Below are positions 1 to 54,409 of a stretch of DNA of 54,409 nt, in pieces (position 1 is the stretch's first letter; the number at the start of each line of letters is the position of its first letter). Origin of the DNA: Chloroflexota bacterium (lineage in GTDB: Bacteria; Chloroflexota; Dehalococcoidia; Lucifugimonadales; Lucifugimonadaceae); NCBI GenBank assembly GCA_027623795.1, contig JAQBUX010000002.1:1-54409 (forward strand), given 5' to 3'. Below the pieces are notes generated by a model. That model was given only the letters and a program-made list of their open reading frames with translations. It was not told the origin of the DNA and did no database searches. The position numbers were made by a program, and so were the translations under genes.

Positions 1-1
1 C

Positions 2-772
2 AGGGTGATCGCAGAGTTCGGGGTCGGCTACGACAACATCGATGTCGCCGCCGCGTCGGAGCGCAACATTGCCGTCGGCAACACGCCGGGCGTGCTCACC
101 GAGACCGCGGCGGACTTCGGGTTCACGATGGTGCAGGCCGCCGGACGGAGGATCGCGGAAAGCGAACGTTTCGTACGGCGCGGTAATTGGCAATGGTTCG
201 AGCCGCTGGACCTGCTCGGCGTGGACATCCACGGCTCGACGCTGGGGATCGTCGGCTTCGGACGGATCGGCAGCGCCGTCGCACGACGCGCCCTGGCGTC
301 AGGGATGGAAGTGATCTATTTCACGCGAAGCCAGCCGGCTGACGACTTCGGTTGCGAGCGCGTCCCTACACTCGAAGAGCTTCTCGATCGGTCCGATTTC
401 GTGACCATCCACTGCCCGCTCACGCCGGAGACGAACGGCCTTATCGGACCTGCCGAGCTGAAGCGCATGAAGCCCGAGGCCTCCCTCATCAACACGGCGC
501 GGGGGCCAATCGTCAACACGAACGCGTTGGCGGACGCTATGCGTGACGGCGAGATCGCTTACGCAGCGCTGGACGTCACAGACCCGGAGCCGATACCGGC
601 GGACCATCCGCTCGTCTCGATGGAAAACGTCACACTCGTCCCGCACATCGCATCCGCAACCGTCGGGACGCGCAAAAAAATGTCTGAGATGACGGTGGAA
701 AACATCCTGGCGGCCATAGAAGGGAATCTACCGCCGAACTGCGTGAACGCTGACAGGATCAACTGGGGCTAG
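2..772 (+). CDS. D-2-hydroxyacid dehydrogenase (NAD-binding), 5'-truncated by window edge
   Basis: Protein has Rossmann motif GIVGFGRIGSAVARRA, plus NTARGPIVN and DVTDPEPIPADHPL typical of the D-isomer 2-hydroxyacid dehydrogenase family; frame open to the window start. Confidence 0.9.
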   Translation, partial: RVIAEFGVGYDNIDVAAASERNIAVGNTPGVLTETAADFGFTMVQAAGRRIAESERFVRRGNWQWFEPLDLLGVDIHGSTLGIVGFGRIGSAVARRALASGMEVIYFTRSQPADDFGCERVPTLEELLDRSDFVTIHCPLTPETNGLIGPAELKRMKPEASLINTARGPIVNTNALADAMRDGEIAYAALDVTDPEPIPADHPLVSMENVTLVPHIASATVGTRKKMSEMTVENILAAIEGNLPPNCVNADRINWG

Positions 773-796
773 GACCGGCTCGGGCCATCACGCCGG

Positions 797-907
797 TCAG
801 TGTGTGCTGCCGAGCCCTCGTTGCCAGGCGAAAAACGCGACGACGAGCGGGAAGGCGGCGCCCCCGAGCATCCACAACGTTAGAGTCGCCTTGATCCACT
901 TGTTCAT
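797..907 (-). CDS. small single-TM protein (36 aa), hypothetical
   Basis: ATG at 907; MNKWIKATLTLWMLGGAAFPLVVAFFAWQRGLGSTH, one hydrophobic helix. Confidence 0.35.
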   Translation of the reverse strand: MNKWIKATLTLWMLGGAAFPLVVAFFAWQRGLGSTH

Positions 908-1027
908 GCGGGCTCTTTCCCAATGGCTGGTGTAGCAATGGCGGCGAGATTGTCCGCCAGCGGCCACAATATCATACCGCCGCAGCGAGGGCCGGTCCCC
1001 TGATACAACGACCGAGTTGGAGTCGTC

Positions 1028-2629
1028 ATGTTTGACGTCGTAATCAAAGACGGGTTTGTACTGGACGGCACTGGCGCGCCGGCGTATCGGGCCGACATCG
1101 GTGTCCGGGGAGACCGGATCACCGCCATCGGCGAGATCACGGCTGAGGCTTCCAGAGTGGTCGACGCCAGCGGGTCCGTCGTCACCCCGGGCTTCATCGA
1201 CCTCCATGCGCACAGTGACCTGTCGTTCCTCATCGACCCCCAGGCGGACAGCAAGCTGCGCCAGGGCGTGACGCTGGAGCTCGTCGGTAACTGCGGCATG
1301 AGTTACTGCGCGCCTCTAAATGAACGCACGATGGACGTGTACGCCGGCTGGCTGTCACGCATGGGCGGACAGAACCCGTCCGGAAAACCGGACTGGACAG
1401 ATTTCGGCGGGTTTCTTGATGCGCTTGAGAAGGCCGGTTCGGCGATAAACGTCGCCACGCAGATCGACCACAACCAGGTCCGGAGCGCCGTGATCGGCCC
1501 GGACGCCCGCGCCCCCTCCTACGAGGAGCTGGAATCGATGCGCAGGATCGTCTCCGACGCACTGGACGCGGGAGCGATGGGTTTCTCGACCGGCCTCTAC
1601 TTCCCGCCGGGCTACTACTCCCTCACGGACGAGGTGATCGCCTTGAATCAGGAGGCGGCGGACCGAGACCGCCTCTACTCCAGTCACACGAGGTCGGAGT
1701 CGGACGAGCCGCCCGGGCTTTTCGTGGCGCTAAACGAGGCGATCGAGATCGGCCGGCGCACCGGAGGACGGGTCGAGGTGTCCCACGTCAAGGCCCACGG
1801 GCCGCGTGTGTGGGACCAATCAGGACGCATCCTCGAGACGATGCGGCAGGCACGCCGCGACGGTGTGGATGTCGCCGGCGATCAGTACCCCTACACGGCC
1901 TGCGGCACGCCGCTCAGCGGGGCGATCTTCAATCGCTGGGCGCATGACGGCGGCCGGCCTGCCCTGCTTGAGCGGATCGCGGACGCGGACCTGCGCCAAC
2001 GTCTCCGGGCCGAGGCCGACTACGCCATGGTCCGCTTCCAGGGACCCGGCGGCTGCGTCATCTCGGGTTACACCCCCGATCAGTCGCTGGAAGGACGGAC
2101 GCTGGCCGAGGTGTCTGAGTCGCGAGGGAGCGACCCGATAGACACGGCGTTCGAGCTTCTCCAGGCGGGAGAGGTGTCTGTCGTGCTCACCTCGATGTGC
2201 GACGCGGACGTCGACACCATCGCGGCCGGTGAGTTCATTTCGGTGGCGTCTGACGGAATGTCCCTCCGGACGGAGGGCCCGCTCTCGATCGGAAAGCCGC
2301 ACCCACGTAGCTACGGCACCAACGCACGGTTTATCGAAAGGATGGTTGTCGAGCGCGGCGTGGTTGATCTGCCGGAAGCGATCCGCAAGATGACCACCCT
2401 GCCCGCCCAACGGCTCGGACTCGAGGGCCGGGGCCGGATCGCCCCCGGCCAGTTCGCCGACATTGCCGTCTTCAAACCCGAATCGTTACGCGAACGCGCC
2501 ACTTTTGCGGACCCGCACCAGTACTCGACCGGAGTGTCTCACGTCCTGGTCAACGGAAAGCTGGCGATAGATGGAGGATGCCCGACCGGGGTAACGGCGG
2601 GTCGCGTTGTGCGGGACCAGGCCGGGTAA
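1028..2629 (+). CDS. N-acyl-D-amino-acid deacylase-like amidohydrolase
   Basis: MFDVVIKDGFVLDGTG, TPGFIDLHAHSDL, GVTLELVGNCGMS, SHTRSES, EVSHVKAHG: D-aminoacylase family signatures. Confidence 0.92.
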   Translation: MFDVVIKDGFVLDGTGAPAYRADIGVRGDRITAIGEITAEASRVVDASGSVVTPGFIDLHAHSDLSFLIDPQADSKLRQGVTLELVGNCGMSYCAPLNERTMDVYAGWLSRMGGQNPSGKPDWTDFGGFLDALEKAGSAINVATQIDHNQVRSAVIGPDARAPSYEELESMRRIVSDALDAGAMGFSTGLYFPPGYYSLTDEVIALNQEAADRDRLYSSHTRSESDEPPGLFVALNEAIEIGRRTGGRVEVSHVKAHGPRVWDQSGRILETMRQARRDGVDVAGDQYPYTACGTPLSGAIFNRWAHDGGRPALLERIADADLRQRLRAEADYAMVRFQGPGGCVISGYTPDQSLEGRTLAEVSESRGSDPIDTAFELLQAGEVSVVLTSMCDADVDTIAAGEFISVASDGMSLRTEGPLSIGKPHPRSYGTNARFIERMVVERGVVDLPEAIRKMTTLPAQRLGLEGRGRIAPGQFADIAVFKPESLRERATFADPHQYSTGVSHVLVNGKLAIDGGCPTGVTAGRVVRDQAG

Positions 2630-2761
2630 AGAAGGGCGCCGGAAACCCACGACGGCTGGTCGCATCGTACCTGCCATATTAAGACGGGCAGGCGCGCTTA
2701 CCCGACGCATGGCACACTCTCACGCGATCACCGGTCACAACCGGCGCCGGAGCACGGATAC

Positions 2762-3634
2762 TTGATCTTTTACGAAGACCCGGACGAGAAACCATCCTGG
2801 AGGTTCCGGATCGTCCGGAATCTCGTCATGTGGTGGGCGATGTTTGTCGCCGTGTCCGGAATTGCGATCATCTCGCTGCTGGTCCTGGCGCCACCGATTA
2901 CCGCCCTCGTCAACCTGGGATGCCAGGGCCACTCACCCCGGAGCGCGACCATAGACGCTACCGGCGCGCGTTCGCTCCGGGTCGTGAGCGACCGCGGTGA
3001 TCTCGAGATCAACGGCCGGACCGGCCTTTCGGAAGTCCGGGTCGAGGGCGTCGCTTGTGCGAGCCAGAACGACCGCAGCAGCGTTATCAGGATCCGACTC
3101 ACCGCGGTGCGAGAAAACGATGAGATAGTCGTGACCGTCGACCTCCCCGAGTCCGTACGCGGTGGACGCCTCGATCTGATCATCGATGCGCCGGGGGACC
3201 TGCCGTTGATCGACATCACGGACGAGCATGGCCCCGTAATCGTCACCAACGTCCGCGGGCTACGTGCCGTAGTCGGCAACGGCGGTCTGGAAGGCAGGGG
3301 TATCTCCGGGGACGTCGATGTGCCGAGTCTGCGGGGATCAATAACCCTGTTGGACATCGGCGGAAACGTGAATCTTGACGAGGTCCGCGGTGCAGCCGGG
3401 ATCGATATCCAAAACGTCAGCGGCGACGTGACGATCGGACTGAACCTGAACGGGCCGGCCACGATTACTGACGTGTCCGGCGACGTCACCGTGGCCAACG
3501 CGGGGTTCGGAGCCCTTGTCCTGGAGCGGGTGGCGGGTGATCTTGTCGTCGAGGACAACCTGAGGGGCGATATCTCACACCGCGATATCGGCGGCCGCGT
3601 CCAACTGCCCGGCGACGCGGACCCCGGCTCCTGA
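2762..3634 (+). CDS. membrane-anchored DUF4097-like beta-repeat protein
   Basis: N-terminal TM helix followed by repeated IxNVSGDVTI / ITDVSGDVTV / LERVAGDLVV strands. Confidence 0.7.
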   Translation: MIFYEDPDEKPSWRFRIVRNLVMWWAMFVAVSGIAIISLLVLAPPITALVNLGCQGHSPRSATIDATGARSLRVVSDRGDLEINGRTGLSEVRVEGVACASQNDRSSVIRIRLTAVRENDEIVVTVDLPESVRGGRLDLIIDAPGDLPLIDITDEHGPVIVTNVRGLRAVVGNGGLEGRGISGDVDVPSLRGSITLLDIGGNVNLDEVRGAAGIDIQNVSGDVTIGLNLNGPATITDVSGDVTVANAGFGALVLERVAGDLVVEDNLRGDISHRDIGGRVQLPGDADPGS

Positions 3635-3636
3635 TC

Positions 3637-4896
3637 GTGGCCCGCATCGCATTCCACAACGTCAACGTTATTGACGGCCTCGGCGGGGTGATCCGCGATA
3701 TGACCGTCACGGTCGACGGACTCTCTATCGAGAGTATCGGCCCGGCTACGCCGGGCGTAGAAACGCCTCCGGGAACCCTCATCGTCGACGGACGTGGACG
3801 CTGGCTGATGCCCGGATTGATCAACTGCCACTACCACCTGTGTGACAAATGGCTGCGCTCAACGCCGGCAAACGAATACGAAGCGGCACGGCTCAGTCGG
3901 CTGCACGCCACGCCCGGCGCCCACGCGCTTGACGCGGCGGCAAATGCAACATGGGTACTGCGCCAGGGCGTCACGACCGTTCGTGATCTGGGTGGTCCCG
4001 GGAGTGCGGCGGGTCAGGAGATGTACACGAACGTAGACATCCGGGACGCCGTGGAGTCCGGCGAGATCGCAGGGCCGCGGGTGATCGCGAGCAGACTCAT
4101 GATCGCCATGACAGGAGGGCACGGAACACCCTGGTTCGGGGTGCGTGAAGCGGACGGACCGGACGAAATCCGCAAAGCCGTGCGGGAGCAGCTCAAGGGC
4201 GGCGCAGACTGCATCAAGATCATGAGCACCGGCGGGCTGTCCAACTACCCGCATGAAAGCCCGGACACCGACGAATACACATTGGAGGAGCTTTCGGCGG
4301 GCGCCGAAGAGGCCCACAGGTTCAACAGGCTGATCACGACTCACGCCATGTCTGACTCCGCCGTGAGGCGGGCGATACGGGCGGGCGTGGACACGATCGA
4401 GCACGCGTTCCTCACGACGCCGGAGGGCGTGCGCGCCATGGCGGACGGCGGGGTGTCGTTCGTGCCGACAGCCCGCGTCGCGTGGCGCATGGTCCGTAAC
4501 TCGCCGCCCGCGCTCGCCGCCCTTCTGGACGGCGCCGGTCACCCGGACCGTGTGCTGGAGGCCGTCGAACTCGGCATCCCGGTCGGCGTCGGCACGGACT
4601 CGCGGTTCACGATGCTCGAAGAGATGGAGACCCTTGTTGAGTACGGCGTGCCGGTCGAGACCGTCCTCCGCGGCGCCACAGGAACGGCCGCTGCGATCTG
4701 CGGGCTGGAAGACTCCGGCGTAATCGAACCGGGAAAGCGTGCCGATCTCGTACTTCTACGGACTAATCCCCTGGAAGGCCTAAGATCGGCCTTCCAGGGG
4801 CTGGAGATGGTGGTCAAAGCCGGAGAATTGTTGGTCGCGTCCGATCACTCAGACGCCCCGCTCAGGCCGCTACCGCCGCCCGATCCACTCGTCTGA
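3637..4896 (+). CDS. metal-dependent amidohydrolase (imidazolonepropionase-like)
   Basis: INCHYHL, GVTTVRDLGG, ADCIKIMSTGG, THAMS, IEHAF, GTDSRF motifs. Confidence 0.9.
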   Translation: MARIAFHNVNVIDGLGGVIRDMTVTVDGLSIESIGPATPGVETPPGTLIVDGRGRWLMPGLINCHYHLCDKWLRSTPANEYEAARLSRLHATPGAHALDAAANATWVLRQGVTTVRDLGGPGSAAGQEMYTNVDIRDAVESGEIAGPRVIASRLMIAMTGGHGTPWFGVREADGPDEIRKAVREQLKGGADCIKIMSTGGLSNYPHESPDTDEYTLEELSAGAEEAHRFNRLITTHAMSDSAVRRAIRAGVDTIEHAFLTTPEGVRAMADGGVSFVPTARVAWRMVRNSPPALAALLDGAGHPDRVLEAVELGIPVGVGTDSRFTMLEEMETLVEYGVPVETVLRGATGTAAAICGLEDSGVIEPGKRADLVLLRTNPLEGLRSAFQGLEMVVKAGELLVASDHSDAPLRPLPPPDPLV

Positions 4897-4906
4897 TCCG
4901 GCCGGC

Positions 4907-7162
4907 CTACCGGACCCCGTTCAGTTCGTCCACCACTTCAAATAGATCCCCGAGCGTTGAAAAGTTGACTGGGATGAAGTTCGGTAATTGTCCCCGTTCC
5001 GATTCACATCGCCGGGCGCGTGCCAGCAGAAAATCAAAGTCATTGGCCCGCACTGCGTCGACCCTGTCCGGTGAGGCTTTCACCACCCAGTGATTCATCT
5101 GAAACAGGCTTGCCGTCGATGGCCCGCGGCTTTCCTCGCAGGTGAATGCGTCGATGCTATCGACCTCAAACGGAGTCTCCTGCATCAACTCGAAAGCGGG
5201 ATGGTTCCAGGCCGGCGGCGTTCCCGAGTTCTCGGATAGCACGATCAACCTGCGGCCGGAGTTGATCATCGCTCCGAGTGTCGGCCAGGGCGTGCCGGGC
5301 GGTTGTTCATGAAGGAACGACGTCAACCCGCTGGCTTCGAATGCCGCAGACGTATCCTCAACATTTACGCCGTCCTGCACGATCAGGGTCACCACCTCTC
5401 GGGGATGCTCATCCATGAAAGCCCGAATCTCGATCAGCGTGTCGGTGAAGTTCGTCGCGCCGAGCCAGCATGTGGCATGACAGAGCCACGCGCCCGGCAG
5501 ACCATCGCCCAGTCCGCCGATGAGTTCGCCGAGGGCCTCCGCGGTCGCTGCGTCCAGGTCCGCGCGTGCGACCAGCGCGTCCGCCGCGTCGCGGGCGCCG
5601 GTCCAGTAGTGCGTATCGATCAACAGCGCCCGAACACCGTCTTCGAGCTGCCCGGGGATATCGCGATCGTGAGAGGGTAGGAACCAGCCCAGGCTTGCCG
5701 ACGACATTGAGTTGTGGGTCGCAGGAAATACAACCCGGTCATACGGCCGGTCGCAAAGATCCGCGTGGCCGTTGCAGCGGGGAACTTCAGCGACGACCGC
5801 TCGCTCCGGAGTCACGACGTCAAAGACAACCACGGCGACGACCAGCACTGATGCGGTTAGCGCAGCTTCCATCGCTCGCTCCCAGCTCGGCTGCCGGGCC
5901 AGGAACTCGACGCGCCGGTGCCATACGAACGAAGCGCCAAGGGTCAGGACGCCGGGAACGAGCAGGAACAACGCCGCCCCGCGCACGGTGTCCGACAGCT
6001 CGTCGAGAAGCGACTCGGCGACGTCCTGCAAGATAATTGCGACCGAGTCCGGCAACCCGGCGTCGGGATCGGTCGCCTGGTCTACCGGCGCACCGAGGGC
6101 CTTGCTTATCGCCTCAGGGCCGACCAGCCACGCCATTACCAGGACGGAAGCCCCGACCACGGTCAGCGTGATGCCAAGCGTCCGCACTCCCGCCTTGACC
6201 GATGGGCTCCAGAAAACCATCGCCGCAGCAGCAGCCAGCATGACGACGATCGTCCCAAACGAGAGCCAGCCGCCGAACAATATTCTCAGGACGTCCCTGA
6301 GGCTGTTGAGCGGAACGAGCAGATCGTCCTCGGTCCTGTCCGACAGGTCCGATAGCACAGCGACCGGGTCCACCCGCCCCTCGTCACCCAGAAACTCGCG
6401 GAGTCGCGCGTCTGCTTCCGCCAACTGAGGGCCAAGTAGCACAGGAGCGGCGATCGCGATCGCTGTCCGGATATCGGCGACCGTGAGCGCCGCCACCACC
6501 TGCCGTTTCAACTCGTCGGTCACCTGATCGTTGATCGGCGCCAGCAGCGCGTCGGCCACCGATTCAACCGCTTCCGGCGGCACCGGGCCCACCGGCATCG
6601 ATTCCGGAATCCGGCCCTCCACAAGATCCCTCGCCACCGACTCGGCAACCTCTTCAAGGTTGTCGGCAGCGCCGGGGTCGCCCGGCGTCACAGCGAACCG
6701 TTCCTGGTAGTACTCGGAGAGCGCCGGGCCCTGTAGACCGATGGCGTCGGTCAGCTCCACAACGGTCTCAAATCGTTGGGTCTCCCCCCGCAGATACGCG
6801 AGGAGGTCGGCGATAACCCGCTCGGCCGCCTCCTGAAGGGTCGACGGGGGAACGATCAAGCGGAGCGTCGACACGGCAAACGATCGCTCGACCTCGACAT
6901 CACCAAAAAGATCGTTGGCGATGTCGGCCAGTTCCGGGTCCGACAACACATCCTCGTAGAACCGGTCATAAACCCGATTCTCTTCCAGGGCGTCCGTGTA
7001 AAACCCGGCGTCGAGAATGTCGTGCCTTGCGACGCGAGCCAACGTGAACACAAGGAACGCCAGCGTGAACAACACCGCAAGCGCCAGGGTTCCGATCAGA
7101 CGGCGAGACACCGCGGAGCGCACGGAGCTGGTGAGTGGGCGGCCCATCAGGTTGCTAGACAT
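4907..7162 (-). CDS. multi-TM protein with C-terminal PI-PLC X-like (PLC-like phosphodiesterase) domain
   Basis: N-terminal TM and central TM segments; C-terminus contains VVFPATHNSMSSASLGWF...LEDGVRALLIDTHYW...CHATCWLGATNFTDTLIEIRAFMDEHPREVVTLIVQD. Confidence 0.78.
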   Translation of the reverse strand: MSSNLMGRPLTSSVRSAVSRRLIGTLALAVLFTLAFLVFTLARVARHDILDAGFYTDALEENRVYDRFYEDVLSDPELADIANDLFGDVEVERSFAVSTLRLIVPPSTLQEAAERVIADLLAYLRGETQRFETVVELTDAIGLQGPALSEYYQERFAVTPGDPGAADNLEEVAESVARDLVEGRIPESMPVGPVPPEAVESVADALLAPINDQVTDELKRQVVAALTVADIRTAIAIAAPVLLGPQLAEADARLREFLGDEGRVDPVAVLSDLSDRTEDDLLVPLNSLRDVLRILFGGWLSFGTIVVMLAAAAAMVFWSPSVKAGVRTLGITLTVVGASVLVMAWLVGPEAISKALGAPVDQATDPDAGLPDSVAIILQDVAESLLDELSDTVRGAALFLLVPGVLTLGASFVWHRRVEFLARQPSWERAMEAALTASVLVVAVVVFDVVTPERAVVAEVPRCNGHADLCDRPYDRVVFPATHNSMSSASLGWFLPSHDRDIPGQLEDGVRALLIDTHYWTGARDAADALVARADLDAATAEALGELIGGLGDGLPGAWLCHATCWLGATNFTDTLIEIRAFMDEHPREVVTLIVQDGVNVEDTSAAFEASGLTSFLHEQPPGTPWPTLGAMINSGRRLIVLSENSGTPPAWNHPAFELMQETPFEVDSIDAFTCEESRGPSTASLFQMNHWVVKASPDRVDAVRANDFDFLLARARRCESERGQLPNFIPVNFSTLGDLFEVVDELNGVR

Positions 7163-7388
7163 TCCGACGGCATCTTAGTCATTTCCTGTTGAACGTCACG
7201 GACACATTTGTCAGGCGACAGATGTCAGGCAACAGATGTCGAAACGGGGAACGGCCCCGTGCGTGCAGGCAACCATGCCCATAGGTGCCGACCACGACTC
7301 GGTCGACCCTATGATCGCGTCAGGATGAAAGGATCGCTGCGGACCGGAGAAACGGTGTGGGCGCGTAAGAAGCCGAGGGAATATCTCA

Positions 7389-7742
7389 GTGACCATCGAT
7401 CAGAACCGTTTTATATCGAGACGCGATCGTTACGAGGCCCTCGAGACTCCGGGCGGCCGTGCTTACGTGTCCCCGCCTGACAGGACCCTCGTCATCACCG
7501 AGATCATCGCCGCCGGACCCGGCGGCACTCCGCTCTCCGTCGGCTACGCGGACGACAACGTGTCTGACCCGTACCGCCGACCGGACGGCGCCGTGAAGAT
7601 CTGGTCAACCACGCTAAAGACAGACTCGCCGACGGCCCAATTCAGCGTAAATCTGCGAATCCCGGGCGGCAAATACGTCTGGTCGTGCGCAGTCAAAGGC
7701 GCGTGGGCGATGCCCGTCTCGGGTTCCGAAGAAATCGTCTGA
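7389..7742 (+). CDS. hypothetical protein (117 aa), GTG start
   Basis: Open frame between divergent and convergent neighbours; plausible beta-rich protein. Confidence 0.45.
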   Translation: MTIDQNRFISRRDRYEALETPGGRAYVSPPDRTLVITEIIAAGPGGTPLSVGYADDNVSDPYRRPDGAVKIWSTTLKTDSPTAQFSVNLRIPGGKYVWSCAVKGAWAMPVSGSEEIV

Positions 7743-7845
7743 CCCCGACCCGGGCATGCCGGCTCAGCCCTTCGGCTCAAAGCCCTGGCCTTGAATCCGG
7801 AAAGACGAGTCCACGGCCCGACGCCCGACATGGCGGAGCGAACCG

Positions 7846-8037
7846 TTAAACCTCTGGCCGGTGTCTCTCGATCAACTGCACCACGACCGGGTCAAACTCG
7901 TCGTTTAGCGGCCGTTTCGCATCGGACAGGGCGACCGCCAGATGCGCCTGCTTCAAAAGACGATCGTAGTCTGACGATTCGCCGTGCGACCGTTCTAAAT
8001 CTGCAAAGAACGCGTCGAGATGAGACTTCTCGAACAA
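7846..8037 (-). CDS. hypothetical small protein (63 aa)
   Basis: Arg-poor, helical composition (FEKSHLDAFFADLERSHGESSDYDRLLKQAHLAVAL) unlike frame-shadow ORFs nearby. Confidence 0.35.
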   Translation of the reverse strand: MFEKSHLDAFFADLERSHGESSDYDRLLKQAHLAVALSDAKRPLNDEFDPVVVQLIERHRPEV

Positions 8038-8089
8038 CCGGTCTGCTCCCTGACTTTACGTTTCGGATCCGTTCCGGTGTCGCCTGTTC

Positions 8090-9337
8090 CTACTCGTCCC
8101 CGATGGTGGTGGTCCCTTTGGCCAGGATCTGCTTAAGCCCGCGAATGAACTCGGTCTGTTCCTCCGCCGTGACTTCCCCGTTCTCTTCTACTTTTTTCTT
8201 GAAAGTCGCGAATAGCCATTCGTCCTTCGTGCCGTGCGGGAAGTCGAACAGTTCTCGATCGAACGACGGAAGCTGCCCGGGACCGAAATACCCTTTTTCC
8301 CTGATGGAGAAGCCCTCCAGGTTGTCGGTTCCCTTGCCAAGCACCTCGCCGGTCTCGACGTAGTGTTCCATCACGGGCTTCATACCGTAGCGCTGGATCG
8401 GGCACACCTTCATGCAGACGGCGCAGCCCTCGTATTTCGACATCACCGGCCGGCACCGATCGTAGATCAGCTTGTTCTTCTCGACGCCGCGCCACCAGAC
8501 CTTGTCGCGCATGATGGCACGGGCGGGGCACCTGTCGGCGCAGACTAGACACTCCTGGCAGAACTTGTGGACTCCGTAGTCCACTGGCTTGTCGTAGGTG
8601 ATCGGTCCGTCTGTGGTTATGACGGCCAGGCGGGCCCGAGATCCGAAGTGCGGGGAAAGCAACTGGCCGTTGGCGCCCAACTGGCCCATTCCCGCCTCAA
8701 CAAACATCGGCAGAAATGGCGCGCTGTTGTCATTTGGGCTGTGAACCTGCGCGTGGTATCCGAGTGTCCTGATGAACCCGGCGAGTTCCAGACACTGTGC
8801 GTTTTCGGTCTCGTAGGTCCCAAAATGGGCGAACTCAGCCTCCAGACTCGGGAGGCTTTGTGTCTGCGCGTAGTCCTGCTCAAGCGCGACGCAAATTGCG
8901 TGCTCAAACTTCACCCAGCGTTTCTTGCTGGCAAAGGTGTATCGGCGGTCGTATCGGGTGAACCCGACATCGCCAAACCCGAGTTCGTAAGCCTTGCGCC
9001 GAATTTCCTCGGTGATATCTCTGCCGACCGGCTCAGCGGTAGGTTCCATCTCGCCAGTTACCGCGGCCGCCTCCACGAACGGCTTATTGGCCTCCTCGTG
9101 GCGCTCCCTGTACTCGAATACCTCAGGCGTGTAGACGCTCCATGACCACTCGCGGTCCGCAGCCTTTTCTACATTCTGAGTTTCCAGCGGATACTCACGA
9201 CTATAAAACGCGACGTCTTTTTCGCGTTGCGGAATCCCGGGCACTCCGGCGATGTCCTCCGCGACCGGGATCTCGATATCCGGGTCTTCCAGCCTGATTC
9301 CGGCGCGCCGGACAACGTGGTGAACCTTCTTCGGCAT
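8090..9337 (-). CDS. reductive-dehalogenase-like / 4Fe-4S double-cluster protein
   Basis: CQECLVCADRCP and C...CAVCMKVCP binding motifs, GLGANGQLLSPHFGSRARLAVITTD-type RdhA region; start at ATG 9337 preceded by GAGGAGG SD (track ORF starts at upstream TTG). Confidence 0.78.
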   Translation of the reverse strand: MPKKVHHVVRRAGIRLEDPDIEIPVAEDIAGVPGIPQREKDVAFYSREYPLETQNVEKAADREWSWSVYTPEVFEYRERHEEANKPFVEAAAVTGEMEPTAEPVGRDITEEIRRKAYELGFGDVGFTRYDRRYTFASKKRWVKFEHAICVALEQDYAQTQSLPSLEAEFAHFGTYETENAQCLELAGFIRTLGYHAQVHSPNDNSAPFLPMFVEAGMGQLGANGQLLSPHFGSRARLAVITTDGPITYDKPVDYGVHKFCQECLVCADRCPARAIMRDKVWWRGVEKNKLIYDRCRPVMSKYEGCAVCMKVCPIQRYGMKPVMEHYVETGEVLGKGTDNLEGFSIREKGYFGPGQLPSFDRELFDFPHGTKDEWLFATFKKKVEENGEVTAEEQTEFIRGLKQILAKGTTTIGDE

Positions 9338-9548
9338 CTGGGCATTCCTCCTCAACGACTCGGCGCACTATATCAAGCCGGGCCGAGTGACGTGTTTGGG
9401 CACAATACCGGTTGCGGACAATCGCGGTCTATGCACCCGGATCGCACGTAGTGTCAACGAACCATCAACGCGGCGGGACGGCACAATGGCGCTGGCGCAG
9501 TCTGGCCGGTAGTTTTGGAAGGGTCCAACCAGAACTCGGAGACGGATT

Positions 9549-10229
9549 ATGAGACGAGTGCGACGGGTAAGAGTTGTGCGGATGCCGACGCGACGCGTTG
9601 TCGCTCCCGGCCATTTGCGCGAGGACGCGCCTCCGAACAATTTCGGAGGTACGGGCCTGTATGTGGCGGTGCCGGGGTATGGCGATCAGGCCCCGGGCAT
9701 GATCAGGGCTGAGGCCACGATGGACCGCTATCGCCCCGTGCTACCGGTACTTGAAGGGTTCCTCAAATCGACGGACATTGGCGTGGTGGGCGGACCTGTA
9801 TTCCAGGAGCGATTGCGCACCACTCTCCGGGCGATTCCGCCATTCACGCTGGTGTTTGAATCCGCTGGGCCGTTGACTGAAGAACTCGTCGCCGATCTGG
9901 GCTCCGAAAGCGTCGTGATCGTGGACGGGGAAACGGGACGCCAGTTGGCGTTGAGGGCGCCCGGAGCCATCCGTGGCACCCTCCTCAATCGTATTCCGAT
10001 ACTGCTCGTAGCGGACTCCGCTGACTTCCAGCCGCCCCGAGAAGTGGCCGCCGTGATCGGCCGCAACTGGTCCGTCCTCCTTACGACCAGCGCGCAGAAT
10101 CCGTTACGGCTGGGAAGGACGATTCGGAAAATCTCGGCCGGGCGATCCACCATCGATACGGGCATCGACCCGAACATGGTTCGTTACGACGACGAGCTGT
10201 CAGACCGCCGCAACTTCGCCACCCTCTAA
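9549..10229 (+). CDS. stand-alone degenerate response-regulator receiver-like protein
   Basis: IGVVGGPVFQERLRTTLRAIPPFTLVFES...VVIVDGETG...IPILLVADSAD...WSVLLTTSAQNPLRLGRTIRKISAGRSTIDTGIDPNMVR matches the layout of LuxR-type REC domains without an HTH. Confidence 0.5.
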   Translation: MRRVRRVRVVRMPTRRVVAPGHLREDAPPNNFGGTGLYVAVPGYGDQAPGMIRAEATMDRYRPVLPVLEGFLKSTDIGVVGGPVFQERLRTTLRAIPPFTLVFESAGPLTEELVADLGSESVVIVDGETGRQLALRAPGAIRGTLLNRIPILLVADSADFQPPREVAAVIGRNWSVLLTTSAQNPLRLGRTIRKISAGRSTIDTGIDPNMVRYDDELSDRRNFATL

Positions 10230-10332
10230 TCAGGACTTTTTCGGCAACTCGACGGTATGCAACCGAGCGGGTCGTCGGGGCAAGCCGCAGGGACGCTCCC
10301 GACCACACGCTCCCATCCGCCTGTTCCGGGAT

Positions 10333-11740
10333 TCACCGCGCGGATCGGTCTCGTCTCTGGTTTAGGAAGCCTCTGGCGAACTGCGTGAAGGCGTAAACGT
10401 CGTCAAACGTCGATACGATGCCGAGCGATACCCGAACGGAACCTGCGCTCTTGTCGCAGTCGCGCTCCAACGCCTCGAGAAACTGTTCAAACGTCATGCG
10501 CTCGTCGTCGGAGAACGCTGCTTTCAACTCTTGCTCGGTAAGGCCGTGGGCGATCTCGCCCGCACCCGGGTTGCAAAAACAGCCGGTACGCAGTGAGATC
10601 ATGTGCTTGTTCGCCAACGCCTCGACCGCACGATGATCGATCAATTTTCCGTCCGGGTCGTAGAAATTGAGCGCTATCGTACCGCCGCGGTCCTTCGTAT
10701 CCGTCGGTCCGTAGATGCGCACCAAAGGAACGGCGCCTGTGTGCCGCAATGAGGTCAACTCCCGCAGCAACCATCCGGTGAGGGCGTTCACCCGGTCATG
10801 GATAACGTCCAGCCCGGCTGTTTGTATGTGGTCCAGGCCGATCTCGACCGCGGGCAATGTCGCGTAGTTGGGGGTCCCCTCCTCGAATGCCGCTTCACCC
10901 TCCGCCATGTAGTGCCGTCCCGCCTGTACGGAAGAGATCGTGATCGTGCCGCCCGCGAACCACGGCCGGTTCAGCTTTGCCAGGGCTTCGCGACGGGCGA
11001 TCAAAGCGCCCACACCGGTCGGGTAGCCGAACATCTTGTAGAACGAGAGAGGAACGAAATCAGGCTTCCACCGTGACAGGTCGAGCGGGTTGGTGGGGAC
11101 GAAGGCGGCGGCGTCCAGCAGAACATCCCAGCCATGCTCGCGGGCGGCGTCTATCCACTCAAGAGAGTGCTGCACTCCGGACATGTTTGACTGCGCCGGG
11201 TAAGCAAAAAGTTTGTTGTGAGGCGACGGCCCGGGTGATTCGGCGGACAACTGCTCACGAAGGAAAGTCTCGTCCAATCGTAGCTCGGGCGGCACGACCG
11301 GCACGTAGGTGAACCCGGCGCCCCTGGCGCGGGCAAATTCACGAATACCGTTCACCGAGTTGTGGTTGTCGAATGTGAGCAGATAGCGGCCGCCGGGAGC
11401 GAACGGGTACGCCTCGCCCACCAGTTTGATCGCCCCGGTTGCGTTCGGCGTGAAGATCGCGACGTACTCGTCCGGGTCTGCGTTGAAAAAACGCAACACA
11501 GCCTTGCGACACCCGTCTATAAGTTTGCCGCTGGTGTCAGACGTCGGGTTTGTCGAGTGCGGGTTGCCGAACACGGTCGATTCCAGCATCTCCGCGTGCG
11601 CCCGGACCTGCGCAACGTCGTAGAGCCCGCCGCCCGTGTAGTCCAGGTACACCTGCCCCTGTTCATCTAGCCGTGAGTAGCCCCGTGCGCGCAAATCATC
11701 CAGGCCGGAGGTCGCCCCAAACGCCGGGCCCGGATGAAGG
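10333..11740 (-). CDS. class V aminotransferase / MoCo-sulfurase-like PLP enzyme (N-terminus displaced by apparent frameshift)
   Basis: VYLDYTGGGLYD, NATGAIKLVGEAYPF, DAAAFVPTNPLDL, PLSFYKMFGYPTGVGALI (PLP lysine), GCFCNPGAGE. Confidence 0.88.
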
Positions 11741-11801
11741 CCTGCCGCGCCATTGCCTTGTCGTCGGACGTAGCAGGCTTCGTCGGCCGGTCTACGGTCA
11801 T
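11667..11801 (-). pseudogene. probable true N-terminus of the class V aminotransferase, in a different frame
   Basis: ATG at 11801 with AGGAG SD; MTVDRPTKPATSDDKAMARQAFIRA then out of frame relative to FGATSGLDDLRARGYSRLDEQGQVYLDYTG. Confidence 0.5.
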
Positions 11802-11945
11802 TTCGCTGGCTCCTTGGCGAACGGGCGGTATGGACGGTCTTGCGATGCGCTAATCGTGAGCGCACTCGAAATTGAAAGTTCAGGGGTAACGCCGGATGTC
11901 GCGGTCGGAAGGCAAACATTCTGCCGGGTGCGCTCATTCGCCCGG

Positions 11946-12188
11946 TCAGCTACCAAAGAAGATAAGGGCCAGCCCGAAAATCGATAACAACAGGCCGGCC
12001 GCCCTTTCCCGGACCCGGCTTACCTCATCCTCTTCGTCCCGGTTTGACGGCAAGCCGCGCATCCGCAACTGCTGCTCGTACCGCGCCCGCCCGGTGCGGG
12101 AAGACGGCCGTCCAAGTCTCGCCATTTGATGCGGAAACACCATCATGGGCGGGCCGATCACAAGAAGCAGTATCCCGAGAGCAAACAT
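11946..12188 (-). CDS. small membrane protein, two TM helices (80 aa)
   Basis: MFALGILLLVIGPPMMVFPHQ...RAAGLLLSIFGLALIFFGS; ATG at 12188 chosen instead of the longer track ORF. Confidence 0.5.
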   Translation of the reverse strand: MFALGILLLVIGPPMMVFPHQMARLGRPSSRTGRARYEQQLRMRGLPSNRDEEDEVSRVRERAAGLLLSIFGLALIFFGS

Positions 12189-12614
12189 CGTCAGAACCCA
12201 GTGTGCGTCATGGCTGTGCGCCACGCCATGAGGGGTAGTTGACCTGCCCGCAAAGGCGTCGTTTCGTTGGATGTGTCCGCGTTTCCGATGGCGTGGGAGT
12301 TCCAACCGCCTTGAAAGTACCGGGACGACGAATACGATGCTCGTTCGGGCGCGGCGATTGATCCGATTAGCGTCTCGTGCGCGTCGAGCGAAATGTTACG
12401 GCGACGTGGACCGGTACAGTCCGACACTGAATTGAGTCTGAACACAGTGGCGCGTGTTTTCGATGACGCCGTGTAATTGCGGTTGGGTACGTGCCTTGAC
12501 GCATCCAACACGGGCGATTCCGTGGGGCCAGATCACTGGCCCAACGAAGCGGTCGCTTCCCCGTGACGTAGTTCGGCGCGAAGCACGGTCTGGCTTCGGT
12601 GTAACAGGATTGCA

Positions 12615-13535
12615 GTGACTCTGACAGTGAAGTTGGTCGACGCGGTGACGACGAAAACCCTGCTCTTGGCCGTGATATCGATCGCTTCGTTCGCCGTCCT
12701 GGCCTGCGGCGGTTCTGACGACCCGCCCAGTACTCCGATTCCGACCCCAGACGTCGCCTCGGCCGTAACCCGCCCGCCGTCGGTGGTCAGCGCGGTGAAT
12801 AGCAAACACGAGATACTCCGGTCGAGCGACACCAAGATTCGCTTTGGCACTCAGGCCGACCCGGCTACCGTCACTTTAGGCCCGAGTGATGGCGGAATCC
12901 CCGACTACCCTGCGTACGACGGCAAAAACAGTCTGAACATCAAGATGCCGCCGATGACGCCTATCCTGGCGCCGCTCGATCTAACATTTGTCGGGTTCAA
13001 GAACCGCAGCGCGACCTACAGGATGGACACCCCTGAGTCAGCACGTCAAGAACCCTTCGATGACCTCGAACTATGTTTCGAATCGGCCTCCGTCGATTGG
13101 CCGGGCATGGTTCTCTGTGTGTACCACCTTCGCACCACCCCGTTACTTCAGACACATCTCCTGAACGACGATTGCGGGATTCAAGAAAGGTGGGACGGCG
13201 GTGGCGCCGAAGCCGGTCGGGTCTACTACCTGAACAACTCGACGGACCAATCAAGGCGCAATCCAGATTCATGCGGTCCATTGCTGGGATCGATCGTGAA
13301 AATGGGAGACGTCCTCGGATATTCCGGTCAAGTTGAAGACAACGCCCACTCCGGGTTCAGGTTCAAAGTTCGGTCAGAAACGAAAAATCCTCTGACAAAT
13401 CAAGGCGATCCCTACCTGCACTGGGTTCAGCCAACCGCGTTCTTCTACTGGCAATGCTTTGAACCCGGCGCTGAGTTCCAGCCGGGAGTGCTCGCCTACC
13501 CGTTCGACTGCAATCTCCTTGACGATGCCGGGTAG
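12615..13535 (+). CDS. lipoprotein with degenerate LytM/M23-like C-terminal domain
   Basis: Lipobox FAVLACGGS; VKMGDVLGYSGQVEDNAHSGFRFKV resembles M23 G-x-V-KxGDxLGYxG...HLHFEV; exact start (GTG 12615/12627/12645) uncertain. Confidence 0.55.
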   Translation: MTLTVKLVDAVTTKTLLLAVISIASFAVLACGGSDDPPSTPIPTPDVASAVTRPPSVVSAVNSKHEILRSSDTKIRFGTQADPATVTLGPSDGGIPDYPAYDGKNSLNIKMPPMTPILAPLDLTFVGFKNRSATYRMDTPESARQEPFDDLELCFESASVDWPGMVLCVYHLRTTPLLQTHLLNDDCGIQERWDGGGAEAGRVYYLNNSTDQSRRNPDSCGPLLGSIVKMGDVLGYSGQVEDNAHSGFRFKVRSETKNPLTNQGDPYLHWVQPTAFFYWQCFEPGAEFQPGVLAYPFDCNLLDDAG

Positions 13536-13621
13536 ACGGTCCGACAAACTGACTCGGCAATGCCGGGTCAGCGTTATGCGGCGGTCGCCGGCGTCGTAAG
13601 CGCCGTGACCCAGAATGGTAG

Positions 13622-13697
13622 TGGTACGCCCGGAGGGATTCGAACCCCCGACACCCAGGTTCGAAGCCTGGTGCTCTATCCACTGAGCTACGGGCGC
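13622..13697 (-). tRNA. tRNA-Arg (anticodon TCG), CCA encoded
   Basis: RC: GCGCCCGTAGCTCAGTGGATAGAGCACCAGGCTTCGAACCTGGGTGTCGGGGGTTCGAATCCCTCCGGGCGTACCA; all stems pair. Confidence 0.96.
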
Positions 13698-13970
13698 ATG
13701 TCAGGTCTGGTGCCGCTGGGACTCCCGGTTTGGTCTGGAGCCGATCATAAGCTCGGGCGAAAGCAACTCAACAATCGAGGCTTCTCCCTCACCCGTTCGA
13801 CTTCGCTCAGGGCAGGCTCCTGACCCCCGTATCGAGTACGGGGCAGGCTCTCTCCCGCCGGGAGAGGAGATTTCTTAGACGGCCCATCTGGGAGAGGCGG
13901 ATAACGTCATACCCTCTAAGTATCGGGCCGACGGAGGATTCAGAGTGTCGTCATGAGCGACCGGATTCGC

Positions 13971-15203
13971 CTACCCCGGAGACTCGAAACCCGGGATCAA
14001 CCGCCCGATAACGTCCTGATAGTTGCGGCTGCCTGTCAATTCTAGGCCCACGGCACCGTCGCCCTCAACAGCGGTCACGCGGACATCGCCCGTCTCCTCA
14101 AGAAGCTCGACGTGCGAAATCACCTCGGAGACCGCCGACATCAGGTGATAACTATCGGTAAGCGGCCGGTATGAAAATACCTCGCGGGTCGCCGACTCGA
14201 GATCGGTGTCGCCGCTTTCGATGGCAGTAACAAGGACGTCGCAGCGGTCCAGGTGAAACGAGATTGTCTCCGCCGCCCGCAACTCGTCCGTCATCCGAAA
14301 CTCGCCCCGGTTGAACAACCTGTGCGCCGGGAGAACCCTCAGGCCGGTTCCCAGTTCCACCACGCGGCGAAGGGATCGAAGATAGGCCGGCAGACCCCAC
14401 ACATCACGAGGATCTTGATATCGGGATGGCAGGGTCTTCGCGAGGTCCGCTGGATGGCTGTACAGCATGGACGGATGGGGCGTAATCTCCGGCAGCACAT
14501 GGTCGCCCGTGAAGATCAGATCGCCGAGCCTGATCGTCATCTCGTCGGGCCAGTGGCCGGGCGTGTGAAGGTATTCGATCGAGCCGTGTCTGTCGCCGTC
14601 GACCAACCCACGATCAACCTTCAACCCGGATCGCATCGAGTCGTAACTGTCCCGCCCGCTGCCGCCCGGCGTACGCTCACGACCGCCCCGCTCGCGTTCG
14701 GCCCCGCCGTACTTCCGCGGTCCAGACTCCCTATGCCGCTCGCCGATGCGAGACATCTCGGCCCGCAACGGAGAGTCGTCCGCCCGCAGAAGTGCGCCGT
14801 ACGAGTAGGGCGCATAAGCCTGCCAGAGCTCGTGCACCCAGAACTCGGCGCCGCTGGCGTCAACAAGCTCAGCCACGCCTCCGTCGTGGTCCCAGTGGCC
14901 GTGAGTCACCACGACGCGATCCACATCAGCGGGCGCCATTCCGAGTGTCTTGAGCCCGTCGCTAAGGAAGCCGAACGACCCGAGATGTCCGGGATCGATC
15001 AGCGTCACGCCGTCGTCCTCGATAACGTAGCCCCACGTCGGGCCGTTCGACCTTGACGCGCCCTCCGGTGGCTCAACGCCGATACCGTGCACCGCCGGAC
15101 CGCCGTTGCTATCGATGTCCACGACAAGGCCGTCGCCGTTGTCCGCGCCCATTCGGCGCACCGTAATCCCGGGCGGAATAAACGGGGCGGTCGTTCCTGT
15201 CAT
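13971..15203 (-). CDS. MBL-fold metallo-hydrolase
   Basis: VVVTHGHWDHDGG (HxHxDH), TPGHWPDEMTIRLGDLIFTGDHVL. Confidence 0.88.
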   Translation of the reverse strand: MTGTTAPFIPPGITVRRMGADNGDGLVVDIDSNGGPAVHGIGVEPPEGASRSNGPTWGYVIEDDGVTLIDPGHLGSFGFLSDGLKTLGMAPADVDRVVVTHGHWDHDGGVAELVDASGAEFWVHELWQAYAPYSYGALLRADDSPLRAEMSRIGERHRESGPRKYGGAERERGGRERTPGGSGRDSYDSMRSGLKVDRGLVDGDRHGSIEYLHTPGHWPDEMTIRLGDLIFTGDHVLPEITPHPSMLYSHPADLAKTLPSRYQDPRDVWGLPAYLRSLRRVVELGTGLRVLPAHRLFNRGEFRMTDELRAAETISFHLDRCDVLVTAIESGDTDLESATREVFSYRPLTDSYHLMSAVSEVISHVELLEETGDVRVTAVEGDGAVGLELTGSRNYQDVIGRLIPGFESPG

Positions 15204-15304
15204 TCAATACTCCGCGCACGCGCCCCAGCGATGGCCGGGTAACCGCCCCCAGTACTCCGGGGACGACCTGGGGCCTCTTCCGGGCCGCGCCCACAAATAA
15301 AGAC

Positions 15305-15326
15305 GGGTCCTTTCTGAGAAGGACCC
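15305..15326 (-). terminator. rho-independent terminator downstream of tRNA-His
   Basis: Minus strand GGGTCCTTCTCAGAAAGGACCC followed by GTCTTTATTT. Confidence 0.75.
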
Positions 15327-15364
15327 GCCATTTGGTCTATCGAGTTCTTTTTGAACCAGATGCG

Positions 15365-15441
15365 TGGGGTGAGCGGAGGGGATTGAACCCTCGATCTTCA
15401 GGGCCACAACCTGACGTGTTAACCACTACACTACGCCCACC
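15365..15441 (-). tRNA. tRNA-His (anticodon GTG), with G-1 and encoded CCA
   Basis: RC: GGTGGGCGTAGTGTAGTGGTTAACACGTCAGGTTGTGGCCCTGAAGATCGAGGGTTCAATCCCCTCCGCTCACCCCA; G-1:C73 pair. Confidence 0.96.
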
Positions 15442-15598
15442 ACGATGCATCGTCGCTCGCGTTTCCGGTTACGGGACAGCCTTGATGGCACGCGTAGCGC
15501 CGCCCATGCGAATTGCCGCCCGGGCGTCTGTATCGAGGTTATCATCCGCCGGGCGCGGTCTCAATCGCCACACGAGGCACGACGACCTTACTTCTGGT

Positions 15599-16333
15599 TT
15601 ACTTCTGGGTCTGGCGCCACTCCTCCCAGGTCTCCGGACTCGGCGGGTAGTACCGGCCGGGCGCGACCTTGTCACGCTCGATCTTCATCTTTACGTACGC
15701 CTCCACAGACTCGTGGTCCTCGACGACCTTGACGCACTCTTCCGCAAACCAGGACGGCACTACGACCACCCCGTCGCCATCCCCCACCATCACGTCGCCG
15801 GGTCGCACCAGAACGCCGCCGCACTGGATCTGCACGTTCTCCTCTGCAGGCTCTGCCCATGGACCCGATGCGTAGGGGGTTCGGCCGCGCGCGTACACGA
15901 TCAGGTTGTAGTTTTCCTGCTCCATCACGTCCAGATCGCGCATCCCGCCGTCCGTCACGATGCCGTCGGCGTTGTTCATCTTGAGCTGGAGCGCTTTGAC
16001 GTCGCCGAATATGCAGGCCTGCGTGTTGCCCATCATGTCGCACACGAGAACATCGCCGGGGCCGCAACGGCCCATCGCGAGGTACTCCGGTGAGTTCTCG
16101 CCGGCGCGCACCTCAGCCAACAGGTCCGGGCGCGGCGGCAGGAACCTTAGTGTGCGCGCACGGGCGGCGAGCCGTTCCATGCCCGGCGTGTAAAGCGTCA
16201 GGCCTTCAATAAACGGGAGCTCTACACCGGCGTCCCTGACGCAGTGGCTCCAGATAGTTGCGACCGGAAGCTTCTTGAACCGATCGAGGACGCTTTGCGG
16301 CACGTCTACCGGTGCAAATGAGCGGTCTGCCAT
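15599..16333 (-). CDS. RraA-family / HMG-aldolase-like protein, copy 1
   Basis: ATG 16333 with AAGGAGAAACGGCG SD; MNNADGIVTDGGMRDLDVM, QCGGVLVRPGDVMVGDGDGVVVVPSWFAEECVKV. Confidence 0.85.
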   Translation of the reverse strand: MADRSFAPVDVPQSVLDRFKKLPVATIWSHCVRDAGVELPFIEGLTLYTPGMERLAARARTLRFLPPRPDLLAEVRAGENSPEYLAMGRCGPGDVLVCDMMGNTQACIFGDVKALQLKMNNADGIVTDGGMRDLDVMEQENYNLIVYARGRTPYASGPWAEPAEENVQIQCGGVLVRPGDVMVGDGDGVVVVPSWFAEECVKVVEDHESVEAYVKMKIERDKVAPGRYYPPSPETWEEWRQTQK

Positions 16334-16447
16334 CGCCGTTTCTCCTTGAATCCGTTGGGAATCCGTTGGGAATCCGCTGATTGTATGTTTAGCGTTATGG
16401 TTTGCTAAAATAATCGCCACTTCAAACGTGTTATATCGACGACCGCG

Positions 16448-17179
16448 TCACGCGTCGCGGTTCCGATAGTTCTCCATCAGGTTGGAGCCGTAGTACTTTC
16501 CGGGCGGCACGCCCTCCGCCAGAACCCTGGCCTTAACCCAGGCCTCCGCGTCCTCGTGCTCCGCGGTGATTTTCAGGCACTCTTCGGCGAACCATGAAGG
16601 CACGACCACACAGCCGTCTTCATCTCCGACGATCACGTCACCCGGGCGAACCAGCGCCCCGCCGCACTGGATGTCGATGTTCTCCTCGGCGGGCTCACCC
16701 CACGGTTGCTGGCCGTACGGCGTTCTCCCCTGTGCGTAGACGATCAGGTCATACTCCTCGTCCCGGATCACGCTCAGATCACGAATAGCGCCGTCCGTGA
16801 CGAGGCCTTCGGCGTTGTTCATCTTGAGCTGGAGAAGCTTCACATCGCCGGCGATCCCGGCGTAGCGATGGCCCTGCTGGTCCGCGACAAGCACATCGCC
16901 GGGCCCGCAGCGACCCATCGCCCTGTACTCGGGCGAGTTCTCGTTGTCGCGTACCTCGGCGATCAGGTCCGGCCGGATCGGGTGGTATCGAAGGGTCCTG
17001 GCACGCGCCGCCAAACGCTTACCGCCCGGGGTGAACATCAGGTGGACGTTCTCCATAAACGGAAACGGAACCCCGAGGGTGGATTGCACGGTTCCCCAGA
17101 TCGTGGCGACGGGGAGCTTCTTGAACTCTTCCAGAAGTGCATCCTCGACGTGGACAGGCTTCATAGACCTCTCGGTCAT
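16448..17179 (-). CDS. RraA-family / HMG-aldolase-like protein, copy 2
   Basis: ATG 17179 with AAAAGGAGAG SD; MNNAEGLVTDGAIRDLSVI, QCGGALVRPGDVIVGDEDGCVVVPSWFAEECLKI, paralogous to copy 1. Confidence 0.85.
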   Translation of the reverse strand: MTERSMKPVHVEDALLEEFKKLPVATIWGTVQSTLGVPFPFMENVHLMFTPGGKRLAARARTLRYHPIRPDLIAEVRDNENSPEYRAMGRCGPGDVLVADQQGHRYAGIAGDVKLLQLKMNNAEGLVTDGAIRDLSVIRDEEYDLIVYAQGRTPYGQQPWGEPAEENIDIQCGGALVRPGDVIVGDEDGCVVVPSWFAEECLKITAEHEDAEAWVKARVLAEGVPPGKYYGSNLMENYRNRDA

Positions 17180-17318
17180 GCGGTGTTCTCTCCTTTTACT
17201 AACGACGTGGCGTGCTACAGACGCGGCGGCAGCCGTGCGGAACTGCATCGGGCCAGGCGGTCCCGGCCGGTTACGACTTCGCGACGCCGGCCAGGAACCG
17301 GGATCAGGAACCCCAGGA

Positions 17319-18842
17319 TCAGGAACCGAGGTCGAGCGCTAATTGGATCAGGGTCCGTGTCGGAACACCGGTAGCCCCGTCGGGTTCCCAGTCGTGGACC
17401 GATCGCCCCATGTTCGTCGCTGCGATATCTAAGTGTACCCACGGGGTATCTCCCGCAAACTCGCCGATGAAGTGCGCTGCGGCAATCGAACCCGCGGCAC
17501 GGCCGCCCGTGTTCTTGAGGTCAGCTATGTCTGATTTGTTTTGTTTCTTCGTGATCGGGTCGAGCGGCATACGCCATACCGGCTCACCACGCTTCGCTCC
17601 CGCCGCTATCACCTGTCCGACGAGTTCGTCGTCGTTGCTGAACGCGCCCGAGTGGCCGCTCCCGAGCGCGACGATAATTGCGCCTGTCAGAGTGGCGATG
17701 TCCACCACCCTTTTGGCTCCTTTTGATCTGGCGAATCCGATCGCATCGGCCAGCGTGAGCCGTCCCTCCGCGTCCGTGTTGTCGACCTCGATACTCTTGC
17801 CGCCCATGGCGATCACTACATCGCCCGGCCGCTGTGCGCCACCGCCGGGCATGTTCTCCGTCGCTGCGCACACCACGTGGACGTTTAGCGTTGGCTTGAG
17901 GGCTGCGATCCCCTGCATCGCGGCGATCGCAGCAGCGCCCCCGGACATGTCGCCCTTCATCGCTCCCATGTTCGCTCCCGCTTTGAGAGAGATGCCGCCC
18001 GAATCGAAAGTGATGCCTTTGCCAACGATCCAGAGGTTGTTGTCTGGATTTCCAGGATCGCCCTCGTAGGTCATGTGGATGAATTTCGGCGGCTGATGGC
18101 TGCCGAGCGCAACGCCGACGTACGCGCCCATCCCAAGCGCCTCACAGTCCGCCCGCTCCAGGATCTCTATATCGACGCCGCCTTCGGTCGCGATCTCGTT
18201 TGCGATCTCCGCCAGACGCGTCGGATGGAGAACGTTTGCCGGCTCGCTGACCATGTCGCGTGCCGCGACCGAGGCGCTGGCGAACACCTGACCACGCGCT
18301 ACGCCCGCTTCCAGCGCAGATATCTTTGTAGCGTCCTGCTCCACGAGCGCCAGCGTCTTCGGCTTCGTCTCGTCGAAACTCGGCTTCGATGACGTCCTGT
18401 ACTTGTCGAAGCGGTACGATCCGAGGATCGCGCCCTCCGCCAGCGCCTCGGCGCATAGCCCCGCGTCCAGCCCACCGATTCCGGCGCCGTGGACGATGGT
18501 CGCTGCGCTATCGACGTTCAGTGACCGGAGTCGCCGGGCGACCACGGCGCTCACGGAACGGACGCCGTCCAGGTCAAACTCCTCAGGACTTCCGAGGCCC
18601 GCGACGATCACCCGGTCCGGCGCAAACCCGGGGTAAGCATCGCCCAGGGTGTGGATCACGGTGACTTCGCCGCGTCCGCCCTTGATCTCCCCGGCGGCTA
18701 TAAGGCGGCTGATAGCGCCGCCGATAGCGCCGTCCACGGCGCCGGTCGCGCCGCCGGGCGAATCAACTCCTTTAAACAGGTTGACGACGATGGCATCTAC
18801 CGCCTGGCCGGCTATGTCTCCAACGACCACCGAGAGTTCCAT
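17319..18842 (-). CDS. pepA: leucyl aminopeptidase (M17)
   Basis: NTDAEGRLTLADA, GKGITFDSGGISLKAGANMGAMKGDMSGGAA; start at ATG 18842 with AAAGGAG SD. Confidence 0.92.
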   Translation of the reverse strand: MELSVVVGDIAGQAVDAIVVNLFKGVDSPGGATGAVDGAIGGAISRLIAAGEIKGGRGEVTVIHTLGDAYPGFAPDRVIVAGLGSPEEFDLDGVRSVSAVVARRLRSLNVDSAATIVHGAGIGGLDAGLCAEALAEGAILGSYRFDKYRTSSKPSFDETKPKTLALVEQDATKISALEAGVARGQVFASASVAARDMVSEPANVLHPTRLAEIANEIATEGGVDIEILERADCEALGMGAYVGVALGSHQPPKFIHMTYEGDPGNPDNNLWIVGKGITFDSGGISLKAGANMGAMKGDMSGGAAAIAAMQGIAALKPTLNVHVVCAATENMPGGGAQRPGDVVIAMGGKSIEVDNTDAEGRLTLADAIGFARSKGAKRVVDIATLTGAIIVALGSGHSGAFSNDDELVGQVIAAGAKRGEPVWRMPLDPITKKQNKSDIADLKNTGGRAAGSIAAAHFIGEFAGDTPWVHLDIAATNMGRSVHDWEPDGATGVPTRTLIQLALDLGS

Positions 18843-19302
18843 GTGGGCTCCTTTAAGGTTCATACGAGGTCCGTTGCGCCGGTCGCACATGAGTCTCGTC
18901 ACCCGAATCGAAGGGTGTTCTTTCGTTAGTCCGGCCCCGGGCGTGATGCGGCATTGTAGGCATATTTGCACCGCCCGGCGGTCCCGTCGCGGATATGCAG
19001 GACGCCGTCGAGATCGGCCGTCTACCGCGCCCGGTACGAAGCCGCCATATGACGAGTATGTGAACTCAGTTCAATACTTAATTGAAATTATGTTCGGTAC
19101 TAACGTTATCTTGTGTCCCAATAATCCCACCGCTAGTGTGCCAAACACGTCGCCGTCGCAGACTGATCTCCCCAGGCCTTGCACCGCCGGGAGTATCAGC
19201 CAGGACGACGACTTGATAGGTCCCAAACGGGTCGACCGGGGGGTCAACTCGGGACCGTGTCGGAGGCGATCCGAACACGTTGCAACGAGCCAGGGGGGCG
19301 CC

Positions 19303-20151
19303 ATGCAGCTCGGTAATATTCAGGTGCGCGTTATTAGCGACGGGTCCTATCTTTTGGACGGGGGCCTCGTTTTCGGCCAGGTGCCGAAAGTTGTCTGGGA
19401 AAGAGACGCCAAGCCGGACCGCAAGAACCGCGTCCGGTTGGGCCTCAACTGCCTCCTGATCCAGACACCTGACCGAAACATCTTGATCGACACCGGCGTC
19501 GGCGCCCGGCACCCTGAGCGCAACAAAGAGCTGTACGGGCTAAGCTCGTCCAAGCTCCTCAGGAACCTGCACGCTAATGGCCTCACGGTACGTGACATCG
19601 ACACCGTCGTACTCACATGCCTGCACTTTGAACATGCCGGCGGCATCACCCGCCTGGACCGCCAGGGCAACGTGATCCCGACCTTCCCGAACGCCACGGT
19701 AGTTGTGCAGCGGTCCGCCTTCGAGCGGTTGAATTCCCCCAACGAACGCACGATCGTCTCCACGGGCTTTACAGCGGCAGAAGATTTCGCTCTGATCGAC
19801 GGGATCGACAAGCTGCGGTTACTGGACGGCGACACCGACATCGCACCCGGTATCCGCACCGTCGTCACGGACGGACCGGCGGACGGACACCAGTCCGTGC
19901 TGATCGACCTCGGCTCGGAAAAGATCGCCTACTTGAGCGACCTTGTTCCCACGCCTTCCCACATCAACCTGCCCTACATCACGGCGTACGACCGCCGACC
20001 GGACGCCACACTTGAGCAGAAGCGCTCGTTCCTCGAGCAGATCGAGCGAGAAGGCTGGCTGATGGTCTTCGCACATGGCTACAACCATGTGGCCGCGTAC
20101 CTCGAACGACGCCGGGATCAGGTCTGCATAAGGCCCGTCCCGACGGTTTAA
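19303..20151 (+). CDS. MBL-fold protein with variant metal motif (TCLHFEHAGG)
   Basis: MQLGNIQVRVISDGSYLLDGG..., ILIDTGVG, VVLTCLHFEHAGGITR, GHQSVLIDLGSEKIAYLSDLVPTPSHI; ATG 19303 inside longer track ORF. Confidence 0.85.
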   Translation: MQLGNIQVRVISDGSYLLDGGLVFGQVPKVVWERDAKPDRKNRVRLGLNCLLIQTPDRNILIDTGVGARHPERNKELYGLSSSKLLRNLHANGLTVRDIDTVVLTCLHFEHAGGITRLDRQGNVIPTFPNATVVVQRSAFERLNSPNERTIVSTGFTAAEDFALIDGIDKLRLLDGDTDIAPGIRTVVTDGPADGHQSVLIDLGSEKIAYLSDLVPTPSHINLPYITAYDRRPDATLEQKRSFLEQIEREGWLMVFAHGYNHVAAYLERRRDQVCIRPVPTV

Positions 20152-20180
20152 CGACAGGCTTTAATCACCCCCACCGGGTT

Positions 20181-20212
20181 GAAACAGCCGCCCTCCGCCG
20201 GGCGGCTGTTTC
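20181..20212. terminator. inverted repeat between convergent genes (bidirectional terminator candidate)
   Basis: GAAACAGCCGCCC-tccgcc-GGGCGGCTGTTTC, perfect 13-bp stem. Confidence 0.65.
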
Positions 20213-20242
20213 GCGCCCGGCGTCAAATCGTATCGAGACCGG

Positions 20243-21604
20243 CTAGACCGGCTCCCCTACCAGTGTTTCCCCGTCCAGCCGAACAAGGCGAACCCGTTCG
20301 ATCTCGTTCGCCAGACCCGTGGACTCAGGTGAGCCGTCTCGCCGAACCCGCAGGTAGGTGTCTGTCAAACCCATGGCCGGCGCCCCGGGCGCCCGGGTTT
20401 CGTTCTCCCAGAGCACCGGCCGGACGGCGCCGATCGCATTCTGACGAACCTTCATGGACGACCGCGACGCCCGTTCACGAAGCTCTGCAGCACGTCGGGC
20501 CCTGTCATGAAGATCGACAACGTCTTCCAAATGGGCGGCGCTTGTCCCCGGCCGCTCGGAGTAAGGAAACACGTGAAGGTCTGCAAATTCCACACGCTCG
20601 ACGATTTCCAGAGTCGAGCGGTGGTCCTCCTCAGACTCGCCCGGGAAACCGGCGATAGCGTCGCCGGTGATCGAGACGTCTGGCAACGCCGAGCGCACCT
20701 GTCCCACGGCTGCGACGAAATCTTCTCGCGTGTAGCGTCGTCGCATCCTTGTGAGTATCGGGTCGCTACCTGATTGCAATGGCATGTGGAAGTGGGGGCA
20801 CAGCCGTCCATCGCCTTCCAACGACCAGACTTCAAGAAGCTCGGGAGTGATCTCCCCGGGTTGCAGCGACGACACCCGCAGCCTCTCGATCTCCGTTTCC
20901 CCGAGTACGCGACGGAGCATCGACGACAGGTTCGCGTCCGGGAGGTCGAAACCGTAACTGCCGAGCTGGGTGCCGGTAAGCACCACCTCGCGGCACCCCT
21001 CGTCGACCAGCCTTGCCACCTGTTGTACGAGTATCTCCTGCGGCACACTCCGTTCCCGTCCTCGTACGTACGGGACGATGCAGTACGAACAGACCTGGTC
21101 ACACCCCTCCTGGATCTTGAGCGACGCCCGAGAACGGCCCAGAAGCAGCCCGGTCCCTTTTGGCGGCGCTCCGTCCGTGCGGGGCGTCAGGGAGACGTCC
21201 AATCGGTCGGTCACCATCGACGTTAGCCGTCGCTTCTCCCGGTTTGTCACGACAAGGTCCACAGCCGCCAGATCTTCCACCCCGGCGGCGTCCCGTTGGG
21301 CAAGGCATCCCGTCGCGACGATCAAAGCGTCAGGGAAGGAGCGGCGAGCGCGCGCAAGCGATTGCCGCGCTTTGCGATCAGCGACCTGGGTCACCGTGCA
21401 ACTGTCCAGCACATAAACATCCGGCGCGTCCCCGTCCATGGCGATCGCGTAACCCGCCAGAACGAACTCGCGCGCCATCCGCTGACTGTCGGCCATGTTC
21501 AATTTGCAACCGTGGGTCTCGATACGAACCCGTGGAGCGCTGTCTGATGGGCGGAACGGCTGAATTACCGTTGTCAAAGGTTTATAGCGGGCATTGGGAA
21601 ACAT
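20243..21604 (-). CDS. mtaB: MiaB-like radical SAM tRNA methylthiotransferase (MtaB-type)
   Basis: RVRIETHGCKLNMADSQ, DSCTVTQVADRKARQ, CDQVCSYCIVPYVRGRERSV (CxxxCxxC). Confidence 0.9.
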   Translation of the reverse strand: MFPNARYKPLTTVIQPFRPSDSAPRVRIETHGCKLNMADSQRMAREFVLAGYAIAMDGDAPDVYVLDSCTVTQVADRKARQSLARARRSFPDALIVATGCLAQRDAAGVEDLAAVDLVVTNREKRRLTSMVTDRLDVSLTPRTDGAPPKGTGLLLGRSRASLKIQEGCDQVCSYCIVPYVRGRERSVPQEILVQQVARLVDEGCREVVLTGTQLGSYGFDLPDANLSSMLRRVLGETEIERLRVSSLQPGEITPELLEVWSLEGDGRLCPHFHMPLQSGSDPILTRMRRRYTREDFVAAVGQVRSALPDVSITGDAIAGFPGESEEDHRSTLEIVERVEFADLHVFPYSERPGTSAAHLEDVVDLHDRARRAAELRERASRSSMKVRQNAIGAVRPVLWENETRAPGAPAMGLTDTYLRVRRDGSPESTGLANEIERVRLVRLDGETLVGEPV

Positions 21605-21920
21605 GGCGGCTCATCGCAGGGCGTCGTGAAGTGTCCAGGTTGCCTATTATCTGTCGAGACCCCTATTCGGAGCGGACCACCCCTCTTCGATCTAAGATCG
21701 ATCTGACTGAGTCCTCTGTTCCAGTTGCCGGGCGTCGATCATCCGGCGAAGTGTGCGCTAGTCCTATAATCCGCTTGCGTCCGGGCTGAAATGGGCGCGG
21801 GCATGTGTGCGGGCCATCCGCACGAACCCTTAAATAACATCTAAAAATCAGACGCCGGTCACAGATCGGCGTCCAACACCCGGCCCACGCGCCCGTCTGG
21901 CGCAAGGAAGGGATCACGGT

Positions 21921-23165
21921 ATGACCGAACGTGTGGTGGTAACTGGCGTCGGCCTGATTACCCCGGTCGGAGTAAACCAGAAGACCACCTGGAAGAATCT
22001 GGTCGACGGGGTGTCGGGAATTGACCACATCCAGTCCTTCGATTCCGAGGGGTTTGAGAGTCGCATCGCCGGCGAGATTCCTGAGTTCGATCCCCTTGAG
22101 AGGCTTGATCGCAAAGTGTCCCGCCGGCTTGACCGTTTTGCGCAGTTCGCCTGCGTCGCCAGCCTTGAGGCCATGGATCAGGCGGGGCTGGACATGGAGA
22201 AGGAGGACGCTACGCGCGTCGCCGTCCTGATCGGCAGCGGCGTCGGCGGCATCCTCACCCTTTCCGAGCAGTTCGACGTGCTCCGCGAAAAGGGCCCGAC
22301 CCGGGTCAATCCGTTCCTGATACCGATGATGCTGACAGACCTGGCTGGCGGCCAGGTATCTATGTTGATCGGTGCGAAAGGTCCCAACTTCGCCACCGTT
22401 TCCGCCTGCGCCACCGGCGCCGACTCTATCGGCGAGGCGAAGGCCATGATCGAGCGGGGTGATGCCGACGTCGCGATCGCAGGCGGGACAGAAGCCGGCA
22501 TATGTCCGATCGCTGTCGCCGGGTTCAACGCCTGCATGGCCCTCTCAAAGAACAACGACGATCCAAAAGGCGCATCGAGGCCGTTCGACGCAGAACGCGA
22601 CGGTTTTGTGCTCGGTGAAGGCGCCGGCGTTCTGGTGCTTGAGTCGATAGAGCATGCCATGGCGCGCGGAGCGGAACCGCTCGCGGTGCTGGCCGGATAC
22701 GGCTCCACCTCCGACGCCCATCACGTAACTCAGCCGGCGCCCGGCGGCGAGGGAGCGATTCGGGCCATCAAGCTGGCGATGAAACAGGCAAATATGGCGC
22801 CGGACGAGCTTGACTACATCAACGCCCACGGGACCTCTACCCCTCTGAACGACAAGACCGAGACCGAAGCGATGAAGGGTGCCCTGGGCGCTGAGGTTTC
22901 CTCAAAGGTCCGGATTAGCTCCACGAAATCGATGACCGGGCACTTGCTTGGGGCCGCCGGAGGCGTCGAGGCGGCGGTCGCTGTGCTTGCGATAACAAAG
23001 TCGGCCATACCGCCCACTATCAATCTCCAGAATCCGGACCCGGACTGTGATCTGGACTACACACCGAACATCACGCGCCGCGGCGTAATCCGCGCCACGA
23101 TGTCGAACTCACTCGGATTTGGCGGCCACAACGCCAGCCTGGTCTTTACGGCGTTCGAGGGATAG
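21921..23165 (+). CDS. fabF: 3-oxoacyl-ACP synthase II
   Basis: MTERVVVTGVGLITPVG, VSACATGADSIGEA, AHGTSTPLNDKTET, KSMTGHLLGAAGGVEA. Confidence 0.97.
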   Translation: MTERVVVTGVGLITPVGVNQKTTWKNLVDGVSGIDHIQSFDSEGFESRIAGEIPEFDPLERLDRKVSRRLDRFAQFACVASLEAMDQAGLDMEKEDATRVAVLIGSGVGGILTLSEQFDVLREKGPTRVNPFLIPMMLTDLAGGQVSMLIGAKGPNFATVSACATGADSIGEAKAMIERGDADVAIAGGTEAGICPIAVAGFNACMALSKNNDDPKGASRPFDAERDGFVLGEGAGVLVLESIEHAMARGAEPLAVLAGYGSTSDAHHVTQPAPGGEGAIRAIKLAMKQANMAPDELDYINAHGTSTPLNDKTETEAMKGALGAEVSSKVRISSTKSMTGHLLGAAGGVEAAVAVLAITKSAIPPTINLQNPDPDCDLDYTPNITRRGVIRATMSNSLGFGGHNASLVFTAFEG

Positions 23166-23272
23166 ACCATCAATTTATCGTCTCACCCCGCCGCCGGCCT
23201 GTTTCGATTAAACACCGGGATCCGCGCGCCGCAGACGTTCAGGACCGGCGCATCTCATCAGCGAGCCGCTGA

Positions 23273-24976
23273 GTGACCGACCGACGCTGGGCCATCACCC
23301 CCGAGCCTGAGCTCGATGCGCTTTCATTGCTCGTCGGCGTCGCTCCAACGACCGGCGCATTAGGCGCTCGTCTGCTCCATAACCGCGGACTTCGGAGCGC
23401 CGAGGAAGCGCGAGCCTTCCTCAACCCGGACCTGGCTGGTCTTGGAGACCCGTTCGCCCTGCCCGATATGGAGCGCGCAGTAGATCGTGTATTCAGGGCG
23501 ATGGGCAATCGGGAAAAGATCGCCGTTTACGGAGACTTTGACGTTGACGGTCTTTCCGCGACGGCGTTGCTGCTTCACGCAATTCGCGACCTCGGCGGCG
23601 TCGCTGTCGCGCACATACCAGGCAGAGACGGCTCCGGCCACGGCCTCGACAACGACGCGATTAGCCGTCTGGCCACGGACGGCGCATCGCTCGTGATCAC
23701 GGTCGACACCGGCTCGACCGACACCGACGAGATAGCGTTCGCCGCGTCGATCGGCGTCGATGTCATCGTGACGGACCACCACCTGGTCCAGATCCGCCCA
23801 CCGCGAGCGTGGGCGGTCGTAAATCCCCACCTTGGCGTCAACGGCGCTGGAGCGGGTCTGACGGGCGCAGGGGTGGCGTTCAAGCTCGCGCAGGCCATGT
23901 ACTTGCGCGCCGGCATTAGCTGGCCGTCGCACGTAATAGCGCTCGCCGCGCTTGGCACCGTGGCCGATGTCGCTCCGCTAAAGGGCGAGAACCGGATCAT
24001 CGTCTCGGAGGGCCTTCGGCAACTCCAAAAGACCAGCCATGCCGGTCTGGCTGCGTTGCTGGCCCGCGCCCACCCAAACGGCGGGGACCTGGACACGGAA
24101 GCGCTCTCCTTCAACGTAATCCCCCGTCTCAACGCGCCCGGCAGATTGGGCGAAGCAGGTCCCAGCCTCAACCTTCTGACGGCGAGCGACCCCGCTGAGG
24201 CTCTGATGCTGGCGCAGCACATTGATGAGCTAAATACCGAGCGGCGTCAACTCAGCCAGGAGGCGTGGGACAGCGCGAGCCTGGAACTGTCTGGAGCGAT
24301 GCAGAACGGTGGCATGCCGCCCCTCCTGATCGTCCGATCGAGCCGGTTCAGGACGGGAATTCTCGGCCCCTTGGCCGGCCGGCTATGCGGCGAGTATGAC
24401 CGTCCAGCGGTGGCGATCGCTATCGGGGAGACGCATGCCCGCGCCTCGGTCCGAAGTACGGCCGGGGTGGATGTCCACGCGGCTCTGTCCGTGGTCTCCG
24501 AGCGATTTGAGCAGTGGGGTGGGCACGCCAGGGCTGCCGGATTCACAGTGCGTATGGAGCGCCTTGAAGAGGTTCTGGACGCCTTTATGGAACAGGTGAC
24601 GCTGGCGGAGTCAGGCCCGGTCCGCGACGCCCCGTTCATCGTGGCGGATGCAGAGATAGGGTTCTCTGAACTCGGTAAACCGACATGGGATTTTGTGAAG
24701 GCCCTCGGTCCGTTTGGCGAGGAAAACCCGGCGCCGGTGTTCATCACGCGCAACCTCGCTCCCGCCCAGGTCCGAACGATGGGCGCAAGCGGCCGCCATC
24801 TCCGCATGGTGCTGGGCGACGACAGTGATAGCTGGGACGCCATCGGGTTTGGGCTCGGAGGCACGGAACTCGGCGGGGGGACGGTGGACGCCGCGTACTC
24901 GCTCCACACCAACGTGTGGCGGGGCCGCACGAGGCACGAGTTGAGACTACTGGACGTACGACCTTCTGCGGTCTGA
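23273..24976 (+). CDS. recJ: single-stranded-DNA-specific exonuclease RecJ
   Basis: YGDFDVDGLSATALL (DHH motif I), VTDHH, ALGTVADVAPL, GGHARAAGFT (DHHA1). Confidence 0.95.
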   Translation: MTDRRWAITPEPELDALSLLVGVAPTTGALGARLLHNRGLRSAEEARAFLNPDLAGLGDPFALPDMERAVDRVFRAMGNREKIAVYGDFDVDGLSATALLLHAIRDLGGVAVAHIPGRDGSGHGLDNDAISRLATDGASLVITVDTGSTDTDEIAFAASIGVDVIVTDHHLVQIRPPRAWAVVNPHLGVNGAGAGLTGAGVAFKLAQAMYLRAGISWPSHVIALAALGTVADVAPLKGENRIIVSEGLRQLQKTSHAGLAALLARAHPNGGDLDTEALSFNVIPRLNAPGRLGEAGPSLNLLTASDPAEALMLAQHIDELNTERRQLSQEAWDSASLELSGAMQNGGMPPLLIVRSSRFRTGILGPLAGRLCGEYDRPAVAIAIGETHARASVRSTAGVDVHAALSVVSERFEQWGGHARAAGFTVRMERLEEVLDAFMEQVTLAESGPVRDAPFIVADAEIGFSELGKPTWDFVKALGPFGEENPAPVFITRNLAPAQVRTMGASGRHLRMVLGDDSDSWDAIGFGLGGTELGGGTVDAAYSLHTNVWRGRTRHELRLLDVRPSAV

Positions 24977-25324
24977 GCGGTCCTGCCCGCGGGATTTGTC
25001 GACGCCGTTCTTCGCCGATCTAAACGGCGCAGTCGACGAGATGTAAACCGCCCCCGCGCCCGGGGACTCTGGGGCTCTCGAAGTGCCGGTGACTTCGACC
25101 GCATCCGCGTTCGTCTTATGGCAAGACTACGATCCACACCCATCCCGTCACCCCCGGGAGCGGGAAGCGTCTCGCCAGCGCTACACGTTGAGGCAAATGA
25201 GCGGCCCGCCTGTGGGTCGCAGCGCATCGAACCCTACCACTCAAATTCTAGGCCGACGCTCACCGCGATCCATTGCGGCCAGACGAGCGACGCCTCGGTC
25301 CTACTTCGGGTCACAGGCCTAACT

Positions 25325-25639
25325 GCCCTTCCCGACACGGTTGGCCGATTCCACGCCCTGCCGGGCCACCCGGGCCGGTAGTCAGCGGCCCCTACGATGC
25401 GTTGGCAGGCGGAGGTGGTTCGTACATACATGCCGGATGGCAGCTTTTGAGATAGTTTCATGGTCGCGCTGTACGGGCGAATGACTATCCGCCCTTCCCG
25501 GCACGGTTGGCCGATTCCACGCCCCGCCGCGCCACCCGGGCCGGTAGTCAGCGGCCCCTACGATGCGTTGGCAGGCGGAGGTGGTTCGCACATACATGCC
25601 GGATAGCAGAGCTATTGAGACAGTTTCTTAGCCGCGCTG
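25325..25639. repeat. two imperfect direct repeats (~147 bp each, period ~166 bp) downstream of lgt
   Basis: GCCCTTCCCGRCACGGTTGGCCGATTCCACGCC...GGGCCGGTAGTCAGCGGCCCCTACGATGCGTTGGCAGGCGGAGGTGGTTCGYACATACATGCCGGAT at 25325 and 25491. Confidence 0.9.
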
Positions 25640-26533
25640 CCTCGCCCTGCGGAGCCTCCCACGCGACGGCCGCTCCTGCGGTTCCGTGATGTCGGGCCCT
25701 TCGCCGGGTTTCCGGAGCCGTACCTTCCAGATCACGAATCCGATAGAAATGGCCATGACGCCGAGCGCTATCAGATGGGCCTCTTGCAGGTTCCAGAACT
25801 TCTCGTCGTCCAGTCGCAGGAACTGGATCCAGAAGCGGCCGAAAGCGTAAAGGCCCAGGTAGATCATCCAGACTGCGCCATCGGGCCGGAAGCTTTTGCG
25901 GAATCGCCATATTCCGGCGAGCACAAGCATGTTCCAGATGATCTCGTATACGACAACCGGGTGGCTTCCCTGGGTGGGATCGAGAACACCGTTAAGCCGG
26001 CTCGGCGGGTTAGCGCCCGGACTGCTGGCGTGTGTGAACACCCAGCCAAAGAACAGATCAGTGTTCTTGCTCCAGTGTTCGCCGTTCATGATGTCGCCGA
26101 CGCGCCCTATAGACTGCGCCACGAGCAAGGCCGGGGCCGAAAGGTCCATCAGCTTGCCGACCGGATAGTTGGAGATGGACGCATAGATCATCCCGGCGAT
26201 CCAGCCGCCGAGTATTGCGCCCCAGAGACCGATTCCCCCACTCCATACGGCGAACCACTGAAACGGGTCGTCGAAGCCGTACGCGCCACCGCCACCAAAG
26301 TTGTCAGCCACGTGGACGATACGGGCGCCGACGATTCCGCCAAGAATCGCCCAGATCGCGGTGTTGTACACCATATCCGGGTCGAGCCGCTCCTGGCGCG
26401 CCCAGCGAGCCACCATGTAGACGGCGGTTGCCACGCCAACGAAGCTGAGCAGGCCATGCCAACTCAGCACGAATCCCCCTGTATCGATCAGGTTCGGATC
26501 GAACGGGATCTCGATCTCTAATAGTGGAAGCAT
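25628..26533 (-). CDS. lgt: prolipoprotein diacylglyceryl transferase
   Basis: SWHGLLSFVGVA, IGGIVGARIVHV, GGIGLWGAILGG, GRVGDIMNGEHWS, HPVVVYEIIWN. Confidence 0.95.
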   Translation of the reverse strand: MLPLLEIEIPFDPNLIDTGGFVLSWHGLLSFVGVATAVYMVARWARQERLDPDMVYNTAIWAILGGIVGARIVHVADNFGGGGAYGFDDPFQWFAVWSGGIGLWGAILGGWIAGMIYASISNYPVGKLMDLSAPALLVAQSIGRVGDIMNGEHWSKNTDLFFGWVFTHASSPGANPPSRLNGVLDPTQGSHPVVVYEIIWNMLVLAGIWRFRKSFRPDGAVWMIYLGLYAFGRFWIQFLRLDDEKFWNLQEAHLIALGVMAISIGFVIWKVRLRKPGEGPDITEPQERPSRGRLRRARQRG

Positions 26534-26796
26534 CAGTACTTTCGATGTCCGTGTTTGGCCGAAATACGGCCAGCGTGGTGTTTAGTTGGATCGGGGTGGT
26601 ACGAGGTCGGTTTGCGGCCAGTGACTCCCAGTAATTCCCGGTTATTCCCGGTTATTCCGGGGACGAATCGAGTCTAGATACCGCCCGCCGGGGGGTCAAA
26701 CGACAGGGAGCGGTCAATTCGGTCACTCTCGATTCGACGCTTCGAGCGTCGGAAGGCAACGGGCAGCGTCACACTCTGCAATGTTACCGTCTTGTC

Positions 26797-27690
26797 GTGC
26801 TTGAGCAGATCGACTCATTTCTGAACTATCTCGCCGTCGAACGTGGCCTGTCATCCAATACGCTCGACGCCTACTTCAACGATCTCACCGCTCTGGTCGA
26901 GTTTCTGGAGGCACGCGCTCAAACGGGACGCTGGGCTGATGTCAACAAGGGCGACATCGCCGCATACCTCGATGACCTTGCCGAACGCGGCTACGCACGG
27001 AGCACACGTGCTCGGAAGATCGCCGCGTTGAAGTCCATGTTCCGTTTTCTTCGGGAAGACGGGATCGTGGACGAAAACCCAACGGAATCTCTGCGGTCTC
27101 CTCGCCCGGGACGTAGCCTGCCAAAGGCGCTGTCGGTCGAGCATGTCGATCGCCTGCTCGGGAGTGTGTACAAGGACGACACGCCGGAGGGGATGCGCGA
27201 CGCGGCGATGGTGGAGGTCCTTTACGCCTCCGGTTTGCGTGTCAGCGAGCTTGTCGGGTTGGACATCCGGGACCTCGACCTCGAACTGGGCTCGGTTAGA
27301 TGCATCGGCAAAGGTTCCAAAGAGCGTGTCGTGCCACTCCACGGGCAGGCGCTGGAAACAGTCGACGCCTACCTGCAGACGGTAAGGCCTGCACTCGAGC
27401 GTCCGCCTCAATCCCAGGCGCTATTCCTCAACCGCAACGGACGTCGTCTGAGCAGACAGGGCTTCTGGCTACGACTCAAACGCGCCGCCAGGGTTGCCGG
27501 AATCTCGGACGACATCACGCCGCACACGCTCCGTCACTCCTTCGCCACCCACATGCTTCGAGGCGGCGCGTCGCTGCGCCATGTCCAGGAGATGCTCGGC
27601 CACGCCAGCATCGCCACAACTCAGATCTATACGCATCTCACCTCGGAGCACGTCCGGGAAGAGTACGACCGGGCGTTTCCCCGAGCTTAG
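26797..27690 (+). CDS. xerC: tyrosine recombinase XerC/XerD type (GTG start)
   Basis: LNYLAVERGLSSNTLDAYFNDL; catalytic ASGLRVSELVGLD, HTLRHSFATHMLRGGASLRHVQEMLGHASIATTQIYTH. Confidence 0.93.
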   Translation: MLEQIDSFLNYLAVERGLSSNTLDAYFNDLTALVEFLEARAQTGRWADVNKGDIAAYLDDLAERGYARSTRARKIAALKSMFRFLREDGIVDENPTESLRSPRPGRSLPKALSVEHVDRLLGSVYKDDTPEGMRDAAMVEVLYASGLRVSELVGLDIRDLDLELGSVRCIGKGSKERVVPLHGQALETVDAYLQTVRPALERPPQSQALFLNRNGRRLSRQGFWLRLKRAARVAGISDDITPHTLRHSFATHMLRGGASLRHVQEMLGHASIATTQIYTHLTSEHVREEYDRAFPRA

Positions 27691-27798
27691 GGAACGGTCT
27701 CGGCTGGGGTAGACTGGCGCATTCGCAACGCGTGACCTTTGGCGGCGTGCCGACCGGGCACGCGCGCCGCCGATCCTCACTTACTGGGGGACCGACAT

Positions 27799-28515
27799 AT
27801 GACCGTTATCGCAATCGAGGGACGCGCTGGTTCCGGCGCCGTAGATGTCGGCCGAGCGGTGGCCCGTGAAATGGGCCTGGATTTCGTCGACCGACTGCTC
27901 CTCGCCGAGATCGCCCGACGCGTCGGCGCGACCGTCGAAGCCGTCCACGACTCGACTCTCCGGACACCGGGCCGCGGCGAGCGATTCGTAAACCTGGTCC
28001 AGCGCATGCTCGAGAGATCATCGGTCGCCGGGGCGGGTGGAGACCCTTACTTCGGTCCGGGTGTAGACACGCTGATCGCCCGGCCGTACGCCGAGATGAG
28101 TGTGTCGCCCGCCACCTCCGCACAGGAGGTGGACGAGCAACATTTCATAAGTACGACCGCCGAGGTGATACGAGACGTTGCGGAGGCAGGCAACGCCGTC
28201 ATCGTAAGTCGTGGCTGCGCTGCGATCTTGAGGGACAAACCGGACGTGTTGCGCGTGGGCCTGGTCGCCCAGCGTTCAGACCGGGCACGCCGGGTTCTGA
28301 GTCAATTCCAGCTTGATGACATGGAGGCCGCAGAGCAGTACGTGGACCGCTCAGACACCGCTCAGGCGCGCTATTTTGAGCGCGCTTTCGGTACCAGCCC
28401 ACTCGACCCCTTCCTGTATCATGTGATGTGGAATCTCTCCCAGGTCAGTGACGAGTGGGCAGCCGCTCGAATCATGGACGCTTCCCGGGCTCTTTCGGAG
28501 CGGACCCTGCGCTGA
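27799..28515 (+). CDS. cytidylate kinase-like family protein
   Basis: MTVIAIEGRAGSGAVDVGRAVAREMGLDFVDRLLLAEIA; ISTTAEVIRDVAEAGNAVIVSRGCAAIL; internal ATG 27799. Confidence 0.8.
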   Translation: MTVIAIEGRAGSGAVDVGRAVAREMGLDFVDRLLLAEIARRVGATVEAVHDSTLRTPGRGERFVNLVQRMLERSSVAGAGGDPYFGPGVDTLIARPYAEMSVSPATSAQEVDEQHFISTTAEVIRDVAEAGNAVIVSRGCAAILRDKPDVLRVGLVAQRSDRARRVLSQFQLDDMEAAEQYVDRSDTAQARYFERAFGTSPLDPFLYHVMWNLSQVSDEWAAARIMDASRALSERTLR

Positions 28516-28555
28516 CGCCAATACCCCTCTACCCTCCCGAGTTACTTAGACACCT

Positions 28556-28930
28556 ATGCCTCGTCGTAACCGCCGTACTACCCCCTCGCCGAGCCAGCGC
28601 CGCGGCCGCCGTGAACGCCAGCCGAACGTCTTCATGGGTCCCGTGCCAGAAGACGGCGATCGCGATGACGATGACCTGCTTCTCGATGAAAGCGGCATCG
28701 CCGATATCGACGACGACGAATCCTCGGAGGGTACCGACTCCCGTCCGGCGACCGTTGCGCGTGGAGCGCGGGCGGAACGACGCCGCGCAGCACGCGCTCG
28801 GAGGGGAGCCGGAGCACGCAACCGGGCGGCAGTTTTCTCACAGAACCTGCCGGCGGAGCTGAAGAAACTCGGGGTAATGGTCGGGGGCACTGTGATCATC
28901 CTCGGTGTCCTTACCGTCGTACTTCGGTAG
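28556..28930 (+). CDS. small basic/acidic protein with C-terminal TM (hypothetical)
   Basis: Open frame in operon orientation, C-terminal LKKLGVMVGGTVIILGVLTVVLR. Confidence 0.55.
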   Translation: MPRRNRRTTPSPSQRRGRRERQPNVFMGPVPEDGDRDDDDLLLDESGIADIDDDESSEGTDSRPATVARGARAERRRAARARRGAGARNRAAVFSQNLPAELKKLGVMVGGTVIILGVLTVVLR

Positions 28931-29165
28931 TCGCCGCACGGGAACGATCCTCTCCCAACCGGGGGCTCTCTGAGCGCGGGTCGGTGTGAGGGAGAAGTCC
29001 CCATCGTGGATCTACCCTCCGCAACCGCCCGCCGAGTTTCCGGGGAGGATTCAGAACAGCGTTGGTGGAACCATCAAGTGCGATCCAGTTCCGATTCACA
29101 GATTTCATACCTGACGACCGCCGTTTCAGAGGACCCGAATTGACTATTCGGCTACCCTAGACTTG

Positions 29166-31058
29166 ATGCCAACGTCCCCCGCCAGCAAACCTGTGACCCG
29201 CGCTCGCCGTTTCGCCCGGCGACTCGCCGCTGTCCCGCTTTCGCCCGGCGTGTATCTCATGCGGGCCGAATCTGGCGACATCTTGTACGTCGGCAAAGCG
29301 TCCGTCCTGCGCAATCGGCTTCGCTCGTACTTCGGGTCCGATTCAGGGCTCGACCCGAAGACACGAACGCTCGTGTCGCACATCGCCGATTTCGAGTACA
29401 TCGTCACCGAGTCCGAACAGGAAGCCCTCCTTCTCGAAAACAGCCTGATCAAGCAGCACAAGCCCCGATACAACATCAGGCTGAAGGACGACAAGACCTA
29501 CCCGTACATCAAGATCGACGTCAACGAGCCGTACCCGCAGGTTTTCGTGACACGGCGCACCGCCAACGACGGCGCGCGCTACTTCGGCCCATTCGCGAGC
29601 GCCGGTAGCGTACGCAAGACGCTGGACCTCCTGAAGCGACTGTTCCCCTACCGCTCATGCACAAAGGCGATCACGGGCACAGACGACCGGCCATGCCTGG
29701 ACTTTCATATCAAGCGTTGCGTCGGGCCTTGCATCGGGGCGGTCGATCGCGACGAATACATGCATGTCATCAACCAGGTGATCATGTTCCTCGAGGGCGA
29801 TACCAGGGGCGTCGTCAGCGGTCTGGACGACGAGATGATGGTGGCGTCCGATGCGCTGGAGTTCGAGCGCGCCGGGGCGCTCCGCGATCAGCTCCGGGCG
29901 ATCGAGAGGGTGTACGAGGGCCAGAAGGTACTTTCGATGTCCGGGGAGAACCTGGACGTGATCGCGATCGCCAGCGACCGGGATGAGGCGTGGGTGGAGG
30001 TTTTCTTTGTCCGACGCGGCAACCTGATCGGTCGAGACCACTTCATCATGGCGGGCGCGAGGGACGAGGACGCCTCGGGCATCCTCACCCAGTTCATCAA
30101 GCAGTTCTACGACTCGGCGTCACACGTCCCGCGGCGTGTGCTCGTGCCGGTCGAGATCGAAGACGCCGGCGTGATCGAGTCATGGCTCTCGGAGCGCCGT
30201 CACGGACCCGTCAACCTGTCGGTGCCGAGACGGGGCGAGAAACGCCGCCTTCTGGAGATGGTCGGCCAGAACGCGGCGGAGGGGCTTGAGCAGCTCAAGT
30301 TGAAGTGGCTCTCCGATTCTGACGTGATGGATTCAGCCATGCAGCAGCTCCAGGAGGAGCTCAGCCTGCCCCGCCTCCCGCACCGGATGGAGTGCTACGA
30401 CATATCGCACATCCAGGGCACAAATACCGTCGCGTCGATGGTGGTGTTCGAGGACGGAAAGCCGAAGACGTCCGACTACCGGCGCTTCAAGATCAAAACC
30501 CACGACAAGAACGACGACTTCGCGTCGATGCGTGAGGTGCTCCGTCGGCGTTTCTCTCGCCTCCAGAAAGCCGTGGAAGCCCGGAACGACGATGAAAAGT
30601 CCGGGGAAGTAACGAAAACGGACTCCTTCGGGATCGTGCCAGACCTTGTACTGATCGATGGCGGCAAAGGCCAGTTGAGCTCCGTACTACAAGTGATGTT
30701 GGAACTCGGCGTGGAAGGTGTCCCGCTCGCCAGCCTGGCAAAGCAAGAGGAAGAGATATTCATACCGGACTCGACAGACCCATTTGTACTCCCGCGCGGT
30801 TCGCAAGGGCTGTTCCTGGTCCAACGCATCAGGGACGAGGCGCATCGGTTCGCCATCACTTTCCATCGCAATCTGCGGTCCAAAAGCGCCCGCCAGTCAG
30901 CGTTGGACCTGGTACCGGGGATCGGACCGAAACGCAAACGCCAGCTTGTAAGGCAGTTTGGTTCGCTCAAGGGCATACGTGAGGCGTCGCTAGACGATCT
31001 CGCTGCGTCCCCCGGAATGACGCGCAAACTGGCGGAGACCGTCAAGGAGCACGTCTGA
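29166..31058 (+). CDS. uvrC: excinuclease ABC subunit C
   Basis: PLSPGVYLMRAESGDILYVGKASVLRNRLRSYF (GIY-YIG), PRLPHRMECYDISHIQGTNTVASMVVFEDGKP, LVPGIGPKRKRQLVRQFGSLKGI (HhH). Confidence 0.97.
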   Translation: MPTSPASKPVTRARRFARRLAAVPLSPGVYLMRAESGDILYVGKASVLRNRLRSYFGSDSGLDPKTRTLVSHIADFEYIVTESEQEALLLENSLIKQHKPRYNIRLKDDKTYPYIKIDVNEPYPQVFVTRRTANDGARYFGPFASAGSVRKTLDLLKRLFPYRSCTKAITGTDDRPCLDFHIKRCVGPCIGAVDRDEYMHVINQVIMFLEGDTRGVVSGLDDEMMVASDALEFERAGALRDQLRAIERVYEGQKVLSMSGENLDVIAIASDRDEAWVEVFFVRRGNLIGRDHFIMAGARDEDASGILTQFIKQFYDSASHVPRRVLVPVEIEDAGVIESWLSERRHGPVNLSVPRRGEKRRLLEMVGQNAAEGLEQLKLKWLSDSDVMDSAMQQLQEELSLPRLPHRMECYDISHIQGTNTVASMVVFEDGKPKTSDYRRFKIKTHDKNDDFASMREVLRRRFSRLQKAVEARNDDEKSGEVTKTDSFGIVPDLVLIDGGKGQLSSVLQVMLELGVEGVPLASLAKQEEEIFIPDSTDPFVLPRGSQGLFLVQRIRDEAHRFAITFHRNLRSKSARQSALDLVPGIGPKRKRQLVRQFGSLKGIREASLDDLAASPGMTRKLAETVKEHV

Positions 31059-31280
31059 TCAGGAGCGCCCGCCTCTGTGGCCTCAGCAACGCTTCTGCCC
31101 GCCACGCCGGACCGTGGGCATCGGGTGTCCTATCCCCGGCCGTGCAGCGTGGGTCGCGTCTCGCGCAAGCGTGAAACACGTTGCCGAGAGAGTCGTTGGG
31201 AGTGCCACGCGCGCCACTGCACGGCTGCGACTCAAGTGGGAAGCACTTCTACCGGCTGAACTGCGCGGGGGCCTGCCACG

Positions 31281-32276
31281 ATGCTGGCGCTGAGTTTCGA
31301 GGCACCTGGTCGCGTGGAGTTTGTCGAGCGTCGCACCCCCCGCATCGTCAGCGACACCGACGTCATTGTTCGTGTCACCACGACGGCCATTGGCCCGCGC
31401 GACATCGCCCGCTACGGAGGACCGGATCCGTGGCCCGGAACTGTACCCGGCGCGGAGTTTTGCGGCGTTGTCGATGAAACCGGGGCCGAGGTCGGGTCCG
31501 TCGGCCTCGGAGATCTTGTAACGGGGATAGGCGTGTTCGATCAGGGCGGCGTGCGGCGGGCCTTCGGATGCGACGGCCTCGACGGCGGAAACGCCCTTTA
31601 CGTACGCGTTCCCGATGCCGACAACACCCTTCTCAAGGTTCCGACCGCGGCCATCGAGGAGCGGGCGCTTCTGCTCGGCGACACCTATGCCCTCGGAGCC
31701 GCAGCGGCGAAGCTGGCCCTGGCGACCGGCGCCGCACGCATCGGGGTGATCGGCTGCGACCCTTACGGGGCGGCCGCTCTTATCGCGTTACGGGACGCTG
31801 GCATCAAGGACGTTGTCGCCCTGGACGACGACGATAGACGACTTGGACTGGCGCGCAGGCTGGGAGCGGTTTCGTTTGACACGGCTGAGCCGCAGGTCTG
31901 CGACACGGTGCGGGAAGAGACCGGAGGAGACGGTCCGGGCGCGGTGATTGTCGGGGCCGGAGTCGGGCAAGACAAAATCGATATCGCGCGGCGACTGGCC
32001 GGTCCAGACGGCGTCGTGATCCACACCGAACCGGCTGTCCCGGGTTTTCCCCTACCCGAACCCGCGGAACTCGCCGGGGCCACCCTCCCCGTTGTCCTCC
32101 GAGTCGCGCCGCCAGACCGGACGACGGTGTCGAAAACGATGCTCGCCCTCTGGGGCGGAACGCTGGACCTGGCCCCGATCGTGTCGCACGTGATGCCGAT
32201 CAGCGACGCGGCAGAGGGCTATCGACAGCTCGACGCCCGGGAACGCGGCGTGCACAAAGTCTTGCTCAAGATCTAA
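31281..32276 (+). CDS. MDR-superfamily (zinc-type alcohol dehydrogenase-like) protein
   Basis: VPGAEFCGVVDETGAEVGSVGLGDLV, IGVIGCDPYGAAALIALRDAGIKDVVALDDDDRRLGLARRLGA. Confidence 0.82.
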   Translation: MLALSFEAPGRVEFVERRTPRIVSDTDVIVRVTTTAIGPRDIARYGGPDPWPGTVPGAEFCGVVDETGAEVGSVGLGDLVTGIGVFDQGGVRRAFGCDGLDGGNALYVRVPDADNTLLKVPTAAIEERALLLGDTYALGAAAAKLALATGAARIGVIGCDPYGAAALIALRDAGIKDVVALDDDDRRLGLARRLGAVSFDTAEPQVCDTVREETGGDGPGAVIVGAGVGQDKIDIARRLAGPDGVVIHTEPAVPGFPLPEPAELAGATLPVVLRVAPPDRTTVSKTMLALWGGTLDLAPIVSHVMPISDAAEGYRQLDARERGVHKVLLKI

Positions 32277-32357
32277 CCGGGCCCGTCTGAGCCCGGACAA
32301 TGGGAGGCTTGGTGATCGCGCACCGCGCGGCCGCATCGCCACATCCTCGCCGCAGGT

Positions 32358-33119
32358 CTAGAACGAGGTCGGGCGGCTTCCACGGGCGAGGTTGCCACGG
32401 CGTTCCTGCAGTACCTGAATAATTACGTCCAGACTGGCGATCGACTCCGGGAGTGAGATACGTCCATCCGGGAACAGTACCTCGATCCGTGGTTGCACAG
32501 GCTGATCCGTGGTCGATGAGGACGACGTGTGTTGGGGCGACGCGTCGTCCAACAGCGATGGGATATCAAGAAATCCCCTCCCGGAACGGTTGTCGCCGGT
32601 TGGCGGACGGGCATGATCCTCGGAGATCGACGCCCTCCGGCCGACCGACATCGAACCGGAGCCAGACAGTAGCGGCAACACTTCTTCAAAGACTCGGGCG
32701 ACCACAGGCAAGCGGCGCTCTATATCCATGCGGCCGGCGCCGGTGATGTCCTCGATCAGCAAGGCGAGTCGGGCGCGATCCGGTGGTATTCCCTCAAGCC
32801 GTCTGGCGAGTTCGACAAAAAGCGAGACCGAGGACGCCAGATCGTGACGCGCCATCGCCGTCTCTTCCGGCGTAAGCGGGTTGACGGCCCTGAGGCCGTT
32901 TCGAGAAAGGCGAATCGTGCCGCGCCCCTCTGCGATACCCCAGATCCGCATGGCGCCAAGCCGGGCGCCAAACCCGCCGCCGCGATCGCTCATCTGCAAC
33001 GCGCTCGCGAGCGTTGCCCGGGTCACGGAGCCCATGAACTCCCGCGCGATACGACGGCCAATTGCCAGCGAATCATTGAGCGAAGCGTCCGGGTATTCGT
33101 ACTGTCCTAATTTTCCCAA
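32358..33119 (-). CDS. hypothetical protein, possible winged-helix-like N-terminus
   Basis: YPDASLNDSLAIGRRIAREFMGSVTRATLASALQMSDRGGGFGARLGAMRIWGIAEGRGTIRLSRNGL resembles wHTH regions of uncharacterised regulators. Confidence 0.6.
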   Translation of the reverse strand: MGKLGQYEYPDASLNDSLAIGRRIAREFMGSVTRATLASALQMSDRGGGFGARLGAMRIWGIAEGRGTIRLSRNGLRAVNPLTPEETAMARHDLASSVSLFVELARRLEGIPPDRARLALLIEDITGAGRMDIERRLPVVARVFEEVLPLLSGSGSMSVGRRASISEDHARPPTGDNRSGRGFLDIPSLLDDASPQHTSSSSTTDQPVQPRIEVLFPDGRISLPESIASLDVIIQVLQERRGNLARGSRPTSF

Positions 33120-34146
33120 TACTCATCGTCCTGATTCTATGGATATCCACGAACAAATAGGCCTGGAAGGCCCGGAGAACGCCCGGTAGCGCCGGATCAG
33201 TATCTGAAGACCCTCAGAAGCGAATCATCGCCCGTATGGGCGATCTTGAACGGCGGGCATTTTCCCCAACCCGCAGACGCTGAGGAGGTTCTTTTTCCCC
33301 GGCATACACGGCATGTATCCGAGGTTTTTGCTGTCCATACCGGCATTATGCCGGATTAATCGCCGTTTGTCCACCGGCAAATCATCCGACTTGCCCGATG
33401 CATTGGCGATTTGCCTACCGTTCACGGCAATCATGCCTTCATGTTGCCGGTCTCGCCGGGGGTACACGGTCGCGTGTAGGGAACCGGCGGCCGCACCTGG
33501 CGGCCCTCGCTCTGCAATCAAGTCGAGGATCAGCCAGCGAGCATGACCTCGCTACTTCGCGCCGAGCCAGACGGTCACGTTCATGTCATGACAAACACTC
33601 AGGAAACCCGGAAACCCGCCGATTGACCGCTTGATTCCGATCTGGGGCGCATCGGCGGACCTATCGAATGAAGGCGGCACAGCTCAGGCTTCGATTCGTG
33701 TGCAGTCCAGGTGAGGGCAGATCCGGAGCCCGTGACCAACGAACCACATCTGCGTCGAGCATCAAACGTCCCGGCCCGTATGTGTCTCTCCATCGCGCTT
33801 TCAAGCGTGGCCGGACGCGGATCGCCACAACTGCTACGGCCCTCTGGCATGTCGCTTGTGATCTGCACGTCGCTGCGGCACAGACCTCGCAGCGGCGCGC
33901 CCGCCCGCTCGCGAACACCGGATTTGTACGGCGGGGCGTTGCCTCGTCACCCGGCCGGTGGACCGACAGCCTGCCGCTCTTGACGCCATGGTCTGTGAAA
34001 ATATCGAAGCGACCGGGCGCTCGATAAGAGTGACCCGCGCTTCGGCGAAGTGCGGTTATTCCCCAGTTCGCCAGGCACGGATCGGCTACGGGGTTGTGCC
34101 TGACGGTAAAGCCGGGAACCTACTGCACAAATACTGTAGCCGGGAT

Positions 34147-34183
34147 CATGCCGGGCTGGTGGCGTAATCCCCGGCATGTTTTA
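34147..34183 (+). terminator. plus-strand hairpin terminator candidate
   Basis: CATGCCGGG-ctggtggcgtaatc-CCCGGCATG followed by TTTTA. Confidence 0.6.
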
Positions 34184-34442
34184 CGTTATGTTTAGCTAAT
34201 GATACTTCGCGAGGTTCGCTGGCTCAGGTACGAAAGTACCCCGCAGTCGCGGAGTGCTCCGGGGCGGCGGCGCACGATAATGAACATATTTTGACAATAC
34301 GTTCGGTTTCACAAACGTCAATATTGATGCTGGTCCGTATTCAAGATCAGTAATATGTACAAGCGATTAGAAAGATATACTGGTAGCATTCTTGCTCCAT
34401 GTCATCGGCATTATTCGCTTCAATAAGAATTGCGTGTAGCTT

Positions 34443-34499
34443 AACGAAATAAAAGACCGATCACGTCCCCGCCAGCGCGGTCGAACCACGCTGGTCTTT
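34443..34499 (-). terminator. minus-strand hairpin terminator candidate with nested stem
   Basis: Minus strand AAAGACCAGCGTGGTTCGACCGCGCTGGCGGGGACGTGATCGGTCTTTTATTTCG. Confidence 0.6.
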
Positions 34500-34504
34500 G
34501 CCAC

Positions 34505-34702
34505 CTACCCCACCGCAGCCAACGCCGCCTCGTCAGCCAGAAGATGCGCCAGCGGATGCACGCGGACCGCGAGCCCACAGGCGCCCGACTCCTCATATGC
34601 GCCGGCCATAGTTAGCCCGTGACTCCCGTGGCGACCGCGCCGGGCACGCCAAACAAGGCGGCGGAACCTGCCGTGATTCCGGCTTATACTGCCGCTGCCC
34701 AA
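34505..34702 (-). CDS. candidate small ORF (65 aa), TTG start with nearby GGAGGA, directly upstream of terminator
   Basis: GGGGAGGAATCGTTG...; internal ATG alternative gives MAGAYEESGACGLAVRVHPLAHLLADEAALAAVG. Confidence 0.25.
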   Translation of the reverse strand: MGSGSISRNHGRFRRLVWRARRGRHGSHGLTMAGAYEESGACGLAVRVHPLAHLLADEAALAAVG

Positions 34703-34838
34703 CGATTCCTCCCCAATGGCAGGTGATTGAGGGATTCAGGCGACCTGTGCGCAGCCGAGGGCGCGCAATCATCATCACTCGAACGCGCGTCCGAGCAGCC
34801 GTGAGGCTCCGGAGGCAAGGTCTAAGGTTCCGCCGATC

Positions 34839-35978
34839 GTGAAAATCACCGACATCAAGACCTACCACTGCCACGACGGCAGACGTAATTCCGTATTCCT
34901 GCAGGTCACAACGGACGAAGGGATCACCGGCAACGGTCAGCCGTACACCATCGGACCCGACGAGGCGATCCTTGCGGCCGCAGAGTCGAGCAAAGAATGG
35001 TTCATCGGCCAGGATCCGTCGCGCATCGAGTGGCTTTTGCGCAGGGCGAAGAACACGATGCGCTTCCCGCTCGGGCCGGTCGAGTGGTCGTTCCTCTCCG
35101 GCGTCGATCACGCCCTCTGGGACATAGCGGGCAAACGGGCGGGCGTCCCGATATACCGGCTTTTCGGCGGCCCGACCCGCGACCGGGTTCGCGTCTACCA
35201 CCAGATACACGGCGACACCGCCGCCGAACAGGCCGCACAGGCCATTGCACTGCTCTCAGAGGGGTACACCGCCTTCAAGGCCTCGCTCTACCCTCCCGGC
35301 TGGCAGCAAATGCCGTGGCTGGCCGTGGTCCGTGAGGTCGCGAACCGGGTCGGGTCATTGCGAGCCGCGGTCGGCGACCATATCGACCTTGCCGTCGACA
35401 TCCACAGCACGCTCCGTGAGCCGATGCGGGCCAGGCAACTTTCCGAAGCGCTCTCCGATTTCCGCCTCATGTTCGTCGAAGAGCCTGTCAGGCCTGACTA
35501 CATCCCCAGCACGGCGCAGGTCCGCCGCGAGCTGCGCATCCCGATCGCCACCGGCGAGAACCTGTCCGGGATCACACAGTTCGCAGAGCTTTTCGACCAG
35601 GACGCCGTGGACATCATCCAGCCGGACCTGCTCGTGTGCGGCGGACTGCTGGAGGGGCGCAAGATCGCCGCAATGGCCGAGGCCAACTACGTCGCGGTGG
35701 CCCCTCACAACCCGCTCGGGTTGCTCTCCACGGCGCTCGGCGTTCACTACGCGGCAAGTATCAACAACTTCACCATCCTCGAGTACCACGGCGAGCACAA
35801 GCAGGAGAAGGCGAAGTTCGTCGACCGCATGTGGGAACCGGTCGACGGCTACTTTGAGCTGCCGACCGCCCCCGGCATCGGGATGGAGTTGAACCTGGAA
35901 GCGATCACCGCGAACCCGCCCCGGCATTGGAATCGCGGCTTCCCGACACACTCCGACGGCGCCCCGGCGTTCATCTAA
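34839..35978 (+). CDS. enolase-superfamily (mandelate racemase/muconate lactonizing, galactonate-dehydratase-like) protein 1
   Basis: GVDHALWDIAGKRAGVPIYRLFGG, LAVDIHSTL (DxH), FVEEPV, ATGEN, QPDLLVCGGLLEGRKIAAMAEA, APHNPLG. Confidence 0.93.
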   Translation: MKITDIKTYHCHDGRRNSVFLQVTTDEGITGNGQPYTIGPDEAILAAAESSKEWFIGQDPSRIEWLLRRAKNTMRFPLGPVEWSFLSGVDHALWDIAGKRAGVPIYRLFGGPTRDRVRVYHQIHGDTAAEQAAQAIALLSEGYTAFKASLYPPGWQQMPWLAVVREVANRVGSLRAAVGDHIDLAVDIHSTLREPMRARQLSEALSDFRLMFVEEPVRPDYIPSTAQVRRELRIPIATGENLSGITQFAELFDQDAVDIIQPDLLVCGGLLEGRKIAAMAEANYVAVAPHNPLGLLSTALGVHYAASINNFTILEYHGEHKQEKAKFVDRMWEPVDGYFELPTAPGIGMELNLEAITANPPRHWNRGFPTHSDGAPAFI

Positions 35979-36029
35979 CCGGATAACCCCGGGCACCATC
36001 CAGACATTCCGCAAACGAAAGGCGCTGCA

Positions 36030-37205
36030 TTGAAGATCACCGAAGTCGAATGCCTGGTCGCGAGCCGGACAACGGCTGACGCGCCCAACGCCGGCAATAG
36101 CATCTTCATCGTGACCCACACCGACGAAGGTCTGAAAGGGATCGGCGAGGCGTACGGAGTCGGGCCCGATCTTGCGACGAAGGAGTGGGTCGGCTACTTC
36201 GCAGAACAGATCGTCGGCCACGACCCCACCAGGATCGAATACCTGTGGGCGATGATGTACCAGGGCGCCCGATTCCCCCCCGGCTCGTCCGGGATGGCGG
36301 CGCTCTCGGGCATAGACCAGAGCCTTTGGGACATTACTGCGCGTTCGTACAACCTCCCCGTGTACGATCTGCTCGGCGGCAGATACCGGGACCGGATTCG
36401 CGGCTACCTGGACGTCAACGTCGGCGATAGCGCCGGAGCCGGGCTCGATGCCCTGCGCGACGCGGTCCGAAACGCGGTAGATACGTTCGGATATACGGCC
36501 TTTAAGACCAGCCCGTTGCCGGCCGACTGGCGCGATCTCCCATGGCTCAAAGCGGTGGACTCGGGCGTGGAGTTGATCGGCGCGCTCCGCGAGGCGGCCG
36601 GACCAGACGCGGAGATCGGCCTCGACGCCCACGCCGCGGTGTTCGAGGCGGGACGGTTGCTGGAGCTGGCGGATGCGCTCTCGGTGCACTCGCCGATGTT
36701 CATGGAAGAACCGCTCCGGATGGAGAACCGGCACGCCATGGGCGAGTTGCGCAAGAAGATGCCATTCGCCCTGGCCACTGGGGAGTGTCTTTACACGAAG
36801 TTCGAGTTGCGAGAGTTGATGCGGGCGGGCGCGGCAGACATCATCCAGCCGGAGATGTGCATCGTCGGCGGCATGACCGAGATGCGGAAGATCGCGGCGG
36901 ACGCAGAGGCACACGACGTTACGATCGCCCCACACAACCCGATGGGGCCGGTTGCGACGGCCGTCAATCTTCACTTTGACGTTGCGACGCCGAACTTCCT
37001 GATCCAGGAGATGCGGCCGTTCTCGGAGATCGAGCTTTCGTTCGTCGAATCGGCGCCCGTGGTCAGCGATGGCCACCACGACATCCCGGCCAGTCCGGGC
37101 TGGGGGATCGACCTGAACCTGGACGCCATCGCCGAGAGGCCGTACCAGTCGAACTGGCACCGCGGCGACCGGCTGCTATCAGACGGCGCGATCGCCTACA
37201 TCTAG
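36030..37205 (+). CDS. enolase-superfamily protein 2 (TTG start)
   Basis: GIDQSLWDITARSYNLPVYDLLGG, GLDAHAAV (DxH), MEEPL, ATGE, QPEMCIVGGMTEMRKIAADAEA, APHNPMG. Confidence 0.93.
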   Translation: MKITEVECLVASRTTADAPNAGNSIFIVTHTDEGLKGIGEAYGVGPDLATKEWVGYFAEQIVGHDPTRIEYLWAMMYQGARFPPGSSGMAALSGIDQSLWDITARSYNLPVYDLLGGRYRDRIRGYLDVNVGDSAGAGLDALRDAVRNAVDTFGYTAFKTSPLPADWRDLPWLKAVDSGVELIGALREAAGPDAEIGLDAHAAVFEAGRLLELADALSVHSPMFMEEPLRMENRHAMGELRKKMPFALATGECLYTKFELRELMRAGAADIIQPEMCIVGGMTEMRKIAADAEAHDVTIAPHNPMGPVATAVNLHFDVATPNFLIQEMRPFSEIELSFVESAPVVSDGHHDIPASPGWGIDLNLDAIAERPYQSNWHRGDRLLSDGAIAYI

Positions 37206-37268
37206 GGTCGATCTTTATGAGGACGAGGATGTAGCCTCGCGCATCCGGCCGCGCCGGAAAACCGGGGG

Positions 37269-37566
37269 CTCTCCCTGGTCAGGAAGAGGGTTTACGCGGG
37301 TGTCGCAGCCTGGGCGAAGTGGCCGTAATGCAACGTGTACGGGCGTACGGCAATACGCCAGCGGGCGGGGCAAGCCCCGCCCCTACACCTACGACGCGCG
37401 TCCGCGGCACGGCCTGTTTCTCCCTCGGAGAGGTGGGAATCGAGGTTCTCTCGCTGGTCAGGGAGAGGGTTTTGGCCGGTGTCGCAGCCTGGGCGATGCG
37501 GCCGTAATGCAAAGTGTACGGGCGTATGGCAATACGCCCACGGGCGGGGCAAGCCCCCGCCCCTAC
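37269..37566. repeat. two ~118-bp imperfect direct repeats (period ~179 bp), with palindromic cores
   Basis: GGTGTCGCAGCCTGGGCGA...GGCCGTAATGCAA.GTGTACGGGCGTAYGGCAATACGCC..CGGGCGGGGCAAGCCCC(C)GCCCCTAC in both copies. Confidence 0.85.
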
Positions 37567-37596
37567 GACACCCATCCGCAGCGCGGTCAGGTCAAA

Positions 37597-38463
37597 CTAC
37601 GTCTTTTCGGGCAACTTGTCGGCGTCGTCTGACCCGAACATGTTTCCGAGCGGTCCGAGGAAGCGTGTGAACTCCATCGGGAAGACGATCTTGGTAGAGG
37701 CGCCTTCCCCGATGCTCTTGAGCGCCTCGAAGTACTGAAGGCTCATCGTCTTCTGGTCCACGGTCTGTGCCACGCCGTACACCTTCTCCAGCGCTTCGGC
37801 AAAACCCTCGGCGCGCAGGATCGCCGCCTGCCGGTCACCCTCAGCCTCAAGGATCGCCGCCTGCCTTGCGCCTTCGGCCTCAAGGATAGACGCCTGTTTC
37901 GCTCCCTCGGCGATGGTGATGCTGGACTCTCGCGTTCCATCCGCCTCGGTCACCACGGCCCTGCGAAGCCGCTCGGCGGACATCTGGCGGTTCATGGCGT
38001 CCTGAATGTCACGCGGGGGCTCGATCTCGCGTATCTCGACGTTTGTGACCTTGATTCCCCAGCGTGCCGTCTCGGTGTCGAGGCGGAGACGAATCATCTC
38101 GTTGATCCGCTCCCGTTGGGACAGCACCTCGTCCAGGGCGATGTCACCTATCACGGCGCGAAGAGTCGTAGTCGCGAGTCCGATCACCGCCCCCCGGTAG
38201 TTGCCAACCTCCAGGACAGCTTTTTGGGCCTCGACGAGATCGACCCGCATGTAAACAAGAAAGTCGATCGTGATTGGAGCGTTGTCCCGCGTGATGTTGG
38301 TCTGCCGCGGGATATCCACGACCTCGATCCGCGTGTCGATCTTGCGGATCTGGTGGACTATCGGGATCGATAGAACCACACCGGGTCCAAGCATCCCCTG
38401 GAATCGGCCGAACTTGAATCGAGCAATCCGCTCGTAGTCCCGCACGAAGTTAATAATCGCCAT
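37597..38463 (-). CDS. SPFH/band 7 protein (slipin/stomatin-like)
   Basis: DTRIEVVDIPRQTNITRDNAPITIDFLVYMRV, GEVLSQRERIN-type region, REIEPPRDIQDAMNRQMSAERLRRAVVTEADGTRESSITIAEGAKQA. Confidence 0.93.
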   Translation of the reverse strand: MAIINFVRDYERIARFKFGRFQGMLGPGVVLSIPIVHQIRKIDTRIEVVDIPRQTNITRDNAPITIDFLVYMRVDLVEAQKAVLEVGNYRGAVIGLATTTLRAVIGDIALDEVLSQRERINEMIRLRLDTETARWGIKVTNVEIREIEPPRDIQDAMNRQMSAERLRRAVVTEADGTRESSITIAEGAKQASILEAEGARQAAILEAEGDRQAAILRAEGFAEALEKVYGVAQTVDQKTMSLQYFEALKSIGEGASTKIVFPMEFTRFLGPLGNMFGSDDADKLPEKT

Positions 38464-38496
38464 CGACGACCGCCTTTCTCATTAATCCTGAACGTG

Positions 38497-39969
38497 TCAC
38501 CCACTCATGTCGGGAACTCGGGCCTCCCCTTCCTCCTCTGATTCCGGCTCTGATTCCGGCTCTGATTCCGGTCTGGCCACTGGGTCCACGCTCAGGTGGA
38601 ACCCTTCGACCGAGCGCACTACGACCTCACCGCCGGTGTCAACGGGGTGATCGTCGGGAGCGCTCGCCTGCCAGTGCTCGCCGGCGACCAACACCTCGCC
38701 GGAAGGTTCCAGCCTTCGGGTAACGAGCGCAACCTGGCCGATCAAAGCCGCGCCTGACGTGGCTGAAACATACGCCTTCTCGAACCTTGTTCGCCTCATC
38801 TCCCACGCGAGCCAGCCGACCAGTGCCAGGGCGACCGAACTCACGCCACCCAACAGCCACAGGCTAACGTTGACCGGGGGACCGTAAACTCCCGATCCTC
38901 CCGCGGAGTTAAACAGGAAAAGCCCGCCCAGGATCAGAGCAACGACTCCAGCGACGCCAAACGCGCTTCCCCCGGGCGCATGCATTTCTGCGGCGATCAA
39001 CGCCGCCGCGAGCCCGATCAACCCGATGCCCGCCCAGGAAAATGGCAAACTCCCGAGTGACGCGTAAGCCAGGATAAGAAACCCCAGACCCAGCGCGCCG
39101 GCGATCCCAAATCCCGGACTCCAGATCTCGACGACAAGTCCAAGTCCACCGAGCGACAACAGTAGGAATGCGACGTTCGGGTCCGCCAAGAAACCGAGAA
39201 TGTTCTCCACAACGTTCTGATCCAGCTCGCGGATGGTGACGTCGCCTGTCGAGACGACGCGCGAGCCTGACGCCGTCGGGATAGCGCGTCCATCAAGCTG
39301 CTCAAGCAGGTCCGTGAGATCGCTCGCAATCAAGTCGACCACGCCAAGCTCGACGGCCTCGCTTGCCGTGTAGGCCAGCGCTTCCCGAACGGTGGCCTCA
39401 AGCGCGTCGGAATTTCGCCCCCGTAACTCCGCTACGCTCCGGATGAGCGCCGCCGTGTCTTCTGTAACTTTTTTCTCGAGGGTTTCGGGAAGGTCGTCCC
39501 CGCTGCCGGTGACGACTGCGGCGGCTCCGATGTTTGTCGTCGGCGCCATCGCCGCCAGCCCGGCTGCGGCCGTAATAAATGTTCCGGCGCTCGCAGCCCG
39601 TGCGCCATCTGGCGCAACGTAAGACACCACGGGGGCCTCAGCGGCGAGAAGGTCCTCGACTATATCTCGCGTCGCATCCAGCGCGCCGCCCGGCGTGTCG
39701 ATGCGAATGATGACGAGTTCCGCCCCGGCGTCTTCGGCTTCGTTTAGAACCCGTGATATGTACCGCTCAGTGACGAGCGTGATGGCGCCGTTGAGTTCGA
39801 CGACGAACACTTCGCGAGTGGCGTGGCTATCGGCGGCCGTCTGCGAGTCGTTGAGCGACCAGAGCAACCCGCCGATCAGGAGCGCGGATATCCAGGCCGC
39901 TGTCATGGCTCGCCGCCAGGCCCACCCGGCTACCGGTTCCGAGCTACCCCATGGGATCATTCGGGCCAT
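38497..39969 (-). CDS. NfeD-family / ClpP-class membrane serine protease
   Basis: VIIRIDTPGGALDATRDIVEDLLAAEAPVVSYVAPDGARAASAGTFITAAAGLAAMAPTTNIGAA; TM block and C-terminal NfeD OB-like region; start at ATG 39969. Confidence 0.9.
   Translation of the reverse strand: MARMIPWGSSEPVAGWAWRRAMTAAWISALLIGGLLWSLNDSQTAADSHATREVFVVELNGAITLVTERYISRVLNEAEDAGAELVIIRIDTPGGALDATRDIVEDLLAAEAPVVSYVAPDGARAASAGTFITAAAGLAAMAPTTNIGAAAVVTGSGDDLPETLEKKVTEDTAALIRSVAELRGRNSDALEATVREALAYTASEAVELGVVDLIASDLTDLLEQLDGRAIPTASGSRVVSTGDVTIRELDQNVVENILGFLADPNVAFLLLSLGGLGLVVEIWSPGFGIAGALGLGFLILAYASLGSLPFSWAGIGLIGLAAALIAAEMHAPGGSAFGVAGVVALILGGLFLFNSAGGSGVYGPPVNVSLWLLGGVSSVALALVGWLAWEMRRTRFEKAYVSATSGAALIGQVALVTRRLEPSGEVLVAGEHWQASAPDDHPVDTGGEVVVRSVEGFHLSVDPVARPESEPESEPESEEEGEARVPDMSG
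38537..38572. repeat. 12-bp tandem repeat x3 encoding SEPE repeats at NfeD C-terminus
   Basis: TCTGATTCCGGC TCTGATTCCGGC TCTGATTCCGGT. Confidence 0.9.
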
Positions 39970-40043
39970 TCGGTCCGTCCGATCTCGCCTTCCGATGGCG
40001 CCAGTGCAAACGTCCACGCGAGTTTCCGGCCTTGAGGTGCATG

Positions 40044-40862
40044 CTACCGCGCCCGTCCAAGGTCCGCCCATGCGCCCTGCGCCATCACGCCGCCGTCCAC
40101 GTTTACGAACTCGCCCGTCATGAACGAGGCTTTGTCAGAGCACAGGAACACAACCACGTTGGCGATATCCTCGGGCTGGCCTATCCGTCCGATCGGCGAG
40201 TTTGCACCGGCCCCCAGAACCGCCATATCGATGTCCTCCGGGTCTTCACCGGCCTCGCCCGAGATGGCGGTACGCATGAGCGGCGTATCGATAGAGCCCG
40301 GGCATACGGCGAGCACGCGGATGTTTTGCCGGGCGTAGTCGAGAGAAAGCTGCCGGGTCAACGACAGGACGCCGCCCTTGCTCGCTGCGTACGCCGGAAC
40401 GAGCGGCGCTGACTGCTGACCCTGAACACTGGCATTGTTGATGATGACGCCCCCGCCCCGCCCTCTCATCACCGGGATGGCGTACTTGGCCATAAGCCAG
40501 TAGCTTTTCAGGTTGATCGACAGGATCGCGTCCCACATCTCCTCGGTCGTGTCCTCGGCGTTGGCGTAGGAGCTGCGGGGCTGGATGCCGACATTGTTGA
40601 AGACGAAATCGACGCCGCCAAAAACCGCGACGGAATGCTCGACAACACGCCGGGGGTCAGCCGGGACGCTGAAGTCCGCCTGCACGAAGGCCGCCTCACC
40701 GCCGCCCGCGTTGATCTCATCTACGGTTTGATGCCCGGCGTCGGTATCAATGTCCGCCACGATAACGCGCGCACCCTCCCCGGCGAACGCACGCGAGGCT
40801 CCGCCGCCAATGCCGAGGGCGCCTCCGGTGACGATTACGATCTTGCCGTCGTGAATTCCCAT
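40044..40862 (-). CDS. SDR-family oxidoreductase
   Basis: VTGGALGIGGGASRAFAGEGARVIVADID, NNVGI, YAASKGG, CPGSIDTPLM. Confidence 0.92.
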   Translation of the reverse strand: MGIHDGKIVIVTGGALGIGGGASRAFAGEGARVIVADIDTDAGHQTVDEINAGGGEAAFVQADFSVPADPRRVVEHSVAVFGGVDFVFNNVGIQPRSSYANAEDTTEEMWDAILSINLKSYWLMAKYAIPVMRGRGGGVIINNASVQGQQSAPLVPAYAASKGGVLSLTRQLSLDYARQNIRVLAVCPGSIDTPLMRTAISGEAGEDPEDIDMAVLGAGANSPIGRIGQPEDIANVVVFLCSDKASFMTGEFVNVDGGVMAQGAWADLGRAR

Positions 40863-40965
40863 TCTTTCCTCCAGGCAATAAGACGCAGCACCCTCCGGCG
40901 TGCCTCATGAATGCCGGTGATGATACGGCCGACGTGGCCCCGTCGCGGCGCCACGTGGCCTGTAC

Positions 40966-42195
40966 TCAGGGTCCCTGCAGGTAGTTGCCGAATGTGAATG
41001 AGCTTACGGCGAATCGATCTGAGTCAGATCGGATCACCAGCTCGTGCTGGCCATATTCAGGTAGCTCAAGCAACGCGTAGAGTCGGGACTCGTCGACCCG
41101 AACCAGACTTCTGCCCGCCTCGTCGTACTCGATGTCCGGCCCCGCGCCGTCCACGGGTACTGGCCCGCCGTCGAGTTCCACGAACACCTCTATCGGGCTT
41201 TCGCCCCTGTGCTCCAACACCACGTTGGCGCTACGTGCAAACACAAGGGCGTAGATGTAGTCCTCCAGGCCGGTCGTCGATCGCGCGTGGACGATGGCGT
41301 CTTTTTCGTTCAGCCACGGGCCTTGAAGGTAGACCTTGTCGAAGTGATGAAAATCCGGGTCGGTGTATTCAACTACGCGGTCCGGACCCAGGTAGTACTC
41401 GACGGGAGCGATCGATATCGAACCGCCCAGTCCGTAAACCTTTCCGTATCCCGCGTAAAGCTCTTCCGTCAGATGGATCGCCGAAGCGTCTTCCACCGGA
41501 CCTTCGTTCGTGCCGGCTGCGATTCCAGACAGGTCGCGCCCCGCTGCGGTAAGCGCCGTGCGGATCGCTTGCTCGGTTTCGACGTAGTCGCCCTCGCCGA
41601 TGTGTGTGTAGACCAGCGATCCCTCGGAGTCGAAAAGGTATTTCGCGGGCCATGCGCCGTTCTCGAACGCCGTCCAGGTTCCGCGCTCGTTGTCCTGTGC
41701 GACCGGGTACTCGAGACCGAAACGCTCCATAGAATCCAGGACGCCCTGTCGGTCCATCTCGAAATCGAACTCGGGGGTGTGCACGCCGAGGATCGTCAAA
41801 CTGGCATCTGCGTACTTTTCGTTCCAATCCTGTAAAAAGGAAAAGGTCCGGATGCAGTTGACACAGGTGTAGGTCCAGAAGTCGATGAGCACAACGCCGC
41901 CCTCCGACGTGCGCTCTGCGATGGTGAACGGCTCAGAGTTGATCCAACCCGCAAGGCCCGTAAGCTCAGGCACGCCTCTCCCGGGCGTTTTGTCAGGAAT
42001 CGGCACGTTGGCGTTCGGCTCTTGGCTGACCCGTGGGTTCGAATTTTGCGTTGTTATTAGGCCGTCGCCGGCTTCGTCTGGTGACTCGTTATCCGAAGCG
42101 CCGCAGGCGACGACGAACGTGATCAGGGCGGCCACGAACAAAACGGACCACGCGTTCAACTGATGTCGTCTTGGGAACGTGATGAAGTTGAGCAT
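40966..42195 (-). CDS. TlpA/DipZ-like thioredoxin-fold lipoprotein
   Basis: Lipobox FVVACGAS; LIDFWTYTCVNCIRTFSFLQDWNEKY (CxxC), GAWPAKYLFDSEG; ATG 42195 chosen over longer ORF. Confidence 0.88.
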   Translation of the reverse strand: MLNFITFPRRHQLNAWSVLFVAALITFVVACGASDNESPDEAGDGLITTQNSNPRVSQEPNANVPIPDKTPGRGVPELTGLAGWINSEPFTIAERTSEGGVVLIDFWTYTCVNCIRTFSFLQDWNEKYADASLTILGVHTPEFDFEMDRQGVLDSMERFGLEYPVAQDNERGTWTAFENGAWPAKYLFDSEGSLVYTHIGEGDYVETEQAIRTALTAAGRDLSGIAAGTNEGPVEDASAIHLTEELYAGYGKVYGLGGSISIAPVEYYLGPDRVVEYTDPDFHHFDKVYLQGPWLNEKDAIVHARSTTGLEDYIYALVFARSANVVLEHRGESPIEVFVELDGGPVPVDGAGPDIEYDEAGRSLVRVDESRLYALLELPEYGQHELVIRSDSDRFAVSSFTFGNYLQGP

Positions 42196-42443
42196 GTTGT
42201 GAAAGTAGTACGGTCCCAGGGCATCTGCGGCCTCAGACGGCGCTCGCTCCATTGGGTCCACGTCCGTGGATCGCGGCGCTCCCGCCCACATCCCGAATCA
42301 TCCCGACCGAGGAGCAGTCTGTCCAGCGACCGCATCCGTCGGAGTTGACGGACGGCGCCATTGTGCTCGCAAATAACCGCGACGCAGCGCGCGGCCAACC
42401 TCGGATTCGTGACGTAGCGGTAGCTGCCGTACCGAGATCGTGA

Positions 42444-42680
42444 CCTGGCCCGAATACCGTCCAGGCCCGCAACATCCGCCGGGACATCATCGGCGGAGGG
42501 CGTGCGGGCTACACCCAGCTTCTGGCGGAGTCGCGCGAACAGGCGACCGGCTGAATGGTCGAAGAGGCGGAAGTCCTGGGAGCGGACGCCGTGGTGACTG
42601 TCCGACCTACGCCATCGATGGTCGCCGCGGGCAGCGCATCCGAGATCCTCGCCTGCGGCACGGCGGTGAAGCTCAGATAG
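42444..42680 (+). pseudogene. UPF0145/YbjQ-like (heavy-metal-binding domain) pseudogene with in-frame TGA
   Basis: Frame reads PGPNTVQARNIRRDIIGGGRAGYTQLLAESREQATG*MVEEAEVLGADAVVTVRPTPSMVAAGSASEILACGTAVKLR*; TGA at 42552. Confidence 0.75.
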
Positions 42681-42741
42681 CCCCGCGCTGGCGTTAGGCA
42701 GGGTCATGTGGACATCGCTGCGCGGTGACAACGTCACGCGA

Positions 42742-42894
42742 TTAGCAGCGCGCGCTGCAATAGAGTCCGTCGGTCGTAACCACCGGTTCCTCGACCATCG
42801 TGCGCGGGATCAGTTCTCCGGTGAGCTGTTCCAAGTCGCCGTCTCCCGGATCGATTTCGGCCACCGAAACGGCGGCCCGAGATCCTAGCTTCAC
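42742..42894 (-). CDS. candidate RiPP-precursor-like peptide (50 aa), GTG start overlapping pqqD-like stop
   Basis: MKLGSRAAVSVAEIDPGDGDLEQLTGELIPRTMVEEPVVTTDGLYCSARC*; 4-bp GTGA overlap with upstream gene; not in the supplied ORF track. Confidence 0.5.
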   Translation of the reverse strand: MKLGSRAAVSVAEIDPGDGDLEQLTGELIPRTMVEEPVVTTDGLYCSARC

Positions 42895-43193
42895 CAGGTC
42901 GTCAGGCCCGCGCGGCGGAATCCTAACAACACTTCACTGACGTCTGAAGCTACGGAATCGTGATCGAGTCCGTAGTAGCCCGCCAATTCCGACCCGATCT
43001 CGGCCACGGTCCGTTTTCCGTCGATCAAGAACCACACCACAGTGCCGGCGCCATTGAGAACGTGTGTTCCATCCGTCCGCGGATCGTAAAGGACCAGCTC
43101 GTCTTCGAGTTCATGCTCTACCAGACCCTCGACGCAGACCGGTTTGACATCAGGCTTCAATCGTGCGGCGGGTTTCAATGAGTGAGTGGTCAA
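42891..43193 (-). CDS. PqqD-like (RiPP recognition element fold) protein, TTG start
   Basis: ELEDELVLYDPRTDGTHVLNGAGTVVWFLIDGKRTVAEIGSELAGYYGLDHDSVASDVSEVLLGFRRAGL; AGGAGG SD upstream of TTG 43193. Confidence 0.82.
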   Translation of the reverse strand: MTTHSLKPAARLKPDVKPVCVEGLVEHELEDELVLYDPRTDGTHVLNGAGTVVWFLIDGKRTVAEIGSELAGYYGLDHDSVASDVSEVLLGFRRAGLTTW

Positions 43194-43797
43194 GAACCGA
43201 GCCTCCTAGGAGTGGGAACGTTCGGGTCAACATTGGTTTCAGCGTGGACGCGCGCCGTAACCGCCCTTTCGGTGATCACATCTGAAGAGCGAATGCTCCG
43301 AGTACAGGGCCGCCGCGCTGATCTCCGACTATTGCGGGGGGTCAACGTGATCTGTCGGCCCGCAGTGTCCGGGTGGGTATGCCGGCGTCTCCGGCGAAAC
43401 TCGTGGGAATCTCCTTCCAGACGTTGGAGGTCGGTCCCTGCTCCAGGGTCGCGACTCGTCGAAAACGAAACCGTGAGTCCGCTCCACCGATGAGTCGCGC
43501 GATCTAACGGTACGCACCGGTTTGTTCGTCTGTCCATGAACCGCACGTAAAAATTGACGCCGCGCCCTGCGGCGTTTTGTCTCTGCCCGGAACACCCTCA
43601 AGGAAGGGATCGATCCCCGATCCCCATCGCTAGAATGGGCGTCCTCGATAAGTGAGTTTCGGTCGTAACAATTCGGTAAAGACGCGCCTCGTCAAAGGTC
43701 AAAATTGCCACATTTGCCATGGCGATAGTCAGGTACCTGTCACCGTACCGCCGGCCGCCACCGTTGGATCGGACAGCGACATCTGGGGGTGATCTGG

Positions 43798-43974
43798 ATG
43801 GGCGCAATCTTGGTGAGAACCACACAAAGGATTCGGGTGGCACGCAATTCTTTCTTCGGCGAATTCGCCGATGATCGATGTGAGGGAACGGCCGAAGCCG
43901 TCCGCCGCATGCAGTTGTTGGAAGCGACCTGCGTTGTCTACAACACCCGGGAAATCGTCATCTGTGAAGGGTGA
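43798..43974 (+). CDS. candidate small ORF (58 aa) overlapping the next gene's start
   Basis: ATG 43798; MGAILVRTTQRIRVARNSFFGEFADDRCEGTAEAVRRMQLLEATCVVYNTREIVICEG. Confidence 0.25.
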   Translation: MGAILVRTTQRIRVARNSFFGEFADDRCEGTAEAVRRMQLLEATCVVYNTREIVICEG

Positions 43975-44443
43975 ACCCACCCCGCGCATAATCGTCGCCG
44001 GTCCTGGCGAGTGGCGTGAAGTTGTCGCAGGCCGTCTTCGGAGGGACAAACGGTTCTCGGTTGTCGCCGAGATCGAGGCCGATTTCAACTCGGTCGAGAT
44101 CGCCCGCGTCCCCGCCGCCGACATCCTCGTAACCACCGTGGACCCCGTGTTCACGTCACCGGCCACAAAATTGGCTGTCGCGCTCCAGAAAAAGTTCCAC
44201 GCTTTGGCCGTGGTCGTCGTTCTCCCTGACATGCACGCCGACGAGCTCACGACCCTGGTGCCATACCGCTCCGTGTGGAGCGTCCTTTCGGCAAAGGCTT
44301 GTGAAGACGCCGATATCTTCCTCTCAGCGGTCTGGTCCGCGTCGAGAGGCATAACCTGGGTCGATCCGGCCATGCACCGCTTGCTGAACGATGTACATGC
44401 CCTCAGCTCCCGCCGTTCGACCCCGGTGCCCGGCTTCGAGTAG
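43964..44443 (+). CDS. stand-alone degenerate receiver-like protein (GTG start)
   Basis: RIIVAGPGEWREVVAGRLRRDKRFSVVAEI...ADILVTTVDPVF...LAVVVVLPD...VWSVLSAKACEDADIFLSAVWSASRGITWVDPAMHRLL; REC-like strand/helix layout, no HTH. Confidence 0.55.
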   Translation: MKGEPTPRIIVAGPGEWREVVAGRLRRDKRFSVVAEIEADFNSVEIARVPAADILVTTVDPVFTSPATKLAVALQKKFHALAVVVVLPDMHADELTTLVPYRSVWSVLSAKACEDADIFLSAVWSASRGITWVDPAMHRLLNDVHALSSRRSTPVPGFE

Positions 44444-44467
44444 CAACCGTGGGAGCTGACATGCGCT

Positions 44468-46861
44468 CTAACGGTCCGGATCTTCATCGAGATCTCCTTC
44501 GATGCGCCGGGCGTCCTCATGCCTACCCATGGCCCTGTAAGCGGCCGCGAGGTTGGCGGTGCAGGTCACCGAGATCGGATGACTCTCACCGAGCACTCTG
44601 AGCGCCACCTCAAGAATCTCTTCGAACGCCGGGATGGCCTCTTCTACGTTACCTACCTCGCTCCGCGCCGCGGCGGCGTTGTTCATGCTTGTCAGGGTCT
44701 TGGGATGCTCAGGGCCGAGGATCTTTTTCCGGTCTGCGATGTTCTGCTCGTACATCATCAAGGCGTCACGCAGGTTGCCGCTTGCGCGGTGCGCGCTTGC
44801 AAGGTTGTTTCGACTGGTGAGCGTGCCGGTATGCTCGCTGCCGAGGGTTCGCGTACGCGCTTCCAACGTGTCCTTGTACATCTCCATCGCCTCGCTAAGG
44901 CGACCGTCCGAGTGGTACGCGGTGGCCATATTATTGCGGGTTGTTAAGGTCCGGCGATCCTCCGCTCCGAACAGCCGCGTCCGGGCCTCAAGGGCATCTT
45001 CATACAGCTCTAACGCGTCTCCGAGTCTGCCCGAGGTCTGATACGCCGTCGCGAGGTTGCTCCTCGTCTCCAGCGTGTCGGGATGATCAACTCCCAGGAT
45101 CCGCGTGCGCAACTCAAGCGTCTTCTCGTAGAGCGGCACCGCCTGATGTACGTGTCCCGCCGCCTGGTAGGCGGAGGCGAGCATGTTGCGCCCGGCGAGC
45201 GTATCCGGGTGCTCCGGTCCGAGCAGTTTTTCCCGCGCCCTGACGGCCCTTTCGTACAAGGGGACGGCTTCATTCATGTGCCCTGCTGCTCGATGGGCGG
45301 TCGCCAGGTTCTGACGACTGGCCACCGTCGTCGGATGATCCGGACCGAGGCTCCGTTCGGCCTCGGCGAGCGTCTTGTGATGGACGGCGATCGCTTCTTC
45401 GACCCGGCCGGCAGCCTGATAGACCGTTGCCAGATTGTTCCGGGCGGCAATGGTGCTCGGATGATCTTCGCCCAGAGACTCAGAGCGAACCTTTAGCGAC
45501 TCCTCGGTCAACGCTATGGCCGCGTCCACACGGCTCATCGCGTGGTAGGCGACCGCAAGTTCGCTGACGAAATCGATCACGATGGCTTGCAGATCAGGAT
45601 GGGTACGCGCTCTGGCCAGAATGCGCTCGTAGTGAGCGATGTCGCCGCGCAGATCGGCGTCTGGCTTGCGATTGGCCCTGACGAGCCTTGTCTTCGCCCG
45701 GCGCAGAGTTATCTCCAGCGCGTCGGTGTCTTTCTTACCGCCGACCACCCGTTTGAAAGAAGTGCCGACTTTGCCGGACTGGCTGGCGGCGGGAATGGCC
45801 GCTATGACGGCAGGTTGGATCCTGACCGAACCTCCGTGCCAGGAAAGAAGCGATCGTCTGCTGCACGCCCGGAACATGTCCAGCAGCTCGTCCCCTTCGA
45901 GCGAAACGAGCGCCGTGACAAGCCCCTGTGAGATGGGGACGTCGGACGTGTAACCAAGCGGAACAAGTTGCCGGCGCACGGACGACGGTAGCGCACGCAG
46001 TGCGATGGCGGCCGCCGCCAGTATGTGACCGCCCTGCCCCGATTCATCATCCTCATACGGCGTGCCCGTTGCGTCCACAACCGTTTTCCGCAACTCGCTG
46101 AGAAGATCTGCTGGAGCGTCACCGGCGGCGATGCGTCCGCCAAGGAGTTCGAGGGCCACCGGGAATCGGCCGACGTACTCCGCCAGTTCAAGAGCCAGCG
46201 GATCTTCTTTCGATTCGGCGTTGCGCGCCCCCAGCAACTGCAAAGCGGCTTCGGGAGCCAGAGGTTCCAGCTCGACGTTGGATACACCTTCGGCGAGCGT
46301 TCCCGTGGCGCTGTGCTGCATCGTAATGAGTGGCCGTACCTGGCTGCAGGCGTCAAGCACCCCGGCAACCTGATCCGCGTCCGAAAGGTCGTCGATCACC
46401 CAGAGTGTTGTGTCAGGAAATGCTTCGAGCAAACGTCTGACATCGGACGCAAGCTCGCCGTCGGTACGGCGATCCACCCTGAGATACAACGCAGGCGCAA
46501 GCGCTGCGAGGGTCTCGTCCAACGTCCTGCCAGCGGTGGTCCAGAATCCGGGCGCCTTGGTCTGATGCGCATATTCAGCGGCGAGACGTGTCTTGCCGAC
46601 TCCAGGCTGGCCTGAGATGGTCACCCCTCGGTCGTTGCTGAATGCTTCAGCAACCGCCTCCAGGTCTCCGTCGCGCCCGAAGAACATGTCGACGAGTGAA
46701 CCCGGCCTGCCCTGCCACGTGTTGTCGGAAGGCGCCTCCGGACCCGTCGGCGTCGAATGCCCGACAACCGAAGGTTCGCTCAGGTCGGCTTCCTGTTCGG
46801 CCTGGTGGTCCAATTTCCGGCGCCCGTTGATGAGTTCGGTCGCCCTCGCAAGAATCTTCAT
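44468..46861 (-). CDS. STAND-type (NB-ARC-like) ATPase with C-terminal 42-residue TPR repeats
   Basis: Walker A ISGQPGVGKTRLAAEYA, Walker B TLWVIDDLSD; eight 42-aa repeats of type AVPLYEKTLELRTRILGVDHPDTLETRSNLATAYQTSGRLGD; ATG 46861. Confidence 0.88.
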   Translation of the reverse strand: MKILARATELINGRRKLDHQAEQEADLSEPSVVGHSTPTGPEAPSDNTWQGRPGSLVDMFFGRDGDLEAVAEAFSNDRGVTISGQPGVGKTRLAAEYAHQTKAPGFWTTAGRTLDETLAALAPALYLRVDRRTDGELASDVRRLLEAFPDTTLWVIDDLSDADQVAGVLDACSQVRPLITMQHSATGTLAEGVSNVELEPLAPEAALQLLGARNAESKEDPLALELAEYVGRFPVALELLGGRIAAGDAPADLLSELRKTVVDATGTPYEDDESGQGGHILAAAAIALRALPSSVRRQLVPLGYTSDVPISQGLVTALVSLEGDELLDMFRACSRRSLLSWHGGSVRIQPAVIAAIPAASQSGKVGTSFKRVVGGKKDTDALEITLRRAKTRLVRANRKPDADLRGDIAHYERILARARTHPDLQAIVIDFVSELAVAYHAMSRVDAAIALTEESLKVRSESLGEDHPSTIAARNNLATVYQAAGRVEEAIAVHHKTLAEAERSLGPDHPTTVASRQNLATAHRAAGHMNEAVPLYERAVRAREKLLGPEHPDTLAGRNMLASAYQAAGHVHQAVPLYEKTLELRTRILGVDHPDTLETRSNLATAYQTSGRLGDALELYEDALEARTRLFGAEDRRTLTTRNNMATAYHSDGRLSEAMEMYKDTLEARTRTLGSEHTGTLTSRNNLASAHRASGNLRDALMMYEQNIADRKKILGPEHPKTLTSMNNAAAARSEVGNVEEAIPAFEEILEVALRVLGESHPISVTCTANLAAAYRAMGRHEDARRIEGDLDEDPDR

Positions 46862-47179
46862 AGGCCTGACCGGTCCTAAATCGTTGCTCCCAGCCCCCAA
46901 CGCCGTACACCTGATCCCTTGCTCGGGATCGGCCGGGGCCCGGGAGTGATCCGAGGTCCCGCGGCGTCGGTGAACACATCTCAATTGTTGTGTAACAGCC
47001 CGCCCCGCGCCGCGCCGATAAGCGCGACGGGAGCGTTCATGACGGCGCGTGTCGTGAGCCGATCGGCTCATGAATAGCCGACGGGATCCGATCCATAAAG
47101 CCGGCGCACGACGATCAGTGGGCGTCAGCCGTGTAGCCTGTGCCCACTTTTTGGCCAGACATTTTGGGAGGAGATCGAG

Positions 47180-47945
47180 TTGAACATCGTGTCGTGGAAC
47201 GTGAACGGCATACGCGCCGTACAGAAGCGCGGCTTTCTCGAGTGGGTCGGCGATACCCAGCCGGATGTGCTCGCCCTTCAGGAAACGAAGGTCAATGACG
47301 ACACACTGCCGACGGAACTTCGGGACATCGCCGGCTACGAATCTCACTTCTCATATGCGTCGACACGCAGGGGTTACAGCGGCGTCGCTGTGTACTCAAA
47401 GACGAGTCCGCGGGCGGTAGATCTCACATTCGGAGCGCCGGAGTTTGACGACGAGGGGAGGCATCTGATCGCTGATTTCGGGGAGTTCGCCCTGGCGAAC
47501 GTTTACTTCCCAAACGGCAGAAGCTCGAAAGAGCGGCTTGAGTACAAGATGAGGTACTACGACGCGTTCCTCGAGTTCGCCAGAACTAAGGTCGCAGGTG
47601 GCAGGGACCTGGCCATATGCGGCGACTTCAACACGGCGCGCCGTGAGATCGATCTGGCCCGGCCCCGGGAAAACTCGAAAACGTCAGGTTTCCTGCCGGA
47701 AGAGAGGGCCTGGATGGACAGGCTCGTCGAGGCGGGATTCGTCGACGCGTTTCGTATGTTCAACGACTCGCCGGAGCAGTATTCGTGGTGGAGCCGGAGG
47801 TCCGGGGCGCGCGCCCAGAAACGTCGGGTGGCGGTTGGACTACTTCTTCGTCAACGAGGGCTTCAAAAACAGCGTGATGGCGGCCCCGATCCATTCAGAT
47901 GTGATGGGGTCAGACCATTGCCCCGTCGCCATAGAGGTTGTGTAA
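47180..47945 (+). pseudogene. xth: exodeoxyribonuclease III, apparent +1 frameshift near 47805-47820
   Basis: MNIVSWNVNGIRAVQKRGFLEWV...[13 protein letters not shown]...[13 protein letters not shown] then frame change to [43 protein letters not shown]. Confidence 0.85.
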
Positions 47946-48182
47946 CGACAGAACCACCCCACGTCAGGCCGGACGGTCGTCAGCGGGCGCCGTCACAAAC
48001 CGCAACGGACCCGGTCGCGGCTCGGAACCGGAAAGTTATCCGACGGCCGGACCGTGGGGAATGACAGGCCGACGGGTCTCGGACCGTTACGTCCGTGATG
48101 ATGCCGGCACGATAAAGAACTCGTTGGCCAATTCGACCGGCGTAGAAGTCCGGTCGATCTTATGGGAGCCCAAAGATGGCAG

Positions 48183-48554
48183 ATGAAACACCAAAGCGAA
48201 AGATCTCTGGTATTCGGAGGCATGTTCTTCCGATCGGCGGACCCGGAGCTGCTTGGCCCCTGGTACGACGAACATTTCGGAATCCACCCGCCGTCAGACA
48301 CGAGGCTCTGGGAACAACAAGCGGGGCCGACGGTATTTACGGCGTTTCCGGCAGACACGGACTACTTTGGCCGGATGGATCAGTCGTTCATGTTGAACTT
48401 CCGGGTAGACGACCTGGACGGCCTCCTCCAGGAACTGTCGACGGGAGGCGTAAAGATTGATGAGACTCGTGAAGACAGTGAGTACGGGCGATTCGCATGG
48501 GTCTACGACCCGGAGGGGAACAAGATCGAGTTGTGGGAGCCGCCGAAAGCGTGA
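48183..48554 (+). CDS. VOC-family (glyoxalase/bleomycin-resistance-like) protein
   Basis: GGMFFRSADPELLGPWYDEHFGI...NFRVDDLDGLLQELSTGGVKI...GRFAWVYDPEGNKIELWEPP. Confidence 0.88.
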   Translation: MKHQSERSLVFGGMFFRSADPELLGPWYDEHFGIHPPSDTRLWEQQAGPTVFTAFPADTDYFGRMDQSFMLNFRVDDLDGLLQELSTGGVKIDETREDSEYGRFAWVYDPEGNKIELWEPPKA

Positions 48555-48575
48555 AGATCAGGCCGCGGAATCGGG

Positions 48576-48791
48576 CTATCGCCGCGCCTCGAATAGTTCT
48601 ACGAGGTTGCCGTCTGGAACCTCGACGAGCGTCCGCGCCCGGCCCCGAAAAAATCTCGTTGCGGAATCGAGCCCGGAAGTTTTTAGATCGGCAACGAGTT
48701 CATCGAACTGCGACGTGATTACGACGATGCGAATCCAACCACCCGGCGCCGCGTCGGCGGCCGAAATCTCGCAACGCCGTTTAGCTACGCG
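48576..48791 (-). pseudogene. VOC-family C-terminal half remnant, in frame behind dnaN stop
   Basis: WIRIVVITSQFDELVADLKTSGLDSATRFFRGRARTLVEVPDGNLVELFEARR*; no ATG/GTG/TTG found in frame upstream. Confidence 0.6.
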
Positions 48792-49925
48792 TCACCACTG
48801 CACGAACATTGGCATCACGACGTGCGTGTAGCCGTCCCTGTCCGTTGCCCTGATCACGCCCGGACTTGAGGGCGTGGTCGTCTCCAACGTAACCGAGCCA
48901 CCGCCGAGTACGCCAAGCACGTCCAGCAGATAACGGCTGTCGAACGCAACCTTGGCCTCGTCGCCCTCGATCGTCGCCTCGACCTGGCCCTCGTTGTCGC
49001 CGAGCTCTTCTGCCCGAGACGACACGGTTACCGTTCCGGGTCCGCCGTCCTCCCCCGGGCTAACGATCAACCGGACAATCCCGCTGCCGTCGCGGGCAAA
49101 GATGGCCGCGGCGCGCGTCGCTTGCAGAAAGTCCTGCAATCGCACCGTCGCCGTCGTGCCTGCACTGGCCGGGATCAGCTTTGCGTAGTCCGGAAAAGTG
49201 CCCTGGACCAGTTGGGAGACGATCTCGATATTGTCGAGCTTAAACAGGACCTGGCTCGCAGGCTCGGTGACGGTGATCGTGATGTCGTCTGACTGGTCGC
49301 CGATCAGCCGTTGGACCTCTTGCATCGTCCGGGCGGGGACGATAAAGCCCATGTCCTCGTCAACACCAGTTTCGAGTTGAACGGTCTCAACGCCCAGCCT
49401 GAATCCATCCGCGGCGGCCAGTGTGAGGCTGTTGCCGGTGATCTCAACCTTGATCCCCGTCAGAACGGGCCGCGAATCCTCCGTGGCGGCGGCGAAGACA
49501 ACTCGCTCGATCGCGCCCTTCAGGACGTTCGCCGGGACGGTAACGCTCGCTCCGTCCTGCACCGTCGGGATGGGGGGGAACTCTTCGGCGTCAGTCCCGT
49601 TCATGTTTGCCTTGAAGCGGGCGCACTGGATGGCCACCCCCTTCGGACTATCGACCAGGTCTATCTCGATCTTGTCCTCGGGAAGCTGATTGACGAACTC
49701 GGTCAGGAGCCTGGCCGGGATGGTCACCGATCCTTCGTTCTCGATCTGTGCGCCGATCCAGGTGCTGATCGCGATCTCAAGGTTGGTCGCTGTCAGCTTC
49801 AGTCGAGATTGGTCGGTCGTCAGGAGAACGTTCTGCGTTACGGGCAACGTGGCGCGTGTCGCCACAGCCCGGCCAACAACGCCGAGACCCTTCGACAGGT
49901 TCTCTTGAAGACAGGTTACCCACAT
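48792..49925 (-). CDS. dnaN: DNA polymerase III beta subunit (sliding clamp)
   Basis: QENLSKGLGVVGRAVATRATLPVTQNVLLTTDQSRLKLTATNLEIAI; IPARTMQEVQRLI; FDSRYLLDVLG; VVMPMFVQW. Confidence 0.96.
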   Translation of the reverse strand: MWVTCLQENLSKGLGVVGRAVATRATLPVTQNVLLTTDQSRLKLTATNLEIAISTWIGAQIENEGSVTIPARLLTEFVNQLPEDKIEIDLVDSPKGVAIQCARFKANMNGTDAEEFPPIPTVQDGASVTVPANVLKGAIERVVFAAATEDSRPVLTGIKVEITGNSLTLAAADGFRLGVETVQLETGVDEDMGFIVPARTMQEVQRLIGDQSDDITITVTEPASQVLFKLDNIEIVSQLVQGTFPDYAKLIPASAGTTATVRLQDFLQATRAAAIFARDGSGIVRLIVSPGEDGGPGTVTVSSRAEELGDNEGQVEATIEGDEAKVAFDSRYLLDVLGVLGGGSVTLETTTPSSPGVIRATDRDGYTHVVMPMFVQW

Positions 49926-50063
49926 AGTTCTTTAAACCCCCAACATGTGGTGCGAAGTATATGAGTGGCCACAACGTATCGTCAATTACGCGAGCGCCGA
50001 CGCGCGCGTCGCCCATCGGCCATCTGATAAGGCTCTCCGGGAGGAGATGGCCCCGACCTATAA

Positions 50064-50900
50064 TTGGCGCCGGACCACCGACCCCGAAGCGGCCGGCGCG
50101 CAATATACGACCTCCAAACGCACACCCGGAAAAATCTTATCGACGCCCAAGAAATACGACGAATTCTCGATTCCGTGGCCGCAGGGGAGACCCTTGCAGA
50201 GGACGCGCTGGAAAAGCTTGGACGCCTGCCGTTCGAGGACGCCGGCGTGGCCCTTCTCGATCACCACCGATCGCTGCGGACCGGCTTCCCTGAGGTCGTA
50301 TACGGCGCGGGGAAGACACCGCCGCAGCTTGCCGAGATAACCAGCCGGCTTTACGAGCGGTCAGGCGTCGTCCTTGTCACCCGAACGGACGCCGATGGCT
50401 ATGCGGCTGTCAAAGCAGTGGTCCCGGATGCCAGGTTCAACGAGCTCGGACGAATCGTGTGGGCGGACCGGCGGCCGCCCGAGATTCCGATCGAAGGCGT
50501 GGCTGTTGTGACGGCCGGAACCGCCGATCTTCCCGTAGCCGAGGAGGCTTCCGAGACGGCGCGGATGATGGGCTGCGACGTGACGCGGATCGTAGACGTG
50601 GGTGTGGCTGGCCTGCACCGCACGCTCAACTCGCTGCCGGCGTTGCGGACGGCCAGGGTCCTTGTCGTTGTCGCCGGCATGGAGGGCGCACTGCCGAGCG
50701 TCGTGGCGGGTCTCGTCAAGGCGCCCGTGATCGCAGTGCCGACAAGTACCGGGTACGGCGCTAGCTTCGGAGGCGTCGCCGCCTTGCTTGCGATGTTGAA
50801 CAGTTGCGCCTCAGGAATTGCGGTCGTGAATATCGACAACGGCTTTGGCGCCGGGGTGATGGCGGCGAAGATCGCCCGCGCCATCGCCGGCAGGGATTAG
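50064..50900 (+). CDS. larB: nickel pincer cofactor biosynthesis protein LarB (start uncertain)
   Basis: LPFEDAGVALLDHHRSLRTGFPEVVYGAGKTPPQL, VVTAGTADLPVAEEA, VVVAGMEGALPSVVAGLV, PVIAVPTSTGYGASFGGVAALLAMLNSCASGIAVVNIDNGFGA. Confidence 0.92.
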   Translation: MAPDHRPRSGRRAIYDLQTHTRKNLIDAQEIRRILDSVAAGETLAEDALEKLGRLPFEDAGVALLDHHRSLRTGFPEVVYGAGKTPPQLAEITSRLYERSGVVLVTRTDADGYAAVKAVVPDARFNELGRIVWADRRPPEIPIEGVAVVTAGTADLPVAEEASETARMMGCDVTRIVDVGVAGLHRTLNSLPALRTARVLVVVAGMEGALPSVVAGLVKAPVIAVPTSTGYGASFGGVAALLAMLNSCASGIAVVNIDNGFGAGVMAAKIARAIAGRD

Positions 50901-51013
50901 TCGCGCGGCCGCTTGAGCGGCGTGTGTACACCGGCCGTTCGACGCCAGCCTCTCATCACCTTTTGAGAGGAATTCTTGTCAAGGCCGATCTCTGTCCGGG
51001 CTCAAACGCGACA

Positions 51014-51039
51014 AGGGCCGGACAACGTGGTCCGGCCCT
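51014..51039. terminator. hairpin between convergent larB and cytochrome c genes
   Basis: AGGGCCGGAC-aacgtg-GTCCGGCCCT, 10-bp perfect stem. Confidence 0.6.
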
Positions 51040-51074
51040 GTTCAATGCTTACGCCCCGAAGAAGGTCCGCCTCG

Positions 51075-51566
51075 TTAAGGAAGCGTTTTCAAGTACGCCA
51101 CGATGTCCGAGACTTCCTGCTCCGACAACGTCTGGCCGAAGGTGGGCGGCATCAAACCCGGGAAGAAGTCCGGAACCACGAAGTCGTTTGGCGATACGAC
51201 CGCTTTAGTCAGATACTCGTCCGCGGTCTGGCCGGCGACGCGCGTTTCGGCCGTGACACCTACGCCGGACAAACCAGGTCCAACGACCCTGTTTGAGCCG
51301 GTGGAGTGGCAGCCGGAGCAGACGTTGGCGCCAAACAACGTCTCGCCGTTTGCCGCATCGCCAGATGGAACGGCTGGCGCCGCCGTGGGCGCTACCACCG
51401 TCGCAGCCGGAGCAGCAGTCGCGGCAGGCGGTTGACCGGCAGGCGCAGCCGTCGGCTCGAAGACCGCAGTCGGTACGATCTCCTCGTCACTGCTACCGCA
51501 CGCAGCAAGGAGAAGGGCGCCCCCAATGAGAAGCCCTGTCAAACTGAAAAATCGGGTCTGTTTCAT
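51075..51566 (-). CDS. c-type cytochrome lipoprotein
   Basis: Lipobox LLAACGSS, Ala/Pro-rich linker, CSGCH heme motif, LMPPTFGQTLSEQEVSDIVAYLKTL. Confidence 0.93.
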   Translation of the reverse strand: MKQTRFFSLTGLLIGGALLLAACGSSDEEIVPTAVFEPTAAPAGQPPAATAAPAATVVAPTAAPAVPSGDAANGETLFGANVCSGCHSTGSNRVVGPGLSGVGVTAETRVAGQTADEYLTKAVVSPNDFVVPDFFPGLMPPTFGQTLSEQEVSDIVAYLKTLP

Positions 51567-52338
51567 TTCTTAGATAACTCCCGTTGAGAGCAACCCGACG
51601 TCGTCGTCGGTAATTCACGAAGGGGGGTCGAACGGAGAATACGACTTAGTTCCGCGATTCACGAACGGAAGTTAGCAGCCGGACCGGGATCAGCCAATCG
51701 GCAATAGGCGCACAAAAACCCGGCCAGAACAAGCTGCCGACGTACCCCACCGAATTTGCCCGCACGTATCAGCCGCGGGGTCTATTCGGATACGACCCGG
51801 CGCGTGATTCCGAAACGCAGGCGCAGGCGCACGGGCCGGCACGCGACCCTCAAGAAGTTGGGGTCAGTGCGGTTGCGCGTTCGTCCAGATGTGGATGTCT
51901 CTCCAACTCCCGGCGCCCGGCCCGGAAGCCCGCAAGCGACGGGCGGCACCGCCGAACGGGCCCCAAACAACGCGAAACGATCATGCGACTTCAATGTCGC
52001 CATAGTTGCGATTTGGAAGCGCACAGCTGTGGCCAGAGCGCACATTTCGCGTCGCGCTCGCGTTCAGGTCACAGCCAGGGACGTGAACGCCGTGTTCCCG
52101 AACGCCGTAGGCCATAGCTTTCCTAACCTCCGCCGCCGTTCCAAAGCTTTCGACGAACTTTGCGCCGGGGACATGCGAGGGGCGCCTTGGCCTGCCTGAA
52201 CGCCAGGGCCTGAACCCGCGGGACCATTTCGATGGCCGATAGGAGCCGGGAGTTGTCCGGAGAATTCGGCCGGTTGAGACATCGAGCAGTGTCGTGTCGA
52301 GGAAGTGAAACGCGGACCGGCGGACCGCGGGACCCGGC

Positions 52339-52566
52339 TCAACCCGTCGAGCGTTTTATCTCGATCTCTTCGCCGGGAGCCAACGCGACCCGGCGTACCT
52401 CGATCCCCAGCTTCAACATCCAGTAGTTGAGCGTGGCTTTGGAAAGCTTCAGCGACTTCGCTGTCTCCGTGAAGCCTTCCTCGTTCAGCATCTCCGGTAT
52501 AGCGCGCTCCAACGGCCTACGAAGTCGTTTCTCGACGTCGAGCATCTTCTTGGTCTTCCTGACCAT
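52339..52566 (-). CDS. small helix-turn-helix protein (75 aa)
   Basis: GFTETAKSLKLSKATLNYWMLKLGIEVRR; SD GGGGGA upstream of ATG 52566. Confidence 0.65.
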   Translation of the reverse strand: MVRKTKKMLDVEKRLRRPLERAIPEMLNEEGFTETAKSLKLSKATLNYWMLKLGIEVRRVALAPGEEIEIKRSTG

Positions 52567-52642
52567 CTTTCCCCCTCATGACGTTACGTCCCCACTGCTG
52601 CCCCGGCGGCGGTTCCGACAGCGCAGAAGATCATCATACACT

Positions 52643-52693
52643 GACTAAACATATATTGCTATATCTTCATATATATATGATTCTTTTTTAGTC
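52643..52693. promoter_or_regulatory. AT-rich palindrome upstream of HTH gene
   Basis: GACTAAA-CATATAT-tgctatatcttc-ATATATATG-attctt-TTTAGTC nested inverted repeat. Confidence 0.5.
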
Positions 52694-53223
52694 CTTGTTC
52701 AATATTCGATATACTTAAGTGATATACGGCAAAGCTACCACACGTTCAGTGTTTCAGGTCTCAAGATCAGCAGTGATTCACACGAAACGTTACGCGTTTC
52801 ACGGCCCATATTCGCCTATAAGAGCACTTCGGTGCGACGGCAAGCGTGACACATTCACCTGTTTCCGGGTATCGGCGTGGGAAATGCGGCCAGCGGGATC
52901 CTCGGGTTTCCCAGAATCCAGATATCGCCCGCATACATCGAACGCGTGTCGGTATCTGCCATTCAGGTCTCGGCTGCCGCAGAGGCCGCTTCCACGCCTC
53001 GGGAGTGCTGGGAAAGTCCGTTCCCCTCATCCATCGGCCTCTCCGGCGACCGTTACGTTCAAACCAAAATAAAAACGTCACCGCACTGCCCGGACGGGTA
53101 TCGCGGCTTTGCTAAACTCGACGAGCTCTTGAATTAGAGCGCGGCCCCTCCATCCCCGCATGCTCCACACCGCCCTGCCGCCATCTCCGAACCACGCCGC
53201 ATCAGCGGCTGGAGGTTTCCGCA

Positions 53224-53937
53224 ATCGACTTCATCCGCGATCTGATCGACGGCGCCGAGGAATGGGTCCTCGAGTTCGTCACAAACGTTTTCGACGCAAT
53301 CGGGTGGTTCGGCCTCATCGGCCTGATGTCGATCGAGAGCACAGCGATCCCGCTGCCCAGCGAGGTCGTGATGCCGCTCGCCGGCTGGAAGTTGATAGAG
53401 GAAAAGGACCTGGGCTTCGGGTTCGTCGTCCTGGCCGGTCTGGCCGGAGCGTTTGGGAGCTTGTTAGGGTCCCTGGTCGAGTACTACGTGGCGCGCATCG
53501 GCGGCCGGCCATTAATCGAGAAGTACGGCAAGTACCTGCTGATCACGCGTGCTGACCTGGACCGGGCTGACCGGTGGTTCGCCACGCGCGGCGAGTTGAC
53601 CGTGTTCGTGGCCCGGATGATCCCCGGCGTGCGAGGGTTCATATCGATACCCGCCGGGATCGCCCGCATGAATGTGTGGCGGTTCTCTATCTTCACCTTC
53701 ATCGGGGCGTTTCCCTGGACCTTCGGGCTCGCGCTCGGCGGATTCATACTTGGCGCGAACTACGACGACATAAGGCAGGTCACGCGCCCGTTCGATATCC
53801 CGATAATCGGGGCGGCGCTTGCGGTTGTTGCATGGTTCGTGTGGCACAGGGTGCGTGAGATCCGCGCCGAATCCCGCGTCGCGGCCGGGGCGGCGTCTAC
53901 GGCCTCACACTCGCCCGCCGTGGGCGGTGACGAATGA
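53224..53937 (+). CDS. DedA-family membrane protein (possible non-canonical ATC start)
   Basis: IDFIRDLIDGAEEWVLEFVTNVFDAIGWFGLIGLMSIESTAIPLPSEVVMPLAGW; RMIPGVRGFISIPAGIARM; track ORF starts at internal ATG 53326. Confidence 0.85.
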   Translation: MDFIRDLIDGAEEWVLEFVTNVFDAIGWFGLIGLMSIESTAIPLPSEVVMPLAGWKLIEEKDLGFGFVVLAGLAGAFGSLLGSLVEYYVARIGGRPLIEKYGKYLLITRADLDRADRWFATRGELTVFVARMIPGVRGFISIPAGIARMNVWRFSIFTFIGAFPWTFGLALGGFILGANYDDIRQVTRPFDIPIIGAALAVVAWFVWHRVREIRAESRVAAGAASTASHSPAVGGDE

Positions 53938-54242
53938 AGATCGCCGCGGGCGGCGGACACAAAGGGAACACGGTCCTCGCTTGCCGGACTGTTCCACTGC
54001 CCTTCTTTGCAATGTACAGCGTGGCGGCGATGGGATTGACCTGGTTAACGGCGTCGTGTCGAGACCGGCGAAGGAATCGGCGATTGCGTGATGAAATCCG
54101 TTCCCGCGACCGGAGCCGAGAAGAGTAGAACCTGAGGCGGACGCTGCTCGGGACCAGCAAGTTCCAGGGTAACCGCCGCGGATCGCAGCGCATCAAATCC
54201 GTGAACCGCCACGGGAGTTCGCACGATTTAACCGCGACGTGA

Positions 54243-54409
54243 TTAAGGCAGTTTACCGATCTTGGATATCGAATATCGCCCTCCCGACCCGATGGTCCGG
54301 ACAAAGTGACCGGGCGCGCCGTATACAGCGCAGACGTCAATCTTCCGGGCCTTGTCTGGGGCGAGGTCGTCCGCAGCCCGCACGCGCACGCCCTCGTTAT
54401 GGGAGTCGA
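54243..54409 (+). CDS. xanthine dehydrogenase/CoxL-family molybdenum subunit, N-terminal fragment (runs off window)
   Basis: LGYRISPSRPDGPDKVTGRAVYSADVNLPGLVWGEVVRSPHAHALVMGV. Confidence 0.75.

Follow-up and report, generated by a model that had tools for sequence, protein, structure and literature searches.

A PqqD-like gene overlapping a small, probably coding open reading frame in a Chloroflexota genome: a tentative RRE-peptide pair

Introduction

RREs that occur as separate proteins recruit a peptide to an enzyme by binding it (RRE-Finder paper, PMC7470986). In the PQQ and mycofactocin systems a small RRE gene (pqqD or mftB) adjoins a small peptide gene (pqqA or mftA), and the hallmark of MftA is a C-terminal IDGxCGVY motif (PMC5264612). 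The HPr-rel-A system comprises a PqqD protein (TIGR04353) and the HprK-related kinase A (TIGR04352). Discrete RREs, among them TbiB1 and TfuB1, also serve lasso systems, in which the peptide core carries its ring acceptor, an Asp or Glu, at position 7–9. Here we describe a PqqD-like gene that overlaps a 50-codon open reading frame, for which a RiPP-type system had been proposed from the sequence (the original prediction), and compare this locus with the systems above.

Results

Organisation of the locus

The window, the whole stretch of 54,409 nucleotides that was analysed, is contig C37 of a 2.95-Mb genome that is 83% complete and lies in 357 contigs. A family search of the neighbours of the locus identified thioredoxin-like, SDR, NfeD, band-7, TPR/NTPase and dnaN genes. 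The features of the locus are as follows:

43557..43575, minus strand: terminator-like hairpin upstream of pqqD, from a consensus scan
43207–43202, minus strand: Shine-Dalgarno sequence AGGAGG of the pqqD-like gene, 8 nt before the TTG, read directly
42891..43193, minus strand: PqqD-like/RRE gene of 100 aa, TTG start at 43193–43191, C-terminal end GLTTW-TGA, read directly
42891..42894, minus strand: GTGA stop-start overlap of four bases, read directly
42742..42894, minus strand: 50-codon ORF, candidate RRE ligand or precursor peptide, GTG start at 42894–42892 and TAA stop, from codon statistics and the frame switch
42745..42771, minus strand: C-terminal tail DGLYCSARC (residues 42–50), candidate core, from the translation, its role being putative

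Direct reading bore out the TTG start, the AGGAGG and the GLTTW-TGA end that the original prediction had given for the PqqD-like gene, as well as the 50-aa ORF whose GTG overlaps the pqqD TGA as GTGA; the translation of this ORF was as quoted there, with GTG read as M, and ended in TTDGLYCSARC. Translational coupling through the GTGA overlap is probable. The consensus scan found four terminator-like sites against 1.0 expected in shuffles, and the hairpin upstream of pqqD weakly suggests that pqqD and the ORF may form a short transcription unit of their own.

Two further ORFs lie beyond pqqD. The large NTPase/TPR protein encoded at 44468–47347 on the minus strand scored 404 bits against a TPR family of the FxSxx-COOH system (cut-off 300), and no further FxSxx gene was seen near it. 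Between this gene and pqqD, on the plus strand, a 190-aa ORF (43871–44443) had coding-like composition (23 bits) and no significant family match in Pfam or NCBIfam.

The PqqD-like protein

Comparison of the PqqD-like protein with the Pfam PqqD family (PF05402) gave 45.5 bits (cut-off 23.4). Its AlphaFold2 model (pLDDT 86) had the order E-E-E-H-H-H, a predicted three-strand, three-helix winged fold, and the best PDB matches to the model were TbiB1 with leader peptide (TM 0.70–0.75), PqqD (5sxy) and TfuB1. The PF05402 score above the cut-off and the predicted RRE fold support the PqqD-family/RRE identity that had been assigned to this protein. Among NCBIfam models the top match was the PqqD protein of HPr-rel-A (TIGR04353), at 30.5 bits and below the cut-off of 35; the protein did not match the MftB model.

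Coding signal of the 50-codon ORF

A codon model was trained on 19 long window ORFs, most of which had family matches. Under this model the 50-codon ORF scored 14.0 bits, which ranked second of the 223 window ORFs of 40–65 aa and was close to the 12.5-bit median for 50-codon segments of true genes. Both halves of the ORF were positive in frame and the two shifted frames were negative. Open frames simulated under two backgrounds had a mean of about −7 bits; of 500, not one reached 14. GC content by codon position was 0.69/0.47/0.71 in the ORF and 0.64/0.43/0.65 in pqqD, the pattern of the long genes here. Sliding windows along the minus strand favoured the pqqD frame up to the overlap and the ORF frame from there on, with a drop beyond the ORF stop. 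We conclude from composition, rather than expression, that the 50-aa ORF is very probably coding and translated by coupling. The top codon-usage score among the small ORFs of the window belonged to a minus-strand frame at 27781–27948, which lies opposite a larger plus-strand ORF.

The peptide had no match in Pfam or in NCBIfam (the latter to E ≤ 10). The Cys pattern of its tail, two or more among the final eight residues and none elsewhere, occurred in 4 of the 393 window ORFs of 30–80 aa. Residues 21–24 (LEQL, an LxxL) fit a broad W/Y/LxxP/L/I motif (PMC12710340), a match that is expected by chance.

Conservation and the second copy

The only other PqqD gene of the genome is on contig C248 and its product is 62% identical to the window PqqD; it likewise ends in Trp and keeps the GTGA overlap. 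Differences between the two pqqD copies were distributed 27/21/63 over the three codon positions, a distribution that shows clear purifying selection on pqqD. Downstream of the overlap about 39 bases (some 13 codons) aligned, of which 29 were identical, pairing the peptide stretches MTLASWAAVLATE and MKLGSRAAVSVAE. In C248 the frame soon meets a stop at codon 19, after 18 codons (MTLASWAAVLATEEDDHK), and has no Cys tail. As substitutions in the 13 alignable codons fell 5/5/3 by codon position (Fisher p = 0.037 against pqqD), the small ORF shows no sign of protein-level constraint between the copies, but the C248 ORF is cut short and may no longer be functional. The conservation test is weakened by this truncation, with which constraint may have been lost, and by the lack of a true ortholog at hand.

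In a tblastn search of 76 genomes from the same family the 50-aa peptide had no significant homolog; there was none among 393 genomes of the class, no match in viral contigs and plasmids, and none beside the distant PqqD relatives examined (identity 33–43% and below). None of the other seven genomes of the genus yielded a PqqD. Weak tblastn matches in two genomes of the same genus (G027 and G030) lay in or opposite a decarboxylase-like gene and were rejected as chance; class-wide matches (E 0.005–0.3) fell for the most part within long unrelated frames and were likewise set aside. A single PqqD-peptide protein split by a sequencing error was also rejected: the C248 copy likewise stops right after the Trp and its closest relatives one residue further on, the ends being LATW-stop, LVHWR-stop and LVRWR-stop. 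The original prediction had looked to conservation of the reading frame and of LYCSARC, to tBLASTn homologs and to codon bias in the small ORF; with the frame cut at codon 19 and the tail absent in the second copy, no homolog in the family and class genomes, and a 5/5/3 distribution over 13 codons of which the second copy is truncated, the outcome speaks mostly against it.

PqqD relatives in Chloroflexota

Searching genome contigs with the PqqD protein alone returned nothing; an alignment query returned 11 loci, the best at 43%. The PqqD loci collected were mainly of Chloroflexota, with a few other phyla represented. Roughly half of them adjoined an HprK-like kinase (TIGR04352-like, below the cut-off), several adjoined NTP_transf_5 genes, and four (L061, L062, L063 and L066) belonged to lasso-type clusters that include a B2 protease. 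These four, from a sister genus (g7), encode an NTP_transf_5 protein, PqqD, the B2 protease and an Asn-synthetase-like protein. In another locus (L044, genome G106) an HprK-like kinase, PqqD and a radical SAM/SPASM protein form a one-strand cassette, and the radical SAM protein scored below every RiPP-maturase cut-off.

Many of the collected PqqD were fused to, or directly adjoined, a Tat-signal protein. The Chloroflexota fusions, of the RRE domain with a twin-arginine signal and an exported tail, included ones with Cys-rich tails (L058, L059, L079, L080, L081, L082, L085 and L090) and others with Gly-rich or Thr-Pro-rich tails (L053, L054, L078, L084 and L089), frequently had genes for an HprK-like kinase and an NTP_transf_5 protein as neighbours, and were of an arrangement for which we found no description in the literature searched. 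On C248 the second pqqD is preceded by the gene of a DUF7467 protein with a Tat signal (L017:418–1803), which ends 15 bases upstream. The window copy of pqqD has none of these usual neighbours (HprK-like kinase, NTP_transf_5, B2 or Tat protein). A search ahead of it for remnants of the Tat protein seen on C248 gave no significant match.

Search for a modifying enzyme

Among the window ORFs scanned, nothing near the locus was recognised as a modifying enzyme, a leader peptidase or an exporter. The original prediction had stated that RiPP enzymes and proteases were missing from the window; this held for recognisable RiPP enzymes among the ORFs scanned, but a radical SAM enzyme and a peptidase are present. 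The former (20243–21604) is MtaB, of the tRNA methylthiotransferase type (391 bits, cut-off 357), and the latter is an M17 aminopeptidase (17319–18971); both are housekeeping types and have no bearing on pqqD and the small ORF.

Genome-wide searches covered radical SAM enzymes, MNIO and HprK-like kinases. The search for orphan radical SAM enzymes, suggested in the original prediction, gave 10 matches, but none of those scored was above a RiPP-maturase cut-off. Those fitting peptide-maturase models were a NirJ1/AhbC-like and TIGR04053 pair on contig C300 and a tungsten-maturase-like protein on contig C21. The NirJ1/AhbC-like and C21 proteins were below the NirJ1/AhbC and maturase cut-offs, and the C300 partner passed only TIGR04053. 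The best match to the MftC model reached 109 bits against a cut-off of 265, and the same contig fitted NirJ1/AhbC and TIGR04053 better. No HprK-like gene was found at the locus or, in searches run without a positive control genome, in the genome. No MNIO was found either, and an MNIO or thiaglutamate-like use of the C-terminal Cys was rejected on its absence from this genome (83% complete). An enzyme acting in trans is possible, because the genome-wide search was for radical SAM, MNIO and HprK-like genes and the assembly lacks 17% of the genome.

Discussion

The gene arrangement described here is real, and the 50-codon ORF is probably a gene. Our best guess is a dedicated RRE-peptide pair: the ORF is best read as a ligand of the RRE because it is coding-like and translationally coupled to the RRE gene. 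This reading is tentative, plausible rather than probable, because neither conservation of the peptide nor a suitable enzyme was found. In such a two-gene unit a stand-alone RRE protein would be made together with a small, lineage-specific peptide and would bind its acidic middle part as a leader, with the short Tyr/Cys tail DGLYCSARC staying free. If the peptide is modified, which we hold to be less likely than that it is bound, the enzyme would act in trans or be missing from the assembly. The immediate overlap with the RRE gene, kept in the second copy, argues for a pair, as do the rarity of the tail pattern in the window and the Cys-rich tails that other Chloroflexota have after RRE domains, in fusions with a Tat signal ahead of the tail. 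The missing peptide homologs, the truncated second copy with no third-position bias and the lack of a recognised enzyme nearby argue against it. Of the RiPP-type system first proposed, the RRE family and fold and a coding-like, coupled ORF stand; conservation of the peptide and a suitable enzyme were not found (genome 83% complete), and the claim, although possible, is not established.

The locus looks like an enzyme-less offshoot of the Chloroflexota PqqD/HprK-like kinase/Tat systems, and the pair may have lost or left its HprK-like kinase and Tat-exported partners. We would guess that the separate small peptide takes the place of an exported protein that is otherwise fused to the RRE or encoded next to it. 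A further reading, in which we place little confidence, is that a Chloroflexota peptide system whose RRE domain acts on a Cys-bearing tail is present here in split form and without an enzyme; if true, the Tat/Cys-tail fusions flanked by HprK-like genes would represent a secreted RiPP-like class whose substrate carries its recognition domain in cis.

Alternatively, the real partner of the RRE may be a Tat-exported protein encoded elsewhere, with the 50-aa ORF translated but incidental or young and merely tolerated behind pqqD. The second pqqD directly follows a Tat-signal DUF7467 protein, Tat proteins recur beside or fused to PqqD in Chloroflexota, and the ORF has no relatives; coding-type composition over all 50 codons would, however, be unexpected in an incidental ORF, and we regard this explanation as somewhat unlikely. 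Rather less likely, in our judgement, is a decaying locus, in which a duplicated pqqD has been left without its HprK-like kinase and Tat partner and the downstream frame is functionless and coding-like by chance. The absence of PqqD from the seven other genomes of the genus, the missing usual neighbours and the broken frame of the sister copy, with substitutions free of codon bias, are consistent with decay. Against it are the clear purifying selection on pqqD between the copies and a codon score that no simulated open frame matched.

A true RiPP pathway, possibly mycofactocin-like, with its enzyme gene in the missing 17% or on another contig, appears very improbable. The peptide stretch ELIPRTMVEEPVVTTDGL resembles what we take to be the MftA leader (ELVTETLVEEVSIDGM), a comparison picked after the resemblance was noticed, and shuffling the peptide 2000 times gave a local alignment score at least as high in 5 cases. 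However, the ORF does not end in IDGxCGVY, the peptide has no NCBIfam match, PqqD does not match MftB, and the top MftC-model matches (on C300 and C21) are far under the cut-off, heme-type and tungsten-maturase-type models being a better fit to them. Mycofactocin was therefore rejected because of the missing C-terminal motif and the outcomes for the MftB and MftC models, and the leader resemblance is kept as a lead only.

If the peptide does bind the RRE, the two would be a natural RRE-ligand pair with no adjacent enzyme, and such a pair would bear on the origin or decay of RiPP systems and on the role of the many stand-alone PF05402 proteins. The wider Chloroflexota pattern may be the more useful lead: the recurrence of an RRE with a Tat-exported, often Cys-rich protein and an HprK-like kinase suggests a use of RREs that is absent from the literature searched.

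Comparison with known systems

The locus shares with HPr-rel-A the top NCBIfam match of its PqqD, and its closest relatives outside this genome adjoin TIGR04352-like kinases; it differs in that the TIGR04353 score is below the cut-off and an HprK-like gene is neither adjoining nor found in the genome. With PQQ and mycofactocin it has in common a small peptide gene adjoining a small RRE gene, whereas the genome has no PqqE/MftC-type enzyme above the cut-off and the peptide has a different end. The discrete RREs of lasso systems, TbiB1 and TfuB1, resemble the window protein in predicted fold, in size and in being free-standing. In contrast to lasso clusters, there is no B2 protease in the 3.3-kb window locus and no B2 or cyclase among the window ORFs scanned, and the tail GLYCSARC has no Asp or Glu at positions 7–9 after the Gly. 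The PqqD-Tat fusions carry their tail behind a Tat signal in the same protein, usually beside an HprK-like kinase, whereas the window tail is on a separate ORF with no signal; they resemble the window pair in phylum and in having, after the RRE domain, a tail that is Cys-rich in some cases.
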